Source: an uncultured Spirochaetales bacterium (lineage in GTDB: Bacteria > Spirochaetota > Spirochaetia > Sphaerochaetales > Sphaerochaetaceae). From it: a stretch of DNA of 64,000 bases. Every line of letters begins with the position of its first letter. Position 1 is the stretch's first letter. The notes under the pieces were generated by a model. It did not search any database. It saw only the letters and a program-made list of their open reading frames with translations, and was not told where the DNA came from. Where the stretch lies: assembly GCA_944388965.1 (NCBI GenBank), contig CALXKL010000001.1, positions 248,001-312,000 on the forward strand. The letters are read 5' to 3'. A program made the position numbers and the translations under genes. This document shows, one piece after another, positions 1 through 64,000 of the stretch.

Positions 1-2
1 AG

Positions 3-146
3 GGTGTGAGGCCGGACTACCAGGCCCTTTCACAGCAGTACCTGAGCGAGGGGCGGCTGGTGATGATCAGGGACTTCCCGTTGAGCGAGGAGCAGATGAA
101 CGGTCTGTCCTCGCAGATCACTTCGATAAGCGGAGGTATCATATAG
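3..146 (+). CDS. C-terminal end of an unidentified protein (partial)
   Basis: An open frame enters from the left edge and ends with TAG at 144-146, giving the last 47 residues of a protein that finishes in SGGII. I do not recognise the family from this tail. The stop lies one base before the ATG of the next gene, so it is probably cotranscribed with the zinc-ribbon gene and trpS. The tail is mixed polar and hydrophobic, with no Cys and no obvious membrane segment. Confidence 0.6.
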   Translation, partial: GVRPDYQALSQQYLSEGRLVMIRDFPLSEEQMNGLSSQITSISGGII

Positions 147-147
147 A

Positions 148-378
148 ATGCCTATCTATTCATACAGATGCTCGTCCTGCGGCAGGTCATTCGAAAGGCA
201 GCAGAGCTACAGCGACGATGCGATAACGGACTGCCCATACTGCGATGCGAAGGGCAGTGTGAAGAAGGTCTGGGGCGATGTCCCCGTGATATTCCACGGT
301 CATGGCTACTACTGCACTGACCACCAGCATGAGGGTGGTGGATGCGACTGCTCCAGCTGCCCGCATCACGACAACTGA
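148..378 (+). CDS. FmdB/CxxC-CxxC zinc-ribbon small protein
   Basis: This 76-residue protein opens with MPIYSYRCSSCG, the signature start of the FmdB-type putative regulatory zinc ribbon. Cys8/Cys11 and Cys29/Cys32 form the expected four-Cys metal site. The tail is rich in Cys, His and Gly (HEGGGCDCSSCPHH), which could bind further metal. FmdB proteins are small cytoplasmic proteins of poorly defined role; no catalytic function can be inferred. It sits between the upstream partial gene and trpS with very short gaps, consistent with one transcript. Confidence 0.85.
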   Translation: MPIYSYRCSSCGRSFERQQSYSDDAITDCPYCDAKGSVKKVWGDVPVIFHGHGYYCTDHQHEGGGCDCSSCPHHDN

Positions 379-391
379 CAGGGGGAGAGAG

Positions 392-1405
392 ATGAAGAGA
401 ATACTCACAGGCGACAGGACGACCGGAAAGCTGCACATTGGACACTACGTGGGCTCCCTGCAGTCGCGCGTCGCGCTGCAGGACTCATACGAGGAGTTCA
501 TCCTCATCGCCGACGTCCAGGCGCTGACGACCCATTTCTCCCATCCGGAGATGATCAACGAGTCCATCTACAACGTGTGCATGGACAACATCGCCGCCGG
601 ACTGGATCCTGAGAAGGTGACCTTCGTCCAGCAGTCCATGGTCCCCTCCATCGCCGAGCTTACCATGTTCTATTCCATGCTCACGACGGTCAACCATCTG
701 CTGATCAACCCGACGATCAAGACGGAGGCAAGGAGCTACGGAATGGGCGAGGATGAGGGGGAGTTCTCGTACGACTTCTCCAAGCTCACCTACGGCTTCC
801 TGGGCTACCCGGTCAGCCAGAGCGCCGACATAACCTTCTGCAACGCGGACCTGGTACCCGTTGGAGAAGACCAGCTTCCCCACATGGAGTTCACCAGACG
901 CCTCGTCAGGCACTTCAACGAGATGTATGGCACAGAGATCACCGTCCCTCAGACGAAGCTCTCCATGACCCCGCGTCTTGCCGGACTCGACGGTAATGCG
1001 AAGATGGGCAAGAGCCTGGGCAACGCAATCTATCTGTCCGACACTCCGGACGAGGTCTGGGACAAGGTGCGCAACGCCGTCACCGACACCAACCGCATCA
1101 CGGTCAAGACGCCCGGCAACCCGGATGTGTGTCCGTTGTACAAGTACCATCAGACGTTCAACGCCGGAGAGGCCGAGAACATCGCCTCCATGTGCCGCAG
1201 CGCATCGATCGGATGCGTCGCCTGCAAGAAGCTGATGAACACCTGTCTCAACGGCCTGCTCGAGCCGATGAGGGAGAGGAGGGCGAAGTACGAGAACGAC
1301 AGGCCCCTTGTCAAGGAGATTATCCAGAGCGGCACTGCCAAGGCCAATGCAATCGGCAACGAGAACATCGCGAAGATAAAGGAGAAGATGCACGTCGCAC
1401 TGTGA
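392..1405 (+). CDS. trpS: Tryptophanyl-tRNA synthetase
   Basis: A class I aminoacyl-tRNA synthetase that charges tRNA-Trp in the cytoplasm. The 337 residues match the usual TrpRS size. HIGH is at residues 15-18 (KLHIGHYVGSL), and the KMSKS loop appears as KMGKS near residues 204-208. I chose ATG 392 because a purine-rich SD (GGGGGAGA, 381-388) lies just upstream and the protein then begins MKRILTGDRTTGKLHIGH, as expected. The longer frame from 302 overlaps the zinc-ribbon gene and adds unrelated residues. A strong hairpin follows at 1433. Confidence 0.97.
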   Translation: MKRILTGDRTTGKLHIGHYVGSLQSRVALQDSYEEFILIADVQALTTHFSHPEMINESIYNVCMDNIAAGLDPEKVTFVQQSMVPSIAELTMFYSMLTTVNHLLINPTIKTEARSYGMGEDEGEFSYDFSKLTYGFLGYPVSQSADITFCNADLVPVGEDQLPHMEFTRRLVRHFNEMYGTEITVPQTKLSMTPRLAGLDGNAKMGKSLGNAIYLSDTPDEVWDKVRNAVTDTNRITVKTPGNPDVCPLYKYHQTFNAGEAENIASMCRSASIGCVACKKLMNTCLNGLLEPMRERRAKYENDRPLVKEIIQSGTAKANAIGNENIAKIKEKMHVAL

Positions 1406-1432
1406 GGTGCGCATTCTTCTTCTCTGGACAGT

Positions 1433-1470
1433 ACAGGACCACCAGCGATGGTGGTCCTGTGATTTACTTA
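1433..1470 (+). terminator. Stem-loop terminator after trpS
   Basis: A perfect 12-bp stem (ACAGGACCACCA at 1433-1444 pairing with 1449-1460) closes a GCGA loop 28 nt after the trpS stop. The following bases (GATTTACTTA) are only modestly T-rich, so termination efficiency is uncertain. Confidence 0.7.
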
Positions 1471-1582
1471 TGACATAAGTCGTGATTATCTAGATCAGAT
1501 TACTTGCCCATAAATCATGTGAATCATGTGTGTTCTACAGTAAATCACGTGTGGTTCGACATTTGAACTGTTGACATAAGTC
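1471..1582. repeat. AT-rich repeat array upstream of the secreted-protein cluster
   Basis: TGACATAAGTC occurs at 1471-1481 and again at 1572-1582. Between them lie three near-identical decamers, AAATCATGTG (1512-1521), GAATCATGTG (1521-1530) and AAATCACGTG (1542-1551). The second TGACATAAGTC covers the -35 box of the downstream promoter. Their position suggests binding sites for a regulator, but none is identified. Confidence 0.5.
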
Positions 1583-1598
1583 ATGCTCAGGTTATACT
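1571..1598 (+). promoter_or_regulatory. Sigma70-type promoter of the secreted-protein operon
   Basis: TTGACA at 1571-1576 and TATACT at 1593-1598 are separated by 16 nt. The -35 box is a consensus match and overlaps the repeated TGACATAAGTC element. Transcription would start about 1605 and run into the first gene of the AT-rich cluster. Confidence 0.65.
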
Positions 1599-1689
1599 TT
1601 GGCTACAAAAGAGAGGCCTGCCTGGATGATTCAGGCTGTTTTGGTGTGAGAAGGTACCCATGGACAGGTGCTGGGAGGAGAAAGTGGTA

Positions 1690-2292
1690 GTGAAATCCAG
1701 ATCTATTCCATTGATTTCTTCTTTCATAATCAAAAAGAGGTTCCTTGTTCTTCTTTTCATGTTGGTATTCCTCTTATTTTGTAATCATTGTTTCTCTCAG
1801 TCTATTTCATTCTCATACATGATGAGTTTTATCGGCGAAAACTATTATTGGCCGTTCTTTACTATCAATCCTAATGATCAGAAAGGGATTACGACACATT
1901 CCTTTGGTGATGATGAGGTTCGATTGACCTTCTATCTTCATGTGGATTCAAATGATCCCACTTTAGGTGAGGTCTCCATCGAATTTGGACCATTCGAAAG
2001 CGATGAAGGGAAAAACGATGGGCCGAAGTATAGCATTGGAATTAGAACATATCCCGATATGAAACCAATTCGGAATGTCGTAGAGGGTTCGCAATTCGAA
2101 AAGGAGTATGACCGAATCTCATTGGCCGCAGCGGCAGGTGAATCGTATAAGCCTTATGGCAATCCAGAACAGATTCGTTTTGATGATTACGTGTTTCAGA
2201 TTGTGATGTTGCTTGAGGATGGTGCTCGCAACATGGGATATGGTGGGCAGGAGTTCAAATCCACTGTGACGGTATATACGGATGGGCCATGA
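1690..2292 (+). CDS. Secreted protein of unknown function (surface cluster, gene 1)
   Basis: I do not recognise the family. The product has a basic N-terminus and a strong hydrophobic stretch (FLVLLFMLVFLLF) ending near a possible signal-peptidase site (CFSQS), followed by an acidic, aromatic-rich exported domain. The end, EFKSTVTVYTDGP, resembles the last beta strands of the other three products. I prefer GTG 1690 because GGAGGAG (1674-1680) lies 9 nt upstream; ATG 1660 in the same frame would add ten residues without a good SD. It overlaps the next gene by 4 nt. Base composition is clearly lower in GC than the flanking genes. Confidence 0.7.
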   Translation: MKSRSIPLISSFIIKKRFLVLLFMLVFLLFCNHCFSQSISFSYMMSFIGENYYWPFFTINPNDQKGITTHSFGDDEVRLTFYLHVDSNDPTLGEVSIEFGPFESDEGKNDGPKYSIGIRTYPDMKPIRNVVEGSQFEKEYDRISLAAAAGESYKPYGNPEQIRFDDYVFQIVMLLEDGARNMGYGGQEFKSTVTVYTDGP

Positions 2293-3182
2293 TGAGAAGA
2301 TGTGTTATTGTTTTAGCCGTATTCGTTCTCGTATCCACAACCCTCTTCTCAGATACGGTACTTCAAGAGACATCTCAAGGATTTGAGATTACTGGATATA
2401 TTCCTAATCCTTCAGGAAATCATCCGGGAGGAGCTGGCTCTCCGGAGTTCTATGGTCATCTCATGGTGAGGAACCTCTATTCCTCTCAGCAGATAATAGA
2501 AGGTGGCGATTCGATTATCGATATCGGTACGGGCTATTCTCTCTTCAATGCATCCGATGAGAACCCCGTCCCCCTTTTCCGGGTAGAGTATGTAACCAAC
2601 TATCTTGGTCCTGTGACTTTGACGATAGATGTTGCGCCATTCAGTGATAAAGATGGTAATACCATTGACACTTATCTTGCCCGTACGGCTGGAATCACTG
2701 GGACGAATTCCGCAATGAAGTATTTGTCTGATGAGTTGGTTATTACTTATCCAGAAAATAAGGCGCAATTATTGGAGCCTAATGAGAATTTTACGGCAAC
2801 AGGAGGCACTCGTTTCCAATTGGAATACAATGGTGTCACTGTTGGTGACAATTATGTTATGCATTGGACTGGTGCCTCTGAAAAATTGGAGTCGAAGTCA
2901 ATGGATACCTTTTCATACAAGTTCCAATCTGCATCAGTCACAGGTGGTGATTGGATTCGAGGTGATTATCATTGGGCTGGTTATTTTGATTGGACATTCG
3001 ATAAGGACTCAGTCAAAGTAAGCTGGAACGATTTAGGAGCCAGTGCCTATCTTCCAGACGAAAGCATGATTACGGAATATGTCGAGTATTCAGCACGGGT
3101 TGAAGGAGAGCCTCCTCAGCCATCTGGAAATAACCGACTGGATTATGAGATGAAAGTCACCGTCACGTTGCAAGGAGAATGA
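2289..3182 (+). CDS. Secreted protein of unknown function (surface cluster, gene 2)
   Basis: A 297-residue product with a signal peptide (MRRCVIVLAVFVLVSTTLFS, then DTV). The mature part is rich in Gly, Tyr, Ser and Asn and predicted mostly beta. It ends in YEMKVTVTLQGE, like the C-terminal strand of pilin or adhesin beta-sandwiches. It starts in the stop codon of gene 1 (ATGATGAGA at 2289) and stops one base before gene 3. No enzyme motif is visible. A periplasmic or surface structural role is inference from signal peptide, composition and clustering. Confidence 0.75.
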   Translation: MMRRCVIVLAVFVLVSTTLFSDTVLQETSQGFEITGYIPNPSGNHPGGAGSPEFYGHLMVRNLYSSQQIIEGGDSIIDIGTGYSLFNASDENPVPLFRVEYVTNYLGPVTLTIDVAPFSDKDGNTIDTYLARTAGITGTNSAMKYLSDELVITYPENKAQLLEPNENFTATGGTRFQLEYNGVTVGDNYVMHWTGASEKLESKSMDTFSYKFQSASVTGGDWIRGDYHWAGYFDWTFDKDSVKVSWNDLGASAYLPDESMITEYVEYSARVEGEPPQPSGNNRLDYEMKVTVTLQGE

Positions 3183-3183
3183 G

Positions 3184-3846
3184 ATGGGGAAGAAAGTTTG
3201 GTTGTCGATTATCCTGTTCTCTATTCTCTCGATGTTTGCGTTCTCTTCAACTGTAGGCTCGGAGATAGGAAAATCCAACAAGACTCTGGGCATGAATGTC
3301 TCTGCAACGCTGAATGATTATCATAAGCTTACTATCGAGCCGATGAACAACGAAGGCATCTTCTCCTCTCAACCTGTCGGTATGCCATTTGACCTTACGG
3401 GCGATGATGTGAAATTCAATCCTGCTGCCTCTTATACGTATGGAAGGGAAATCGCAGAATGGTCACTGCACACGAATTATGCAAGAGGTGGAAAGATAAG
3501 AATCACTGTTGATGCTGGGAAGATGACCCAGGTGGATAGCATGGGGAATGCCTCCAATCAGAGTGGGGAAATCGGCTACTATCTGTTTTTCCCATATAGG
3601 TTCTATTCAGGTGGCAACCTTGTAGAAGGCTTCTTCAAAGTCCATTCTGGTCAGATTTATTCCTCTGATAATGACGGTAGTAAACAGAATCCTATTGCAA
3701 CAGGAAACTACAGCAGGATTGATACTGGGGTCTATCCCATAAGGTTCATGATTGATGAGTATACTGATTTATCCGATTCATCCAATTTCCCTCCAGGGAC
3801 ATATCAGGCGGATGTGACTGTCACGGTGGAGGCCGTAAATCTATGA
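3184..3846 (+). CDS. Secreted pilin-like protein of unknown function (surface cluster, gene 3)
   Basis: This 220-residue protein has a clear signal peptide (MGKKVWLSIILFSILSMFAF, then SST). The mature region has alternating hydrophobic patterning and ends with FPPGTYQADVTVTVEAVNL. The GxYxxxVTVTV form is reminiscent of the final strand in spore-coat U and other pilin-like beta-sandwich domains. That is a fold-level resemblance only. A purine-rich SD (AAGGAGAATGAG) lies just before ATG 3184. The gene overlaps gene 4 by 4 nt (ATGA), so the products are probably made together. Confidence 0.75.
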   Translation: MGKKVWLSIILFSILSMFAFSSTVGSEIGKSNKTLGMNVSATLNDYHKLTIEPMNNEGIFSSQPVGMPFDLTGDDVKFNPAASYTYGREIAEWSLHTNYARGGKIRITVDAGKMTQVDSMGNASNQSGEIGYYLFFPYRFYSGGNLVEGFFKVHSGQIYSSDNDGSKQNPIATGNYSRIDTGVYPIRFMIDEYTDLSDSSNFPPGTYQADVTVTVEAVNL

Positions 3847-5096
3847 AAAGCTTATTATCTGTATTGATTTCCCTGTTGATAAGCTTGAATTTTGCCTATG
3901 CCTCATATGATGCCTGGTTTGCACCGTATCCAGCCGGCTTCAATGTAAATTTGCGCAATAGTTCTATCTATACTGGTGCGGCTGCTGGGAATATTGATAC
4001 TTCGACGGGCAAAGGTAAAGCGAAAACCTGGAATGCAAGTGGATACAATGATGATACGCTTGTCGCTGTCGTAGGTGTCACGAATATGACAGCGGAAGAG
4101 GCTACTAATCATGAAATCAAGATTGGAATCAGCGTTAAGCTCAAAGGAGACGGATGGAACTATGTCTCTGCCAGCGAACCTTTTCTGAAACGACCTTTTG
4201 CATTCGATTTCGTCTCAGGAAATCCTGATGGGGGAGCCGGTCGCGATATGATCAGGATGGGATATGGCGGTTCAAAAAGCGTGGAAAACACTTTGGAACT
4301 GCGTCCTGCCCAACATCATGATTCTGGATATTATGAGGCATGGGGTGATGTAGTACTCTACCTGCCTGATGTGGACTTGTCTTCAGCCCTGTCTGCAAGC
4401 GATTATTACTGCGGACTCGATCTTACTCTATATGTTGATGGTGTGGAGAAAAAATCCTGGCATTATACCTTCAATGGATATATCGACAGCGAGCCTGATA
4501 TGAATGAAACCCAAGTCTTCTTCAATATCGTGCCAGATGCACGTGCCAATTCCCTTGACGTTGAAGATCTGCTTGTGAATGGAGAAACTCCTGAGATAGG
4601 TAAGTACTCGTATGAAACACAGGCTTTCATTTCTTCTGATCAGATATCGGATAAAACAGAATTGCAATATGATTATCAAAGCACAAACGACTTCTTCATT
4701 TTCGCTTCTGCATCGCAATATGCAGATGTTCCTGATAATGCTGGATTCAGAATGTATTACGAAGGGAATCGGAATGATAAGTACTTCAATTTCAGCATAG
4801 GTCTGGTATCAGATGATAGTTTCTCTCCGGATCATGACAATGACGTATGGTTTGATGGTACTGATGACATGTCTTCATTTTCTGAACCTGCCAGGCAGAT
4901 TCTCAAGGCGGCAAGAATCGAGGAGCAGTTTGGCCATACCCAAGGTGGTTCGAAAGTGCTTGTGTTCAGGGATAATGGGCGTATTCTGATTGATGCAGAA
5001 GATACCTATCTCAATAATCCGGATCGGGTAAACAACGAGTTCAACGCAGGAGTATACAGTTCTACGGTTTATTTCCATGTCGTTTCATTGAAATGA
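3843..5096 (+). CDS. Large secreted protein of unknown function (surface cluster, gene 4)
   Basis: The largest cluster member, 417 residues, starts in the stop of gene 3. A signal peptide (MKSLLSVLISLLISLNFAYA, then SYD) precedes an Asp/Ser/Tyr-rich region with two beta-rich halves (about 20-230 and 235-417). It ends in FNAGVYSSTVYFHVVSLK, again the pattern shared by the cluster. The last and longest gene of such an operon could encode a tip or anchor subunit; this is inference. No chaperone or usher gene is present in the window. GC is low relative to the surrounding genes. Confidence 0.75.
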   Translation: MKSLLSVLISLLISLNFAYASYDAWFAPYPAGFNVNLRNSSIYTGAAAGNIDTSTGKGKAKTWNASGYNDDTLVAVVGVTNMTAEEATNHEIKIGISVKLKGDGWNYVSASEPFLKRPFAFDFVSGNPDGGAGRDMIRMGYGGSKSVENTLELRPAQHHDSGYYEAWGDVVLYLPDVDLSSALSASDYYCGLDLTLYVDGVEKKSWHYTFNGYIDSEPDMNETQVFFNIVPDARANSLDVEDLLVNGETPEIGKYSYETQAFISSDQISDKTELQYDYQSTNDFFIFASASQYADVPDNAGFRMYYEGNRNDKYFNFSIGLVSDDSFSPDHDNDVWFDGTDDMSSFSEPARQILKAARIEEQFGHTQGGSKVLVFRDNGRILIDAEDTYLNNPDRVNNEFNAGVYSSTVYFHVVSLK

Positions 5097-5130
5097 CATT
5101 CTGGATATACGTTGGACTGCCAGGTGGCCC

Positions 5131-5172
5131 GGTCATGCCAATCTAAGTGATTTCTCCTCACATGGCATGACC
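5131..5172. terminator. Inverted repeat after the secreted-protein cluster
   Basis: GGTCATGCCA (5131-5140) and TGGCATGACC (5163-5172) are perfect 10-bp inverted repeats separated by 22 nt, lying between two convergent genes. There is no U tract. It may act as a bidirectional terminator or a processing stem. Confidence 0.4.
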
Positions 5173-5184
5173 AGACCACTCACG

Positions 5185-6039
5185 CTATTGGACTGCGTAC
5201 TTCGCCGCGGCCTCGCTCACTTGGTCTGCACTCAGCCCGGTGATCTTGCTGATCTCCTCGATCGAGTATGTCCCGATCTTCAGCATGCGTTGCGCAACCT
5301 CGCGCTGCATCCTGCTCTCGCCTCTGGCCTCACCATTTGCTTCCCATTCCGCTTTGCCCTTGGCATAGATCTCATCGTGCATCTCCTGGTAGATCTTCTC
5401 CCACTCGTCGCTCATCTCTTTCAATCCCTCCTCTCCTGCAAGCATCGTCAGGCTTTCCCTGACTTCCTCGTTGAACGCCCTTTCCGGGTCGCTCTGGTCC
5501 ATATCCGCCATCAAGTGTCCGATGGCATCGTCCGCCCTGTACTCTCCGTTGACGAAGACTATGCATCCTCCATTCCCCAGCTCCTCTCCATCATCCAATC
5601 GCCATCTGTAGTCGTACACCGGTCTGCCTTTACCGACTACGTCGCCATCGCAGATGAAGATGACGCACCTGTGTGGCATTCCCGTATAGCCATGGCTCCC
5701 GGCCTCGAGGCTGTGCACGGTCAGCATCGCCTCGTAGAATTCAGCCCGCTTCGGCAGATTCTCGAAGTGACCCTTCTGGCCCTCCACGTCATACATGTTA
5801 CCACAGCTGTCGATGCATAGGGCATCGAACACCACGCCCTTGTATCCCACCCCGGGGATCTTCTCCTGCACATGAACTTTCCTGACGACCAGGTCGTCAC
5901 GCGAGAGCGTGGTGCGTATGATGAGCTGGGCAAGTGCCATGCCGCGTCGCATGGCGACGGTGAAGGGCACGTCGTCCATCAGCGTCGGATGTTCCATCAT
6001 CTGTCGCTTCGCCTGGTCGAACAGCTTCCTTCTTTCCAT
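5185..6039 (-). CDS. PD-(D/E)XK nuclease-family (Rpn/transposase-type) protein
   Basis: A 284-residue protein of the PD-(D/E)XK nuclease transposase/Rpn group. The core FDALCIDSCGNMYDVEGQ fits the D-x(n)-(D/E)-x-(K/Q) catalytic arrangement of these proteins (D...VEGQ). The C-terminal third is helical and charged (EEVRESL, KAEWEANGEARGES) and ends in a short helix-turn-helix-like segment (IEEISKITGLSADQVSEAAAKY), as often found in family members. I use ATG 6039 with AGGAGGT about 9 nt upstream; a start at 6156 would add residues without support. These genes are often multicopy and mobile. It stands alone here. Confidence 0.8.
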   Translation of the reverse strand: MERRKLFDQAKRQMMEHPTLMDDVPFTVAMRRGMALAQLIIRTTLSRDDLVVRKVHVQEKIPGVGYKGVVFDALCIDSCGNMYDVEGQKGHFENLPKRAEFYEAMLTVHSLEAGSHGYTGMPHRCVIFICDGDVVGKGRPVYDYRWRLDDGEELGNGGCIVFVNGEYRADDAIGHLMADMDQSDPERAFNEEVRESLTMLAGEEGLKEMSDEWEKIYQEMHDEIYAKGKAEWEANGEARGESRMQREVAQRMLKIGTYSIEEISKITGLSADQVSEAAAKYAVQ

Positions 6040-6176
6040 TTCCTTGACACCTCCTGACAGTGTTCTCACAAGACACATACGCGGTAAATGCGGTTTCTGT
6101 GCACAGCTTGTGCAAAAGTGTCCATGGACAAGGCCTGGTATGCCGTGAAAGGCCATCCTGCGTCCTGTTTTCCCGA

Positions 6177-6206
6177 TTGCCTATGTCGGGGTTTTGCTTA
6201 TATAGT
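6177..6206 (+). promoter_or_regulatory. Probable promoter of the alpha/beta hydrolase operon
   Basis: TTGCCT (6177-6182) and TATAGT (6201-6206) are 18 nt apart in the divergent spacer between the nuclease gene and the hydrolase gene. Confidence 0.4.
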
Positions 6207-6245
6207 TTCTAATAGACTCCTGTATTGAAATGCGAGGTTTCCGCC

Positions 6246-7160
6246 ATGGTCGAACGCTATCTTGAGATGAAGGATGGACACAGGCTCTTCCTGAGGACCT
6301 GGAACGAAGTCGACAAGCCAGTCGGCACGCTGCACATCAACCATGGAATGGCTGAACATTCCCTGCGCTATGACGACTTCGCCCGATACATGAATGAGCA
6401 GGGCTTCATCGTCTACGCCCAGGACCATCGCGGTCACGGCCTGACCAAGGAAGAGGAGGAGAAGGGCTGGTTCTCCCATGAGAACGGATGGGATGCGGTC
6501 GTCAAGGACTCCATCCATGTCGACCAGACGATCATGAACGAATGGGAGGGGCTTCCCCATTTCATCATGGGGCACTCCATGGGTTCCTTCATCACGCGGA
6601 CCGAGCTGACGCGCGTGTCGGACTACTTCTCCGCCGCCGTCATCATGGGCTCCGGCGCCAGCCAGGGACTTCTTGGCAAGATCGGCAAGGCGATCGCCCA
6701 GTCCCATGTGAAGAAGTACGGTTCCAAGATGCCCGACCACACCATGACGAAGCTGAGCTTCGGAAACTACAACAAGCACTTCAAGAATGCCAGGACGGAG
6801 AACGACTGGCTGACCCGCGACATGGAGGAGGTCAGGAAGTACATGGAGGATCCGCTATGCGGCTTCGTGTGCTCGTCGCAGTTCTTCGTCGACCTGCTGA
6901 CGCTAATCGAGATGGCGAACGACCCGCTTCTTGCGAAGAAGGTGTCACCGGTGCTTCCCATGCTCATAGTGTCCGGATCGGACGACCCCGTAGGCGGTTT
7001 CGGCAAGGGTGTCAGGAAGATCCGCAAGCTGTACAGCGATGCCGGTGTGAAGGATGTGAGGATGCGTCTTTTCGAGCATGATCGCCACGAGCTTCTCAAC
7101 GAGCTGGACAAGGCGGACGTGTACGAGTGCATCTCGTCGTTCCTCAAGGAGTTCGTCTGA
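6246..7160 (+). CDS. Alpha/beta hydrolase, monoacylglycerol lipase/lysophospholipase type
   Basis: A 304-residue serine hydrolase. The nucleophile elbow GHSMG is at 109-113 (Ser111), the HG oxyanion segment (NHGMAEHS) near 32-39, the likely acid in GSDDPVG near 245 and the catalytic His in EHDRHELLNE near 279. This layout is typical of the Hydrolase_4 family that cleaves acyl groups from monoacylglycerols or lysophospholipids; the actual substrate is unknown. ATG 6246 is preceded by GCGAGG with about 8 nt spacing, better than ATG 6225. No signal peptide, so cytoplasmic. A YihY-type membrane protein gene follows after 1 nt. Confidence 0.88.
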   Translation: MVERYLEMKDGHRLFLRTWNEVDKPVGTLHINHGMAEHSLRYDDFARYMNEQGFIVYAQDHRGHGLTKEEEEKGWFSHENGWDAVVKDSIHVDQTIMNEWEGLPHFIMGHSMGSFITRTELTRVSDYFSAAVIMGSGASQGLLGKIGKAIAQSHVKKYGSKMPDHTMTKLSFGNYNKHFKNARTENDWLTRDMEEVRKYMEDPLCGFVCSSQFFVDLLTLIEMANDPLLAKKVSPVLPMLIVSGSDDPVGGFGKGVRKIRKLYSDAGVKDVRMRLFEHDRHELLNELDKADVYECISSFLKEFV

Positions 7161-7161
7161 C

Positions 7162-8430
7162 ATGGGTGAAGAGCGGGACAAGGCAGGCGCGAAGTCGCGC
7201 ATCGGCGAGATGATGGAGGACATCGGCCTCGTCGTCTACCGTGCACTGCAGGGGATGTGGCAGAGCAACGTCACGATCATGGCCTCAGGCCTGGTCTATT
7301 CGACGCTGATAGCCATCGTCCCGTGCATAACCTTCTTCATGGCCTTCATGACCGTGTTCGGGCTCATACAACCGTTCATGGAGACGCTAGGTGCGTTCTT
7401 CGAGGACCTCTTCGGGCCTGTTCTCGGCGGTCAGCTGATGGGATTCGTCAACCAGTTCTCCAGCAACGCCATGGGGCTTGGAATATTCGGCCTGGTATCG
7501 TTCATCATCACGGCGATGTTCCTTGTGAACAAGGTGTACAACGTACTCAACCAGATATTCCGCACCCAGCCCAGCACCGGCAAGTTCAGGCGCTTCACCA
7601 ACTTCCTGACGTTCCTGATCGTCGGCGTCGTGTTCCTGGCGCTTGCCTTCGCCCTCAGTTCTTCGGCCATCGGCTTCGTGACCGGCCATCTCACAGGCAG
7701 CGAGCAGTCTACGAACAGCGTCTCATCGGCGATCGGAACACTGGTCAGCATACTCATCACGAGCGGCGTGCTCTTCCTTGTGTACTATTTCGTGCCGAAC
7801 GCCAAGGTGCGTTCACGCTCGGCCCTGCTGGGGAGCGTGATCGCCGCGATCGCCCTTGCCGTGGTCTTCGCGCTGTTCAAGCTCATCGTGGCGACCGCCG
7901 TGAGCTATTCCGTCATCTACGGCTCTCTGGCGTCCCTCTTCTTCGTCCTGCTGTTCCTGTATGTATGCTGGTACATCATCCTGACCAGCGCGGAGGTGAT
8001 ATACGTACACCAGTTCCGTCCCGAGACCAGCCAGCTGACGGGCGGCCCGGAGAACCCCTCGCGACAGGTGGCCGATGCCGTTAACATGATGATGCTCATC
8101 GGACGCAGCTACAAGAACGGAGAGGGCCCGATAAGCCGCAAGAACATCACGCGACGTCTGGCGATAACCCCGGGAAACCTGACCGGCTACATCAGCCTGC
8201 TCGTGAAGAGCCATCTGATAATCGAGATAAGCGACGGCAAGGCCGCAAGCTATGTCCCATCGCGTCCTCTGGACCAGATCCTCATACGCGAGATCTTCGA
8301 TGCGATATACGGTTTCGACCCCGACACCGACATAGACACCGCCGGAGAGGCCGTGGCGGAGCAGGTGAAGGCCAGCTCCGACGGCGCCCTCTCGTCGCTG
8401 ACGCTTGAAAACCTTCTTGAGAGGATCTGA
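7162..8430 (+). CDS. YihY/BrkB-family integral membrane protein
   Basis: A 422-residue inner-membrane protein. About six hydrophobic helices lie within residues 30-300, including the family-typical GLVYSTLIAIVPCITFFMAF and the late LYVCWYIILTSAEVIY. A cytoplasmic C-terminal extension (about 310-422) resembles a winged helix (ISRKNITRRLAITPGNLTGY). The family was once called ribonuclease BN, but that assignment is not valid; transport or lipid-related roles are speculative. ATG 7162 is one base after the hydrolase stop, with AAGGAG at 7146-7151 as SD. The frame open from 7078 overlaps the hydrolase and is not used. Confidence 0.88.
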   Translation: MGEERDKAGAKSRIGEMMEDIGLVVYRALQGMWQSNVTIMASGLVYSTLIAIVPCITFFMAFMTVFGLIQPFMETLGAFFEDLFGPVLGGQLMGFVNQFSSNAMGLGIFGLVSFIITAMFLVNKVYNVLNQIFRTQPSTGKFRRFTNFLTFLIVGVVFLALAFALSSSAIGFVTGHLTGSEQSTNSVSSAIGTLVSILITSGVLFLVYYFVPNAKVRSRSALLGSVIAAIALAVVFALFKLIVATAVSYSVIYGSLASLFFVLLFLYVCWYIILTSAEVIYVHQFRPETSQLTGGPENPSRQVADAVNMMMLIGRSYKNGEGPISRKNITRRLAITPGNLTGYISLLVKSHLIIEISDGKAASYVPSRPLDQILIREIFDAIYGFDPDTDIDTAGEAVAEQVKASSDGALSSLTLENLLERI

Positions 8431-8434
8431 ACGT

Positions 8435-8893
8435 ATGCTTGTGGATATCGATACTGCACAGCCGCTTGGACGGCATGACTTCCCGACGCTCGCCGCATGC
8501 GGGTGCAATGTCACGAGGCGCTTTCGAGCTGGTCGCCTGGACATCATCATGGAGCATCTTCCCCCGAGCGCGGGAGGGGAGGACCTGGCATATGTCCACT
8601 GGGCGCTAATGGCGCTGCTCGAGGACAGACTGATGTGCGTCGTGTCCATCGAGTCTCTCGACCTGAGGTCGCTTGCCGCATCCACCTCCGTCTCCGTGAA
8701 GGAGCTGCAGAGGGAGTACGGCACCCGAAGCCATCTCACCGAGCCAATGCTGTACATATACGGAGACGGACAGCGCGAGGAGCTCGGTCCCGTACCCATG
8801 GCGCTCGGGGAGGAGCTGGTGCTTCCGTACATGATGGACTATCTTCTGGACAGCATGGACGTGGTCGACGAGCTCGTGCCCGTGAAGGAGTGA
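8435..8893 (+). CDS. Hypothetical protein, 152 aa
   Basis: I do not recognise this protein. It is acidic and soluble, without signal peptide or membrane segment, and ends in an acidic helix (MMDYLLDSMDVVDELVPVKE). It begins 4 nt after the BrkB-type gene with GAGAGGA upstream, and its stop lies just before the end of the convergent glycosyltransferase gene. Tight coupling with the hydrolase and membrane-protein genes argues that it is real and cotranscribed. Confidence 0.7.
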   Translation: MLVDIDTAQPLGRHDFPTLAACGCNVTRRFRAGRLDIIMEHLPPSAGGEDLAYVHWALMALLEDRLMCVVSIESLDLRSLAASTSVSVKELQREYGTRSHLTEPMLYIYGDGQREELGPVPMALGEELVLPYMMDYLLDSMDVVDELVPVKE

Positions 8894-8894
8894 C

Positions 8895-10112
8895 CTAGAC
8901 CCAGGGAAAGAGGTCCATGATCCGGTGGTAGAAGGGGGAGAGGAAGAAGGCGTTGTGGGGCCTGTAGTCCCTTATCGCGTCCTCGTACAGTGCATGGACG
9001 TCATGGGCGAACCTTCCGGCACCGAACTTCTCCACGACCTTCCTCTGCGCCTTTCCGCTCACCTCAGGCCACATGCGCCTGTCGGCGAAGAAACGCTCGA
9101 GCTTGCTGCAGAACTCCTGCCTGTCCTCGAATAGGAAGCCGTTGACGCCGTCCTCGACGACGCCCTCCAGGCATCTGTCCTTCCTGCATAACAGAGGCGT
9201 GCCCGCGGCCATGGCCTCGATGTAGGTCAGCCCCTGCGTCTCGCTTGTGGAGGCCGAAACGAACAGGTCTCCCAGCTTGTAGAACAGCGGGATGTCCTCC
9301 TGTGCGATCATTCCCGTGAAGACGGTCCTGTCGGCGATGCCGCTGGCCTTCACATGCTCCTGTATCTCCGCCCTGTCGGGGCCGTCCCCGACGATGACGA
9401 ACTGGAAGTTCCTATCGCTGTAGGATGACAGGTAGTCGATGACCTCGTCCAGGTTCTTCTCCTTGCCCAGACGGCCGACATACACGATGGTGCCTATCCC
9501 CTCCCTGATTCCGTAGCGGGTGCGGATGTCCGAAAGCGCCTGGCCGTCGGCCGGTGCCATGAAGCGCTCGAGGTCCAGACCCGTGGGTATGATCCTGATC
9601 GGTGCCCTGATTCCGTATTCGGTCAGCTGGTCCCCCGTCTTCTGCGTAGGCGAGATGATGTATGTCATGTAGCCTGCGACATAGCCTATGTAGCGCTTTA
9701 GCAGGAAGCGGCCGAACCTGCGGCTCAGGGCGAGGTAGTGGACGTAGTCCTCGTAGTCGGTGTGGTAGGTCAGCACCATCGGACAGCGGCATGACCTGTA
9801 GATGTGCTTGGAGAGGAAGAACGTCGAGAACTCGGTGTTGCAGTGTATCACATCGGGATGCCAGTCGATCAGCCGGCTTATGTACTCCCTGTTCACGGGA
9901 TGCTTGATGCGAACATCAGGATAGATCCTGTCGGCGTCGAAGCTGCCGATGTAGACCACGTCCTCATCCATATGGCTCGTCATGGTGTCGGACAGCGTGA
10001 GCACCTTGACCTCGTCTCCCATCGCCTCGAGGTATTTCTTCAGTGTCATCACGCTGGTGACCACCCCGCTTATCGCAGGATAGTATCTGTCCGTGCAAAG
10101 CAGTACTTTCAT
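8895..10112 (-). CDS. Glycosyltransferase family 4 (possibly diacylglycerol glycosyltransferase)
   Basis: A 405-residue GT-B enzyme. The N-terminal acceptor domain begins MKVLLCTDRYYPAISGVVTS, typical of GT4 enzymes. The donor domain carries VYVGRLGKEKNLDEVI and the EX7E motif (SETQGLTYIEAMAAG). Similarity of layout to 1,2-diacylglycerol 3-glucosyltransferases suggests membrane glycolipid synthesis, but the acceptor cannot be fixed from sequence. I start at ATG 10112; the longer frame to 10223 runs into the promoter region of the divergent MFS gene. Confidence 0.88.
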   Translation of the reverse strand: MKVLLCTDRYYPAISGVVTSVMTLKKYLEAMGDEVKVLTLSDTMTSHMDEDVVYIGSFDADRIYPDVRIKHPVNREYISRLIDWHPDVIHCNTEFSTFFLSKHIYRSCRCPMVLTYHTDYEDYVHYLALSRRFGRFLLKRYIGYVAGYMTYIISPTQKTGDQLTEYGIRAPIRIIPTGLDLERFMAPADGQALSDIRTRYGIREGIGTIVYVGRLGKEKNLDEVIDYLSSYSDRNFQFVIVGDGPDRAEIQEHVKASGIADRTVFTGMIAQEDIPLFYKLGDLFVSASTSETQGLTYIEAMAAGTPLLCRKDRCLEGVVEDGVNGFLFEDRQEFCSKLERFFADRRMWPEVSGKAQRKVVEKFGAGRFAHDVHALYEDAIRDYRPHNAFFLSPFYHRIMDLFPWV

Positions 10113-10187
10113 AAACGGGCCCGCATGTTGAAGTCTACTAGCATTTGCCCTCGAGGAAAAGGTGTGCCGTGTGCCATATGGCCCATC

Positions 10188-10216
10188 TTCCGCAAGAGGG
10201 CGAATAGGCGTACAGT
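10188..10216 (+). promoter_or_regulatory. Promoter of the MFS gene with -10 box close to the ATG
   Basis: TTCCGC (10188-10193), 17 nt, then TACAGT (10211-10216), followed by 7 nt and ATG 10224. No Shine-Dalgarno sequence is present, so the transcript may be leaderless. Confidence 0.45.
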
Positions 10217-10223
10217 AGGCCAC

Positions 10224-11404
10224 ATGGACACAAGACAGGCCAAAGTGCAGTTCTGGATGCTGAATGCGGCATCGCTGCTGGGACAGCTCGCGATAAGCAT
10301 GGTCAATCTGGCGCTGGTGTACTACCTGCGCTACACCCTGGGCGCAAGTGCCGGGGTGGTGGGGCTCGCCGCCAGCACGTACACTGGCGTCTATCTGGCA
10401 TGCTGCCTGGCATTCGGAGGATTCTATCAGCGCTTCAGGCCGTACGTCGTCGTGTGCATCTCGCTTCTCGGCATGGGGCTTTCCATGGTCCTGGTGACCT
10501 GCAGCGACTCGATTCCAATTGTCTTCACGTTCCTGGTACTGTACGGCTTCTTCATGAGCATGCTATGGCCGCAGGTCGAGGCCTGGATAACGCGTGGCGC
10601 CGAGGGCGCGCAGCTGAACAGGCTGACAAGCGCGTTCAACTTCTCATGGTCCTTCGGCACCGGCATCTCCCCATATATCGCAAGCTTCCTGGTCACGGTG
10701 TCTCCTGCGTTCGCACTTGTTTCCGGCGCCGGTCTGTTCGCCTTCATCGCCGCCTTTGTCGCACTCGGCACGCTGTCATGTCCACACATCAGGGCCATCC
10801 GCCCCGAGAGGGAGTACATCCACGACCTGGAGAGGAACGATGGCGCCGTGGACCACAGCACGCCTCTTCGCTACGACTCCTGGATCGCCGTATTCGTCGT
10901 CTACAGCGCCCTGTCCGTGGTGCTGAACATCTTCCCCATGTACGCCGGCGAGGTCGCGGGGATGGGCGAGACCACCAGCGGCTTCCTGCTGCTGCTCAGG
11001 GGTCTTGCCACATGCGCCGCGTTCATGACGCTGGGCCGCATGAGGTTCTGGCAGTTCAAGGCCTGGATGATATACCTGGCACAGGGGATGTTCGTCGTCC
11101 TTGCGCTGGTCTTCCACAGCGCCTCGACGCCGCTGTCGACGGGGGTCTTCTTCATCCTGTTCGGCATCGTCTTCGCCCTGTGCTACAGCTTCTCCATATT
11201 CCACGCCGCTGCAGGCGCGCTGGATCGTGGACGGCGCATGGTCATACACGAGTGCGTGCTCACCGTCGGCCAGGTGGTAGGCGCCTCCTTCGGGGGCGTG
11301 ATCTACCAGAGCATGGGCTATTCGGATGTGCTCCTCTTCCTGGCGGCGACGGCAGCGCTGCTGCTGGCCGTGCAGGTGGCGGTGCACGTGTTCAGGAGAC
11401 GCGC

Positions 11405-11408
<4 letters not shown>
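10224..11408 (+). CDS. Major facilitator superfamily transporter
   Basis: A 394-residue polytopic protein with about twelve hydrophobic helices, starting MDTRQAKVQFWMLNAASLLG. After TM2 there is a short arginine-containing loop (FYQRFRPYVVV). Overall length and helix spacing fit the MFS; the substrate is unknown. ATG 10224 is chosen because the upstream frame overlaps the divergent glycosyltransferase. Its end overlaps the convergent ftsH stop by 4 nt. The start has no SD and a TACAGT box 7 nt upstream. Confidence 0.85.
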
Positions 11409-13396
<1,988 letters not shown>

Positions 13397-13490
13397 TCCG
13401 GTCTCCCCTATGTCTGGTCAAAGATTACAACGGACGGTCGAATCGTCAAGGCTGAACTTCCACTTCCCTGGTTGTCCGGTCATGCACAAA

Positions 13491-13518
13491 GCCCTCCGGC
13501 CGACGGCCGGAAGGCAGG
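13491..13518 (-). terminator. Intrinsic terminator of the lipoprotein gene
   Basis: On the minus strand CCTTCCGGCC-GTC-GGCCGGAGGG forms a 10-bp stem (one G-U pair) followed by CTTTGT, about 25 nt after the stop of the gene at 13540-15603. Confidence 0.75.
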
Positions 13519-13539
13519 AAAAGGAATCTACGGATGTCT

Positions 13540-15603
13540 TCAGCTCTGGCCGGAGATGCCGGTGCGGATCCTGAGGATGGCGAATTCGCCGCCGGTGCCG
13601 TAGACGGCCATGTAGCCGCCGTCGGGCGACAGCACCGCATCCACCGGAGAAAAGCCCAGCTCGGTCATCGCCTTGTATGTCAGCCTGCCTTCGCCGCTGA
13701 CCGAATAGGTGGAGATCGAATCGTTGCCCTGGTTGAGGACGTAGAGGAACGTGTCCGTCGCGTTCAGGATGAACCTGACCGACTCCAGGCCGCTGCCTTC
13801 GGGGCGGATCATCGACTCCCTGTACGTGAAGCCGTCCGACGACTTGCCGTCCTTGTCCCCTTCGTAGATGAGGAACCTGTCGTCGTCTGCGACGACCATG
13901 CGCAGGATGTTGCGGCCGCTCGAGGGCAGCACGGTCACTGCCGTCGGATTGCCGATCTGGGGCAGCTCGCCGTAGATCGAGTCGAACCTGTCGTCCCTGT
14001 CTAGGTGCTGGAAGTAGGCGAATGCGCGCCTGGTCTGCAGGTCGATCATTATGGCGTCGTCTCCGCTGTGGTGCACTCCGAACACGTCATAGCTGTCCTT
14101 GACCTTGCTGTCGATCTGCTGGAAGGATGCCTTGAAGTTCTCCAGGTCCTCCCAGTCGTGCTGGGACACGGCGTTGGTGAAGCTGTCGTAGCCCTCGATC
14201 CTGAGGAAGCCGAAGACCGCGAACATGTTGTCGCCGGGGGCCTTCCTGCTGATGCCGTAGATGTCGTCGAAGAACACCTTGCCGTCGTCTGATATGCACT
14301 GGGTCTCCGCGATCTCGCTGAACCTTCCGGTGCCGCTGCTGTATTCATACATGGCGATCCTGTTGTCCAGCGTGGCGAAGCCTATGCGCGATGTGCCGGC
14401 TATGGAGGCCGCGACCACGATGTCGTCCTCGATCTCCTGGCTGCCGTCGAGACGCAGGGTGTTGCGCACGATGGCGCAGGTCTGGATCCTGTTGGCATCG
14501 TTGTCGACGATCATCAGGTTGCCGTCCACCAGGAAGTCCATGACCATGTCACCGCTCAGCGAAAGTCCGTCGACGCCTGCCTCCGTGACACGTCCGCCCA
14601 TGACGGGCACGCCGATGTCGCCCAGCAGCGCGGCCTCGAACTTGATGGTGGTGGACCCTGACGAACCGAGCTTGTCGGTGGAGGCCACGACGTCAAGCCT
14701 GTGCTGTCCCGGCTGCGGGGTCAGCGTGATGCTCCTGCCGCTGCCGACCGGGGATCCGTCCAGATACCATTCGACCTGTACGGACATCTCCTCCAGACCG
14801 TCGGTGACGAGGTCGACTTCCAGCTCCTGCTGCGCCTGGACCGTCTGTCCCTCCTCGACGCCCTCGATCGTGCATGCGATGGGGATGCCCGCCTGGTTTT
14901 CAAGTGTTATGTTGCCCGGAGAGGAGGGCAGCTTGTCCAGGTTGAACGGAATCTCGGCCGACACTGTCGACTTGTCCGCTATCCTCACGGCCTCGACGCA
15001 GCCGGCGACGCTGACGCCCTTGTCCATCAGCTTCGCCGTCAGACGGTACGATCCGCTTGGCAGGTCGTTCGCCGTGAATGTCGCGGACGATCCGCTCGCC
15101 TCGAGCGTCTTCTCGATTGTGTTGCCCTCCTGTCCGTCCATTGGTGTGAGCGTGACGTGGACGCTCGGCTTGCCGACCAGTTCCTTGTCCCATGTGAACG
15201 TGATGGAGATGTGTCCCGAGCCGATCAGCCTGTTGAGCACGATGATGGCGCTGGTGTTGGAGCCGGTGAGGTTGAACTCGCTGCTTCCGCTCACGATGTC
15301 CTGACCGCTCTCGTTGCGTCCCGTGGCGCTTATGTCGTAAGTGCCTAGCGGAAGCCCCTGGAAGACGATCGAGCTGCGTATCGTGTCGAGCGTGATCGGG
15401 TCTCCGCCTCCTCTGGCCTGACAGGTGATCCTGTACTTCACGACCTTGAACTCCTCGGGGTCCTTGGGTACCAGCGTCCTGTCGATGCTGTCGTCCAGCG
15501 TGACGCGCAGGTCCGCCGTCTTCTGCGCCTCCTGGCAGGCCGTGGCGAGAAGCACCGCCACGAGCGCAAGTGCCAGAATGGCTGCCGTCTTGTGTCTTTT
15601 CAT
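13540..15603 (-). CDS. Large lipoprotein with Ig-like repeats and a beta-propeller-like C-terminus
   Basis: A 687-residue exported lipoprotein. The lipobox LLATAC places the lipidated Cys at position 23. Residues about 30-330 look like several Ig/carboxypeptidase-regulatory-type beta domains with Thr/Ser-rich linkers. The C-terminal half has repeated blades, the last ending VDAVLSPDGGYMAVYGTGGEFAIL, typical of a beta-propeller. It is probably membrane-tethered and binds a ligand or scaffold; no enzyme motif is seen. AGGAGGAAAG precedes ATG 15603. It is transcribed alone, with its own terminator. Confidence 0.8.
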   Translation of the reverse strand: MKRHKTAAILALALVAVLLATACQEAQKTADLRVTLDDSIDRTLVPKDPEEFKVVKYRITCQARGGGDPITLDTIRSSIVFQGLPLGTYDISATGRNESGQDIVSGSSEFNLTGSNTSAIIVLNRLIGSGHISITFTWDKELVGKPSVHVTLTPMDGQEGNTIEKTLEASGSSATFTANDLPSGSYRLTAKLMDKGVSVAGCVEAVRIADKSTVSAEIPFNLDKLPSSPGNITLENQAGIPIACTIEGVEEGQTVQAQQELEVDLVTDGLEEMSVQVEWYLDGSPVGSGRSITLTPQPGQHRLDVVASTDKLGSSGSTTIKFEAALLGDIGVPVMGGRVTEAGVDGLSLSGDMVMDFLVDGNLMIVDNDANRIQTCAIVRNTLRLDGSQEIEDDIVVAASIAGTSRIGFATLDNRIAMYEYSSGTGRFSEIAETQCISDDGKVFFDDIYGISRKAPGDNMFAVFGFLRIEGYDSFTNAVSQHDWEDLENFKASFQQIDSKVKDSYDVFGVHHSGDDAIMIDLQTRRAFAYFQHLDRDDRFDSIYGELPQIGNPTAVTVLPSSGRNILRMVVADDDRFLIYEGDKDGKSSDGFTYRESMIRPEGSGLESVRFILNATDTFLYVLNQGNDSISTYSVSGEGRLTYKAMTELGFSPVDAVLSPDGGYMAVYGTGGEFAILRIRTGISGQS

Positions 15604-15695
15604 CTTTCCTCCTGAGTAACTGTCGTGCGAAGAATTGACGAAGAGAGGCTAAAGATGCAAATTTTCATCACAGTTTTTTTCATCAGGAGAGGCGC

Positions 15696-16211
15696 GTGAA
15701 GAGAGCCGTCATGCTGGCCATCCCGGCCATACTTGCAGTCATAGTCTTCGTTCCGATAGGCAACCGTATTCTGTACTGGTCGCTGTTCGTGCTCATGTTC
15801 ATCCTCGTGTATGCGTTCCACATCATGGAGGACGTGGTCCCGATGAAGGACATAACCGCCCAGCTGGGCACGGACGACTTCTTCAGTCTGAAGTGCGGCT
15901 ATGTAAAGATAATCAACGGCCAGAAGGCCGAGCTGCAGAAGGGTGTCATGGTCATCTACGCACAGACCGTCCTCTTCTATGTCCGCGCCAAGGCATCCGG
16001 CGGGGCCCGGCTCGTGCAGTCCATCCCGGCCGAGACGATAGACACGTACACCCTGTGCAAGGTGGACGGCTACCACCAGGGCGTCACCTTCACTCTCAAC
16101 GGGGGCGACGAGGTGCACTTCACCCAGAGAAGGTTCCGCGACGTCGAAGCGGATATGAGAACCGCGCTTGGATGGCCTGAGGAGGAGAAAGTGCAACCCT
16201 CCGGGGACTGA
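15696..16211 (+). CDS. Small membrane protein with two TM helices and a PH-like tail
   Basis: A 171-residue protein starting at GTG 15696, with AGGAGA 6 nt upstream. Two adjacent helices (about 5-20 and 26-42) form a hairpin, followed by a soluble domain of about 120 residues with alternating beta strands (VMVIYAQTVLFYVRAK, GVTFTLNGGDEVHF) and a final helix. The pattern resembles PH-like (YdbS/YokE type) domains; this is a weak structural guess. It is flanked by a divergent lipoprotein gene and a strong terminator, so it is monocistronic. Confidence 0.7.
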   Translation: MKRAVMLAIPAILAVIVFVPIGNRILYWSLFVLMFILVYAFHIMEDVVPMKDITAQLGTDDFFSLKCGYVKIINGQKAELQKGVMVIYAQTVLFYVRAKASGGARLVQSIPAETIDTYTLCKVDGYHQGVTFTLNGGDEVHFTQRRFRDVEADMRTALGWPEEEKVQPSGD

Positions 16212-16234
16212 AGTGCACATTCTCCTTGGCAACG

Positions 16235-16267
16235 GCCCCGGCATACGACCTGTCCGGGGCTTTTTTT
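16235..16267 (+). terminator. Rho-independent terminator
   Basis: GCCCCGG (16235-16241) pairs with CCGGGGC (16254-16260) and is followed directly by seven T residues. It ends the transcript of the gene at 15696-16211. Confidence 0.92.
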
Positions 16268-16364
16268 CGCCATGCCTGTTGCTGTAGACGCGTTTTGATC
16301 TGTCTTGTTACCCCGTTGCCCGGAAAGTGGACAACGGAATGGGAAAACGGCGCCCATGCGGCTC

Positions 16365-16370
16365 TACGAT
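16365..16370 (+). promoter_or_regulatory. Putative -10 box of a leaderless transcript
   Basis: TACGAT lies 7 nt before ATG 16378 and there is no SD sequence. It has the same spacing as the boxes before the MFS, pepT, def, fumarase, bioM and tnpB genes. No good -35 element is evident. Confidence 0.3.
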
Positions 16371-16377
16371 TGCAGTC

Positions 16378-16923
16378 ATGAAGAAGACCATGACAGCTTT
16401 GGTGTTTGCATTCGTCCTGTCCCCGCTCGGTGCGCTTTCCCTGTCGGCCGGCATCGATGCCGCCTCCCTCCTTTCGTTCGCATACGGGACGACGGGGGTG
16501 TCGGGCGAGGCCGCGGTGCAGATCGACGGACACCTGCGCACCACGTTGGGCATCGGCTGGTACTCGACCGGCGACTACAGCGACGACGTGAGGCTGGTCA
16601 ACCTGGCCCTCGGTGCCGACTACTTCCCCTTCGAGGACATCGGCCTGTATGTGGGCGTCAGCCTCGCGGACGTGTTCTTCCCCTACGGGCTCGACGGGGA
16701 CGGCAAAGTGCGCTTCTCCAACCATCTCAGGCTGGGCTACGCGTGGAATCTGCCCTGGACGACTCTGGACCTGAGGGTCAACCTCAGGGACCTGGTGAGC
16801 GCGTCGGCTTCGGACGCCTACTACCTGTCCAGCCGGATAGGACAGCTCGGACGCATCTCATTCACCTGTCTGGTCAGCTTCCGATACGACTTCGCATCCA
16901 CATCACAGGAGGAAATGCAATGA
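16378..16923 (+). CDS. Outer-membrane-like exported protein, 181 aa
   Basis: A signal peptide (MKKTMTALVFAFVLSPLGAL, then SLSAG) precedes about 155 residues of alternating amphipathic strands (LRTTLGIGWYSTGDY, IGLYVGVSLADVFFPYG, ISFTCLVSFRYDF). This resembles a small beta-barrel of the OmpA/OmpW size class. No family is recognised. I use ATG 16378; ATG 16339 is in frame but would put an unusual extension before the signal peptide. The stop overlaps the next gene by 4 nt, so the pair is probably translated together. Confidence 0.7.
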   Translation: MKKTMTALVFAFVLSPLGALSLSAGIDAASLLSFAYGTTGVSGEAAVQIDGHLRTTLGIGWYSTGDYSDDVRLVNLALGADYFPFEDIGLYVGVSLADVFFPYGLDGDGKVRFSNHLRLGYAWNLPWTTLDLRVNLRDLVSASASDAYYLSSRIGQLGRISFTCLVSFRYDFASTSQEEMQ

Positions 16924-17798
16924 CCAGGACAGGAAGCCTTATGACCAGGAGCATCAATGTGCTGCTTCTGGTTCTCATGACGCTCACGACGCTCTTCAGC
17001 TGCACGCTCGATGCCGATGCCGCGAGGAAGGCCACCGAGCGCGAGATGTCCAGCCGGGTGGCCCGGCTGATAGACCAGCAGATGACGCAGCTCATGAGCG
17101 ACAGCGTCGCACAGCTGCTTTCGCCGCAGGACATGGCCGAGCTGAGGGCCGTCACCGATCCGGTGCGCGGGCTTGATGGAAGAGGCGTGGTGGCCAGAAT
17201 GCTCGAGGAGGAGGACGGGCAGGCTTACCTCGAATACACCTACACGATCGCGACCAGCAGCGACATGGACGAGATCCTCTCGAGCGCAAGGCCTCTGATG
17301 AGCAGCGACGAGTACGAAAAGCTGGAGGATCAGGTCGACGACATACGGGAGCGCTCGGCCAGAATGTTCGACGAACAGTCCAGGGCGATGAGCACGGAGC
17401 AGCAGAAGAAGTTCTACAAGGAGCTGCAGTCGCTGGTGGTGAAGGCCGTTGTCCTTCTGACCGCGGCCGTCGTCTATGCCCTGATACCGAAGGTCGTCGT
17501 CTGGGGCAAGGTGTCCGCCGCATGCGTGGCCGCCGTCGCCGCCGGAGTGCTCGCCTCGGGCGTCATGACGTTCGTCGGCTACAAGAACTACGGGGGAGGG
17601 GACTTCGACTTCGTCAGCTGGCTGCAGTCCGTGGTCGAGGATTCGTATGCCGAATGGGCGATCGCCGCCTCGGTAATAGCCACCGCGAGCGCCGCCGGCC
17701 GCAGCCCCCTGATGACAGCCCTGATCCTGGTGGCCCTTGCCGCCTACCAGGTGTTCGACGAGGCCCAGGACATGTACAAGATCGTCATGAAGAAGTGA
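16920..17798 (+). CDS. Lipoprotein with C-terminal membrane helices
   Basis: A 292-residue lipoprotein (lipobox TLFSC, Cys28). A long acidic helical region (about 40-170; METE/EEQQK-rich, probably coiled coil) is followed by hydrophobic helices (VVKAVVLLTAAVVYALI, AACVAAVAAGVLASGVM, MTALILVALAAYQVF). AGGAGG at 16908-16913 gives a good SD for ATG 16920. Combining a lipobox with late TM helices is unusual, so the Cys could be non-lipidated and the segment a signal anchor. It overlaps the 3' end of the convergent YolD-like gene by 14 nt. Confidence 0.7.
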   Translation: MTRTGSLMTRSINVLLLVLMTLTTLFSCTLDADAARKATEREMSSRVARLIDQQMTQLMSDSVAQLLSPQDMAELRAVTDPVRGLDGRGVVARMLEEEDGQAYLEYTYTIATSSDMDEILSSARPLMSSDEYEKLEDQVDDIRERSARMFDEQSRAMSTEQQKKFYKELQSLVVKAVVLLTAAVVYALIPKVVVWGKVSAACVAAVAAGVLASGVMTFVGYKNYGGGDFDFVSWLQSVVEDSYAEWAIAASVIATASAAGRSPLMTALILVALAAYQVFDEAQDMYKIVMKK

Positions 17799-18240
17799 CG
17801 TCCGGTCCATCCTCCTGCCCTGCGGCAGGGGGATCGCCGGACAAGGACGATGCGACGATGTCCACGACATCGGCCAGAGGGATCCGGGACCCGCATTCCA
17901 TGCGCAGCTCCCCCCTGGCTGCGTCCACGCCTGCGACGGGGGATGTGACGCTGACGTATTCGCCGCCTTCCTTGCGTCCGTCCTGTACGAACCAGGTGAC
18001 GATGACGGGAGCGTGCGACTCCATGGCCTGCGACAGCCTCATGTCCAGAAGGGCCTTCATGTCCTCGTCCAGCATCATGCGCTTTTTGGTGATGCGGCCT
18101 GTCTCCCTTATCACGTCATCGTATCCGGTCAGCGCCGCGAAGGGTGCGAACTGCGCGGCCCTGTCCAGCCTCGCCATGCGCTCATGCCGGCTGGAGACAT
18201 GATGCTCCATGTCGATTATCGCCTCGTACTTCGCGTTCAT
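17785..18240 (-). CDS. YolD-like protein
   Basis: A 151-residue protein with the YolD-like signature near the N-terminus (RMARLDRAAQFAPFAALTGYDDVIRE). YolD-like genes are typically found next to Y-family polymerase genes in Firmicutes (for example yolD-uvrX), and here it overlaps the polymerase gene upstream by 4 nt in the same operon. Its role is not defined; an accessory function in lesion bypass is inference from the linkage. The tail (PAAGQEDGPDVTSS) is disordered. Confidence 0.85.
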   Translation of the reverse strand: MNAKYEAIIDMEHHVSSRHERMARLDRAAQFAPFAALTGYDDVIRETGRITKKRMMLDEDMKALLDMRLSQAMESHAPVIVTWFVQDGRKEGGEYVSVTSPVAGVDAARGELRMECGSRIPLADVVDIVASSLSGDPPAAGQEDGPDVTSS

Positions 18241-19736
18241 GCCCTGTGTCCTCCGATCTGTCTGCTGCGCTCTCTGGCCGTGGCCCCCTCCTCATAGCTC
18301 GAAAGCCTGAGCAGGGCATCGCCGCCCCAGCGCCGCCTGATCTCGAGCGTGGCGTCCTGCAGTCGTCTCTCCCTTTCCATGAGGGCCAGCTCCTCCTTCC
18401 TCTGCCTCTCGACCTCCTCATAGTCGGTGAACAGGTCCATCTGGCCATCCTCGACCTGTGGAGCCTGTCCTGCCGCCACGACGCCGCATGCGCTGATGTT
18501 CAGCCGCCTGACCAGAAGCGCCGGATCCACCACGCTGTCGTAGGCCTGCCAGGCGGCCTGCCTGATCGCGGATGACGAGGACGTGTACATCTTCGTGTGC
18601 ACCCCTGCATGGACCGACGAGGGCACGCTGCGCCCATAATGGTCGACCTTTACCTGGCCGTGGTACGAATCGCGTATGTCGCTCCGTCTGAGGTTCTCGA
18701 TGTCGTAGCCGACCATGACCTCCACGTGACGCGTCACTAGTCCCTTGTCGACCAGCGACATGGCCAGCGCGTCGGCCATCTCGCCAAGCACCAGGCGCGC
18801 CTTGGCGCTGGTGTAGGGCTCCATGAGGACCTGGCCCTGGCCGATGGACGACGACGAGGGTCTGTAGTCGTGTATGTCCTTCATCGTGCAGCTCTCCCAT
18901 CCCCAGGCATGGTCTATGAGCAGCTCGGCGTTCACTCCGAAGAGCCGGTACAGCAGCTCCTCGTCCCTGAGCGAGCACAGCGCAACGTCCCCCATCGTGT
19001 ACATGCCGTTGGCGGCGAGACGGGCGGCATAGCCGCGTCCGATCCTCCAGAAGTCGGTGATCGGTTCGTGGTCCCACAGCAGACGCCTGTAGGACGCCTC
19101 GTCGAGACTCGCGATCCGGACGCCGTACTCGTCGGCCTCCGCCTTCTTGGCCAGGATGTCCATGGCGACCTTGCACAGGTAGAGGTTGTCGCCGATTCCG
19201 GCGGTGGCGGTGATGCCTGTCTCCTGCATGACGTCGCGTATCATGGTGCGGGCGAGCTCCTGTGCGTCCATGCCCATCGGCCCCAGGTAGTCGGTTGCGT
19301 CGATGAACACCTCGTCTATCGAGTAGACGTGCATGTCCTGGCTGGAGATGTAGCGCAGATAGATCGAATAGATGCGCGCGCTGATGTCCATGTACCTGGC
19401 CATGTGAGGCATCGCCACGCGGATGTCCATGGCGAGGGACGGGTCCTGCCGCAGCCGGGAAGCCGACGTGGACGTGCCGCAAAGCGGACGCCCGTATTCC
19501 GCCTTCCTCCTCCGGTTGACCTCGTCGACGACCTGCCGGACCGCGAACAGCCTGTCCCGTCCGGGCACCCCGTACGCCTTCAGGGCCGGGGAGACGGCAA
19601 GGCAGATCGTCCTGTCGCTCCGGCTCTCGTCGGCCACCACGAGCAGCTCGTCCAGAGGGTCCATGTCGATTGCGCGGCATTCCACCGACGCATAGAAGGA
19701 CTTGAGGTCTATCGCGATGTATGTGCGCCTCTTCAC
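18237..19736 (-). CDS. Y-family DNA polymerase (UvrX/ImpB/UmuC type)
   Basis: An error-prone lesion-bypass polymerase of 499 residues. The first catalytic block is YIAIDLKSFYASVEC and the second YSIDEVFID, supplying the metal-binding carboxylates. A helix-hairpin-helix/little-finger region follows. A beta-clamp-binding pentapeptide QMDLF is at 432-436, with a charged coiled tail after it. The start is GTG 19736 with GGAGGA about 9 nt upstream. Pairing with a YolD-like gene matches the Gram-positive UvrX type rather than DinB. I saw no obvious LexA box in the 97-nt spacer to pepT. Confidence 0.92.
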   Translation of the reverse strand: MKRRTYIAIDLKSFYASVECRAIDMDPLDELLVVADESRSDRTICLAVSPALKAYGVPGRDRLFAVRQVVDEVNRRRKAEYGRPLCGTSTSASRLRQDPSLAMDIRVAMPHMARYMDISARIYSIYLRYISSQDMHVYSIDEVFIDATDYLGPMGMDAQELARTMIRDVMQETGITATAGIGDNLYLCKVAMDILAKKAEADEYGVRIASLDEASYRRLLWDHEPITDFWRIGRGYAARLAANGMYTMGDVALCSLRDEELLYRLFGVNAELLIDHAWGWESCTMKDIHDYRPSSSSIGQGQVLMEPYTSAKARLVLGEMADALAMSLVDKGLVTRHVEVMVGYDIENLRRSDIRDSYHGQVKVDHYGRSVPSSVHAGVHTKMYTSSSSAIRQAAWQAYDSVVDPALLVRRLNISACGVVAAGQAPQVEDGQMDLFTDYEEVERQRKEELALMERERRLQDATLEIRRRWGGDALLRLSSYEEGATARERSRQIGGHRA

Positions 19737-19797
19737 GTCCCTGCGTCCTCCTGGACAAAGGATGCATCAAAGAGGGCGGACGGGCAAGTGCGCATGC

Positions 19798-19826
19798 TTT
19801 TCCCGTTCGCCGGTTTGCGCTAGACT
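19798..19826 (+). promoter_or_regulatory. Promoter of pepT with -10 box next to the ATG
   Basis: TTTTCC (19798-19803), 17 nt, TAGACT (19821-19826), then 7 nt to ATG 19834. There is no convincing SD, so translation may be leaderless. Confidence 0.45.
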
Positions 19827-19833
19827 TCAGGTC

Positions 19834-21069
19834 ATGATCGATTTCAGGAAAGACGTCAGCGAACGCTTCATCCGCTACACGCGGTTCGACACGATGAGCG
19901 ACCCGTCGCTCGCAGGCAGCAGGAGACCCACCACCCCCGGTCAGGTCGTCATGCAGAAGGCCCTCGTGGCAGAGCTCGAGGAGCTCGGCCTCGAGGTGAC
20001 CTATGGTGAGGAGCACGTCGTGCATGCAATCCTCAGGGCGAATGCGCAGGGCATCGCCCCCGTGGCCTTCATGGCCCATGTGGACACGGCCGACGATGTC
20101 ATGGGAAACGGCGTCAAGGCCCGGGTGCACGACTACGAGGGCGGGGACATCGTCCTTGACGGGACGGTGATCAGGGCCTGCGACAACCCGGATCTCGCGC
20201 GCTGTGCGGGAGGACGTGTCATCACGTCGGACGGCACCACACTGCTGGGAGGAGACGACAAGGCTGGAGTCGCCGAGATCATGGAGGCAGTCAGCTATCT
20301 TGTCGGCCATCCCGAGGTCGTACATGGCGACGTCGAGGTCTTCTTCACCCCGGACGAGGAGACGGGAGCCGGCATGGACATGTTCCCGTACCATGAGATG
20401 ATATCGAAGGTGTGCTACACGCTGGACGGCGGGCCGGAGGGCGAGATAGAGACCGAATGCTTCAACGCGGCCACCGTCGACATCGCGATACACGGCGTGT
20501 CGACCCACCTGGGCTCCGCCCGCGGACGGCTGGTGAACGCGCTCAAGGTCGCCAGCATGATCGCAGACACGCTTCCCCACTCCGAGAGCCCGGAGGCCAC
20601 CGACGGCCGCTACGGCTACTACCATGTGGGCGCCATCGAGGGCACGAACGTCGAGGCGCGCATGGAGATCTTCATCCGCGACTTCGATTCCGGCTCCTTC
20701 GATGAGCGCATCAGGGCGCTGGAGGCTCTGGCGAGGGCCGTGGCCGATATCTACCACGCATCAATCGACATCGACGTGCATGTCAGCTACAGGAACATGG
20801 CATCGGCCAACGCCCGCCATCCCGAGGCGCTGGAGGCGGTCATGGAGGCCGGGCGCCGGCTTGGCCTGGATCTGCATCAGGAGCTGATCCGCGGAGGCAC
20901 CGACGGTGCCCGCATGGCGGAGAAGGCCGGCGTCCCGTGCCCGAACCTGTTCACTGGTGGACACAACTTCCATTCGCTGGAGGAGTGGGTGTCGGTCGAC
21001 GTGATGAGCGAGAGCGTGAACATGGTGCTGGCCATCATAGACTACCAGGTGGCAGCGGCGAAGGCGTGA
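19834..21069 (+). CDS. pepT: Peptidase T (tripeptide aminopeptidase)
   Basis: A cytoplasmic M20B metallopeptidase of 411 residues that removes the N-terminal residue of tripeptides. Visible zinc-site motifs are AHVDTADDV (His ligand and catalytic Asp), GGDDKAG (bridging Asp), FTPDEETGAG (catalytic Glu and ligand) and FTGGHNFHSLEEW near the end (His ligand). The dimerisation domain interrupts the catalytic domain in the usual place (about 205-315). Length and motif spacing match PepT. The next gene starts inside its stop (GTGA overlap), although that product is an exported protein. Confidence 0.96.
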   Translation: MIDFRKDVSERFIRYTRFDTMSDPSLAGSRRPTTPGQVVMQKALVAELEELGLEVTYGEEHVVHAILRANAQGIAPVAFMAHVDTADDVMGNGVKARVHDYEGGDIVLDGTVIRACDNPDLARCAGGRVITSDGTTLLGGDDKAGVAEIMEAVSYLVGHPEVVHGDVEVFFTPDEETGAGMDMFPYHEMISKVCYTLDGGPEGEIETECFNAATVDIAIHGVSTHLGSARGRLVNALKVASMIADTLPHSESPEATDGRYGYYHVGAIEGTNVEARMEIFIRDFDSGSFDERIRALEALARAVADIYHASIDIDVHVSYRNMASANARHPEALEAVMEAGRRLGLDLHQELIRGGTDGARMAEKAGVPCPNLFTGGHNFHSLEEWVSVDVMSESVNMVLAIIDYQVAAAKA

Positions 21070-22043
21070 AGAGACTGGTATCCGCATCCCTGGCCGTGAT
21101 GCTGCTGACGCTTTCCTCCCTGTGGGCCGTCGACCTTGTCGTGGCCGAGGGGGTTGATGTCCCCTCAGGTCTGGTCGGGCGTCTGGAGGACGCGATCGAC
21201 GAATACGGGTCCGACGTGATCCCCCCGTCGGTCACGACGCTGGTGGTGGAGGGGTGCGTGGACGAAGGCTCCAGCCTCCTGGTGACGGTCTCGGGCTTCA
21301 CGCTCGCCTTCGACGGCGACGACATCGCCGCAAGTGTCGATGACGAGGTCGAGGCGTTCTTCACATACCCGTCGTGGATCGATGAAGGCTCCGGGTCCCG
21401 CCTCGACTACGTATACGGTTCGTCTTTTTCGACGTATCATCTTCCGGATGCCTCCAGAGGCCGGGTGTACGATCTCATTGCGCCCTATTCGGGCAGGCCC
21501 CTGGCGCGTTTCATAGTGTCCGACGTCGAGGATGACGGCCTCGTGGAGCTTCATCCTCAGCACATCGGCTCCGTGCACGCGGGACTCGAGCTGCGCCGCG
21601 GCTGTTCGTGGGCGGTGACGTCCACCCTGTCCCAGGTCTTCGTTCCCGACTACCAGGCGTTCATGTCCCTTAGGCTGAAGAACACGGCGCTGCTGTATCC
21701 GTTCAACCCGTCGCTCGGATTCGAGTACGGAAGAGGGGATGACGGGACGCAGTACTTCACAGGCCTTGCCGGAGTGGAGTACGTGCTGTACATGGGCGGG
21801 CTGTTCGACAGCCGCTTCACTCTCATACAGGACGGACGTCTGTATGCCGGGCTCGACGTCATGCTCGGCTGGGGGGATGGCTTCTGCTGGGGCGCCGCCT
21901 GGAGGGTGGGCTACCAGCATGCGCCTGTACGTCATCTCTTCTGGTCGGTCGGCTTCGAAAGTGCTATCCTGAGAAACGAGGATCTGGACCGCGAGGTCCT
22001 GAAGCAGTACCGTCTTTCGCTTGGCGTAGGAGTGTCGTTTTGA
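21066..22043 (+). CDS. Exported outer-membrane-like protein, 325 aa
   Basis: A signal peptide (MKRLVSASLAVMLLTLSSLWA, then VDL) is followed by a soluble region (about 25-170) and a C-terminal half of amphipathic strands (FTGLAGVEYVLYMGG, FTLIQDGRLYAGLDVMLGWG) ending in a terminal aromatic (LSLGVGVSF). A final Phe is typical of beta-barrel outer-membrane proteins. The family is not recognised. It starts at GTG overlapping the pepT stop and overlaps the next lipoprotein gene by 4 nt, suggesting that the two envelope proteins are partners. Confidence 0.75.
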   Translation: MKRLVSASLAVMLLTLSSLWAVDLVVAEGVDVPSGLVGRLEDAIDEYGSDVIPPSVTTLVVEGCVDEGSSLLVTVSGFTLAFDGDDIAASVDDEVEAFFTYPSWIDEGSGSRLDYVYGSSFSTYHLPDASRGRVYDLIAPYSGRPLARFIVSDVEDDGLVELHPQHIGSVHAGLELRRGCSWAVTSTLSQVFVPDYQAFMSLRLKNTALLYPFNPSLGFEYGRGDDGTQYFTGLAGVEYVLYMGGLFDSRFTLIQDGRLYAGLDVMLGWGDGFCWGAAWRVGYQHAPVRHLFWSVGFESAILRNEDLDREVLKQYRLSLGVGVSF

Positions 22044-23434
22044 GAAGAGTCCACCTCCTGCTTGCAGCAGCCCTGGTCTTCACGCTCGTCTCCTGTTCAT
22101 CGCTGTCGCAGATGATGCACAGCGGTGCGGAGGCCCCCATGTGGTACCCGGACGGAAGGAACATCAGGGGCACCGTCTGCTTCGTCGCATACGGAAGCGG
22201 AGGCAGTCCGCTGGTCAGCAGGGATGCGGCATACAACGACCTGCTGGACAGGATATCGGAATACCTGGGCTACGACGTCGCCGGCCGCTACTACCGCGAG
22301 CTGAGCTCGAACCAGAGCATCGCCGAGCTGTCCCTGGAGATCGACAGCACCTTCACCTCGACGTCGATGGACGGAGTGCACTATCACTACATCATGGCTT
22401 ATGCCGAGCAGCCCGTCATAGACTCCATGCGATCTAGGCAGCGCGTCGTCCAGGCGAGCATGGAGGACGAGGTCGACCGTCTGGTCGAATCCTCCCTGCA
22501 GTACTACAGGGACAACAACGACGTCGAGGCGATAAACGAGCTGCTGAAGGCCGTCACGATATCATCGACATACGGGATAGACGGAGAGGGCAGAAGCCCG
22601 CAGGACCTGCTTGAGAAGGCCATGGGATACCTGGAGAACATCGAGATCAGACTCTCTGCAGAGCATCCTGAGCGTGCCGAGGTCACCGTCCGGGTCGTGC
22701 GCGACAGGGGGCTGCTGTCGCCGAGTGTCGTGAACGCCCCGGTCGAGGCGACTTTCACCGTACACACCCATGACGACAGGTTCGAGACATTCAGCGTCCC
22801 CTTCGTCACCGGTCAGGACGGCCGCTTCACGTTCGAGGAGTACTATCCTCTGATGACGCAGAGCGGAACCGTGTACTTCTCCCTGGACATAGAGGACGGG
22901 ATCGATGCCGTCGCCAGGGTGACCGGAGAAGGGTTCGTGGAGGAGATGAGGGCCCTCGCATCCGGCGTGAGGGCGAGCTTCGACTACTCGATCGACACTC
23001 CCATCGCCGGCATGTCCGTCCTGCTGATCATGGACGAATACGGAGAGGACGGGCAGATCCTCGATACCACCTGGGCCAGGGACGCCTTCGCGGACTACTT
23101 CCGGGACGAGGGCATACTGGTCGATGTCGCATCCTCGCGGGACGAGGGCTTCTCCAGCGCGATGGACGTCATGGTCTCCGGCGACTCCGGCTACGACAGG
23201 GTCATCTGGTCGTCCGTGGGGCTTTCGGATGTCGAGGTCCAGCCCGACGGCTACACCGTCTACGTCGCCGAAGGCTACACGATGATGCTGGACACCCGCA
23301 CGAGCCGGATAGTCGACCTTGACGAGATCACGCGTTCGGTGGCCTGGGGGACCGACAGGCAGGATTGTCTGAAGAGGCTCTTCTCCATGTACGGTTCGAC
23401 GACGGCGGCCAACATGAGTCCGTATTTCGAGTGA
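22040..23434 (+). CDS. Lipoprotein, LPP20-like N-terminal region
   Basis: A 464-residue lipoprotein beginning at TTG 22040 with AGGAG 8 nt upstream. The lipobox LVSC gives Cys19. Residues about 40-150 (AYNDLLDRISEYLGYDV and VIDSMRSRQRVV) have the helix-strand pattern of LPP20/FlgT-N-type domains found in spirochaete and campylobacter lipoproteins. The rest is beta-rich with no enzyme signature. It is coupled to the upstream outer-membrane-like gene. A role in an envelope complex is inferred only from this pairing. Confidence 0.75.
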   Translation: MRRVHLLLAAALVFTLVSCSSLSQMMHSGAEAPMWYPDGRNIRGTVCFVAYGSGGSPLVSRDAAYNDLLDRISEYLGYDVAGRYYRELSSNQSIAELSLEIDSTFTSTSMDGVHYHYIMAYAEQPVIDSMRSRQRVVQASMEDEVDRLVESSLQYYRDNNDVEAINELLKAVTISSTYGIDGEGRSPQDLLEKAMGYLENIEIRLSAEHPERAEVTVRVVRDRGLLSPSVVNAPVEATFTVHTHDDRFETFSVPFVTGQDGRFTFEEYYPLMTQSGTVYFSLDIEDGIDAVARVTGEGFVEEMRALASGVRASFDYSIDTPIAGMSVLLIMDEYGEDGQILDTTWARDAFADYFRDEGILVDVASSRDEGFSSAMDVMVSGDSGYDRVIWSSVGLSDVEVQPDGYTVYVAEGYTMMLDTRTSRIVDLDEITRSVAWGTDRQDCLKRLFSMYGSTTAANMSPYFE

Positions 23435-23482
23435 CGCTCCGGCTTGTGCATCCGGTCTCTTACGCGCTATCGTCTCTCACAT

Positions 23483-26290
23483 ATGGCACGAAACGGCTTC
23501 GAGACCGTCTACAGCCGCCATCTTGCAGACTGGTCGGCGGACGGCACACTGTACAGACATGAGAGGACGGGCATGGAGGTGTTCCATGTCGACACATCGG
23601 ACAGCGAGTATTTCCTGTCCTATTCCTTCAGGACCCTTCCATACGATTCCACCGGCGTGTTCCACATACTTGAGCACACCATCCTGTCGGGCAGCGGGCG
23701 CTACCCGGTGAAGGACCCGTTCAGCCTTCTGGATGCACATTCGTGCAACTCCTACATGAACGCGCTCACCTGCCCGGACCGGACTCTGTACCCGGCGGCA
23801 AGTCCCGTGCGCAGGGACTTCGACAACATCCTGGATCTGTACACCGACAGCGTCATGAGACCGCTGCTGAGAAGACAGGACTTCGAGAGCGAGGGCATCA
23901 GGGTGGGACGGAACGGCTTCGAAGGGGTGGTCTTCAACGAGATGAGGGGTGATGCATGGCAGAAGGACAGCGTTGTCGCTTCGCGCTGCCGGCGCGACCT
24001 GTTCGAGGGCAGTCCGTACTTCTTCTCGTCCGGAGGGGACGTCTTGAAAATGTGTTCTCTGACGTACGAGGACTACCTGGCTGCATACAGGCGCTTCTAC
24101 TGCCCTGCGAACTGCCGGCTCTTCGTCTATGGACGCGATCTCGACGTGCAGGCGATCCTCGACAGGCTGGACGGCATGTATCTGTCGTCGATGGAGGCGG
24201 GGGAGGCGGTCGGGGACCCGGCGCTTCCACCCCGCTGGACATCGCCGCGCCACGAGAGCGCCGCCTTCCAGGCCACCGGAGCGGACGACAGGGGCGAGTT
24301 CGTCGTCTCGTTCCTGACCTCGTCACGGTCCTGGAAGGGTTATGACAACATCTTCGTCTCCGTGCTGGTGGATGCGCTTCTGGGAGGCCCGTCCAATCCC
24401 CTGTACAGCGCATTGCTGGAGTGCCGGCTTGGCGAGGACCTGAGCGAGCAGAGCGGCATGAGCGCGGACTTCGACCAGATACCCTTCTCCGTCGGTCTGA
24501 ACGGGGTGGAGGAGAAGGATGTCCCCGCCCTGGAGTCCTTCATCATGGACACCGTCGCAGGAATAGCCCGTGATGGCATCGGAGCCGATGTAGTGGAGGC
24601 CGCCGTACGCAGACAGGAGTTCCTTCTCCAGGAGGTCTCCGGAGGCATTCCGAACGGCCTTAGGATGTTCTTCAAGTGCATCCGTGGCTGGGAGCGCGGT
24701 CTGGACATCGCCCAGGTGCTCGACTCCCGCAGCCGTCTGGTGGAGCTCAGACGGCATCTCGAGGACGATGGACGCCTGTTCGAGAAGTGGATGCAGACCG
24801 AGCTGCTGGACAACCCCCACAGGCTCTCGCTGTACGTCAGGCCGGAGGCTGAGCTGGCAAGGTGCGACGAGGCGCTCATCGACGAGGCCTGGCAGAGAAG
24901 GAAGGGGGAGTGGCACGACGTGAGCGACGTGCATGACGAGAGGACCATCGACATGCCCCGCCTAGGCCTCGACGACATAAGGGAGGAGGAAGCCGCGATA
25001 CATGTGGAACATGCCGCACCCGGGATTCTCTTCGAGGCCGAGGAGACCTGCGGGATAACATACATCAACCATGTGGTCGACCTAAACGATCTGGATCCGG
25101 ACGATCTGGTGTACGCGATAGTGCTCTCGCGCTTCATCCTGATGGCGGGTACCGCCCGGCGGGATGCGGCATCCTTCCATGGGCGCCTCCGCCTGGAGTC
25201 GGGAGGCTACTACGCGTATCTGGAGACGGGCAGGGCCGTGGACGGACACGTCAAGGCGTTCTTCGTCGTCAACATAAAGTGTCTGACCAGTCGTACCGCG
25301 TCCTGTCTGGAGCTGCTCGACGAGTGGGTCCACCACCTCCGCTGCCGGGACGAGGCCGGAGTGCGCGACGCCATCAACGACATCCTGGGGGACTACGCGT
25401 CATACATCGAGGAGTCGGGCTCCTCGTTCGCCTCGTCGCTTGCGCAGGCCTCCCTCACGCCGTCCTGCTCGCTGGGCGAGAAGCTTATGGGCATCGGCTG
25501 CTGGCATTCCCTGGCCGGCATGTCGACGGTGCGGTGCATCGATGGTCTGGAGAGGCTCATGGCCCTATTTTCCAACCGCCGTCGCGTGACGGTGCACCTG
25601 TGCAGCCGGCAGGAGGACAGGGACGAGGTCGTCCAGGCGGCACGTTCGTTCCTGGCGACATGCGAGGTGGACACATCGGTCGCCCTACGGCGGACGAGGA
25701 TGATAGAGGAGGGCTCCAGGAGGATCTGGTACGACCTGCCATCGTCGGTCGCATACAACGCGCTGGCCTTCCGTTCCAGCCCCTTCCTCACCCGCGAGCA
25801 GGAGGCGGAGAGCATATACGCACAGATCTGCTCGTCTACGCGTCTGTGGGAGATCGCCAGGATGGAGGGCGGTGCCTACGGCGCCGAGGCGTCGGTGGAC
25901 GGCATGGAGGAGACCTTCGTCGTGACGACGTACAGGGACCCCCATGTCGCCGGCGGATTCGCTGGCATGAGGCGTGCCATGGAGGAGACGGTGCTCACGC
26001 AGGAGGCCCTGGACAACTGCAGGCTGATACGTCTCGGTCGTCTGCTCAAGCCACTGTCCCCGGCCCAGAAGGCCACGCTGTCGCTCAGGCGCCACATGTA
26101 CGGCATTGACGACGACATGAGACGGCTGCGCAGACAGTATCTGAAGAGCATGACGCTTGAGGAGGTGCTGGCGGCGAAGGACCGCTTCCTGTCACGTCTG
26201 GACGACGCCTCGCTCGCCACGCTGTGCAGTCGCCAGCTGTTCTCGAAGGAGGGCGTCGATGGCATGGAGATCCGAAGTCTTCCATCATGA
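23483..26290 (+). CDS. M16C zinc metalloprotease (presequence-protease-like)
   Basis: A 935-residue inverzincin-type protease. The inverted zinc motif HILEH at 61-65 supplies two His ligands and the catalytic Glu64; a distal Glu lies in FEGVVFNEMRG near residue 150. The long single-chain form with an M16C-associated middle domain matches PreP/Iap homologues that degrade unfolded peptides of about 10-65 residues. No signal peptide, so cytoplasmic. I start at ATG 23483, which gives MARNGFETVYSRHL. A TATCGT box lies 9 nt before the ATG and no SD is seen. Confidence 0.93.
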   Translation: MARNGFETVYSRHLADWSADGTLYRHERTGMEVFHVDTSDSEYFLSYSFRTLPYDSTGVFHILEHTILSGSGRYPVKDPFSLLDAHSCNSYMNALTCPDRTLYPAASPVRRDFDNILDLYTDSVMRPLLRRQDFESEGIRVGRNGFEGVVFNEMRGDAWQKDSVVASRCRRDLFEGSPYFFSSGGDVLKMCSLTYEDYLAAYRRFYCPANCRLFVYGRDLDVQAILDRLDGMYLSSMEAGEAVGDPALPPRWTSPRHESAAFQATGADDRGEFVVSFLTSSRSWKGYDNIFVSVLVDALLGGPSNPLYSALLECRLGEDLSEQSGMSADFDQIPFSVGLNGVEEKDVPALESFIMDTVAGIARDGIGADVVEAAVRRQEFLLQEVSGGIPNGLRMFFKCIRGWERGLDIAQVLDSRSRLVELRRHLEDDGRLFEKWMQTELLDNPHRLSLYVRPEAELARCDEALIDEAWQRRKGEWHDVSDVHDERTIDMPRLGLDDIREEEAAIHVEHAAPGILFEAEETCGITYINHVVDLNDLDPDDLVYAIVLSRFILMAGTARRDAASFHGRLRLESGGYYAYLETGRAVDGHVKAFFVVNIKCLTSRTASCLELLDEWVHHLRCRDEAGVRDAINDILGDYASYIEESGSSFASSLAQASLTPSCSLGEKLMGIGCWHSLAGMSTVRCIDGLERLMALFSNRRRVTVHLCSRQEDRDEVVQAARSFLATCEVDTSVALRRTRMIEEGSRRIWYDLPSSVAYNALAFRSSPFLTREQEAESIYAQICSSTRLWEIARMEGGAYGAEASVDGMEETFVVTTYRDPHVAGGFAGMRRAMEETVLTQEALDNCRLIRLGRLLKPLSPAQKATLSLRRHMYGIDDDMRRLRRQYLKSMTLEEVLAAKDRFLSRLDDASLATLCSRQLFSKEGVDGMEIRSLPS

Positions 26291-26302
26291 GGACCCCTCC
26301 GT

Positions 26303-26331
26303 TTGCCCTGTGACCTTCCATGCCCTATAAT
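26303..26331 (+). promoter_or_regulatory. Promoter of glpK
   Basis: TTGCCC (26303-26308), 17 nt, and a consensus TATAAT (26326-26331), followed about 11 nt later by the SD AAAGGAGG. Confidence 0.75.
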
Positions 26332-26351
26332 TGCTCTCGAAAGGAGGCATG

Positions 26352-27842
26352 ATGAGGTACATAGGAGCGATAGACCAGGGAACGACAAGCACCCGCTTCA
26401 TCCTGTTCAGCGAAGAGGGCGAGATAGTCGCATGGGACCAGAAGGAGCACAGACAGCACTTCCCGCAGCCCGGCTGGGTCGAGCATGACGTGGAGGAGAT
26501 CTGGGCCAATACGGTCACCGTCATGAGGAACACGATGCGCAAGTGCTCCGTCCAGCCCTCCCAGGTCGCCGCCATAGGGATCACGAACCAGAGGGAGACC
26601 GTGGTTCCGTTCGACCCCTCGACGGGCGAGGTGTACCACAACGCCATAGTCTGGCAGGACCTGAGGACGAGCTCCATAGTCTCTCGGCTGAAGAAGGAGA
26701 TGGACGAGGACGACCTGCGTCGCAGGACCGGGCTCCTGTTCTCGCCGTACTTCGCCGCCAGCAAGATGATGTGGCTTCTGGAGAACGTCGACGGCCTCAG
26801 GGCCAGGATGTACGAGGGTCGTCTGGCCTTCGCCACCATCGACAGCTATCTGGTGTGGAAGCTGACCGGGAATCTGGTGACGGACGTCACGAACGCCTCC
26901 CGCTACATGCTGATGGACATAGCCCGTCTCGAGTGGGACGAGGACCTGCTACGCCTGTGCGGCATCAGCCGGAATGCTCTGCCCCGGATCGTACCCTCGA
27001 TCGGGGAGGTCTACGGATACACGGACATACTCGGGGCCAGGATACCGGTGTGCGGCATCCTGGGCGACCAGCAGGCGGCGCTCTTCGGCCAGGCCTGCTT
27101 CGAGCCCGGCCAGGCCAAGTGCACCTACGGGACCGGCTGCTTCATGCTTGTGAACACGGGCCAGAGGCTGTGCTATTCGACCAAGGGCCTGGTGAGCACG
27201 CTCGCCTACCAGAGGAAGGGGGAGAGGCCGCGCTACGCCATCGAGGGCTCGATAGCCATTGCGGGCTCCCTCGTACAGTGGACGCGCGACAGCCTGAAGA
27301 TGGTGCGCGACGCCAGGGAGCTGGACGAGCTCGCCTCATCGGTCCCAGACTGCGGGGGAGTCTACATCGTGCCGGCCTTCTCCGGCCTGTTCGCCCCTCA
27401 TTGGAGAAGCGATGCGCGCGGCGTCATCGCAGGGCTCACGGCATATGTGACGCGTGCCCACATATGCCGGGCGGTGCTCGAGGCGACCGCCTTCCAGGCC
27501 AACGACATATTCGAGGCCATGAGCCAGGACAGCGGAATCGCGCTCAGCCTACTCAAGGTGGACGGAGGTCTGACCAACTCGGCTCCGCTGATGGAGTTCC
27601 AGGCCGACATCCTCTCCATTCCCGTCATCAGGCCGAAGATAACCGAGACCACCGCACTGGGCGCCGCATATGCCGCGGGACTGACCGTCGGCATTTGGCA
27701 AAACGAGGAAAATCTGGCATCATACTGGAAGGAACAGCTCAGGTGGACTCCAGGCATGGACGAGGACGAGAGGAGACGCCGGATCGCATTCTGGCGCAAG
27801 GCCGTCTCGAGGACGCTGGACTGGGCTGAGAAAGAGGATTGA
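26352..27842 (+). CDS. glpK: Glycerol kinase
   Basis: Phosphorylates glycerol to sn-glycerol 3-phosphate with ATP in the cytoplasm. The 496 residues match GlpK. The FGGY-kinase phosphate-binding start is GAIDQGTTSTRFILF. Glycerol-contacting NQRET (about 80) and the ATP-site TYGTGCFMLVNTG are present, with the C-terminal FGGY signature region about 360-385. Two consecutive ATGs (26349, 26352) are possible; the second leaves 5 nt to AAAGGAGG. No glycerol facilitator or glpD is nearby. The following gene, cdaA, starts only 6 nt after the stop. Confidence 0.97.
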   Translation: MRYIGAIDQGTTSTRFILFSEEGEIVAWDQKEHRQHFPQPGWVEHDVEEIWANTVTVMRNTMRKCSVQPSQVAAIGITNQRETVVPFDPSTGEVYHNAIVWQDLRTSSIVSRLKKEMDEDDLRRRTGLLFSPYFAASKMMWLLENVDGLRARMYEGRLAFATIDSYLVWKLTGNLVTDVTNASRYMLMDIARLEWDEDLLRLCGISRNALPRIVPSIGEVYGYTDILGARIPVCGILGDQQAALFGQACFEPGQAKCTYGTGCFMLVNTGQRLCYSTKGLVSTLAYQRKGERPRYAIEGSIAIAGSLVQWTRDSLKMVRDARELDELASSVPDCGGVYIVPAFSGLFAPHWRSDARGVIAGLTAYVTRAHICRAVLEATAFQANDIFEAMSQDSGIALSLLKVDGGLTNSAPLMEFQADILSIPVIRPKITETTALGAAYAAGLTVGIWQNEENLASYWKEQLRWTPGMDEDERRRRIAFWRKAVSRTLDWAEKED

Positions 27843-27848
27843 CGCGCG

Positions 27849-28652
27849 GTGGATGTATCTCTTGCAATCGGGCTCTTGAAGGACGTCGTCCAGATATTCA
27901 TCCTGGCTTGGGTGCTGTACAAGCTCTACCTCGCCATCAGGGAGACGAAGATCAGCCAGCTGATTCTCGTGCTGACGGTGTACGCCGTCGGATACGGAAT
28001 CTGCTTCGTCCTGGACTTCGACTTCCTCATGCTGATCTACCGGACGATAACGCTTCCCTTCATCGCGTTCCTGTGCATCATCTTCCACTCCGAGTTCCGA
28101 CGCGTGGTCTCGATGATGTTCAGCGGCAGGGCCCGCTTCTTCCGCATGGGCCAGCAGACCACCGCAGAGCAGATCGACTCGATCCTGAACGCATGCGAGG
28201 CTCTGGTGTCGGTCAAGAGGGGAGCCCTGATCATATTCCCCAGGCACATAGACATAAAGACGGTCATCGATTCGGGCACCAAGCTGAACGCGGACCTGTC
28301 CAGCTCGCTGATCTGCACCGTGTTCGACCATGACACGCCGCTGCATGACGGTGCCATGGTCGTCCAGGGAGGCAAGATCATAGCCGCCTCCTGCTATCTT
28401 CCCCTGTCCGCCCAGACGGGCATCAAGGCCAGCTTCGGAACACGCCACCGCGCCGCGCTCGGTCTTGCCGAGGACAGCGATGCGGTGATCATCATCGTCA
28501 GCGAGGAGAACGGCGCCATAAGCCTGGCATACAACGCGAACATCTACTACAACCTGGACAGGGAGTCGATAAAGCGCACCATACTCGCACTGCTGAGCTA
28601 CCATGACGTCACGCCGCAGGACGTGAAGGAGGACGGCGATGAATCAAAATAA
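27849..28652 (+). CDS. cdaA: Diadenylate cyclase CdaA
   Basis: A membrane enzyme that makes cyclic di-AMP from two ATP. The 267-residue protein has hydrophobic helices near the N-terminus (about 5-80), a short linker, and a DAC domain. That domain contains the hallmark DGA (HDGAMVVQGG) and RHR (FGTRHRAALGL) motifs. The start is GTG 27849. The next gene is a YbbR-domain protein overlapping by 14 nt, matching the conserved cdaA-cdaR order of Firmicutes; glmM, the usual third gene, is absent and acpS follows instead. Confidence 0.96.
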   Translation: MDVSLAIGLLKDVVQIFILAWVLYKLYLAIRETKISQLILVLTVYAVGYGICFVLDFDFLMLIYRTITLPFIAFLCIIFHSEFRRVVSMMFSGRARFFRMGQQTTAEQIDSILNACEALVSVKRGALIIFPRHIDIKTVIDSGTKLNADLSSSLICTVFDHDTPLHDGAMVVQGGKIIAASCYLPLSAQTGIKASFGTRHRAALGLAEDSDAVIIIVSEENGAISLAYNANIYYNLDRESIKRTILALLSYHDVTPQDVKEDGDESK

Positions 28653-29043
28653 CAAGGGTCTGTCGTCGTTCATCTCCAGCTGGGTGCCCAGGGTCCTGTG
28701 CCTGTTCGTGGCCGCTCTGATCTTCGCCTGCGTGCGCTACTTCAACATGGGCAGCCGCGTCGTGACCATACCGCTGTCGGTCACGCTTCCCGATCCGTCG
28801 ACCGTCGTCGCCGAGAGCCTCGTGCCCGAGTCGATAGACATCGTGATCTCAGGGGACGACAGCCTGATCTATCTGGTGGATCCCGACTCCATCTCCGCAA
28901 GCGCCGACTTCTCCGACGTGGCCGATGCCGGCATCAGGAGGAGGGCGGTCGACCTCGAATACCCCAAGGACGTCTTCCAGGACACCGCGCTCACGGTCAG
29001 AGCAGACCCGGATGTCGTGCGCATCCTGTTCTCCGAGGTCTGA
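28639..29043 (+). CDS. YbbR-domain membrane protein (CdaR-like)
   Basis: A 134-residue protein with one N-terminal TM helix (VPRVLCLFVAALIFACVRYF) and a single extracytoplasmic YbbR-like beta domain (IPLSVTLP, PESIDIVISGDDSLIYLVDPDSISASADFS). In Firmicutes CdaR has up to four YbbR repeats and binds CdaA to modulate c-di-AMP synthesis; this is a short one-repeat form. Overlap with cdaA by 14 nt and with acpS by 1 nt supports a common operon. Regulation of CdaA is inferred from family and context. Confidence 0.88.
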   Translation: MNQNNKGLSSFISSWVPRVLCLFVAALIFACVRYFNMGSRVVTIPLSVTLPDPSTVVAESLVPESIDIVISGDDSLIYLVDPDSISASADFSDVADAGIRRRAVDLEYPKDVFQDTALTVRADPDVVRILFSEV

Positions 29044-29408
29044 TGGTCAGGGGCATAGGGGTGGACATCACCCTCAACAGCAGACATGGGCATCTGGGCG
29101 CCAACACGCTCAGGCATATCCTCAGCCCTGCGGAGCTGGAGGAGCTGGCAGAGCTGTCGGATGCCGCCCGCATTGAGTTCATCGCCTCGCGCTTCGCGGC
29201 CAAGGAGGCCCTTGGCAAGGCCCTGGGGACCGGTTTCAGAGGCCTTGCGCCTTCGCTCGTGAGCGTCGTCCACGACGAGGCGGGGCGTCCGTCCTTCGGA
29301 TTCGACCCGTCGCTGGTCCATCTGTTCGACGGCATGAGGGTGCATCTTTCGATCTCGCATGAGAAGGACCATTCGGTCGCGATGGTGGTGCTCGATGGCG
29401 AGGAGTGA
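29043..29408 (+). CDS. acpS: Holo-[acyl-carrier-protein] synthase
   Basis: A 4'-phosphopantetheinyl transferase of 121 residues that activates ACP using CoA. The first magnesium-binding motif GIGVDIT is at the N-terminus and the second ASRFAAKEALGKALGTG is at about 52-67, both in the expected spacing. It uses ATG 29043, sharing the last A of the stop codon of the YbbR gene. After GVDIT the usual 'EI.R' stretch is replaced by LNSRHGH, a mild divergence. Confidence 0.92.
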   Translation: MVRGIGVDITLNSRHGHLGANTLRHILSPAELEELAELSDAARIEFIASRFAAKEALGKALGTGFRGLAPSLVSVVHDEAGRPSFGFDPSLVHLFDGMRVHLSISHEKDHSVAMVVLDGEE

Positions 29409-29445
29409 CTGGAAGAGGCCGGCGCTCACGCCGCTGGCCGATGGA

Positions 29446-30252
29446 ATGAAGCGTATCAGGCTCACCATCGCCTATGACGGCAGCCTCTTCAACGGCTGGC
29501 AGTGCCAGACCAACGGTGTGGGCGTCCAGGATGTGCTCAACCGTCATCTGGGCGGGATATATGGGGTGGAGGTCTCCGTCCAGGGGTCGGGGAGGACCGA
29601 CAGCGGGGTACACGCCCTCGGCCAGGTCTGCCATTACGATGTGCCTGTGGACGCATCGTCCATAGGCGACGACAGGGTAGCCAAGGCCCTCAACGCCAGT
29701 CTTCCGAATTCGATACGGGTGCTCGCGAGTGAGGGGGTGGACGGATCGTTCCATGCCCGCTTCACCACGATGGCCCGTGAATACTGGTACTTCGTCAAGG
29801 ACAGGGACGGGGCGCTTCCCTTCGACTTCTCGCATGTGGGGCTCTACGACCGTCTTCCGTCCCTGGACCTGCTCCAGTCCTATGCTGGTCTGCTGCAGGG
29901 CACGCACGACTTCACCACATTCGCCTGTGCACGCGATGCAAGCGGATCGATGGTCAGGGACATATACGAATCGTACTGGAGTCTGCAGAACGACATGTAT
30001 ATGCGTCCAGTATACCGATACACCGTGGTCGGCAACGCATTCCTGTATCATCAGGTGCGCTCCATGGTCGGCACGATGATGTGCTATGCGCTCAGGGGGC
30101 GGAGCGTCGAGGAGTTCGCACGCATCCTTGAGGCGAAGGACAGGAGCCTTGCCATGACCACGGCTCCCGCGGCGGGTCTTTACCTTTCCCGCGTAAGCTA
30201 CGATAGTGACGAGTACATGTGGTTCGAGGAGGATACGGATGGAAAGGGATAG
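29446..30252 (+). CDS. truA: tRNA pseudouridine(38-40) synthase
   Basis: Converts uridines 38-40 in the tRNA anticodon stem to pseudouridine. The 268-residue protein starts MKRIRLTIAYDGSLFNGWQ, the classic TruA opening, and has the catalytic Asp in GSGRTDSGVHALGQ (about 47-60). The C-terminal RNA-binding part FLYHQVRSMVG is present. I choose ATG 29446 because it gives the canonical N-terminus; upstream in-frame ATG 29395 would overlap acpS by 14 nt. It overlaps the next gene by 14 nt. Confidence 0.95.
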   Translation: MKRIRLTIAYDGSLFNGWQCQTNGVGVQDVLNRHLGGIYGVEVSVQGSGRTDSGVHALGQVCHYDVPVDASSIGDDRVAKALNASLPNSIRVLASEGVDGSFHARFTTMAREYWYFVKDRDGALPFDFSHVGLYDRLPSLDLLQSYAGLLQGTHDFTTFACARDASGSMVRDIYESYWSLQNDMYMRPVYRYTVVGNAFLYHQVRSMVGTMMCYALRGRSVEEFARILEAKDRSLAMTTAPAAGLYLSRVSYDSDEYMWFEEDTDGKG

Positions 30253-30994
30253 CGCAGCCGAATACTTCCTCTCTCTTCTCGACGACGCCGCAAGCGTGAT
30301 ACTCTCCGACCCCCTGCGCCAGGTGGTGCCGGTGTGTTCGTACACGGTGAGGAACGAGGAGGAGCTGCACATCGACCAGTCGCTGAAGGCGATCTTCGAC
30401 ACCCGTCCAGGCGAAGGCGGCGGACCGGATGAGAGGCAGACCGTCTCCTCTCCGATTGGCGTGGTGGAGCTTTCCGAGATGCTGCTCGACTGCCACGAGT
30501 GCGAGTCATGGCTGCAGCGCAACGGCAACACCGTTGTCGGCCAGGGCTCGTCGAAGCCCCTGTTCCTCTTCGTGGTCGACAGGATAGGGCAGGACGGGTC
30601 GTTCTTCTCGATGCAGGAGATGGCCTTCTTCGACAAGTGGCTCAAGGGGCTGCATCTGGATGCCAGGAGGGAGTGCCACTACACGTCCGTGATAAAGTGC
30701 CCGTCGGGAGCCGATTTCATCTTCCCCGGCTGCGAGGCCATCCTTGCCAGGCAGATCGATCTCCTGCGCCCGAAGGTCGTCGTGATGCTGGGCAGTGCAG
30801 GCTGCTTCGTGACGACGGGGGACGGCGACATCTTCAAGGCCCGTGGAAAGGTACATGAATACCATGGCTGTCCTGTGGTGTGTTCCTTCTCCCCGACCCA
30901 GGTGCTTGCCGACTACGCCGCGCTTAGGCGTCCCGTATGGGAGGACCTCAAGCTCGCCGCGAAGGTGGCCGGCACGCTGGATAGGATCGGCTGA
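30239..30994 (+). CDS. Degenerate uracil-DNA-glycosylase-like protein
   Basis: A 251-residue protein related in layout to family 4 UDG. Cysteines in LLDCHECESW and in SVIKCPSG...FPGC fall where the 4Fe-4S ligands are expected, and LLRPKVVVMLGSAG matches the conserved strand. The normal active-site GEAPG is missing (the region reads VVDRIGQDGSFFSMQE) and the late HPS motif reads FSPTQVL. Uracil excision may therefore be lost or altered; a DNA-binding or repair-accessory role is possible. GAGGAGG precedes ATG 30239. It sits between truA and priA, overlapping both. Confidence 0.75.
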   Translation: MERDSAAEYFLSLLDDAASVILSDPLRQVVPVCSYTVRNEEELHIDQSLKAIFDTRPGEGGGPDERQTVSSPIGVVELSEMLLDCHECESWLQRNGNTVVGQGSSKPLFLFVVDRIGQDGSFFSMQEMAFFDKWLKGLHLDARRECHYTSVIKCPSGADFIFPGCEAILARQIDLLRPKVVVMLGSAGCFVTTGDGDIFKARGKVHEYHGCPVVCSFSPTQVLADYAALRRPVWEDLKLAAKVAGTLDRIG

Positions 30995-32952
30995 TGTTCG
31001 CCCGCGTCCTCATCGCCGTTCCTCTCGACGAGGAGTTCACATACAGGATACCGCAGGGCATGGACGTCGAGGTCGGTCGTCGTGTGGTCGTCCCGTTCGG
31101 CAGCCGGCAGGCCATCGGCTTCGTCGTCGCCGTGGAGGAGGAGCACCCGGTCGACTTCCGCATCCGCGACATAATCCGTCTGGTCGACAGGAAGGAGCCT
31201 TCCTTCACCGTCGAGCTCATCGAGCTGGCCCGCTTCGTGGCCGGGATGTACTTCTGCTCCGCAGGCCAGGCCATCAGCGCCATGATACCTTCCGGACGAA
31301 GGGAGACGGAGAGCGCCCTGTTCGACAGCGGGGCCAGCTTCCGGGCGATAGAGCAGCTGAGCGCCCAGCAGGAGAGCGCGATCAGGACCATACTCTCGGG
31401 CAGAGGCGTCTACTATGTGTACGGAGTGACCGGCAGCGGAAAGAGCGAGGTCTTCCTCCGTGTCAGCGAGCATGTGATAGCGCAGGGGATGCAGGTGATC
31501 TACCTCGTGCCCGAGATAACGCTGACCCATCAGCTCAGCACCGATGTCATGGCACGCTTCGGTGGACGCGTCGCGATCCTGCACTCCGCGCTCACTCCGT
31601 CCCAGCGCCTCAGACAATGGTTCAGGATCATGCACCATGAAGTTGATCTGGTCATCGGGGCCCGCTCTGCGGTCTACGCCCCGTGCGCGAAGCTGGGCCT
31701 GATCATAATGGACGAGGAGCACGAGAACAGCTACAAGAGCGGCTCGAGTCCACGCTACCATGCCCGCCAGGTCGCACAGAAGCGCTGCGAGATGAACGGC
31801 GTGAGCTTCGTCATGGGCTCCGCCACCCCCTCCATGGAGGCCTGGGCCATGATGGACAGGGGACTGGTCAGGCGGATAGACATGCCGCTCAGGGTCGCAG
31901 GCGGCTCGAGACCGCAGATTGAGGTCGTGAGCATGCTGGGCATCGACAGGTGCATATCCCCAAGGCTGGAGGACGAGATGCGGCGCACCATGATCGAGGG
32001 GCGTACGGTCATTCTATTCCTCAACAGGCGGGGTTATTCGTACTACTACCACTGCGACAACTGCGGCCACGTGATCGAATGTCCTCACTGCTCGGTGGCG
32101 ATGACCTACCACAGGGGGAGCGGAAGACTGCAGTGCCACTACTGCGGCTACAGCCAGGAGCCGGTGGACGAGTGTCCGCAATGCCACTCCACATCGCTTT
32201 CGGTCGCCGGACACGGGACGGAGAAGGTGGAGGAGGAGGTTGTGCGCCTCTTTCCAGGTGCGCGCATCGCACGCCTGGACGCGGATGCGGCATCCCAGGA
32301 CAGGGAGCTTGTGAAGAGGACAATAGCCGACTTCCACGACGGGCGCATCGACATCCTGCTCGGGACCCAGATGGTGGCCAAGGGACTGAACTTTCCGCGC
32401 CTGTCCCTGGTGGGTGTCATAAGCGCCGACAGCACTCTGTCGGTGCCGGACTTCCGCAGCGAGGAGCGTACGTTCGACCTTCTCGAGCAGGTCGCCGGAC
32501 GTGCAGGACGCTATGATTCCTCGGGCAAGGTCATCATCCAGACCTACAGGGCCTCCAGCAAGGCCATAGTCGCCGTCGAGAGGAACGATGCCGCCGGCTT
32601 CTACTCCCAGGAGCTCGGCATACGCCGCCTGCTGTCGTATCCTCCATATGTCCGCCTGATCGCCATCGTGTTCCGCTCCAGAGACAGGGAGAAGGCCGAG
32701 GCGGCGGCACACAGCCTGGGGGAGGTCATAGACCGGGTGATAGCCTCGTCATCGCTCGAGGGCCATGTGTCGATAGTCGGCATCAGCCCATGCATCATCG
32801 CACGCAAGGCGGGAAGCTGGAGGTACCAGATGCTGCTGTCGGCAAAGCGCATGGCGATGAACGGGGATGTGCTGAGAAAGGCGCTCTCGCTGTATGACCA
32901 GCCGGCGGGTGTCCATGTGGAGATCGACGTCGATCCTCTCAGCCTCATGTAG
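30994..32952 (+). CDS. priA: Primosomal protein N' (replication restart helicase)
   Basis: A 3'-5' superfamily 2 helicase that reloads the replisome at stalled forks. In 652 residues: an N-terminal 3'BD domain, Walker A GVTGSGKS near 143-150, the DEEH box near 240-243, and a zinc-binding insert with Cys pairs (YHCDNCGHVIECPHCSV and LQCHYCG...DECPQCHS). Helicase motif VI is LLEQVAGRAGR. The start overlaps the last base of the upstream stop. All key residues are present. Confidence 0.97.
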   Translation: MFARVLIAVPLDEEFTYRIPQGMDVEVGRRVVVPFGSRQAIGFVVAVEEEHPVDFRIRDIIRLVDRKEPSFTVELIELARFVAGMYFCSAGQAISAMIPSGRRETESALFDSGASFRAIEQLSAQQESAIRTILSGRGVYYVYGVTGSGKSEVFLRVSEHVIAQGMQVIYLVPEITLTHQLSTDVMARFGGRVAILHSALTPSQRLRQWFRIMHHEVDLVIGARSAVYAPCAKLGLIIMDEEHENSYKSGSSPRYHARQVAQKRCEMNGVSFVMGSATPSMEAWAMMDRGLVRRIDMPLRVAGGSRPQIEVVSMLGIDRCISPRLEDEMRRTMIEGRTVILFLNRRGYSYYYHCDNCGHVIECPHCSVAMTYHRGSGRLQCHYCGYSQEPVDECPQCHSTSLSVAGHGTEKVEEEVVRLFPGARIARLDADAASQDRELVKRTIADFHDGRIDILLGTQMVAKGLNFPRLSLVGVISADSTLSVPDFRSEERTFDLLEQVAGRAGRYDSSGKVIIQTYRASSKAIVAVERNDAAGFYSQELGIRRLLSYPPYVRLIAIVFRSRDREKAEAAAHSLGEVIDRVIASSSLEGHVSIVGISPCIIARKAGSWRYQMLLSAKRMAMNGDVLRKALSLYDQPAGVHVEIDVDPLSLM

Positions 32953-32980
32953 CCGGGATGTGGATTTACCCGCACCGACA

Positions 32981-32989
32981 TGCTATATT
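32981..32989 (+). promoter_or_regulatory. Extended -10 promoter of def, leaderless arrangement
   Basis: TGCTATATT (extended TGn plus TATATT at 32984-32989) is followed by 6 nt and ATG 32996. The expected transcription start coincides with the ATG, and no SD exists. Confidence 0.55.
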
Positions 32990-32995
32990 TCCATC

Positions 32996-33502
32996 ATGCT
33001 TGATATTTACAGATACGGTGATGAGGTCCTCAGGGAGCCCACACGGGATGTGACGAAGTTCGACGATGCGCTGGCCATGCTGGTCGATGCCATGTTCGAT
33101 ACGATGATAGAGGCCGACGGAGTGGGCCTTGCCGGCCCGCAGGTCGGCGTGAGCAGCCGCCTGTTCGTCGTGGACACCAGAAGGGAGGGCGAGAGGATTG
33201 CCTTCATCAACCCCGACATCGTGGAGACCAGCGACGACAGCGTCCCCTACGAGGAGGGATGCCTGTCCATTCCGGGTGTCTACCATGATGTGATGAGGCC
33301 CTCACGGATCGTGGTCAGGGCCCAGGACGTCGATGGCAGACACTTCACGCTGGAGGCGGATGGACTGCTTGCCCGCGTGATCCAGCACGAGTACGACCAT
33401 CTGGAGGGCAGGCTCTTCGTCGACCGTCTGGACGACGAGGAGAAGGCGAAGGTCGTCGCCCAGTACGAGAAGCGCTCCAGGGGCAAGAGGAAGCATAGGT
33501 GA
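32996..33502 (+). CDS. def: Peptide deformylase
   Basis: Removes the formyl group from nascent N-termini, acting before Met aminopeptidase. The 168-residue protein has all three motifs: GVGLAGPQVG (43-51), EEGCLS with metal ligand Cys89, and HEYDH at 131-135 with two His ligands and the catalytic Glu. ATG 32996 gives the conserved short N-terminus (MLDIYRYGDEVLREPT). fmt, encoding the enzyme that adds the formyl group, follows with a 4-nt overlap. Confidence 0.97.
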   Translation: MLDIYRYGDEVLREPTRDVTKFDDALAMLVDAMFDTMIEADGVGLAGPQVGVSSRLFVVDTRREGERIAFINPDIVETSDDSVPYEEGCLSIPGVYHDVMRPSRIVVRAQDVDGRHFTLEADGLLARVIQHEYDHLEGRLFVDRLDDEEKAKVVAQYEKRSRGKRKHR

Positions 33503-34431
33503 GGATACTTTTTGCAGGAACCGATGAGATAGCGGTGCCCACGCTTGAGGCACTGGACAGGCACCGTCTGGTGTGCGCCGTGCTGACAGCGCCGGATGCG
33601 CCCGGCAAGAGGGGGCACGCACTGCTGCCAAGCCCCGTGAAGGCGAAAGCGTTGGAGCTCGGAGTGCCGGTGTTCCAGCCGGACAGACTCGGCAGCCAGG
33701 CGCGCGAGGCGATCTCGCATCTTGGGGCGGATACGCTGCTCTCGTTCTGCTACGGGCGCATCTTCGGCCCGAAGTTCCTCTCCCTCTTCCGGCATTCGTT
33801 CAACATCCATCCATCACTTCTCCCGAAGTACAGGGGATGCGCCCCCATCCAGAACACCATACTCTCCATGGACAGGCAAGGAGGGATATCGATACAGGAG
33901 ATCGCACTGGCCGTAGACGAAGGGGACATCTATCTGACCCAGGCGTTCGACCTCGACGGCACCGAGACCACGGACAGCCTGTGCAGCAGGGTGGCCTCGA
34001 TGGCGCCGGACCTGGCTGTCCGTCTGCTGTCAAGCCTTGACGTGTTCAGAAGCAGACCGCAGGTCGACACAGGCGCCAGCTACACGCGCTTCATCCGCAA
34101 GGAGGATGCGGTGCTGGACTTCAAGGACAGCGCGATGAGACTCCATGCCGCCATAAGGGCCTATTCGACCTGGCCCAAGGCCACATGCATGCTCGACGGC
34201 CAGCCCCTCTATCTTCTGGGAGTGTCGGGCAGCGTGTTCGACATCCCCCACGAGGAGTGCGCTGAGGAGCCCGGCACGGTGGCAGGATACGTCAAGGGCC
34301 GTGGACTGAAGATCGCGACCGGCGACGGATATCTTTACGTGGACAGCCTCCAGCTTCCCACGAAGAAGGCCATGGACAGCGCCTCCTTCATCAACGGACG
34401 GCGTGACATCATCGGCAAGGTGCTGACCTAA
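33499..34431 (+). CDS. fmt: Methionyl-tRNA formyltransferase
   Basis: Formylates Met-tRNAfMet using 10-formyl-tetrahydrofolate. The 310-residue protein starts at GTG 33499 inside the def stop. The N-terminal Rossmann domain begins MRILFAGTDEIAVPTLEAL; the catalytic region NIHPSLLPKYRGCAPIQ (about 106-122) includes the SLLP loop and following residues. A C-terminal OB-like tRNA-binding domain completes it. def-fmt coupling is the common bacterial arrangement. Confidence 0.97.
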   Translation: MRILFAGTDEIAVPTLEALDRHRLVCAVLTAPDAPGKRGHALLPSPVKAKALELGVPVFQPDRLGSQAREAISHLGADTLLSFCYGRIFGPKFLSLFRHSFNIHPSLLPKYRGCAPIQNTILSMDRQGGISIQEIALAVDEGDIYLTQAFDLDGTETTDSLCSRVASMAPDLAVRLLSSLDVFRSRPQVDTGASYTRFIRKEDAVLDFKDSAMRLHAAIRAYSTWPKATCMLDGQPLYLLGVSGSVFDIPHEECAEEPGTVAGYVKGRGLKIATGDGYLYVDSLQLPTKKAMDSASFINGRRDIIGKVLT

Positions 34432-34442
34432 GGAGAGAGGCG

Positions 34443-36647
34443 ATGAAGCGGCTGACGTGTGTTCTCGTGCTTGTCATGAGCTGTCTGTGCCTCTTCGCAA
34501 CACACCGGCCCGTCGTGGCCCTCGTGCTCTCGGGCGGCGGTGCCAGAGGCTTTGCACATATCCCGATCATCGAGGAGCTGGAGAGGCGCGGCATAGTTCC
34601 CGACATGGTCATTGGTGCCAGCATGGGCGCCCTCGTCGGCGCCCTGTACGCCTCCGGCTATACGAGCCATGACATGTACGCCCTGATAGACGACACCGAT
34701 TTCATGAACGCCGTGTTCAACCTCAGCCAGCCGGCGGAGAAGGTGCTGGACAGGGCCTACGACAGCATCGGAGACCCGAACTTCTCGATCGACTTCACGG
34801 AGGGCGGGATCGGAAGGACGGATGCCCTGCTCGACGACTCGAAGGTCAATCTCATTCTGCATGAATCGCTTTCACGCGTGGAGGACATCGGCTCATTCGA
34901 CGATCTTGCCATACCGTTCCGCTGCGTGGGCACCGACTTCCGCAGCGGGGAGGGCATCGTGTTCTCCTCAGGATCGCTGTATGACGCTCTTAGGGCTTCG
35001 ATGTCGATGCCATTCGTCTTCCCGGTCGTCCAGCTGGAGGACGGAAGATACGTCGTCGACGGCGGGGTGTACGACAACCTGCCCATAGAGCTTGCGCGCT
35101 CGATGGGTGCCGACATCGTCATCGCGGTCGACGTCAACGAGAGCATCCGGCAGGCGGCAGAGGACGAGGAGACGTTCGAGACGCTCTCCGGCGCACTCAC
35201 GCAGTACCTTGTGCTCGTCGGCCAGATCAGGAGCGTCGAACAGTACGACGATGCCGACTACGTCATCGTCCCGGACACGTCCCGCATAGGGGTCGTGGCC
35301 TTCAACGACATCGATGCGATTCTGGAATGCGGGCGTGCCTTCGTCGAGGACAACCGGCAGCTCTTCGACGACATCCAGGCCCGCCTTGAGGAGGCGGGAT
35401 GCGGCGACAGGCCGGCCCCGAGGCCGTATTCCTCTTTCCCCGTTTCGACTATAGAGGGATTTGACTTCGATGAGGATCTGGAACGGTTCGAGGATCTCTT
35501 CGAACGGCTGTACACCGGGGCCGCGTATGACGGGGATGTGATACGCGACATCGACAGGCGGCTGGGCATGATAAGGAGGATGACGAACAAGTCCACTGTG
35601 AACTACCGCCTCGAGGACGGCATCGTCCGCGTCGCGGGACGCGACTATGTCGAGCCCTCGACATCGCTCCAGCTCGGCCTGAAGGGCGGCATCCATTCCT
35701 ACACCGACTTCAGGGGACGCGACTTCCACATCGCCCTGGATCCCGACTTCTCCCTGTCGCTGGACATGTGGTTCGGCGATCTTCGCCTGACCCCCTCGCT
35801 CGTGATAGGACAGATGAACACGCTGTCTCTGGACGGCTTCCTCCTTGTCGCCCGCAGCTGGGCACTCGAGGTCGGCCTGGAAGGCGCCTTCGGAGGCATG
35901 TCTGCGCTGTCGGACAGAGTGTACTTGGACCGCTATCCGACGAGGGACTGGAAGGCTTCTGGTTCGCTTGGACTGGTGTACTTCAGCGGCATAAGCCATC
36001 GTCTGGACCTGACGTTCACATACGACTTCCACTACCTGGGACGGGTCCAGTCGAGTGCCCATGTGCCCTCGTCAAGGCGCGACATCTGGCCCGAGAGGAT
36101 CGTCCATCATCCGCACCTCACGCTGTCTTACAGACTCGACGGCACCCATTTGGAGAGCGTGCAGGAGACCGGGCTGTCCGTCCAGTGTGCGCTCAGCGTC
36201 GGCTGGGACGGGGACTTCACATATTCGATGAGAGGAGACATCGACTCGTCCATACGCCTGTCGGCATCCCATTCGTCGTTCCTCGACGCCGGCCTTTCGC
36301 TGTTCTCGTCGCGAGGCCCCTACGAGCTCCTGTCCAGCTACATGGTGGACACCTTCGGCCGGATCTCGTCCGACTTCATCTACGCCGACATGTCGTACAG
36401 ATACTACTTCTTCCCACGCCGGAACGGCCTGTACATCTTTGCGGGCGTCTTCGGCGAGGCGCTCAGCGACGACGGAGTGTCGACATCGGGCCGTGTGGAC
36501 GACACCATGGTCCCCTTCGCGACGCTCGACTCGTTCGAGGCGGGACTTGTCGCGGGTCTTGGCTTCCTCACCGACTTTGGTGACATCTTCGCACGGGTGC
36601 ACGTCTCGTACACAGGCCGCGTCTCGTTCACGATCGAGGTGCAGTGA
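34443..36647 (+). CDS. Patatin-like phospholipase with C-terminal beta-barrel (PlpD type)
   Basis: A 734-residue exported protein. The signal peptide is MKRLTCVLVLVMSCLCLFA. The patatin domain (about 25-300) has the oxyanion loop SGGGARGFAH, the nucleophile elbow GASMG (Ser about 60) and the DGG catalytic Asp motif (about 205). A linker resembling one POTRA-like domain (about 330-400) precedes a strand-rich C-terminal barrel. This is the architecture of P. aeruginosa PlpD, a type Vd autotransporter lipase. Residues after about 410 contain many alternating strands typical of Omp85-like barrels. AGGAGAG precedes ATG 34443. Confidence 0.9.
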   Translation: MKRLTCVLVLVMSCLCLFATHRPVVALVLSGGGARGFAHIPIIEELERRGIVPDMVIGASMGALVGALYASGYTSHDMYALIDDTDFMNAVFNLSQPAEKVLDRAYDSIGDPNFSIDFTEGGIGRTDALLDDSKVNLILHESLSRVEDIGSFDDLAIPFRCVGTDFRSGEGIVFSSGSLYDALRASMSMPFVFPVVQLEDGRYVVDGGVYDNLPIELARSMGADIVIAVDVNESIRQAAEDEETFETLSGALTQYLVLVGQIRSVEQYDDADYVIVPDTSRIGVVAFNDIDAILECGRAFVEDNRQLFDDIQARLEEAGCGDRPAPRPYSSFPVSTIEGFDFDEDLERFEDLFERLYTGAAYDGDVIRDIDRRLGMIRRMTNKSTVNYRLEDGIVRVAGRDYVEPSTSLQLGLKGGIHSYTDFRGRDFHIALDPDFSLSLDMWFGDLRLTPSLVIGQMNTLSLDGFLLVARSWALEVGLEGAFGGMSALSDRVYLDRYPTRDWKASGSLGLVYFSGISHRLDLTFTYDFHYLGRVQSSAHVPSSRRDIWPERIVHHPHLTLSYRLDGTHLESVQETGLSVQCALSVGWDGDFTYSMRGDIDSSIRLSASHSSFLDAGLSLFSSRGPYELLSSYMVDTFGRISSDFIYADMSYRYYFFPRRNGLYIFAGVFGEALSDDGVSTSGRVDDTMVPFATLDSFEAGLVAGLGFLTDFGDIFARVHVSYTGRVSFTIEVQ

Positions 36648-36657
36648 TGGGTGAATC

Positions 36658-37623
36658 ATGACTCGCCGTTGGAACGCGTACTCGCAGTACCTGCAAAGGC
36701 GCTACGGACAAAGGGTGTACCGGGTGGGCGTGGACGCCCATCTGTCCTGCCCCAACCGTGACGCACAGGGGCGTGGCGGGTGCTCCTTCTGCGACGGCAC
36801 CGGAGCCGTTGCGGTCCACCTGAGGACAGGTGAGAGGGACATTGACTCGTCATCATCCATTCTGCTTCACGACAGGCGCACGATTGAAGAGCAGATAGAG
36901 GCCGGGCTGCGCTTCATCCGCTACCGCTATCACAGCACGCTTGCGATGCTGTACTTCCAGGCCTGGAGCAACACCAACGCGCCGGTGGAGGTGCTGAAGG
37001 ATCTGTATGACAGGGGGCTTTCCTGTCATGACTTCGTCTCCCTGATAGTATCCACGAGGCCGGATCTCGTCGCCGACGATGTCGTGTCGCTGCTCTCCTC
37101 CTACATCACGCCGCAGCGGGATGTGTGGGTGGAGCTGGGACTTCAGAGCGCAAGCGACGAGACGCTGAAGAGGATCGGGCGCGGCCATGATGTCGCATGC
37201 TACGTCGATGCCGTTAGGAGGCTCAGGGATGCGGGCATCAGGGTGTGCACGCATGTCATGCTGGTCACGGCCTACGAGGGGCGGCAGGAGGCTCTGGAGA
37301 CCATACGTCTGGTCAACCGGGTGCACAGCGATGCCGTCAAGATACACGACCTTTGTCTTACTCGTGGCACGAGACTGCTTGACGACTACAGGGACCTTGG
37401 CTGTCTTCCATGCGCTTCGCTACGCCGTCATGTCGAGGATGTGTCCTTCCTGCTGGCCCATCTGGAGGGGGATGTCATCGTCGAGCGGCTTTTGACGGAG
37501 ATGACGAACCAGCGTCTTGTGCATCCACGCCATTTTCCCGACAAGAGGGACGTGCTTGCCATGATAGACGCCCATATGGAGGCGAGGGGATGGGTACAGG
37601 GATGCCTTGCCGGCTCCACCTGA
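36658..37623 (+). CDS. Radical SAM protein, YhcC/TIGR01212 family
   Basis: A 321-residue radical SAM enzyme. The [4Fe-4S] Cys motif is spaced unusually, CPNRDAQGRGGCSFC with C31, C42 and C45, which characterises the YhcC subfamily. Typical downstream blocks are YFQAWSNTNAP (about 101-111) and WVELGLQSASDETLKRIGRGH. The reaction is not established for the family. It starts 10 nt after the patatin gene stop and precedes the fumarase pair, which has its own promoter. Confidence 0.92.
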   Translation: MTRRWNAYSQYLQRRYGQRVYRVGVDAHLSCPNRDAQGRGGCSFCDGTGAVAVHLRTGERDIDSSSSILLHDRRTIEEQIEAGLRFIRYRYHSTLAMLYFQAWSNTNAPVEVLKDLYDRGLSCHDFVSLIVSTRPDLVADDVVSLLSSYITPQRDVWVELGLQSASDETLKRIGRGHDVACYVDAVRRLRDAGIRVCTHVMLVTAYEGRQEALETIRLVNRVHSDAVKIHDLCLTRGTRLLDDYRDLGCLPCASLRRHVEDVSFLLAHLEGDVIVERLLTEMTNQRLVHPRHFPDKRDVLAMIDAHMEARGWVQGCLAGST

Positions 37624-37634
37624 TGCGGGCGATG

Positions 37635-37643
37635 TGGTAGAAT
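37635..37643 (+). promoter_or_regulatory. Extended -10 promoter of the fumarase operon, leaderless arrangement
   Basis: TGGTAGAAT (extended TGn plus TAGAAT at 37638-37643) lies 6 nt before ATG 37650, with no SD sequence between. Confidence 0.55.
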
Positions 37644-37649
37644 CCAGAC

Positions 37650-38495
37650 ATGACACTTCAGCAGAGAATCGAGGAGGCCCTGTGCAGCGCCGTCAGGACG
37701 CTTCCCGCCCAGTGCGAGGCGCTGATCCGCAAGACATGCGACGAGGAGAGATCCACGGCAGGGCATAGCGTCCTGTCCGCGATAGTGAGGAACATCGACA
37801 TGGCCTCATCCTCAACACTGCCGCTGTGCCAGGACTGCGGGATGTTCCTGTGCTTCGTCGAAGTCGGCCGTGACAGCCGTGCGGATGTCGGAAGACTCGA
37901 GGACATCATCATCGATGCGTGCAGGAGGGCGGCCCATAGGGCGTACTACCGCAGCAGCGTGGTCGCCGAGCCGGTGTACGACAGGGTGAACACCGGCGAC
38001 AATCTTCCGCCGGTCATCCACTGGGAGGTCGTCGATGGCGATTGCATCAGGATATCGTTCCTGCTCAAGGGCTTCGGAAGCGAGAACTGCTCGTCTGTCA
38101 GGATGATTCGTCCGACGGACGGCGAAGAGGGTGTCGTCGGCGCCGTGCTGGACATGGTACGGGCTGCCGGAGGCAAGCCCTGTCCCCCGATGTTCCTTGG
38201 AGTCGGCATCGGCGGCACCATGGACAAGGCCGCCGTGCTTTCCAAGAAGGCGCTGCTGCGCGAGGCTGCAAGCCGCCATCCGGACGAGCGCTATGCCCGG
38301 CTCGAAGAGCGGCTGCTGGATGAGGTGAACAGGCTTGGAATCGGCCCTGGAGGGCTGGGTGGCGACCACACCTGCCTGTCGGTATGCATCGAGACGTATC
38401 CGACGCACATCGCAGGACTGCCGGTGGCATTGAGCGTGAACTGCTGGGCCGAGCGCAAGGCCGTCATCGAGGTCATTGGAGGCGAGGTATGGTAA
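37650..38495 (+). CDS. Class I fumarate hydratase, alpha subunit
   Basis: The Fe-S catalytic subunit (281 aa) of a two-subunit class I fumarase/L(+)-tartrate dehydratase-type hydratase. Conserved pieces include LPLCQDCGMFLCFVEVG, with the first cluster Cys, FLLKGFGSENCSSV, with a second Cys and an SEN-type active-site stretch, and GPGGLGGDHTCLSV near the end. It interconverts fumarate and malate if it is a true fumarase; tartrate dehydratase is the alternative. It overlaps the beta subunit gene by 7 nt. Confidence 0.92.
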   Translation: MTLQQRIEEALCSAVRTLPAQCEALIRKTCDEERSTAGHSVLSAIVRNIDMASSSTLPLCQDCGMFLCFVEVGRDSRADVGRLEDIIIDACRRAAHRAYYRSSVVAEPVYDRVNTGDNLPPVIHWEVVDGDCIRISFLLKGFGSENCSSVRMIRPTDGEEGVVGAVLDMVRAAGGKPCPPMFLGVGIGGTMDKAAVLSKKALLREAASRHPDERYARLEERLLDEVNRLGIGPGGLGGDHTCLSVCIETYPTHIAGLPVALSVNCWAERKAVIEVIGGEVW

Positions 38496-39013
38496 GACTC
38501 CATCTTCCATATGATGAAGGGGACCTGGACAGGCTGGAGGTGGGCGAAGAGGTTCTCATCGACGGGGTGCTGCATGTGGGGCGTGACCAGGTCCACCGCA
38601 GACTGTGCGACATGATCGCCCGTGGCGAGGAGCCACCATTCGACTTCACGGGCCATGGAATCTACTACATGGGTCCGAGTCCTGCTCCCCAGGGCCATGT
38701 GATCGGAGCCGCCGGTCCCACGACATCGGCGCGCATGGATCCATACAGCCCGACGCTGGTCGCGCATGGGCTACGCCTGATGGTCGGCAAGGGACCGCGC
38801 AGCCGGGAAGTCGTCGATGCCTGCCGGATCCATCATGGAGCGTACCTGTATGCATACGGAGGCTGTGGGGCGCTGTACAGCAGCCTCATAAGATCCGTCA
38901 GGACCGTCGCCTTCCCCGAGCTTGGCCCGGAGGCGCTTCTGGAGCTGCATGTCGTCGACTTCCCTGCAATCTGCATGATCGATTCCCGAGGAAGGGTTTA
39001 CGGAAGCAAATAG
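38489..39013 (+). CDS. Class I fumarate hydratase, beta subunit
   Basis: The small C-terminal-domain subunit, 174 residues, starting at ATG 38489 inside the alpha subunit end. Conserved signatures are DQVHRRL, YYMGPSPAPQGHVIGAAGPTTSARMD (a substrate-binding region) and AYGGCGALYSSLI. In single-chain fumarases this forms the C-terminal domain. Its stop is followed by about 125 nt with no gene and no strong terminator before the convergent arsR-type gene. Confidence 0.92.
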   Translation: MVRLHLPYDEGDLDRLEVGEEVLIDGVLHVGRDQVHRRLCDMIARGEEPPFDFTGHGIYYMGPSPAPQGHVIGAAGPTTSARMDPYSPTLVAHGLRLMVGKGPRSREVVDACRIHHGAYLYAYGGCGALYSSLIRSVRTVAFPELGPEALLELHVVDFPAICMIDSRGRVYGSK

Positions 39014-39139
39014 AGGCGTTGCACGGCAATCCGGCTCACTGCTCGTTTTTGGGCGGCTTGCCTTCGATTGTCTTGAGAATCAATGCCGGCCGGATGGAGG
39101 ACATTTGTCTTTTCGAAGGTCTGGTCGAATGCCATGGGG

Positions 39140-39496
39140 CTATCTTTCTCTGCCGGGGCAGGTCAGGTGCATCAGATCCTCGATCATCTCGTGGAGGAAG
39201 TGCGCCTCGCTGGTGTCAGATGCACGGTAGAACACCTCCTTGCCGCTGCGGCGCGAGACGACCAGACCGGCCTGGCGCAGCTGCTTCAGATGATGTGATA
39301 CCGCGGGACTGCTCATCTGCATCATCGCCGAGATGTCCAGCACACATTCCTCCCTGTGGCACAGCAGCCAGAAGATGCGGATGCGCACCGCATCGCACAT
39401 CTGCTTTAGTATTGTGGAGACGATCTCGAAGTCGTCCGGAGATGGTATGTCGATCGGTTCTTGACCATGGTCGTGTGGCAGGTGGATGTCGTTCAT
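39140..39496 (-). CDS. ArsR/SmtB-family metal-responsive repressor
   Basis: A 118-residue winged-helix repressor. The recognition helix region SSPAVSHHLKQLRQAGLVVSRR is typical. The EECVLDI stretch matches the ELCVCDL-type metal-box position with only one Cys. The N-terminus is His/Asp-rich (HLPHDHGQEP) and could bind zinc or cadmium with residues near the C-terminal helix. It is divergent from an HMA protein and a Zn/Cd-type ATPase, and an AT-rich palindrome lies in their promoter, so it probably represses metal efflux until metal binds. Confidence 0.93.
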   Translation of the reverse strand: MNDIHLPHDHGQEPIDIPSPDDFEIVSTILKQMCDAVRIRIFWLLCHREECVLDISAMMQMSSPAVSHHLKQLRQAGLVVSRRSGKEVFYRASDTSEAHFLHEMIEDLMHLTCPGRER

Positions 39497-39552
39497 CGGA
39501 AACCTCCAGTCGGTGTTCGCAAGGATTCTATCATGAAACCGCGAAGAAAGTG

Positions 39553-39609
39553 TTGACAGACGGATGGACTGGGTATATTATCAAATCATCAATTAAACAT
39601 ATATTTAAT
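39553..39609 (+). promoter_or_regulatory. Metal-efflux promoter and ArsR-type operator
   Basis: TTGACA (39553-39558), 17 nt, TATTAT (39576-39581). Just downstream ATTAAACATATATTTAAT (39592-39609) is an almost perfect palindrome of the AT-rich type bound by ArsR/SmtB repressors. Its position over the transcription start would block initiation or escape. Confidence 0.75.
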
Positions 39610-39625
39610 CGATTGGAGGTTTATC

Positions 39626-39844
39626 ATGAAGAAGAGCTATCAGATAGAGGTCGACTGCGCCGCATGCGCCCAGAAGATGGAGGAGGCGACGAAGAGGACC
39701 GAAGGGGTGAAGGACTGCGTTGTCAACTTCATGACGCAGAAGATGAACGTCGAGTTCGCGGATGGTGCGGACAGGAATGCCGTCATGAAGAACGTGCTTG
39801 CCGCCTGCCGCCGCGTCGAACGCGACTGCGAGATATACATCTGA
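39626..39844 (+). CDS. Heavy-metal-associated (HMA) domain protein
   Basis: A 72-residue ferredoxin-like HMA protein. The metal site is DCAAC with Cys11 and Cys14, the DCxxC form associated with zinc/cadmium/lead proteins rather than the copper MxCxxC form. It is separated by 9 nt from the ATPase gene. The ATPase lacks its own N-terminal HMA domain, so this is probably the same domain split into a free protein that delivers metal or regulates the pump. GGAGG precedes ATG 39626. Confidence 0.9.
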   Translation: MKKSYQIEVDCAACAQKMEEATKRTEGVKDCVVNFMTQKMNVEFADGADRNAVMKNVLAACRRVERDCEIYI

Positions 39845-39853
39845 GGCGACGCG

Positions 39854-41737
39854 ATGAACAGAAAGCAGAAGGTGATGCTTGCACGCATCCTTGCATCGGC
39901 GGTGCTCCTGGTGGCACTGGCCTTTATCCCCGTGACGGGGATGGCCAGACTGCTGTGCTATCTTGCCGTGTATCTCGTCATAGGATACGACATACTCTCC
40001 AAGGCCTTCTATGGAATCGTCCATGGCCAGGTCTTCGACGAGTGCTTTCTCATGGCGGTTGCGACTGTCGGCGCCTTCGCACTCGCGATATACGACAGGA
40101 GCGGGGACTACAACGAGGCGATTGCGGTCATGCTCTTCTACCAGGTCGGAGAGCTGTTCCAGAGCTATGCCGTGGGAAGGAGCAGGCGCAACATAACCCA
40201 GCTGATGGACATACGTCCAGACTATGCGAACATAGAGGTCGACGGCACGCTCGAGCGTGTCGATCCATCCGATGTCGAGGTGGGAAGCGTCATTGTCGTC
40301 CAGCCGGGAGAGAAGGTGCCTGTCGACGGCGTCGTCATAGAGGGGTCGTCGTCGCTCGACACCAGCGCCCTTACAGGTGAGAGCCTGCCTCGCGAGGTGG
40401 GACAGGGTGACGAGCTGATAAGCGGATGCATCAACATCAGCGGAGTGCTGCGCGTCAGGACCACGAAGGAGTTCGGCGAGTCGACCGTGTCGAAGATACT
40501 GGACCTGGTGGAGAACGCAAGCTCGAGGAAGTCGAAATCGGAGGACTTCATCTCGAAGTTCGCACGAATCTACACACCGGCGGTATGCATAGGTGCCCTG
40601 CTGCTGGCCGTCCTGCCGCCTGTCGCATCGCTTGTGATGGGAGGCGAGGCCGCCTGGCATGTCTGGCTCTACAGGGCGCTCACGTTCCTGGTCATCAGCT
40701 GCCCCTGTGCATTGGTCATATCCATACCGCTTTCGTTCTTCGCCGGTATCGGTGGCGCCAGCAAGGCCGGGGTCCTGGTCAAGGGGTCGAACTACCTCGA
40801 GACGCTCTCGAAGACGAGAACCGTCGTCTTCGACAAGACCGGAACGCTGACGCGCGGGGTCTTCGAGGTCAACGGAATCCATCACAACACGCTGGAGGAC
40901 GAAAGGATACTGGAGCTTGCCGCCCATGCCGAGGTGGCATCCTCCCACCCGATAGCCAGGAGCATCGAGCGTGCCTATGGCGGCGTCGTGGACCGCAGCA
41001 GGGTGGAGGACATCCATGAGATCGGTGGAAACGGCGTCGTCGCCCGGGTCGACGGTCATCAGGTGGCCTGCGGAAACGACAAGCTCATGCACACTCTGGG
41101 CGTTGAGCCTGTCATGTGCCACAGCATCGGAACAATCATCCATGTGGCGATCGACGGGGAGTATGCCGGACACATTGTGATATCGGATGTCGTCAAGCCG
41201 AATTCGGCCTTGGCCGTGAAGGAGCTGAGAAGGGCCGGTGTGGACAGCATCGTCATGCTCACGGGCGATGCCGACAGGGTCGCCCGCTCGGTCGCCGAAT
41301 CGCTTGGAATCGACGCCGTCTACAGCGAACTGCTGCCTGCGGACAAGGTGGACAAGGTTGAGCAGCTTATTGCGCACAGGCGTCCCGGCCAGGCGCTGGC
41401 CTTCGTCGGCGACGGTATCAACGACGCCCCTGTCCTGTCCAGGGCGGACATCGGAATCGCCATGGGTGCCATGGGAAGCGATGCGGCCATCGAGGCTGCG
41501 GATGTGGTGCTGATGGACGACGACCCGCTGAAGATCGCCAAGGCCATCAGGATATCCCGCAAGTGCCTGGGCATCGTCTACCAGAACATCTTCTTCGCCA
41601 TCGGCGTGAAGCTTGTCTGCCTCCTGCTTGGCGCGCTTGGAATCGCGAACATGTGGCTTGCCATCTTCGCCGACGTGGGCGTCATGGTGATTGCGGTGGT
41701 CAATGCCATAAGGGCGTTGTTCGTCGAGAAGCTGTGA
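39854..41737 (+). CDS. P1B-type Zn2+/Cd2+/Pb2+-exporting ATPase
   Basis: A 627-residue inner-membrane metal pump. Visible motifs are TGES (ALTGESLPR), the CPC membrane site SCPCALVISIP, phosphorylation DKTGTLTRG, nucleotide-site SSHPIARS and the hinge GDGINDAPVL. A Lys in the seventh helix (IGVKLVCLLLGALG) and an Asp in the eighth (FADVGVMVIAVVNAIR) match ZntA K693/D714, which indicates group P1B-2 (Zn/Cd/Pb). No N-terminal HMA domain is fused. Control is by the upstream ArsR-type repressor. Confidence 0.95.
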   Translation: MNRKQKVMLARILASAVLLVALAFIPVTGMARLLCYLAVYLVIGYDILSKAFYGIVHGQVFDECFLMAVATVGAFALAIYDRSGDYNEAIAVMLFYQVGELFQSYAVGRSRRNITQLMDIRPDYANIEVDGTLERVDPSDVEVGSVIVVQPGEKVPVDGVVIEGSSSLDTSALTGESLPREVGQGDELISGCINISGVLRVRTTKEFGESTVSKILDLVENASSRKSKSEDFISKFARIYTPAVCIGALLLAVLPPVASLVMGGEAAWHVWLYRALTFLVISCPCALVISIPLSFFAGIGGASKAGVLVKGSNYLETLSKTRTVVFDKTGTLTRGVFEVNGIHHNTLEDERILELAAHAEVASSHPIARSIERAYGGVVDRSRVEDIHEIGGNGVVARVDGHQVACGNDKLMHTLGVEPVMCHSIGTIIHVAIDGEYAGHIVISDVVKPNSALAVKELRRAGVDSIVMLTGDADRVARSVAESLGIDAVYSELLPADKVDKVEQLIAHRRPGQALAFVGDGINDAPVLSRADIGIAMGAMGSDAAIEAADVVLMDDDPLKIAKAIRISRKCLGIVYQNIFFAIGVKLVCLLLGALGIANMWLAIFADVGVMVIAVVNAIRALFVEKL

Positions 41738-41750
41738 TTCTGGAATTGTT

Positions 41751-41774
41751 CGGCCTCCGCTTGTGTGGAGGCCG
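41751..41774. terminator. Bidirectional stem-loop between convergent genes
   Basis: CGGCCTCC (41751-41758) pairs with GGAGGCCG (41767-41774) across an 8-nt loop. It lies between the ATPase and the GNAT gene and lacks a strong T tract on either side. Confidence 0.55.
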
Positions 41775-41779
41775 TCCCA

Positions 41780-42220
41780 TCAGTGGATGTCCTTCGAATA
41801 CATGACCATGTCGACCAGCCGTCTGCCGTCCTCGACGACGGGATGGTCGTACTGCAGGAAGAAGCCCTTCCTGATACCGCATCGCCTGAAGCCGTTTTTC
41901 TCATAGAAGCGTCTTGCAGGGGATGCATCCCCGGTCCCGACGATGAGACGGGTGCATCGGCCGGAAAGCTCATGGATGATGCATGAGAGCATATTCGAGC
42001 CATGGCCACGTCCCCTGAGGCATGAAGGCACCGCGATGTTCATGAGCTCTGCCTCTTGTCCACGCATGACGACTATGGCGATGCATACTGTCACACCGTC
42101 CTCCGTCAGGGCGTACATCGTTCCACTGTCCAGATAGCGGCCAAGCATCGCCTCGTCCTCGTCCGCCTCGAGAAGGAGGGAGAGGTATCCGCTCCTGTCT
42201 CCGGTGATCTTCATGAACAT
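41780..42220 (-). CDS. GNAT-family N-acetyltransferase
   Basis: A 146-residue acetyl-CoA-dependent N-acetyltransferase. The acetyl-CoA loop is LRGRGHGSNML (R/Q-x-x-G-x-G/A type), preceded by strand AELMNIAVPS. The final ARRFYEKNGFRRCGIR is the usual GNAT C-terminal motif. The substrate is unknown; the small size suggests a small-molecule or protein N-terminal acetyltransferase. AGGAGA precedes ATG 42220. It is transcribed alone, divergent from a two-component system. Confidence 0.9.
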   Translation of the reverse strand: MFMKITGDRSGYLSLLLEADEDEAMLGRYLDSGTMYALTEDGVTVCIAIVVMRGQEAELMNIAVPSCLRGRGHGSNMLSCIIHELSGRCTRLIVGTGDASPARRFYEKNGFRRCGIRKGFFLQYDHPVVEDGRRLVDMVMYSKDIH

Positions 42221-42326
42221 GTGGAACTCTCCTTCCTGTGGAATTATAATCTAGTCCCGCAGGGCATGAGTACCGCATGCTTTCATCTTACTTTAATGAA
42301 GGCGTGCGACATTGCCCATGGAGGAC

Positions 42327-43004
42327 ATGATGAGGATTCTTGTCGCAGAGGACGAAGTCGAACTCAACAGGCTGATATGCCGCCGTCTGGAAGACGAATC
42401 ATGGACCGTCGACGGCGTACATGACGGCCAGAGCGCCCTGGATTATCTGGAGACGGGCGAGTACGACGTGGCCGTCCTGGACATCATGATGCCCAGGCTG
42501 GACGGGCTTACCGTGCTCAGACGCTTTCGCGAAGGCGGTGGGAATACACCGGTGCTGTTCCTCACGGCCCGCGACGCCGTGGAGGACCGGGTGACGGGCC
42601 TTGACAGCGGAGCCGACGACTATCTCGTCAAGCCGTTCTCGTTCCAGGAGCTGCTTGCCCGCATAAGGGTCCTCATACGAAGAAGCGGACAGTCGGATTC
42701 CAACCAGCTGCGTGTGGACGACCTGGTGCTGGACCTGTCCAGCCACAGGGTCTGGCGCGCGGGCGTGGAGATAGAGCTCAGCGCAAAGGAGTATTCGATT
42801 CTCGAGTACATGATGCTCAACGAGGGGCGCATCCTCCAGCGCGAGAGCTTCCGAAGCCATGTCTGGTCCTGGGACTACGACGGGGAGTCCAACGTCGTGG
42901 ACGTGTACATAAGATTTCTCAGACGCAAGATAGACGAGGGACATGAGCGCAGGCTGATCCACACCGTTCGTGGGGCAGGCTACATGATCAGAGGTGGCGA
43001 ATGA
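42327..43004 (+). CDS. OmpR-family response regulator
   Basis: A 225-residue transcriptional regulator. The receiver domain has the acidic pair in LVAEDEVE, phospho-acceptor Asp in VAVLDIMMPRLDG and the Lys in YLVKPFSF. The C-terminal winged helix (about 125-225) ends in VRGAGYMIRGGE. GGAGG at 42320-42324 serves ATG 42327 or ATG 42330; the second has better spacing. It overlaps the sensor kinase gene by 4 nt. Confidence 0.95.
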   Translation: MMRILVAEDEVELNRLICRRLEDESWTVDGVHDGQSALDYLETGEYDVAVLDIMMPRLDGLTVLRRFREGGGNTPVLFLTARDAVEDRVTGLDSGADDYLVKPFSFQELLARIRVLIRRSGQSDSNQLRVDDLVLDLSSHRVWRAGVEIELSAKEYSILEYMMLNEGRILQRESFRSHVWSWDYDGESNVVDVYIRFLRRKIDEGHERRLIHTVRGAGYMIRGGE

Positions 43005-44335
43005 CGATAAAGAAGCGCATAGTCGTATGGTATACGCTGTGGATGGGTCTGCTGGCCATATTGCTGATGGCCGCCGTCGTGTCGGCAAGCGACATCCTGG
43101 TGCGCCGCGAGGCGATGGAGGACCTGGCGGAGGAGGTCGGCGATGCGATGGAGGACGCCTGGATGTATGACGGGCGCCTCGTCATCGACGACATCGACTT
43201 CTACGAGGACGGGATATACATCCAGATATTCGACCATAATGGAAATCTCCTGGCCGGGATGGATGACGACGACTTTCCGGCCCTGACGTACGACCTGGGC
43301 ACCGTCACGGATGACGGCAGATGGCTCGTACTCGTGAACGAGAACAGGGACGGTCTGATTGTCAGAGGGCTCATGAGGACATATGGCATGGGCTCGTACA
43401 TAGGATCCGTCCAGATCCTGTCCCTCATACTCCTGCCCGTCGTCATAGCGCTTGCGGCCCTGGGCGGCTACTTCATCGTACGCCGCTCTTTCCTTCCGGC
43501 CGACAGGGCGATCGAGGCCGCAGACCGCATCATCGATTCCAACGACCTGTCACGCCGCATCGCTCTGGGCGAGGGCAACGACGAGATCCATCGCATGGCA
43601 TCGGCGTTCGACTCCATGCTGGACCGTCTGGAGGAGGCCTTCCAGAAGGAGAAGCAGTTCACCAGCGACGCCTCGCATGAGCTCAGGACGCCGTTGTCCG
43701 TCATAAAGGCCGAGTGCGAATACGCGCTCTCTCACAGCGACGACAGGGGCAGGATGGAGGAGGCGCTCAGGCAGATAGACCGTCAGGGCGACAGGATGAT
43801 GGCGCTTGTGGGCGCCCTGCTTGCGATAGCACGTGCCGACCGCGGCACTCTCGCTCCGAAATACGAGAGCTTCGACCTGGTGGAGCTGGTCAGGGTCGTC
43901 TCCTCCAGCCTCGAGGACAAGGCGGGGGAGAAGAGCATCACCATCTCTTCCAAGATGCCTGACAGCCTGGTCGTCACGAGCGACCAGGGCATGATCACGA
44001 GGGTGCTGGTGAACTACATGTCGAATGCGATCCAGTACACGGACGAAGGAGGCTGGGTGCTTGTCAGGCTCCGTGACAGAGGCGACATGGTGGAGATCGC
44101 GGTCGAGGACAACGGAATCGGGATTTCGGAGTACAACCAGGCCAGGATCTGGGACAGGTTCTACCAGGTGGACCCCTCGCGCAGCGCCTCGTCATCGGGT
44201 GCGGGCCTCGGCCTTGCGATGGTCAAGGGCATGGCCGACGCCCTGTCGGGGAGCGTCTCTGTGGAGAGCGCACCGGGACAGGGGAGCGTGTTCACGTTCA
44301 CTTTCCCGAAGAATCCACGGAAGGATGCCGAGTGA
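43001..44335 (+). CDS. Sensor histidine kinase
   Basis: A 444-residue membrane kinase partner of the preceding regulator. TM1 is about 11-31, a periplasmic sensor with Asp-rich stretches (DDIDFYEDG, MDDDDFP) is about 35-135, and TM2 about 138-160. A HAMP-like linker follows, then the H-box SHELRTPLSV (phospho-His about 225), the N-box NYMSNAIQYT and G-boxes DNGIGIS and GAGLGLAMVKG. The acidic periplasmic loop might sense cations or cationic peptides; that is speculation. Order and overlap with the regulator indicate a cognate pair. Confidence 0.95.
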   Translation: MTIKKRIVVWYTLWMGLLAILLMAAVVSASDILVRREAMEDLAEEVGDAMEDAWMYDGRLVIDDIDFYEDGIYIQIFDHNGNLLAGMDDDDFPALTYDLGTVTDDGRWLVLVNENRDGLIVRGLMRTYGMGSYIGSVQILSLILLPVVIALAALGGYFIVRRSFLPADRAIEAADRIIDSNDLSRRIALGEGNDEIHRMASAFDSMLDRLEEAFQKEKQFTSDASHELRTPLSVIKAECEYALSHSDDRGRMEEALRQIDRQGDRMMALVGALLAIARADRGTLAPKYESFDLVELVRVVSSSLEDKAGEKSITISSKMPDSLVVTSDQGMITRVLVNYMSNAIQYTDEGGWVLVRLRDRGDMVEIAVEDNGIGISEYNQARIWDRFYQVDPSRSASSSGAGLGLAMVKGMADALSGSVSVESAPGQGSVFTFTFPKNPRKDAE

Positions 44336-44566
44336 TTACCGACATTCTTCCGTGAATATCGGCTTTCTTCCTTTCTCCTGTTTCCTCTGCTCATATGTGC
44401 GGATCTTGTCAGGGATGGACAGAAGCATGGCGAAAGCCTTTGGCACAGAGGCCCGGGCCCATTGCCATGTGTCCGTATCCATGTTTCTGAAGAATGCGGA
44501 CAATGCGACGACAACAGTTGAAATGGTGGCCTGAATCGTCGAGAATCCATTGTCAGGAACACTCAT
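44336..44566 (-). CDS. Possible small protein opposite the region before the GluTR-like gene
   Basis: A 76-residue minus-strand frame fills the 229-nt gap between the kinase gene and the glutamyl-tRNA-reductase-like gene. It begins MSVPDNGFST, has a hydrophobic stretch (ISTVVVALSAFF) and a basic tail. A TAGAAT box lies 4 nt before its ATG on the minus strand. I recognise no family, and it overlaps the convergent kinase stop. It may equally be an untranslated leader of the plus-strand gene. Confidence 0.25.
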   Translation of the reverse strand: MSVPDNGFSTIQATISTVVVALSAFFRNMDTDTWQWARASVPKAFAMLLSIPDKIRTYEQRKQEKGRKPIFTEECR

Positions 44567-45680
44567 GTCGATTCTATATATAACAGGCCTGGACTTCACA
44601 CGTTCGATCCGGCTCTTCGACCATCTGCAGAACGGGGGCCGCGCTCTTCTCGAGACGACCACGCGCCGTCTGATGAAGATTCTGCGCTTCCCGTTCGTCC
44701 TCATCGTCACATGCGACAGGGCGGAAGTCCTGGGCATGGGAAGGGCTTCCTGCGAGGTGCTGGAGCGTGCACTGTCCGTCAGTCCGATAGCGGCGGCGAA
44801 GTGCAGGTACTCCCTGGAGGGGGAGGAAGCCGAGAGACATGTCATGCTGCTTGCCACCGGCACGATATCCCCTCTGTTCGGAGAGGATACTGTCCAGGGG
44901 CAGATCGCCATGGCATGCGACGTCGCCCGACTGTCTGGAAGCTCATGTCCGGCTCTCAACAAACTGTGCAACATGGCCGTGGCCTTCTCCAAGAGGATGC
45001 ACTCGACACACCGCATACGGGTGTTCGACCACAGCATCGCAGCCGAGGTCGCCAGGCGCGTGAAGGGCATGCACAACATACTGGTCACAGGCTCGGGAGA
45101 AGGTGCAAGAATCGTGGCCGGAGCGTTGCTCGAGGACGGACATGAGGTGCATATGGCACTCAGGGACGAGACCAAGACCTTCCTCATACCGGTCGGTGCA
45201 CGTGCCGTGTCGTACGATGACAGGATGAGGGAGGCGAAATGGGCCGATGCCGTGGTATCCGCATCGTCCGGACTGTATCATACGTTCAGCGTGCAGGAGT
45301 GCCTCGAGATAGCCCCCAGACCGATGTTCGACCTCGCCTCTCCCGACGACCTGCCCGACGCCGAAAACGTGACACATCTTGACGGCATGCACATAGCGCA
45401 GCCAGAAAAGGATGCGGTGATCCGTCTCGTCGGCGACGAGGCCGACAGGGAGATGGCCGCCTACAGGGCCTGGAGGGAGAAGGCCGAGGGGCATGTGGAG
45501 CTCGAGGACAGGGCGGAGGAGGTCGCCCTCGAGGCCATGAGACGGCTGTCGGGGTGTGTCCATGGCCTTGGCCTGGACGATGAGGGCGAGCGCAGAGTGA
45601 GGCAGACGATCCTGGACAGCGTCAAGAAGGCATACGTCACGAAGGAGTATGCCTGGCGTAAAGGCGCACGGGGATGTTGA
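44565..45680 (+). CDS. Divergent glutamyl-tRNA reductase-like protein
   Basis: A 371-residue protein with the HemA outline. The catalytic segment reads FVLIVTCDRAEVL (the conserved Cys of TCNRxE is kept, Asn replaced by Asp). GEDTVQGQIAMA corresponds to GEDQILGQVK, and a Rossmann domain follows (ILVTGSGEGARIVAGAL). True GluTR reduces Glu-tRNA to glutamate-1-semialdehyde for tetrapyrrole synthesis. No other tetrapyrrole gene is in the window and the sequence is shortened and divergent, so activity is uncertain. ATG 44565 is chosen; there is no clear SD. Confidence 0.7.
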   Translation: MSILYITGLDFTRSIRLFDHLQNGGRALLETTTRRLMKILRFPFVLIVTCDRAEVLGMGRASCEVLERALSVSPIAAAKCRYSLEGEEAERHVMLLATGTISPLFGEDTVQGQIAMACDVARLSGSSCPALNKLCNMAVAFSKRMHSTHRIRVFDHSIAAEVARRVKGMHNILVTGSGEGARIVAGALLEDGHEVHMALRDETKTFLIPVGARAVSYDDRMREAKWADAVVSASSGLYHTFSVQECLEIAPRPMFDLASPDDLPDAENVTHLDGMHIAQPEKDAVIRLVGDEADREMAAYRAWREKAEGHVELEDRAEEVALEAMRRLSGCVHGLGLDDEGERRVRQTILDSVKKAYVTKEYAWRKGARGC

Positions 45681-45841
45681 ATTCGTGTTTTTCTCCGTTT
45701 AACCAATGGACATGAGGTCCTGTCGGTGGGAGAATCTGGAGAAAGATGGAAAAAGTTTCCTTCTTTCATTCTCTTTTAATTTTCGCCCTGTAATGTAGGG
45801 CCATCGAGAAGAAAAAGGAAAAGTGAAAGGAGATGATCGAT

Positions 45842-46582
45842 ATGAAGAACAAGAGAATATCCCTGGTTGTCGTGATGCTGGTGCTCGCTTCGGCGGTGCT
45901 CTTCGCCGCAGACGGCTACATCAGCCGTGAGAAGGCAATGGAGATCGCGCTTGCGGATGCAGGCGTGGAGAAAGGGCAGGCGAGCTTCGTGCGCTCACAC
46001 CTGGACCGCGACGACGGACGCATGATCTACGATGTCGAGTTCTATGTCGCCGACATGGAGTACGACTACGAGATCGACGCCGTCGACGGCGAGATCCTCG
46101 CCCAGGACCGCGATGCGGAGTACTGGGGCGAATGGGGAAGGAACGAGGTGTCCATAAGCGAGGAGGAGGCGACCCGCATCGCACTTGACGATGCCAAGGT
46201 GACCGACACGCTCTATGTCAGGACCAATCTGGACCGTGACGACGGACGCTTCGTCTACGAGATCGAGTTCGGCACCCAGGACAGGGAGTATGAGTACAAG
46301 ATCGATGCCGCCAGCGGCAGGATCCGCGAGACGGACATCGAGCGCGTGAAGAGGACGTCCGTTTCAGACGCCAAGGTCTCGATCGAGGAGGCTGCGGCGA
46401 TGGTCATGGAGCGCATAGGGGATGGAATCGGACGCGACGACATCAGGATCCGCCAGGACCTTGACGACGGGAGGATCGTCTACGAGGGCGATGCCTGGTA
46501 TGGAAAGTACGAATACGAGTTCGAAATCGATGCCGCGACCGGACGCTTCCGCGACTGGGAGAGGGAGAGGATCGACTGGTAG
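45842..46582 (+). CDS. Exported protein with three PepSY repeats
   Basis: A 246-residue periplasmic protein. The signal peptide is MKNKRISLVVVMLVLASAVL, then FAADG. Three tandem PepSY domains follow, each with an 'S.E.A..IAL.DA' helix and a 'DDGR..YE.E' beta hairpin (about 28-100, 102-170, 180-246). The repeats end in EYDYEIDAVDGEIL, EYKIDAASGRI and EFEIDAATGRF. PepSY domains are thought to inhibit proteases or bind peptides. AAAGGAGA gives 8-nt spacing to ATG 45842, better than ATG 45833. The protein is very acidic. Confidence 0.9.
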   Translation: MKNKRISLVVVMLVLASAVLFAADGYISREKAMEIALADAGVEKGQASFVRSHLDRDDGRMIYDVEFYVADMEYDYEIDAVDGEILAQDRDAEYWGEWGRNEVSISEEEATRIALDDAKVTDTLYVRTNLDRDDGRFVYEIEFGTQDREYEYKIDAASGRIRETDIERVKRTSVSDAKVSIEEAAAMVMERIGDGIGRDDIRIRQDLDDGRIVYEGDAWYGKYEYEFEIDAATGRFRDWERERIDW

Positions 46583-46602
46583 TCACAATCCATGAAGCAG
46601 GG

Positions 46603-46628
46603 GAAGGCGGGGCGACCCGCCTTCTTCG
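46603..46628 (+). terminator. Stem-loop terminator after the PepSY gene
   Basis: GAAGGCGGG (46603-46611) pairs with CCCGCCTTC (46616-46624) around a GCGA tetraloop, 20 nt after the stop. The T tract is weak. Confidence 0.7.
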
Positions 46629-46656
46629 CATCATATGGCATGATGTGCATGTTTTT

Positions 46657-46688
46657 TTGTAAACCCTAATTTTCAATGAGGTTTACAT
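46657..46688. promoter_or_regulatory. BirA biotin operator upstream of bioM
   Basis: TTGTAAACC (46657-46665), 14-nt spacer, GGTTTACAT (46680-46688) matches the known BirA operator TTGTAAACC-N14-16-GGTTTACAA with one mismatch. The right half contains TTTACA, which can serve as the -35 box for the -10 at 46706, so BirA binding would block RNA polymerase. Confidence 0.88.
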
Positions 46689-46711
46689 AGCCTCTGTCCA
46701 CATGCTATCCT
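46682..46711 (+). promoter_or_regulatory. bioMN promoter, extended -10 next to the ATG
   Basis: TTTACA (46682-46687), 18 nt, TATCCT (46706-46711) preceded by TGC, then 7 nt to ATG 46719. The -35 is embedded in the BirA operator and there is no SD. Confidence 0.55.
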
Positions 46712-46718
46712 CCACACC

Positions 46719-47453
46719 ATGGATGCGCTTCGTGTAGAGGACGTCTCCCTGTCGATCAGGGAAAGTGGAATACTTGACGGTGTCTCGTTCTCCCTGGAAA
46801 AGGGATCGTTCAGTGCCATGTGCGGTCATAACGGCGCCGGCAAGAGCCAGCTGCTGAGGATCATCAAGGGGCTTGCCAGGCCTTCCTCCGGTCGCATTCT
46901 TCTGGATGGACGCGAATGCAGTGCGAAGGAGAGGATGCGTAGGGTCGGGCTCGTCTTCCAGGACGCCCAGATGCAGATGGTGGCGCAGAGCGTGGAGAAG
47001 GACATAGCCTTCGGCCCCGAGAACCTGGGGCTGGACAGGGACGAGGTGTCCAGACGTGTCGGGATGGCGCTGGCCCTGATGGGGCTCGAGGCTCATGCGA
47101 AGCGGCGTCCGCAGACCCTTTCAGGCGGCGAGCTGAGGAAGACGGCCATCGCCGGCGTCCTTGCCATGGAGCCGGACGTCATCCTTATGGACGAACCCTT
47201 CGCGAACCTCGACTACCCGTCGACGCTGACGGTCATCAGGTCCCTGCTGGAGCTGCATGAGAAGGGCTTCACCATACTCGTGGTATCGCATGAGGCGGAG
47301 AAGTTCCTCAGCCATACCGACCGCCTGATCGTGATGTCACATGGCCGGGTGGTCGTGGACGGAAGGGCATGCGACGAATACCACAGGCTTGTCGAGAACG
47401 ACATCTACATCCCGCCTGCGGCATCATTCGAGGATCTGACGTGGCTGGCATGA
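46719..47453 (+). CDS. bioM: Biotin ECF transporter ATPase subunit BioM
   Basis: A 244-residue ECF-type ABC ATPase. Walker A is GHNGAGKS, the Q-loop VFQDAQMQM (double-Gln form typical of ECF ATPases), signature LSGGELRK, and Walker B VILMDEPF. With the T-component next to it and BioY nearby, it powers biotin uptake. The BirA operator in front supports the biotin assignment over cobalt or nickel. It ends in a 4-nt overlap with bioN. Confidence 0.92.
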   Translation: MDALRVEDVSLSIRESGILDGVSFSLEKGSFSAMCGHNGAGKSQLLRIIKGLARPSSGRILLDGRECSAKERMRRVGLVFQDAQMQMVAQSVEKDIAFGPENLGLDRDEVSRRVGMALALMGLEAHAKRRPQTLSGGELRKTAIAGVLAMEPDVILMDEPFANLDYPSTLTVIRSLLELHEKGFTILVVSHEAEKFLSHTDRLIVMSHGRVVVDGRACDEYHRLVENDIYIPPAASFEDLTWLA

Positions 47454-48166
47454 CGATATTCCACTACCGGCCTGCCGATACTCTTCTAAGCCGGATGAAC
47501 CCCAATGCGAAGCTTGTCGCACTGCTCGTGTACTGCGCTGTAGTATCGAGTGCCGACGCTCCTCTTGAGCTTGTCATGTCGGCACTGCCGGCGCTTCTTG
47601 CCTGGCTCGTCCATCTTCCCTTGCGTGCGTATCTCAGGCAGAGCGTCTTCTTCATCCTCATGGCGCTGTGCCTTGCCCTGTCCTCGTGGGTAGAGGAAGG
47701 TGGCATGATCGAGATGGCCGCGTCCGGTGCCGGCTTCCTTTCGATGGTGCTCTCGTCGATGCTTCTTGCCGACTCGACGATGCCTGACGACCTGGCGCGA
47801 TCCCTGGCAGGAGCCTTGTCGCATGTGATGGGCAAGGCCGCCTATGGAGTAGCGTCACTCGTCGAGGTCACGCTGGCCATGATCCCCGCGATCGTCGACA
47901 GCGCAGGAGGACTGTACGAGGCGAGGAGGGCAAGAGGCGCTTCGTTCATCAGACATCCCCTGTCATCCATGTCGTCCTATGCCGCGGGTGTGCTGGGCGA
48001 CCTTCTGGACAAGGCCGGATCCTATGCGGATGCGCTCTATTCGCGCGGTTATGACAACGCCGCAGTGCGCCATCGCCCGCGCTATCGTACATCTGATGTG
48101 CTCGTCATCGCATTCTCCCTGCTTGCGGGAATCATGTTCTTCATGTTCCCTGTGGTCGCCGATTGA
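47450..48166 (+). CDS. bioN: Biotin ECF transporter T-component BioN
   Basis: A 238-residue membrane coupling subunit with about five helices. The two coupling motifs that contact the ATPase are seen as YEARRARGAS (about 155-165) and ALYSRGYDNA (about 196-205). It starts at ATG 47450 within the bioM stop. The subunit transmits ATPase motion to the substrate-binding BioY protein. bioY follows after 51 nt that include a second BirA operator. Confidence 0.92.
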   Translation: MTIFHYRPADTLLSRMNPNAKLVALLVYCAVVSSADAPLELVMSALPALLAWLVHLPLRAYLRQSVFFILMALCLALSSWVEEGGMIEMAASGAGFLSMVLSSMLLADSTMPDDLARSLAGALSHVMGKAAYGVASLVEVTLAMIPAIVDSAGGLYEARRARGASFIRHPLSSMSSYAAGVLGDLLDKAGSYADALYSRGYDNAAVRHRPRYRTSDVLVIAFSLLAGIMFFMFPVVAD

Positions 48167-48183
48167 CCTGAAAGGGAGTTTAT

Positions 48184-48215
48184 TTGTAAACTCTGATTTA
48201 ATCAGAGGTTTACAA
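48184..48215. promoter_or_regulatory. BirA biotin operator overlapping the bioY ribosome binding site
   Basis: TTGTAAACT (48184-48192), 14 nt, GGTTTACAA (48207-48215). The spacer CTGATTTAATCAGA is itself palindromic. The AGAGG that could act as SD for bioY lies at the spacer/right-half boundary (48204-48208), 9 nt before ATG 48218. This is a near-consensus BirA site. Confidence 0.88.
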
Positions 48216-48217
48216 TA

Positions 48218-48781
48218 ATGGACAGATCCAGAATCATGAGAACGGTCGTCACCGCGCTCTTCACGGCGCTTGTGGCCGCGGGCGCCTTCATCAGGATACC
48301 GATGGTGCCGGTTCCGATGACGCTCCAGACCTTCTTCGCACTGGTCGCCGCAGCCTGTCTGCCGCCTATGATGGCCACAGTGAGCATGCTCGTCTATCTC
48401 TTTCTCGGTACCGTCGGTCTGCCGATATTCACGTCTGGAGGAGGGCTTGCAGCCCTGCTAGGTCCTACCGGAGGCTACCTGATCGGCCTCGTACCGGCCG
48501 TCCTTGCCGGTTCGCTCGTCATGAAGACGTCGTCGTTGATCGGGACCAGAGGTGCGGCGATTCTGTCCGTCGTCGTCACGAACGTGCTTGTATATCTGGT
48601 CGGGCTGCCATGGCTTTCGGCAAGTCTTGGTCTGTCGTTCACCGCGACCATTGCGGCAGGACTGCTGCCGTATATCGCAGGGGATGTCGTCAAGTCTGTC
48701 GTGACCGTCACTGTCGCCCCGTCCGTGAGGGCCCGTGTGGTGGATCTTGTCTCGAGGGATGATGAGCGGGAGACCTGTTGA
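48218..48781 (+). CDS. bioY: Biotin transporter substrate-binding protein BioY
   Basis: A 187-residue S-component with six hydrophobic helices. Family features include IRIPMVPVPMTLQTFF near the N-terminus, GTVGLPIFTSGGGLAALLGPTGGYLIG in the middle and LPYIAGDVVKSVV near the C-terminus. It binds biotin with high affinity and works with BioMN. Being placed after bioMN with its own BirA operator, it can be regulated separately. The pyrG promoter overlaps its stop codon. Confidence 0.96.
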   Translation: MDRSRIMRTVVTALFTALVAAGAFIRIPMVPVPMTLQTFFALVAAACLPPMMATVSMLVYLFLGTVGLPIFTSGGGLAALLGPTGGYLIGLVPAVLAGSLVMKTSSLIGTRGAAILSVVVTNVLVYLVGLPWLSASLGLSFTATIAAGLLPYIAGDVVKSVVTVTVAPSVRARVVDLVSRDDERETC

Positions 48782-48806
48782 GAAATACGGGCGGAAACGA
48801 TAGAAT
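48778..48806 (+). promoter_or_regulatory. pyrG promoter overlapping the bioY stop
   Basis: TTGAGA (48778-48783), exactly 17 nt, TAGAAT (48801-48806). The predicted start (about 48813) is only about 7 nt before a terminator hairpin, so pyrG must be reached by antitermination or readthrough. Confidence 0.7.
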
Positions 48807-48819
48807 GCCGGCAGATCGG

Positions 48820-48866
48820 ACAAGGACGTCCTTCCCATTGCGGGATGGACGTCCTTGTCTTTTTTC
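48820..48866 (+). terminator. Intrinsic terminator/attenuator in the pyrG leader
   Basis: ACAAGGACGTCC (48820-48831) pairs perfectly with GGACGTCCTTGT (48847-48858); an inner TCCC/GGGA helix closes an ATTGC loop. CTTTTTT follows at once. Only 12 nt separate the T tract from the pyrG ATG and contain its SD. It also terminates bioY transcription, but the promoter lying before it makes attenuation of pyrG likely. Confidence 0.85.
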
Positions 48867-48878
48867 CGGGAGGAGAGC

Positions 48879-50477
48879 ATGGAAAGAAAGTACGTATTCG
48901 TCACAGGCGGTGTCGTGTCGGGACTGGGCAAGGGCGTGTGCGCCGCAAGTCTGGGCCTTCTGCTGAAGCAGAGGGGGCTCAAGGTCGCGGCGCAGAAGCT
49001 CGACCCATATCTCAATGTGGACCCGGGGACCATGAGTCCCTACCAGCATGGCGAGGTGTTCGTGACGGAGGACGGTGCCGAGACGGATCTGGACCTGGGG
49101 CATTACGAGAGGTTCATCGACGAGAATCTGAACAGGAAGTCGAACCTTACAAGCGGCAAGGTGTTCTGGAACATCCTCAACCGCGAGCGCAGCGGCGGCT
49201 ACCTGGGGCGGACCGTTCAGATCATCCCTCATGTGACGGACGAGGTCAGGGATGCGGTGGTCTCGCTCGGCGAGATGACAGGTGCAGACGTGGTCATCAC
49301 CGAGATCGGCGGCACTATCGGTGACATCGAAAGCCAGCCGTTCCTCGAGGCCGCAAGACAGCTGCGCTGCCAGGTCGGCTTCCAGAACACCATGTTCATC
49401 CATGTCGTGCTCGTTCCGTATCTCGCCTGCAGCGGAGAGTACAAGACCAAGCCCAGCCAGCACTCGGTGCATGAGCTGCAGGGCATGGGGATAATGCCGG
49501 ACTGCATAATCGCGCGTTCGGACAGCCCTCTGGACGAGGAGATCCTTGCCAAGATGGCAATGTTCTGCAATGTCGACAGACGTGCCGTGATCGGCAACGA
49601 GAACATCAGCCCGATCTATGCCATACCTCTGCTTCTGCATGAGAGGGGATTCGACGATCTTGTCGTATCGCGACTTTCGCTGGAGTGCGGAGATTGCGAT
49701 CTGGAGGCATGGCGGACCGCCGTGGGCCGCATGACGGGGAGCAAGAGCCGCAAGGTCCGCATCGCGCTGTGCGGGAAGTATGTGAAGCTGCATGATGCCT
49801 ACCTCTCGATAAACGAGGCCCTTCTGCATGCCGCCTGCTGGAACGATGCCGATCTGGAGCTTCTTTACGTCGATGCCCAGGAGGTCGAGAAGTACGGTCC
49901 GGAGAAGCTGCTGGAGGATGTCGATGGCATACTCGTGCCCGGAGGCTTCGGCTCCAGGGGGATCGAGGGGATGGTCCAGTGCGCCCGCTTCGCCCGTCAG
50001 AACGACATACCATACCTCGGAATCTGCCTCGGGATGCAGGTGGCCGTGATCGAGGCCGCACGCTCTCTTGCCCATCTTGAGGCTGCCAACTCACGCGAGT
50101 TCGACCCGGATGGAGACGAATGCGTCATCGATCTGATGGACGAACAGCGTAATGTCGTGTCGAAGGGTGGAACGATGCGTCTTGGCGCATACGAGTGCAG
50201 AATACTGCCGGGCAGTCTTCTGCATGAGTTGTATGCGGCCGATCTGGTGCAGGAGAGGCACAGGCATCGCTACGAGGTGTCCCCGGTCTTCAGGGACAGG
50301 ATTGAGGACAGCGGAATCGTCTTCAGCGGCACCAGTGTGGACGGCAGGCTCGTCGAGGCCATGGAGAACCCATCATGCCGCTTCTTCGTCGCCGTCCAGT
50401 TCCATCCCGAATTCAAGAGCCGCCCGAACAGGGTCCATCCTCTGTTCGACGGCTTCGTGCGAGCTGCCTTGGCTTGA
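48879..50477 (+). CDS. pyrG: CTP synthase (glutamine-hydrolysing)
   Basis: Makes CTP from UTP using ATP and glutamine. The 532-residue protein has the amidoligase start KYVFVTGGVVSGLGKG, metal/substrate region LDPYLNVDPGTMSPYQHGEVFV, and a C-terminal class I glutamine amidotransferase domain. That domain has Cys nucleophile motif LGICLGMQ and the late His-Glu pair in VQFHPEFKSRP. GGGAGGAGAG precedes ATG 48879. An upstream terminator suggests control by attenuation. It ends convergent to asnB. Confidence 0.97.
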   Translation: MERKYVFVTGGVVSGLGKGVCAASLGLLLKQRGLKVAAQKLDPYLNVDPGTMSPYQHGEVFVTEDGAETDLDLGHYERFIDENLNRKSNLTSGKVFWNILNRERSGGYLGRTVQIIPHVTDEVRDAVVSLGEMTGADVVITEIGGTIGDIESQPFLEAARQLRCQVGFQNTMFIHVVLVPYLACSGEYKTKPSQHSVHELQGMGIMPDCIIARSDSPLDEEILAKMAMFCNVDRRAVIGNENISPIYAIPLLLHERGFDDLVVSRLSLECGDCDLEAWRTAVGRMTGSKSRKVRIALCGKYVKLHDAYLSINEALLHAACWNDADLELLYVDAQEVEKYGPEKLLEDVDGILVPGGFGSRGIEGMVQCARFARQNDIPYLGICLGMQVAVIEAARSLAHLEAANSREFDPDGDECVIDLMDEQRNVVSKGGTMRLGAYECRILPGSLLHELYAADLVQERHRHRYEVSPVFRDRIEDSGIVFSGTSVDGRLVEAMENPSCRFFVAVQFHPEFKSRPNRVHPLFDGFVRAALA

Positions 50478-50483
50478 GCAGGT

Positions 50484-50521
50484 CGGATGTGTGCATGGCG
50501 GGTTCGTCGAGCACACATCCG
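50484..50521. terminator. Bidirectional stem-loop between pyrG and asnB
   Basis: CGGATGTGTGC (50484-50494) and GCACACATCCG (50511-50521) form a perfect 11-bp stem with a 16-nt loop between two convergent genes. No T tract on either strand. Confidence 0.6.
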
Positions 50522-50530
50522 CACCCTCTC

Positions 50531-52117
50531 TCACTGCCCGCTCCTGTCGTAGTTCGAAAGCACCCTGGCCGAAGGATCGTCGACATCGCATCCCGGCCAG
50601 GCAGGGTTCGGCATCCAGAAGCCGGGTATCATCCGGTACTGTCCGGGATAGAAGCTCTCGAAGATCTCCCTGTACAGGAGGGACTCTGGTGTGAACGGGC
50701 GTCCCTTTTCCGGGTAGCGTGCGTATTCCTTCTCGAGGTCACGCCCTTCAAGACACCGCTGTGCATATGCCTTGAGGTCGTCGACCATGCTGTGGCCCAC
50801 CGCGTCGCTGAAGGCCGCCTTCTGTCTCCAGAGGATGTCGTCGGGAAGCCATTCTCCATCCTCGAAGGCCTTGCGCAGAAGATATTTTCCATGGCCAGAG
50901 CGGTTCATCTTCATCTCAGGGTCGATCGACAGCACGTACGAGGCGAAGTCGAGGTCTCCGAATGGCACTCTCGCCTCGAGACTGTTGTCGGCGATGCAGC
51001 GGTCCGCCCTCAGGACGTCGTATGCGTACAGCTCCCTTACACGCTTGATGCTCTCCTGCTGGAACGCCTCCGCATCCGGGGCATAGTCCGTGTACTTGTA
51101 GCCGAAAAGCTCGTCGGACACCTCGCCGGTAAGCAGCACCCTGACATCCGTGTGCTCATGGATGTATCTGCACAGCAGGAACATCCCGATGCTTGCCCTT
51201 ATGGTGGTGATGTCGTAGGTGGCAAGGCTCTTCACCACTTCGGGCAGGACGTCAATGACGTCCTGCTCCGTCATCGTCACATTCGTGTGCTTCGCACCGA
51301 GGAATGCCGCTGTACGCTCGGCGTATCTGCTGTCGATGGGGTCCTTGTCCATGCCGATCGAGAACGTGCGTATCGGACGGCCGAGGATTCTGGTTGCGAT
51401 CGAGCACACGAGCGAGCTGTCCAGACCGCCGGAGAGGAGGAACGCCACCGGAGTATCGCTGTCAAGCCGCTTCTCGACGGCCCTGACGAGCTTCTTTCTT
51501 ATGTTTCCGGTCACCTCGTCGAGGCTTGCATATGAATACCTGCCGACCGCCGTGATGTCCCGGTAGCAGATGAACTCTCCACCCTTGTAGTAATGTCCTG
51601 GCGGGAAGGGGTGCACCTGTCTGCATAGACCGGTCAGGAGACAGGCCTCGCTTGCGAATGCGATCATCCCGTCATCGTCGTAGCCGTAGAAGAGCGGACG
51701 GATCCCGATGGGGTCGCGGGCTGCGATGAACCCGTTCTCTCCGTCATGGATCACGGTCGCATACTCCGCGTCCAGCATTGCGAACATGTCCACACCATGC
51801 TTTTCGTACAGGTGGAGCACCAGCTCGCAGTCGGACTCGGAACGGAACACATGCCCTTCCGCCTCCAGCCGCCTGCGCATGTCCCTGAAACCGTAGATCT
51901 CGCCGTTCGTAACGCTGTACATGCCCTTGTATTCGAAAGGCTGCATGCCTCTTTCGTCGACGCCCATGATGGACAGTCTCTGGAAGGCAAGTACCAGGCC
52001 CGGTTCCGGAGTAAGGATGCGTTCGCAGTCCGGACCTCTCCTACGTGTCCTTTCCAGGACGCCTCTGATTCCGTCGGGTCCGATTGAACCACCCCTGTAG
52101 GCAAGCACTGTACACAT
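50531..52117 (-). CDS. asnB: Asparagine synthase (glutamine-hydrolysing)
   Basis: A 528-residue enzyme converting aspartate to asparagine with ATP and glutamine. The start MCTVLAYRG places the amidotransferase nucleophile at Cys2 after Met removal. The class II Ntn domain continues to about 200, and the synthetase PP-loop is FLLSGGLDSSLV. The C-terminal part (GEVSDELFGYKYTDYAPD) is conserved. ATG 52117 is used, with GAGGTG 5 nt upstream; the frame to 52129 would add four residues before the required N-terminal Cys. It is the last gene of the glutamate-synthase operon. Confidence 0.94.
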   Translation of the reverse strand: MCTVLAYRGGSIGPDGIRGVLERTRRRGPDCERILTPEPGLVLAFQRLSIMGVDERGMQPFEYKGMYSVTNGEIYGFRDMRRRLEAEGHVFRSESDCELVLHLYEKHGVDMFAMLDAEYATVIHDGENGFIAARDPIGIRPLFYGYDDDGMIAFASEACLLTGLCRQVHPFPPGHYYKGGEFICYRDITAVGRYSYASLDEVTGNIRKKLVRAVEKRLDSDTPVAFLLSGGLDSSLVCSIATRILGRPIRTFSIGMDKDPIDSRYAERTAAFLGAKHTNVTMTEQDVIDVLPEVVKSLATYDITTIRASIGMFLLCRYIHEHTDVRVLLTGEVSDELFGYKYTDYAPDAEAFQQESIKRVRELYAYDVLRADRCIADNSLEARVPFGDLDFASYVLSIDPEMKMNRSGHGKYLLRKAFEDGEWLPDDILWRQKAAFSDAVGHSMVDDLKAYAQRCLEGRDLEKEYARYPEKGRPFTPESLLYREIFESFYPGQYRMIPGFWMPNPAWPGCDVDDPSARVLSNYDRSGQ

Positions 52118-52125
52118 TTCACACC

Positions 52126-52842
52126 TCACACTGCAGCATAGAGCTGGCTGTACGATTTCGATTCATCCGCCTCTATGGCGATGAAACCTCCTTCAAGACA
52201 TCTGTCGACTGGAATGGAGAAGACCGAGGCGAAGTCCTCGACCACAGGCCGGACGACCTGGTCCAGCTCCGATGCCGGCACACTGCGCATGACGAGCTTG
52301 TCGGACAGATTCCTCACAGTCCTCACCGTCCTGAGATAGATCGTTCCCGCGTACATGCCGCTTCCGCAGAAATGGCCTGTGATGTCCTCTCCCTCATGAC
52401 CCAGCCCCAGGACGATGATGATGCCTCCTGCAAGATACTCGCCGAGGAACGATCCGGTCCTTCCACCGACCACGAGGACGCCTCTGTGCTCCCCGTATGC
52501 CTTCATGTGGACTCCAGCCCTGTATCCGACGTCGCCCAAGACATAGACCCGCCCACCACGCATGCCATAGGCAAGCGCATCTCCGGCCGATCCCCTTACG
52601 GCGAGCAGACCGGCGTTCATCGTGTCCGCCGCTGCATCCTGCACATTGCCATCGACATATATGCTGCCTCCGTCCAGGTAGGCGGCGATGGCGTTTCCCG
52701 GCGTGCCCTCCACATGGAGGATGCCATCCTTCATCGCGCATCCTATATGACGCTGTCCCAGACAGCCTGTCAGTGCAATCTCCTCTCCTGCATACCCCGA
52801 TATCCCACCAGGGGTGCACTTGGCCATGTCCAATCTCCTCAT
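52126..52842 (-). CDS. Glutamate synthase GXGXG-domain subunit
   Basis: A 238-residue stand-alone version of the C-terminal beta-helix (GXGXG) domain of glutamate synthase large subunit. Repeating G-x-x-G-x-x-x-G turns are visible (IYVDGNVQDAAADTMNAG, LLAVRGSAGDALAYGMRGG, VLVVGGRTGSFLGEYLAGG). In split archaeal-type glutamate synthases this piece associates with the FMN core. ATG 52842 lies just after the upstream stop, with AGGAGA as SD; 52857 and 52827 are alternatives. Confidence 0.9.
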   Translation of the reverse strand: MRRLDMAKCTPGGISGYAGEEIALTGCLGQRHIGCAMKDGILHVEGTPGNAIAAYLDGGSIYVDGNVQDAAADTMNAGLLAVRGSAGDALAYGMRGGRVYVLGDVGYRAGVHMKAYGEHRGVLVVGGRTGSFLGEYLAGGIIIVLGLGHEGEDITGHFCGSGMYAGTIYLRTVRTVRNLSDKLVMRSVPASELDQVVRPVVEDFASVFSIPVDRCLEGGFIAIEADESKSYSQLYAAV

Positions 52843-52843
52843 C

Positions 52844-54328
52844 TCATTCTCCTGCATGCCCGATTCCCAGTATCTCGAGCTCCTTCGTGTTCAGTCCGAC
52901 TCCTCTGAGCGCCAGCCGGTTGCCCCTCAGGGCCTCTATGCTGTCGATTCCCATTCCTCCCATGAACTCCCTGATCTCGCGTGTCCATGCATTGACCAGG
53001 TTCACAAGGCGCTGCGCCCCTTTTTCCGGATCCAGTCTTCCTGCGAGCTCCGCATCCTGTGTCGCAAGTCCCCATGCGCATCTTCCCGTATGGCATGAGG
53101 CGCAGATGTGGCAGCCGAGAGCGCACAGCGCCGCCGTGCCGATCGATACCGCATCCGCTCCCAGCGCAATCGCCTTGACGACGTCCGAGGAGTTCCTGAT
53201 ACCGCCTGATGCGATGACGGAGACCCGGTCCCTGATCCTCTCCTCCCTGAGTCTCTGGTCGACGACGGCGATGGCCAGCTCGATGGGGATGCCCACATTG
53301 TCCCGGATGCGTCTGGGAGCCGCCCCCGTTCCGCCACGGTAGCCGTCGATCGAGATGATGTCTGCACCGCTTCTGGCGATGCCGGAGGCGATCGGGGCTA
53401 TGTTGTGCACGGCCGCGACCTTCACGATCACCGGTTTCGCATGGTGTGTCGCCTCCTTTATCGACATCACCAGCTGGGCGAGGTCCTCTATCGAGTAGAT
53501 GTCATGGTGCGGGGCCGAGCTTATGGCATCCAGCCCTGGCGGCACCATGCGCGTCTTGGAGACGTCGCCGACGATCTTCCTGCCGGTCAGATGTCCTCCG
53601 ATTCCCGGCTTCGCGCCCTGGCCGATCTTTATCTCGATGGCGGCGGCCGTTTCCAGATAGGTCGCGTGGACGCCGAATCTGCCGGAGGCGACCTGGACTA
53701 TGGTGTTCCTCCTGTAAGGATAGAGGCCTTCATGCAGGCCTCCCTCTCCTGTGTTCCAGCAGGTGCCGAGACTCTCGGCCGCTTTGGCAAGCGCCTTGTG
53801 GACGTTCAGACTCATCGCACCATAGCTCATCGCGGAGAACATGATCGGCACATCCAGCTCGAGATGAGGAGGCAGGTTGTCGACGATGTCTCCATCAGCG
53901 TCCCTCCGTATGCCTTCCGGCCTTCGACCGAGGTAGACGGCGGTCTCCATCGGTTCCCTCAGCGGATCGATCGACGGGTTCGTGACCTGGCTTGCATTCA
54001 GAAGCATTCTGTCGAAGTAGATCGGTACCCGGCTTCCCGGAGCACCCATCGAGGACAGGAGGACACCGCCGGTATCTGCCTGCAGGATGATCTCCCGTAT
54101 GTCGTCCTCGCCGAAGAGGCCGTTGTGCCGGAACCTGTTCGCATCCTCTGTTATGTAGACGGTTCCTGTCGGACAGAAGGAGACGCAGCGTTGGCAGTCC
54201 GTGCACCTGTCATGGTGGAACGAGAGCTTTCTGTCCTTGTCTACCGTTATCGCCCCGAAGGAGCATTCCCTCGCGCATCTTAGACATGAGATGCATCCTT
54301 CGTACATTCCTATCCTGTAGCGTCTCAT
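52844..54328 (-). CDS. Glutamate synthase core subunit with two 4Fe-4S clusters (archaeal type)
   Basis: A 494-residue FMN protein. The N-terminus has a ferredoxin domain with CISCLRCARECS and CTDCQRCVSFCP. The (beta/alpha)8 FMN-binding glutamate synthase domain follows, with FSAMSYGAMSLNVHKALA, IKIGQGAKPGIGGHL, SIDGYRGGTGAAPRR and the Cys cluster CALGCHICASCHTGRCAWG. It transfers ammonia from the amidotransferase to 2-oxoglutarate. The usual NAD(P)H-oxidising small subunit is not in the window, so electrons may come from ferredoxin or a remote subunit. Confidence 0.94.
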   Translation of the reverse strand: MRRYRIGMYEGCISCLRCARECSFGAITVDKDRKLSFHHDRCTDCQRCVSFCPTGTVYITEDANRFRHNGLFGEDDIREIILQADTGGVLLSSMGAPGSRVPIYFDRMLLNASQVTNPSIDPLREPMETAVYLGRRPEGIRRDADGDIVDNLPPHLELDVPIMFSAMSYGAMSLNVHKALAKAAESLGTCWNTGEGGLHEGLYPYRRNTIVQVASGRFGVHATYLETAAAIEIKIGQGAKPGIGGHLTGRKIVGDVSKTRMVPPGLDAISSAPHHDIYSIEDLAQLVMSIKEATHHAKPVIVKVAAVHNIAPIASGIARSGADIISIDGYRGGTGAAPRRIRDNVGIPIELAIAVVDQRLREERIRDRVSVIASGGIRNSSDVVKAIALGADAVSIGTAALCALGCHICASCHTGRCAWGLATQDAELAGRLDPEKGAQRLVNLVNAWTREIREFMGGMGIDSIEALRGNRLALRGVGLNTKELEILGIGHAGE

Positions 54329-55422
54329 GCTCCAGCCTCCTCGTTGAGGCGGACGATCACCGCCTGACCACCCTGTGGTGCCCAGATCCTGTCCGGATCC
54401 TTCTCCACGACTCTTATCGCGGCCTCCTCGGAGCTGAAGTAGAACGTGTCACCTTTCTGTGCGGCGACGAGACCTCTCAGCTTGAGCCTGTCGTTGAGGG
54501 CCATCATCCCTCCGCGGAAGCCGACGAGTATCGAGAATGGACCGGTTATGAGAAAGGACGAGAACATCCTTCTCAGATACGATAGCCTCCTGCGTTCCTG
54601 CTCATCCTCCATGGCGGCGATCGTCGTCCAGAACGGAGATGCGACCACTTCGGCACATTCGGCGAGCGAAAGGCCCTGTCTTCTCGTCAGGTAGTCCAGC
54701 ATGTACGTGATCACCTCGGTGTCCGTCAGAAGACTGCACGTGTAGCCGTACATCTCGACTGTCCTGCGGTTGGCATCGTATGAGGATATCTCGCCGTTGT
54801 GCACGACCGACAGGTCCAGGAGCGAGAACGGATGGGCGCCGGCCCACCATCCGGGCGTGTTCGTAGGATAGCGGCCATGAGCCGTCCACGAATAGCCTTC
54901 GTATTCCTCGATGCGATAGAAGTCGGCGACGTCCTCCGGATAGCCGACCGCCTTGAAGACCCCCATGTCCTTGCCGCAGGAGACGACATACGCTCCGTCT
55001 ATCGAACCGTTTATGCCGATCATCGCTCTGGACGTGTATTCCTTCTCGTCCAGCTGGCTGTCCTGCAGCATGTGTGGAAGCGGGGTTATGAAGTAACGCC
55101 ATATGAGGGGTGCGTCCGTGATGGCCGCCGTACGTCTGACCGGAATCTTCGACAGGTTGATTATGTCGAAACGGCACTCCAGGAACCTCTCGGTCTCCTC
55201 CCTTGCGCTCTGCGAGTCGTAGAATATGTGCAGGGCGAAATGGTCCTTGTACTGAGGATATATCCCATAGGCCGCGAATCCGCCGCCCAGGCCGTTGGAC
55301 CTGTCGTGCATCACGGCTATGCTCCTTCTTATCGCCTCTCCGCTGATGCGCTTCCCGTCACGGCGGAATATCCCGCTGATCGCACAGCCGGAACTGATTC
55401 TGACCTCTCCTTCCTTTTTCAT
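54325..55422 (-). CDS. Class II glutamine amidotransferase subunit of glutamate synthase
   Basis: A 365-residue Ntn-type glutaminase that supplies ammonia to the split glutamate synthase. The Ntn region SSGCAISGIFRRDG puts the probable nucleophile at Cys13 rather than position 2, so a 12-residue propeptide would have to be removed. Conserved WTAHGRYPTNTPGWWAGAHPF and VVHNGEISSYDANRRTVE are typical of the glutamate synthase family. ATG 55422 follows a GGGGGTG sequence. It is the first gene of the four-gene operon and has a leader terminator. It overlaps the next gene by 4 nt. Confidence 0.92.
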   Translation of the reverse strand: MKKEGEVRISSGCAISGIFRRDGKRISGEAIRRSIAVMHDRSNGLGGGFAAYGIYPQYKDHFALHIFYDSQSAREETERFLECRFDIINLSKIPVRRTAAITDAPLIWRYFITPLPHMLQDSQLDEKEYTSRAMIGINGSIDGAYVVSCGKDMGVFKAVGYPEDVADFYRIEEYEGYSWTAHGRYPTNTPGWWAGAHPFSLLDLSVVHNGEISSYDANRRTVEMYGYTCSLLTDTEVITYMLDYLTRRQGLSLAECAEVVASPFWTTIAAMEDEQERRRLSYLRRMFSSFLITGPFSILVGFRGGMMALNDRLKLRGLVAAQKGDTFYFSSEEAAIRVVEKDPDRIWAPQGGQAVIVRLNEEAGA

Positions 55423-55445
55423 TCCGCACCCCCGGAAAATGAGAA

Positions 55446-55479
55446 AAGGACGCTCTGAGACCACTCTCAAAACGTCCTT
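55446..55479 (-). terminator. Intrinsic terminator/attenuator in the glutamate-synthase operon leader
   Basis: Minus-strand AAGGACG (55479-55473) pairs with CGTCCTT (55452-55446), enclosing an inner TGAGA/TCTCA helix with apical GTGG (or UGAG/CUCA with hexaloop AGUGGU). TTCTCATTTT follows. It lies between the promoter (-10 at 55498-55493) and ATG 55422, so transcription must read through it. Confidence 0.8.
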
Positions 55480-55492
55480 GTTTCTGTCGCCA

Positions 55493-55522
55493 TTTCTACG
55501 TCATAACGCTCATCCTTGTCAA
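55493..55522 (-). promoter_or_regulatory. Promoter of the glutamate-synthase operon
   Basis: On the minus strand TTGACA (55522-55517), 18 nt, TAGAAA (55498-55493). The expected start near 55486 is about 7 nt before the terminator hairpin. Confidence 0.6.
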
Positions 55523-55571
55523 TCGGATGCATACTGCGTGAATGAAAATCCATACGGATGCATGAAACCTC

Positions 55572-55601
55572 TTGACTATTCCGCCGTGGTTTCCCTAATA
55601 T
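55572..55601 (+). promoter_or_regulatory. glnA promoter
   Basis: TTGACT (55572-55577), 18 nt, TAATAT (55596-55601). The predicted start near 55608 precedes a terminator hairpin by about 9 nt. Confidence 0.65.
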
Positions 55602-55616
55602 TCGGCCAGAAACGGC

Positions 55617-55652
55617 AAAGGCGCTGCAGAGAGTGTATCTGTGGCGCTTTTT
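55617..55652 (+). terminator. Intrinsic terminator/attenuator in the glnA leader
   Basis: AAAGGCGC (55617-55624) pairs with GCGCTTTT (one G-U pair), and an inner TGCAGA/TCTGTG helix closes a GAGTGTA loop. The T run extends to 55652, 20 nt before ATG 55672. The apical sequence GAGAGTG is identical to that in the glutamate-synthase leader. Confidence 0.75.
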
Positions 55653-55671
55653 CCGTAGATGGAGGATTGAA

Positions 55672-56958
55672 ATGGACTTGAATGACATCAGACAGCTGCT
55701 GGCGGAGTATGAGATCAAGTTCATCCGTCTGGCCTTCTGCGACATATTCGGCAGACAGAAGAACATCGCCATCATGGCCGACGAGTTCGAGCATGCACTG
55801 ACGCGCGGGGTGTCGTTCGATGCCTCCGCGATAAGCGGCTTTCTCAATGTGGACGAGTCCGATCTGCTGCTCTTTCCCGATCTGGATACGTTCTCGGTTC
55901 TTCCGTGGAGACCTTCGGACAGGGCCGTGGCCAGATTCTACTGCTATATCAAGTATCCGGACGGAAGACCGTTCGAAGGTGATGGAAGGTATCTGCTTTC
56001 CCGGATCGAGAAACGCAGTGCCGATAGTGGATATTCGTTCCTCGTCGGACCGGAATGCGAGTTCTACCTGTTCCAGAGCGACGAGAACGGGCATCCGACT
56101 CGTCTGCCACTCGACGAGGCGGGCTATTTCGACATGGCTCCGCTCGACAGGGGGGAGAACATCAGACGCGAGATAAGCTTCGCCCTGGAGGACATGGGGC
56201 TCAAGCCGGAGCGTAGTCATCATGAGCATGGTCCCGGCCAGAACGAGATCGACTTCCGCTGTTCATCCCCGCTCAAGGCGGCCGACGACCTGATGACGTT
56301 CAAGACCGCCGTCAAGGCGATTGCGCAGCAGCATGGTCTGTTCGCATCCTTCCTGCCAAAGCCTCTGGAGAATGAGAGCGGCAGCGGACTGCACATCAAT
56401 CTCTCCCTCTACGAAGATGGCGTCAACCTCTTCGAGAGCGCCGATGGGAAGGCGATGTCGTTCATGGGCGGGATACTCAGAAGGATAGGCGAGATCACGG
56501 CGTTCGCGAATCCATTGGCATCATCATACGAGCGTCTTGGCTGCTTCGAGGCTCCTTCGACGGTCTCCTGGAGTCATCACAACAGGTCGACGCTCGTCAG
56601 GATCCCCTATGCCCAGGGACATGACTGCCGCATGGAGGTCAGAAGCCCGGATCCGGCGGCAAATCCCTATCTGCTGATATCCCTCCTGCTCTCGGCGGGC
56701 TTCGAGGGCATCGGGGATGGTCTGGAGGTCCAGCCGGAGTCGAGTGGGGACATGTTCGCATGCGCCTCATCTCGGAATCTTCCTTCAAGCCTGCGGGAGG
56801 CGGTGGAGAAGGCAAAGGCAAGCCTGTTCGTCCATCAGGTGGTCCCGCAGAGGATTCTGGACGAATATCTTGCCGACAGGTCGGCAGAGGCCGACGTATA
56901 CGAAATGGATGCAAGCGGACGTGAGCGCCTGCTCTCGCGCTGCTTCGAACTGGTCTAG
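55672..56958 (+). CDS. glnA: Glutamine synthetase type I
   Basis: Makes glutamine from glutamate, ammonia and ATP. The 428-residue protein begins MDLNDIRQLLAEYEIKFIRLAFCDIFG, as in short GSI-alpha forms. Catalytic motifs are VGPECEFYLF, HHEHGPGQNEIDF, GSGLHINLSLY and the late RMEVRSPDPAANPYL. The adenylylation loop of GSI-beta is not apparent. GGAGGATTGA precedes ATG 55672. An ANTAR regulator gene follows 9 nt later and the leader has a terminator, so control by transcriptional antitermination is likely. Confidence 0.95.
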   Translation: MDLNDIRQLLAEYEIKFIRLAFCDIFGRQKNIAIMADEFEHALTRGVSFDASAISGFLNVDESDLLLFPDLDTFSVLPWRPSDRAVARFYCYIKYPDGRPFEGDGRYLLSRIEKRSADSGYSFLVGPECEFYLFQSDENGHPTRLPLDEAGYFDMAPLDRGENIRREISFALEDMGLKPERSHHEHGPGQNEIDFRCSSPLKAADDLMTFKTAVKAIAQQHGLFASFLPKPLENESGSGLHINLSLYEDGVNLFESADGKAMSFMGGILRRIGEITAFANPLASSYERLGCFEAPSTVSWSHHNRSTLVRIPYAQGHDCRMEVRSPDPAANPYLLISLLLSAGFEGIGDGLEVQPESSGDMFACASSRNLPSSLREAVEKAKASLFVHQVVPQRILDEYLADRSAEADVYEMDASGRERLLSRCFELV

Positions 56959-56967
56959 GGTGGTGTG

Positions 56968-57519
56968 ATGGAAACCGTGCTCCTGGTTGCCGAGCGTACG
57001 AAATGCGATGAGCTGGAGAGGCTGATCGGTCCTTCGGGCCATGCCTTCATCCGTGCACAGAGCGCACGCGATGCGAGGATGAGGATCCTCGATCTGCAGC
57101 TGTCGCTTGTCGTCGTCGACGCACTGTTCGCCGGCTCTGCGGCCAAGGATACGGCCATCTTCGCCGCCGAGCAGGGCATAGACACGCTCGTGGTCGCGCC
57201 TGAGAGCATTCTGGGTCATGTAGCCGACATCATGCGTAGGCATGGCGTACATGTCGCATGTGCGGACAGGTCATGCATCTATGCCGTGCTCAACTCGATA
57301 GAGGTCGCAAGGGGGAATGTCTCGAGGCTTGAGGAGAAGAACAGGAAGCTTCTTTCCAGGCTGGGTAACGAAAAACTGCTGTGCGAGGCCAAATGTTTTC
57401 TGGCAGCCAGAAGAGGGATGAGCGAGGCGCAGGCCCATGAGTATATCGAGAAGCGGGCCATGGATCGTCGAATAGGCCTGACGGATGCCGCAAGGGGCGT
57501 CGTCAGAGAACTTTCATAA
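56968..57519 (+). CDS. ANTAR-domain RNA-binding antiterminator (NitR-like)
   Basis: A 183-residue protein. The N-terminal half folds like a response-regulator receiver, but the acidic pair is absent (VLLVAERTKCDELE); an Asp is present in LVVVDALF. A coiled segment (NVSRLEEKNRKLL) leads to a C-terminal ANTAR domain, LLCEAKCFLAARRGMSEAQAHEYIEKRAM. ANTAR proteins bind small RNA hairpins and prevent termination. Similar glnA-linked ANTAR genes (nitR) occur in clostridia. It probably acts on the glnA and glutamate-synthase leaders described here. The start is ATG 56968 (GTG 56965 possible) after AGGGTGG. Confidence 0.9.
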   Translation: METVLLVAERTKCDELERLIGPSGHAFIRAQSARDARMRILDLQLSLVVVDALFAGSAAKDTAIFAAEQGIDTLVVAPESILGHVADIMRRHGVHVACADRSCIYAVLNSIEVARGNVSRLEEKNRKLLSRLGNEKLLCEAKCFLAARRGMSEAQAHEYIEKRAMDRRIGLTDAARGVVRELS

Positions 57520-57530
57520 GGGGGAGTGTC

Positions 57531-59606
57531 ATGAACGTACCTGAAATGTTCGGTTCAATGGTTTTCAATGACAATGTAATGAGAGAAATGCTACCGAAAA
57601 AGGTATATCAATCATTACAGGAGACCATGGTTGAGGGAAAGGCCCTGGATGCCGATGTCGCGGATATCGTGGCCTCGGCGATGAAGGAATGGGCGGTAGG
57701 CAAGGGGGCGACCCATTTCACGCACTGGTTCCAGCCGATGACCGGGATTACGGCGGAGAAGCATGACAGCTTCCTGACAGTCGACAAGAACGGATGCGTC
57801 ATAATGGACTTCTCCGGAAAGGAGCTCATCAAAGGTGAGCCGGATGCCTCGAGCTTCCCTTCAGGGGGACTGAGGGCGACGTTCGAGGCCAGGGGATACA
57901 CGGCCTGGGATCCGACCAGCTACGCCTTCATCAAGGACGACACGCTGTGCATCCCGACGGCCTTCTGCTCGTATACGGGGCAGATTCTGGACAAGAAGAC
58001 GCCTTTGCTCAGAAGCATGGATGCGATAAGCGTGCAGGCCGTGAGGGCGCTTGCCCTCTTCGGACGGAGCGCCAGGCGGGTCATTGCGACGATCGGTTCC
58101 GAGCAGGAATACTTCCTCATAGACAGGAAGGACTATGCACAGAGGCTGGATCTCAGATTGACAGGCCGCACTCTTCTTGGTGCTCCCGCCGCCAAGGGGC
58201 AGGAGATGGAGGATCATTACTTCGGCTCGATAAGGCCGAGGGTGAAGGCCTTCATGGCGGATCTTGACGAGGAGCTGTGGAAGCTCGGCATAACCGCCAA
58301 GACCGAGCACAACGAGGTCGCGCCATGTCAGCATGAGATGGCACCCATCTACGACAATGCCAACCGTGCCACCGATGCCAACCAGCTCACGATGGAGGTG
58401 ATGAGGAAGGTTGCAGAACGTCACGGTTTCGCCTGCCTGCTGCACGAAAAGCCGTTCGAGGGCATAAACGGCTCAGGCAAGCACAACAACTGGGCGCTCA
58501 GCACCGATGACGGCGAGAACCTCCTCGACCCGGGGCGCACGCCTGAGGCGAATGCGCAGTTCCTGCTGTTCCTCACAGCAGTGATCAAAGCTGTGGACGA
58601 GTACCAGGACCTGCTTAGGATAAGCGTCGCAAGTGCAGGCAACGACCATAGACTTGGTGCGAACGAAGCTCCTCCAGCCATCGTGTCCATCTTCGTCGGA
58701 GACGAGCTGGAGTCGGTGATCGACTCGATCGTCGAAGGCAGGCCGGCCGCTGGAGGACGTTCGTCGAACCATCTGGATATCGGCACGGGCGTCCTTCCGA
58801 AGCTCGCGCGTGACAACTCGGACAGGAACAGGACGAGTCCATTCGCGTTCACCGGAAACAAATTCGAGTTCCGCATGCCTGGCTCGTCCTTCAACATAGC
58901 ATGCACGAACGTGATGCTGAACACGGCGGTGGCCGACGCCCTGAAGTCCTTCTGCGACGAGCTCGAGAGCGCACACGACTTCACCGCATGTCTTAACGCC
59001 CTGGTGAGAAGGGAGCTTTCAAGGCACAGGAGGATCATCTTCAACGGAAACGGATACAGCCATGACTGGGAGGTCGAAGCAGAGAGGAGAGGGCTGTCCA
59101 ACTACAGGAGGACGCCGGAGGCGCTTGTCCATTACTGCGATTCGAAGAACGTCGAGCTCTTCGCAAGGCATGGGGTATACACGAGGCAGGAGATGGAGTC
59201 CCGGCTCGAGATATCCCTCGACGAGTACCGCAAGGCCATCCATATAGAGGCGATGACGATGATCGAGATGATCCGTCGGCAGATTCTTCCTGCATCCCTC
59301 CGCTTCTCCTCATCACTCGCATCATCCGTGCAGCTGAAGGATGGAATCGGGGTCGCTGCAAATGCGGACAAGGCTCTGTGCGCAAAGGCGAGCGCCCTGT
59401 GCGATGAGCTTCTGCTCAAGACCGATGAACTTGAGGAATGCATCGCTGGAGAGCCTCAGGATGCACAGGAGGCCGCATTCTACGCCGCAGACCGGGTCAT
59501 ACCCGCTATGGAGGCCGCCAGAGCGGCATCCGACAGGCTCGAGGCGATTGTGGACAGGTCATTCTGGCCGATCCCGACGTATTCCGAAATCCTCTTCTAT
59601 TCCTGA
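57531..59606 (+). CDS. glnN: Glutamine synthetase type III
   Basis: A 691-residue GSIII, the large form found in Bacteroides, cyanobacteria, spirochaetes and clostridia. The family start VPEMFGSMVFND is intact. Catalytic blocks include IGSEQEYFLID, KTEHNEVAPCQHEMAPIYDNAN, GINGSGKHNNWALST and NDHRLGANEAPPAI. It begins 11 nt after the ANTAR gene, with AAGGGGGAG as SD. The first 20 codons are noticeably AT-richer than the rest. Two GS types beside each other, with one regulator between, suggest shared nitrogen control. Confidence 0.96.
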   Translation: MNVPEMFGSMVFNDNVMREMLPKKVYQSLQETMVEGKALDADVADIVASAMKEWAVGKGATHFTHWFQPMTGITAEKHDSFLTVDKNGCVIMDFSGKELIKGEPDASSFPSGGLRATFEARGYTAWDPTSYAFIKDDTLCIPTAFCSYTGQILDKKTPLLRSMDAISVQAVRALALFGRSARRVIATIGSEQEYFLIDRKDYAQRLDLRLTGRTLLGAPAAKGQEMEDHYFGSIRPRVKAFMADLDEELWKLGITAKTEHNEVAPCQHEMAPIYDNANRATDANQLTMEVMRKVAERHGFACLLHEKPFEGINGSGKHNNWALSTDDGENLLDPGRTPEANAQFLLFLTAVIKAVDEYQDLLRISVASAGNDHRLGANEAPPAIVSIFVGDELESVIDSIVEGRPAAGGRSSNHLDIGTGVLPKLARDNSDRNRTSPFAFTGNKFEFRMPGSSFNIACTNVMLNTAVADALKSFCDELESAHDFTACLNALVRRELSRHRRIIFNGNGYSHDWEVEAERRGLSNYRRTPEALVHYCDSKNVELFARHGVYTRQEMESRLEISLDEYRKAIHIEAMTMIEMIRRQILPASLRFSSSLASSVQLKDGIGVAANADKALCAKASALCDELLLKTDELEECIAGEPQDAQEAAFYAADRVIPAMEAARAASDRLEAIVDRSFWPIPTYSEILFYS

Positions 59607-59633
59607 TGTGGAGGCTTCGGACTTGTTGACAAT

Positions 59634-59670
59634 CGTGGAAGCCGGCTGTTCGATTCTGCCGGCTTCCACG
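59634..59670 (+). terminator. Perfect 13-bp stem-loop after glnN
   Basis: CGTGGAAGCCGGC (59634-59646) pairs with GCCGGCTTCCACG (59658-59670) across 11 nt, 27 nt after the glnN stop. It lacks a T tract on the plus strand but is the strongest structure here and probably marks the operon end. Confidence 0.6.
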
Positions 59671-59734
59671 AAAGCGCCTTCAGACAGTGAAGATCAGGTT
59701 GTTTGCCAATTCATGTCCTGATTCCCTCCACATC

Positions 59735-59764
59735 TTGAAGCCTGTCAGACTGATTTGCTAGTAT
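59735..59764 (+). promoter_or_regulatory. Promoter of the candidate toxin mRNA
   Basis: TTGAAG (59735-59740), 18 nt, TAGTAT (59759-59764), preceded by an extended TGC. The start would be near 59771, giving an 86-nt leader before the small ORF. Confidence 0.55.
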
Positions 59765-59810
59765 CTCAAAGTCGTCAACAGATGACAGACGGTGGCCTCT
59801 TGCATCACGT

Positions 59811-59848
59811 GGGAGGCAAGCCTCCCGAAACCAGCGTGATAAGGGAGG
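59811..59848 (+). promoter_or_regulatory. Possible SD-sequestering switch in the toxin leader
   Basis: GGGAGG at 59811-59816, CCTCCC at 59821-59826 and GGGAGG at 59843-59848 (the SD of the small ORF). The middle element can pair with either outer one, so the SD can be masked or freed depending on folding or processing. Confidence 0.5.
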
Positions 59849-59856
59849 TGGTGGAA

Positions 59857-59964
59857 ATGATCAAAACAGCAATGGAGTTTGCGCTTCTGCTTCTGAGGAT
59901 CTTAAGAGAGATTCTTGGCCTGTTTCAGGATAGAAAACACCCCCGCCGTCCCGACCAAAGGTAG
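59857..59964 (+). CDS. Small hydrophobic peptide, candidate type I toxin
   Basis: A 35-residue ORF with a strong SD (GGGAGGTGG, 59843-59851). The sequence begins MIKTAMEFALLLLRILREI, forming one short membrane helix, and ends in a basic, Pro/Arg-rich tail (DRKHPRRPDQR). Short hydrophobic peptide, long structured leader, and an antisense promoter facing it from downstream together match type I toxin-antitoxin loci such as txpA/ratA or fst. I do not recognise a named family. Membrane depolarisation is inferred by analogy. A longer frame from 59755 lacks a comparable SD. Confidence 0.55.
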   Translation: MIKTAMEFALLLLRILREILGLFQDRKHPRRPDQR

Positions 59965-60019
59965 CGAGGGTTAATCTCTTATGAACCGAGGCCGCCGTCC
60001 TGCTGGCGACTCTTTCTAT
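59932..60019 (-). ncRNA. Candidate antisense antitoxin RNA
   Basis: On the minus strand TTGACT (60053-60048), 18 nt, TATTAT (60029-60024) would start transcription near 60017-60019. ACCCTCGC (59971-59964) can pair with GCGGGGGT (59946-59939), followed by GTTTTCT (59938-59932), an intrinsic terminator. The resulting RNA of about 85 nt is complementary to the last 11 codons and the 3' untranslated region of the peptide mRNA. Confidence 0.5.
59988..60016 (+). terminator. Weak terminator of the candidate toxin mRNA
   Basis: CGCC/GGCG with a loop GTCCTGCT, extended by GAG/CTC after an internal mismatch, is followed by TTTCT. It lies inside the segment complementary to the candidate antisense RNA. 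Confidence 0.35.
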
Positions 60020-60053
60020 GAACATAATACAATCCAACCGGAGAGACAGTCAA

Positions 60054-60232
60054 TTGATCGCGTTGATCGTTGGATCTTTCTCCTTTTTTTGATTGCAAGA
60101 ACAGTTGCAGGCGGTCTTGAAGACCTGGAAGCCTTCCCAGCGACAATCAAGGCATCTTTCTGCCGTGAAGGCGATCGGATGCCTTTCCATAGTCGTTTCT
60201 GGATCAGATGCAAGACAGTAAAACCGTAGCGT
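60054..60232. other. Intergenic region without a convincing gene
   Basis: About 180 nt downstream of the substrate-binding-protein gene. It contains GGTCTT-G-AAGACC (60113-60125) and AAGGCATC/GATGCCTT inverted repeats (60149-60156, 60178-60185). Short frames on both strands give no recognisable protein. No permease or ATPase gene follows the substrate-binding protein. Confidence 0.5.
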
Positions 60233-61210
60233 CTACTCCGCCATGATGTCCTCACCGTCCTGAATCACGTAGACCGCGTCGTCCAGTATGCTCTGGGGAA
60301 CATCGATTCCTAGCTCCTGGGCCACATCCAGATTCACGTAGTATTCAAGATCCGTCAGGTACAGGGTTCCGATATCCTCGGGACTCTCACCCGAGATGAT
60401 CCTCGACACCGCCTCTCCGGTCAGCAGACCGGACTTGTAGTAGTTGAAGCCGCAAGCTATGAACACGTCGGTGCCGAATGCGGATGTCGTGTCTGCGCTG
60501 AAGAGCGGCACTCCGGCCTCGAGGCAGACCTCGGAAAGCGATGCGATCGCCGAGATCACGGCGTTGTCGTTGGCGACGTAGACGGCATCGACCCTGTCGA
60601 CTATGGACTGTGCAGCCTGACGAACCTCGGAGGAGTTCGAGACCGAGGAGGAGACGAAGCCGATTCCGTTCTCCTCGCAGATGGCCTTCATCCTCTCCAT
60701 CGAGGCCAGCCCGTTGGCTTCTCCTGCAGTGTATACCATGCCTATCGTGCGGGCACCGGAAACCTCCTTGATGAGCTGGAAGTGCTCCTCGAACGGCACG
60801 GCGTCCGAGGTGCCGCACACGTTGGATAGCCCATCGAGACCGGCCGCTTCGACATCGGTGACGGTGGCGAACACGACGGGGATGTCATCGAAGACGTTCG
60901 CCAGAGCCTGGGCCGTTGGAGTCGCGATTCCGACCACGACGTCCATGCCCTCGTCCTTGAAGAGCTGTGCGATCGAAGAAGCGGTCGACACGTCGCCGTT
61001 GGCATTCTGGATGTCTACATCCGCCATGATGCCGTCTTCCTCTAGGGCGTCGACGATGCCCTGGGCGATGTCGTCGAGGGCAGGGTGGGCCATGAGCTGG
61101 GAGATCCCTATCCTGATCGTCTCCTTGTCAGTGGTCTCGCCTGCGGCCTGGGCGAGGAGTGTGGATGCGATGACGAGTGAGGTGGCGAGTATCGTGAGCA
61201 GCTTCTTCAT
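60233..61210 (-). CDS. ABC transporter substrate-binding protein (TrpX-like family)
   Basis: A 325-residue periplasmic binding protein. A signal peptide (MKKLLTILATSLVIASTLLA) without lipobox Cys precedes a two-lobed type 1 fold (IRIGISQLMAHPALDDIAQGI, DVVVGIATPTAQALANV, ARTIGMVYTAGEANG, FIACGFNYYKSGLLTGE). This is the ABC_sub_bind family, whose members include tryptophan/tyrosine-binding TrpX. The usual partner permease and ATPase are missing downstream, so it is an orphan or its partners are elsewhere. AGGAGA gives good spacing to ATG 61210. Confidence 0.92.
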   Translation of the reverse strand: MKKLLTILATSLVIASTLLAQAAGETTDKETIRIGISQLMAHPALDDIAQGIVDALEEDGIMADVDIQNANGDVSTASSIAQLFKDEGMDVVVGIATPTAQALANVFDDIPVVFATVTDVEAAGLDGLSNVCGTSDAVPFEEHFQLIKEVSGARTIGMVYTAGEANGLASMERMKAICEENGIGFVSSSVSNSSEVRQAAQSIVDRVDAVYVANDNAVISAIASLSEVCLEAGVPLFSADTTSAFGTDVFIACGFNYYKSGLLTGEAVSRIISGESPEDIGTLYLTDLEYYVNLDVAQELGIDVPQSILDDAVYVIQDGEDIMAE

Positions 61211-61225
61211 AGTTGGTTTCTCCTG

Positions 61226-61274
61226 ATAGTAACAAGATGTGGTTACTATAAGAAGAAACAATTGGTCATGTCAA
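61226..61274 (-). promoter_or_regulatory. Promoter with palindromic operator before the substrate-binding protein
   Basis: Minus-strand TTGACA (61274-61269), 18 nt, TATAGT (61250-61245). A perfect palindrome ATAGTAAC-N8-GTTACTAT (61226-61249) covers the -10 box and start site, a strong sign of repressor control. The regulator is not identified. Confidence 0.75.
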
Positions 61275-61337
61275 GATACTGTTGAAAGAAACATTGGGAA
61301 TCATCTTTCGAATCATTCATCATGACTGTTGGCCTCG

Positions 61338-61872
61338 TCACAGCTCGTCGAGATGGACCTTGAAGGAGATGGTACGTGCCGTTGGCATGGAGTCGAACAG
61401 TATGACATGGGCACAGAGCTCCTCGTCGACCTCAATGACAGTACCAGGGCCGAAGACCGGGTGCCGGACTCTCTGTCCTGGCATGTAGATGCCGCTTCGA
61501 AGCCTTGCGACCATCTTTCCGTTCTCGCTCTCGATATGCCTTTCGGCCCGGCGTATGAGTCCTTCATCCGGCTCATGTGTGAACTGGAGAAGCGATCTGT
61601 CTATCTCGAGAAGGAAGCGGGAAGGGTAGCGGATCGAGCCGTCGAAGCCGAAGCCGTCAGCCTCGCTGAGGTGAAGCGTCTTCTGTGCCCGGGTGATGGC
61701 CACGAAGGCAAGCCTGCGCTCCTCCTCCATCCCCTCCGGGGTGCGTACCTTTCGTGAGGGGAAGACGCCTTCGTTCATCGCGCACAGGAAGACATGCGGG
61801 AACTCGAGCCCCTTGGCCGCATGGACCGTCATGAGACGCACCTTGTCGCCTCTGTCCTCGGCATCCGCATTG
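61338..61872 (-). pseudogene. 3' part of a UvrD/PcrA-type helicase gene, separated by a TnpB element
   Basis: The last 178 codons of a superfamily 1 DNA helicase. It resumes at NADAEDRGDK and includes motif V VRLMTVHAAKGLEFPHVFLCA and motif VI ERRLAFVAITRAQKTLHLS. It ends with the UvrD C-terminal Tudor-like module (PGQRVRHPVFGPGTVIEVDE). Joined to the fragment at 63291 it continues the reading frame exactly (HVALFT then NADAEDRG). Without the first part there is no ATPase domain, so this fragment alone cannot be a helicase. Confidence 0.9.
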
Positions 61873-62035
61873 GTCAACTACCGCTGCCCTGAAGGGCACC
61901 AGCTTGTAACTGCCCGGCAGTACTGACGGCATCAGGCCTCCTGCCTTTGATTCCTGCAGTTTCCTCATCAGACTTGCAGGTGGCGTTACATCGCGGGGTG
62001 GTTGACTGCACCCCATGACTGACAGAATATATCCA
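61873..62035 (-). ncRNA. Predicted TnpB guide RNA (reRNA/omega RNA) scaffold at the right end
   Basis: The 163 nt between the tnpB stop and the element boundary hold several stems, including TGCCC-TTCA-GGGCA close to the end. In IS605 elements the right end and tnpB 3' region are transcribed into the guide RNA, with the guide being the flanking DNA. The guide here would start at 61872 (CAATGCGGATGCC...), which is helicase coding sequence. The RNA 5' end is not predictable from sequence. Confidence 0.6.
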
Positions 62036-63142
62036 TCAGCCAGTCTGTCTTATCCTTTCAAGTCCTCTCCTATAGATATTCATCGCCGCTATCCGGTCAT
62101 CATTTCCCTTATAGCCGCACACAGGACAGGAATAAAGCCTCTCCCTTCTGTCTCTTGCCTTCTTATCCACATTCAGACAATGGGGACAGGTCTGTGATGT
62201 ATGCCTCGCATCTACATATATCACCCTGCATCCAGCAAGAGAGGCTTTGTATTCCAGTTTCTGCTGCAAGTCATAATAAGGCCATGACACACTGACATAG
62301 CGGTCTTCCCTTTTTACCCTGCAGGTCGCATTCCTCACACCGGAGAGGTCTTCCAGTACAAAGACTGTCCCTCTTTCATTTTCGGCGACGAGTGTCTTTG
62401 CCAGCTTATGATTGACATCACTGACGTAGCGGTTCTCTCTTTTCCCGATTGCCTTGAGTCTTCTTCTGGATGATGGTGTGTTACGTTTCTGCAGAGATTG
62501 TCGCACTGCCTTGAACTTCGCTCTCTTCTGTTTTACTTCTGTTCCCTTATAGAACCTTGTCTTCTTTCCGTCATATGTAACTGCTATGTTGATTATCCCC
62601 CTATCAATTCCGACGACCTTTGTCTCATCCACAATGAAATCAGGACTGCCGAGTGTGACGGAAACATGGAAAAAGGCTTTGCCTTTCCTAAGGACAAGCT
62701 TTGCTCCCCCATACACTGCATCCTTATTGATATACTTCTCAAAACCCTTTGAAGAAAAAGGGACCCTTATTCGCTTTTCCAGTGTATTGAGAGAGACAAT
62801 TCCTTTTTCAATATCAATCGACCAGTCTCTTCCTCTTACCTGATCACACTGCGGCAAAGAGAAGAAGACAGGCTTATCAAGCCTTATACGGGTTTCCTTT
62901 GTATATCTTGCCGCGACTGTCCTTGTCACAGAGATTGCCATCTGGGCTTTAAGAGCGAACCTGTCTCTTAAAACCGCATAGCTCTTTTTCTGAAGATTGA
63001 CGGCATTGTACTCTTTTTCATAGAAAGCAATGGAGGAGACATGATTACAGGCATCCCTGTAAGCACAAGAGACAGCTTCAAGGAGTTTCAACTCCTCTGC
63101 ACTCACGTTTAAAGAAAGCTTTGCCGTAATCACTGTTTCCAT
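62036..63142 (-). CDS. tnpB: TnpB RNA-guided endonuclease
   Basis: A 368-residue TnpB with an apparently intact active site. RuvC motif I is VVGIDRGIINIAV, motif II VFVLEDLSGVR, and motif III is in GNDDRIAAMNIYRRG. The zinc ribbon is CPHCLNVDKKARDRRERLYSCPVCG. The N-terminal helical/WED part begins METVITAKLSLNVSAEELKLLEAV. A consensus TATAAT lies 7 nt before ATG 63142 with no SD, as in several host genes. TnpB cuts DNA next to its TAM under guide-RNA direction and promotes retention of the element. Confidence 0.95.
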   Translation of the reverse strand: METVITAKLSLNVSAEELKLLEAVSCAYRDACNHVSSIAFYEKEYNAVNLQKKSYAVLRDRFALKAQMAISVTRTVAARYTKETRIRLDKPVFFSLPQCDQVRGRDWSIDIEKGIVSLNTLEKRIRVPFSSKGFEKYINKDAVYGGAKLVLRKGKAFFHVSVTLGSPDFIVDETKVVGIDRGIINIAVTYDGKKTRFYKGTEVKQKRAKFKAVRQSLQKRNTPSSRRRLKAIGKRENRYVSDVNHKLAKTLVAENERGTVFVLEDLSGVRNATCRVKREDRYVSVSWPYYDLQQKLEYKASLAGCRVIYVDARHTSQTCPHCLNVDKKARDRRERLYSCPVCGYKGNDDRIAAMNIYRRGLERIRQTG

Positions 63143-63290
63143 ACTTAAGATTATATTATATAATGACTTATTTTACCAAAAAAACGAAAGAAAACTAAAA
63201 GATTCTTCTCTTTTCTTTCTTCTTCAGACATTGTTGAACCGCAATTCCTCTGCAGCCTTGGAAGACGGCAGCTTCCTTGCTTGTTTAATT

Positions 63291-64000
63291 GTGAAGAGGG
63301 CCACATGGGACAGGTAGTCCATCAAGGTCGTCTCCTCGCCGCAGGTGGTCTCGTAATCATGTACCGACTGCCTGAGCTCGGCCAGGTTGTCCAGCCTGTC
63401 CTGCGCTCCTTCCGTCCTGAGCATGCGCTCGTAGCCGCTTCGCTCCAGCACTTCGCCCAGCAGTTCGGAGACCTGACGGCCATCGTTTCGGTCGAAGGAA
63501 TGCACGAGGTCGACGAATCCGGCTGCACCGGTACCCTTGAAGAGAGACTGTCCTAGATTCGCCTCAAGGGCCTCGAAGAGAGAGCATGAATGCGCTATGG
63601 CATACTCCTCCAGAGCCTCCATTCTACGCCGTCCGATGTTTCGCCGTGGCGTGTTGACGACGCGCCGGAAGGACATGTCGTCCCGGTATGCGACCATTCT
63701 CAGGTAGCATAGCGCATCCTTGACCTCCCTGCGGCTGAAGAAACGTATTCCGCTGTAGACCGCATATGGGATCTTCGCCTGGATCAGTACCATCTCGAGA
63801 GAGCGGGTGACATAATGTGCCCGATAGAGGACCGTGATGTCCCTGAGCGCGCACCCCTTCATGTGCATGTCCTTGATGCAGCCGCATATCCAGGCGGCCT
63901 CGTCCTCCTGGCTTGCCGCATAGTGGCAGACCACGGGTGCTCCGCTCGACAGTGTGGGGATGATGTCCTTCGCGATTCTGTCGACGTTGTGGGAGATGAG
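63291..64000 (-). pseudogene. 5' part of a UvrD/PcrA-type helicase gene (partial, runs off the window)
   Basis: An open minus-strand frame from the right edge encodes the 2A/2B-domain part of a UvrD-family helicase (ITVLYRAHYVTRSLEMVLIQ, YAVYSGIRFFSRREVKDALCYLR, RVVNTPRRNIG). It reaches HVALFT at 63291 and then runs into the element, adding about 22 foreign residues before a stop at 63224-63226. The truncated product lacks motifs V and VI. The true start and Walker A lie beyond the window. Confidence 0.9.

Follow-up and report, generated by a model that had tools for sequence, protein, structure and literature searches.

Three leaders in a 64,000-nucleotide stretch of DNA from an uncultured spirochaete, which is part of the 2.1 Mb genome bin G000 and is called the window here, are very probably single-hexaloop ANTAR antitermination attenuators. 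Termination would be their default state, and a pseudo-receiver ANTAR protein, whose gene lies between glnA and glnN, would open them. They lie upstream of glnA, the glutamate-synthase operon and pyrG (Table 1). What is conserved in each of them is a small hairpin, with an AANGRC hexaloop closed by a C-G pair, at the base of the terminator on its 5' side.

The leaders in the window and their conserved hairpin

An earlier note on this DNA had described the divergent regions upstream of glnA and glutamate synthase as leaders with promoter, attenuator and SD, and as far as can be read from the sequence these units are real. The promoter-like sequence places the predicted glnA transcription start at about 55608 on the plus strand, and TTGAC is invariant or nearly so among 38 aligned leaders. 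Sites that combine an AANGRC hexaloop and a 4-bp stem with an overlapping terminator, counted without promoter information, number three in the window and zero in 100 dinucleotide shuffles. A search of Rfam gave no family at gathering score, the matches being at chance level only (E up to 5). The glnA product scores 370 bits against a curated GlnA cut-off of 429, and could therefore be a diverged glutamine synthetase or one with a partly regulatory role.

Table 1. Coordinates of the features, in the window unless another genome is named
Feature	Position	Strand	Description
pyrG promoter	48778..48806	+	TTGAGA 48778-48783; TAGAAT 48801-48806
pyrG ANTAR hairpin	48818..48831	+	GGAC[AAGGAC]GUCC; third copy in the window
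pyrG intrinsic terminator	48818..48866	+	
pyrG	48879..50477	+	Glutamine-hydrolysing CTP synthase; NCBIfam TIGR00337 above cut-off; Pfam
Glutamate-synthase operon	50531..55425	-	Separate subunits, last gene asnB; domain/family matches
asnB	50531-52129	-	End of the glutamate-synthase operon
Glutamate synthase, GXGXG subunit	52126-52857	-	
Glutamate synthase, synthase subunit	52844-54328	-	
Glutamate synthase, GATase subunit	54325-55425	-	First gene, start 55425
Glutamate-synthase intrinsic terminator	55446..55479	-	10 nt common to hairpin
Glutamate-synthase ANTAR hairpin	55470..55483	-	P2 type, AAAC[AAGGAC]GUUU; hexaloop 55479-55474
Glutamate-synthase promoter	55493..55522	-	TTGACA 55522-55517; ~18 nt; TAGAAA 55498-55493
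glnA promoter	55572..55601	+	TTGACT 55572-55577; 18 nt; TAATAT 55596-55601
glnA ANTAR hairpin	55613..55626	+	P2 type, CGGC[AAAGGC]GCUG; hexaloop 55617-55622
glnA intrinsic terminator	55617..55654	+	Stem-loop 55617-55651, then T-run; 10 nt common to ANTAR hairpin
glnA SD	55661-55665	+	GGAGG
glnA	55672..56958	+	Type I glutamine synthetase, ATG 55672; below TIGR00653 cut-off
ANTAR protein gene	56968..57519	+	Between glnA and glnN; PF03861
glnN	57531..59606	+	Type III glutamine synthetase, same operon as glnA and ANTAR gene; PF12437
UvrD-helicase fragment	61338-61877	-	
TnpB-like gene	62036-63142	-	OrfB_IS605; Cas12f1-like TNB domain
UvrD-helicase fragment	63224-64000	-	
P1-P2 pair of G081			UCCCGUAC[AAAGCU]GUACGGGA-U-GGC[AAUGAA]GCC; before terminator, upstream of gene read as eutA

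The note had seen one ANTAR-type hairpin in each leader and had suspected a reduced recognition element. The count is correct, and a single recognition hairpin per leader, not two, is indeed the best reading; the hairpin itself, however, is a different one from that drawn in the note, being the one at the 5' terminator base. Its hexaloop has A1 and G4 on a stem of at least 3 bp, as in dual-hexaloop ANTAR RNAs, and like the P2 hairpin of such RNAs it overlaps and excludes an intrinsic terminator. Because the 5' arm of the terminator is made up of the hairpin loop together with the 3' strand of its stem, hairpin and terminator are mutually exclusive. The 5' strand of the stem lies mostly outside the terminator, so that only the hairpin accounts for its complementarity.

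Among relatives the stem is found as CAGC/GCUG, GAAC/GUUC, GGAC/GUCC, UAAC/GUUA, AGAC/GUCU, CAUC/GAUG, AAGC/GCUU and others. In 38 aligned leaders 99.3% of the stem cells are paired (74.8% after shuffling), the covariation score is 0.791 (0.269 after shuffling, and matched in 0 of 500 shuffles), and pairing falls to 50% or less once the stem partner is slid. Most of the 38 were gathered with a model that favours pairing, and percentages are somewhat inflated in the later leader sets, picked by such a model or motif, whereas the relatives' glnA and glt leaders chosen by position are free of this, and all of them have the hairpin. Minimum-energy folding gave the terminator in all 85 full leaders analysed and the hairpin in 79 partial transcripts of these, before the 3' arm is made. 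In the three window leaders the switch from hairpin to terminator was followed step by step in the folds. Since the terminator dominates the fold of the full leader, termination is the predicted default.

One hexaloop close to the promoter

EutV-mediated antitermination depends in vivo on the presence of both hairpins (PMC3369931, PMC8934654), and one hairpin might thus not suffice here. The first of the two, P1, takes up by definition 12 nt or more, to which a 2-25 nt linker is added (PMC8164766). Walshe et al. (PMC8934654) observed that the ANTAR dimer touches a single hexaloop at any one time, and posed the question why two are needed; in their revised definition one hexaloop is the minimal binding motif, and they predicted single sites for cases in which transcription imposes no time limit. 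Two published searches for ANTAR RNAs demanded two hairpins (PMC3369931, PMC8164766), and therefore a single-hairpin class would have been missed by them. Spirochaetes are absent from the main text of PMC3369931, and in the literature we found no report of ANTAR regulation in spirochaetes.

A total of 101 hairpin-terminator sites were collected without promoter information. In 85 of them TTGACA (at least five of six positions) is present 39-48 nt upstream of the hexaloop, compared with 8 and 16 in control windows. The promoters are of the sigma70 type, and the gap between the end of the -10 box and the hairpin stem is 6-15 nt (median 10). Given this gap, transcription is predicted from the promoter sequence to start within a few nt of the stem, leaving no room in the transcript for a 12-nt P1 and its linker; with starts placed in this way, the transcripts contain no P1 at the 2-25 nt distance upstream of the hairpin.

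It is unlikely that the leaders are normal dual-hexaloop ANTAR RNAs, with a P1 that a more distant upstream promoter would bring into the transcript. Although a P1-like hairpin is found upstream of 10 of the 101 sites, and seven leaders have a second hairpin-terminator module in series, such hairpins show no excess over shuffled upstream DNA (mean 6.6, range 1-15), and a conserved promoter at a fixed distance fills the space that P1 would need. Furthermore, the same kind of scan detects P1 and P2 in an EutV-like spirochaete system, that of G081, which belongs to the same class and another family and served as positive control. The ANTAR gene of G081 is of the EutV type, with a true receiver, and is accompanied by a sensor-kinase gene; the locus (L157; 2660-2800 and 2811-4776, both on the minus strand) has a canonical EutVW-like pair, a dual-hexaloop leader and a eutA-like gene. 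In the leaders described here, a single hexaloop at the 5' end is probably enough for ANTAR antitermination in vivo, P1 being dispensable, and it is on such switches that the glutamine regulon across spirochaete families (GS, GOGAT, AmtB, CTP synthase, asparagine synthase, CarA) probably runs.

Compared with known systems, the leader mechanism is most likely like EutV/AmiR antitermination but outside the dual-hairpin definition of ANTAR RNAs. As in the eut system of Enterococcus faecalis (PMC3369931, PMC8934654), an A1/G4 hexaloop hairpin overlaps the 5' arm of the terminator; in contrast to EutV targets, there is one such hairpin instead of P1 and P2, and it lies a few nt from the predicted start. 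In the predicted ANTAR nitrogen regulons of Desulfotomaculum, ANTAR RNAs likewise precede glutamate synthase and other nitrogen genes, but these regulons were found by demanding the dual hairpin (PMC3369931).

Co-occurrence with the ANTAR gene and the downstream genes

The ANTAR gene that the note had recognized beside the leaders matches PF03861 with 46 bits (curated cut-off 27.3; E 4.5e-12). The note had also called for a covariance-model search from related leaders, and the leader matches in this search track ANTAR-positive genomes. The first model, made from 14 leaders and extending from the -35 box to the hairpin, detected the three window sites in G000, with no further match above noise. 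Applied to 61 relatives, it matched all 20 ANTAR-positive genomes (E up to 0.014), 11 of which gave no training sequence, and two of the 41 others, weakly. With the second model (38 sequences), run on 395 genomes of the class, leaders were found in 75 of 104 ANTAR-positive genomes versus 2 of 291 ANTAR-negative ones (Fisher p ~1e-53, in which independence is overstated, the genomes being related). At the sequence level, the note's view of both divergent leaders as attenuators linked to the ANTAR gene is supported. Good leaders are present in G362 (L163) and G391 (L164), where no ANTAR gene was found, perhaps because of gaps in the assembly or because the regulator has diverged.

Ninety-six of the 101 distinct leaders precede one of seven nitrogen/glutamine genes. 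The genes downstream of the 101 sites are glutamate synthase (27), glnN (22), glnA (16), amtB (13), pyrG (11), asnB (6), an ATP-grasp protein (1) and five others, which include carA (Pfam CPSase_sm_chain) as well as gltD-like and purA-like genes, these two kinds judged from reading the sequence alone. Twenty leader pairs are divergent, mostly glutamate synthase versus a glutamine synthetase. Judged from these sequences, the leaders upstream of glnA, glnN, glutamate synthase, amtB, pyrG, asnB and carA most likely constitute one glutamine regulon. The seven tandem leaders (L062, L084, L094, L139, L145, L151 and L155) have their two modules 52-177 nt apart, upstream of amtB or glnN, and apparently contain two decision points in series. 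One leader, L096 (G003:C15:7111-7172), precedes the gene for a protein whose sequence resembles a circularly permuted ATP-grasp enzyme, a possible new nitrogen gene.

Nucleotide-sensing pyrG leaders are known elsewhere, for example in Bacillus, and pyrG is among the leader-bearing genes of the spirochaetes. However, we consider it quite improbable that ANTAR is not what the attenuators answer to and that its gene is a bystander, with control exerted for instance by nucleotide-sensing initiation of the Bacillus pyrG kind: the same element precedes glnA, glnN, glt, amtB and asnB, the presence of leaders follows the ANTAR gene across genomes, the hexaloop fits the ANTAR A1/G4 rule, and the predicted starts of the three window leaders have no homopolymer run.

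The ANTAR protein and the proposed switch

The ANTAR protein is composed of a pseudo-receiver, a coiled coil and an ANTAR domain. Its AlphaFold model (mean pLDDT 94.7) shows a receiver-like domain, a 49-residue helix and the short helices of the ANTAR end, and the nearest solved folds are those of Rv1626, RNA-bound EutV (TM 0.69) and AmiR. The fold is the same as that of EutV, and Met172 of EutV corresponds to Met165, which is invariant in 25 of 25 relatives. However, Tyr164 of EutV, which stacks on G4, is replaced by an invariant His157 (25 of 25 proteins), and the usual phosphorylation residues are absent. The receiver acidic pair is lacking in the 25 aligned proteins, and the Asp position is occupied by D, N, E or Q; phosphorylation of the receiver is therefore unlikely, and the protein does not have the acidic pair and phospho-acceptor Asp of phosphorylated REC-ANTAR proteins of the EutV type.

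AmiR of Pseudomonas, on which AmiC acts, is likewise a pseudo-receiver ANTAR protein with His at the Tyr164 position, and is the best single-sequence PDB match of the protein described here. However, its RNA is assigned two hairpins (PMC3369931), and no AmiC-like partner was found in the operon here. From the gene order, our guess is that glutamine synthetase might act on the pseudo-receiver. PII and AmtB were also considered as signal parts and were rejected because a Pfam search found neither gene in this genome.

The note had seen an apical GAGAGTG in both leaders and, in the minus-strand one, had drawn the ANTAR recognition pattern there. The motif is present (55629-55635 on the plus strand, within the glnA terminator, and 55462-55468 on the minus strand), but it is neither enriched nor conserved: the window contains six copies versus 15.6 expected, which is rarer than chance, and only two of 82 non-redundant related leaders contain it. 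When leaders of syntenic relatives were chosen by gene position, the apical parts varied freely and the 5' base of the terminator was kept. The apical GAGAGTG/AGUGGU loop was accordingly rejected as the recognition element, and drops out on the comparison with relatives that the note had proposed; since the conserved, covarying A1/G4 hexaloop is the AANGRC at the terminator base, the ANTAR link survives this loss. That the protein recognizes the loop at the terminator apex, either by itself or as the second of two hexaloops, the basal one being the first, is extremely improbable, for although the glt leader has an apical GAG[AGUGGU]CUC with A1 and G4, and an apical A1/G4 hexaloop can be drawn in 17 of 82 leaders (about 8 expected), A1 can pair with U6 in most of these to give a tetraloop, true apical hexaloops have A1/G4 in 5 of 55 cases without enrichment, and binding there would leave the terminator uncontested.

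In the proposed switch, RNA polymerase would start within a few nt of the small A1/G4-hexaloop hairpin, and this hairpin alone would be overtaken by the far more stable terminator, transcription ending before the SD. The ANTAR protein, when active (presumably as a coiled-coil dimer, and presumably under shortage of glutamine or nitrogen), would bind the single hexaloop, hold the hairpin and block the terminator, so that the polymerase would continue. The same switch would operate before glnA-ANTAR-glnN, glutamate synthase-asnB and pyrG, and in relatives also before amtB, asnB and carA; its position before glnA-ANTAR-glnN would provide autoregulation within one glutamine regulon. The leaders resemble naturally occurring antiterminators with a single hexaloop and a length of about 45 nt, and with them the two-hexaloop question of Walshe et al. 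becomes directly testable; the single sites here apparently serve in cis, the opposing terminator being about 45 nt from the start. The leaders are part of a candidate nitrogen control circuit for spirochaetes, in a genome with no detectable PII gene, and ANTAR control of pyrG and carA would link pyrimidine synthesis to glutamine supply.

Near the right end of the window a TnpB-like gene lies between two UvrD-helicase fragments (Table 1). Thus, a uvrD/pcrA-like gene has apparently been interrupted by an IS605-type element.
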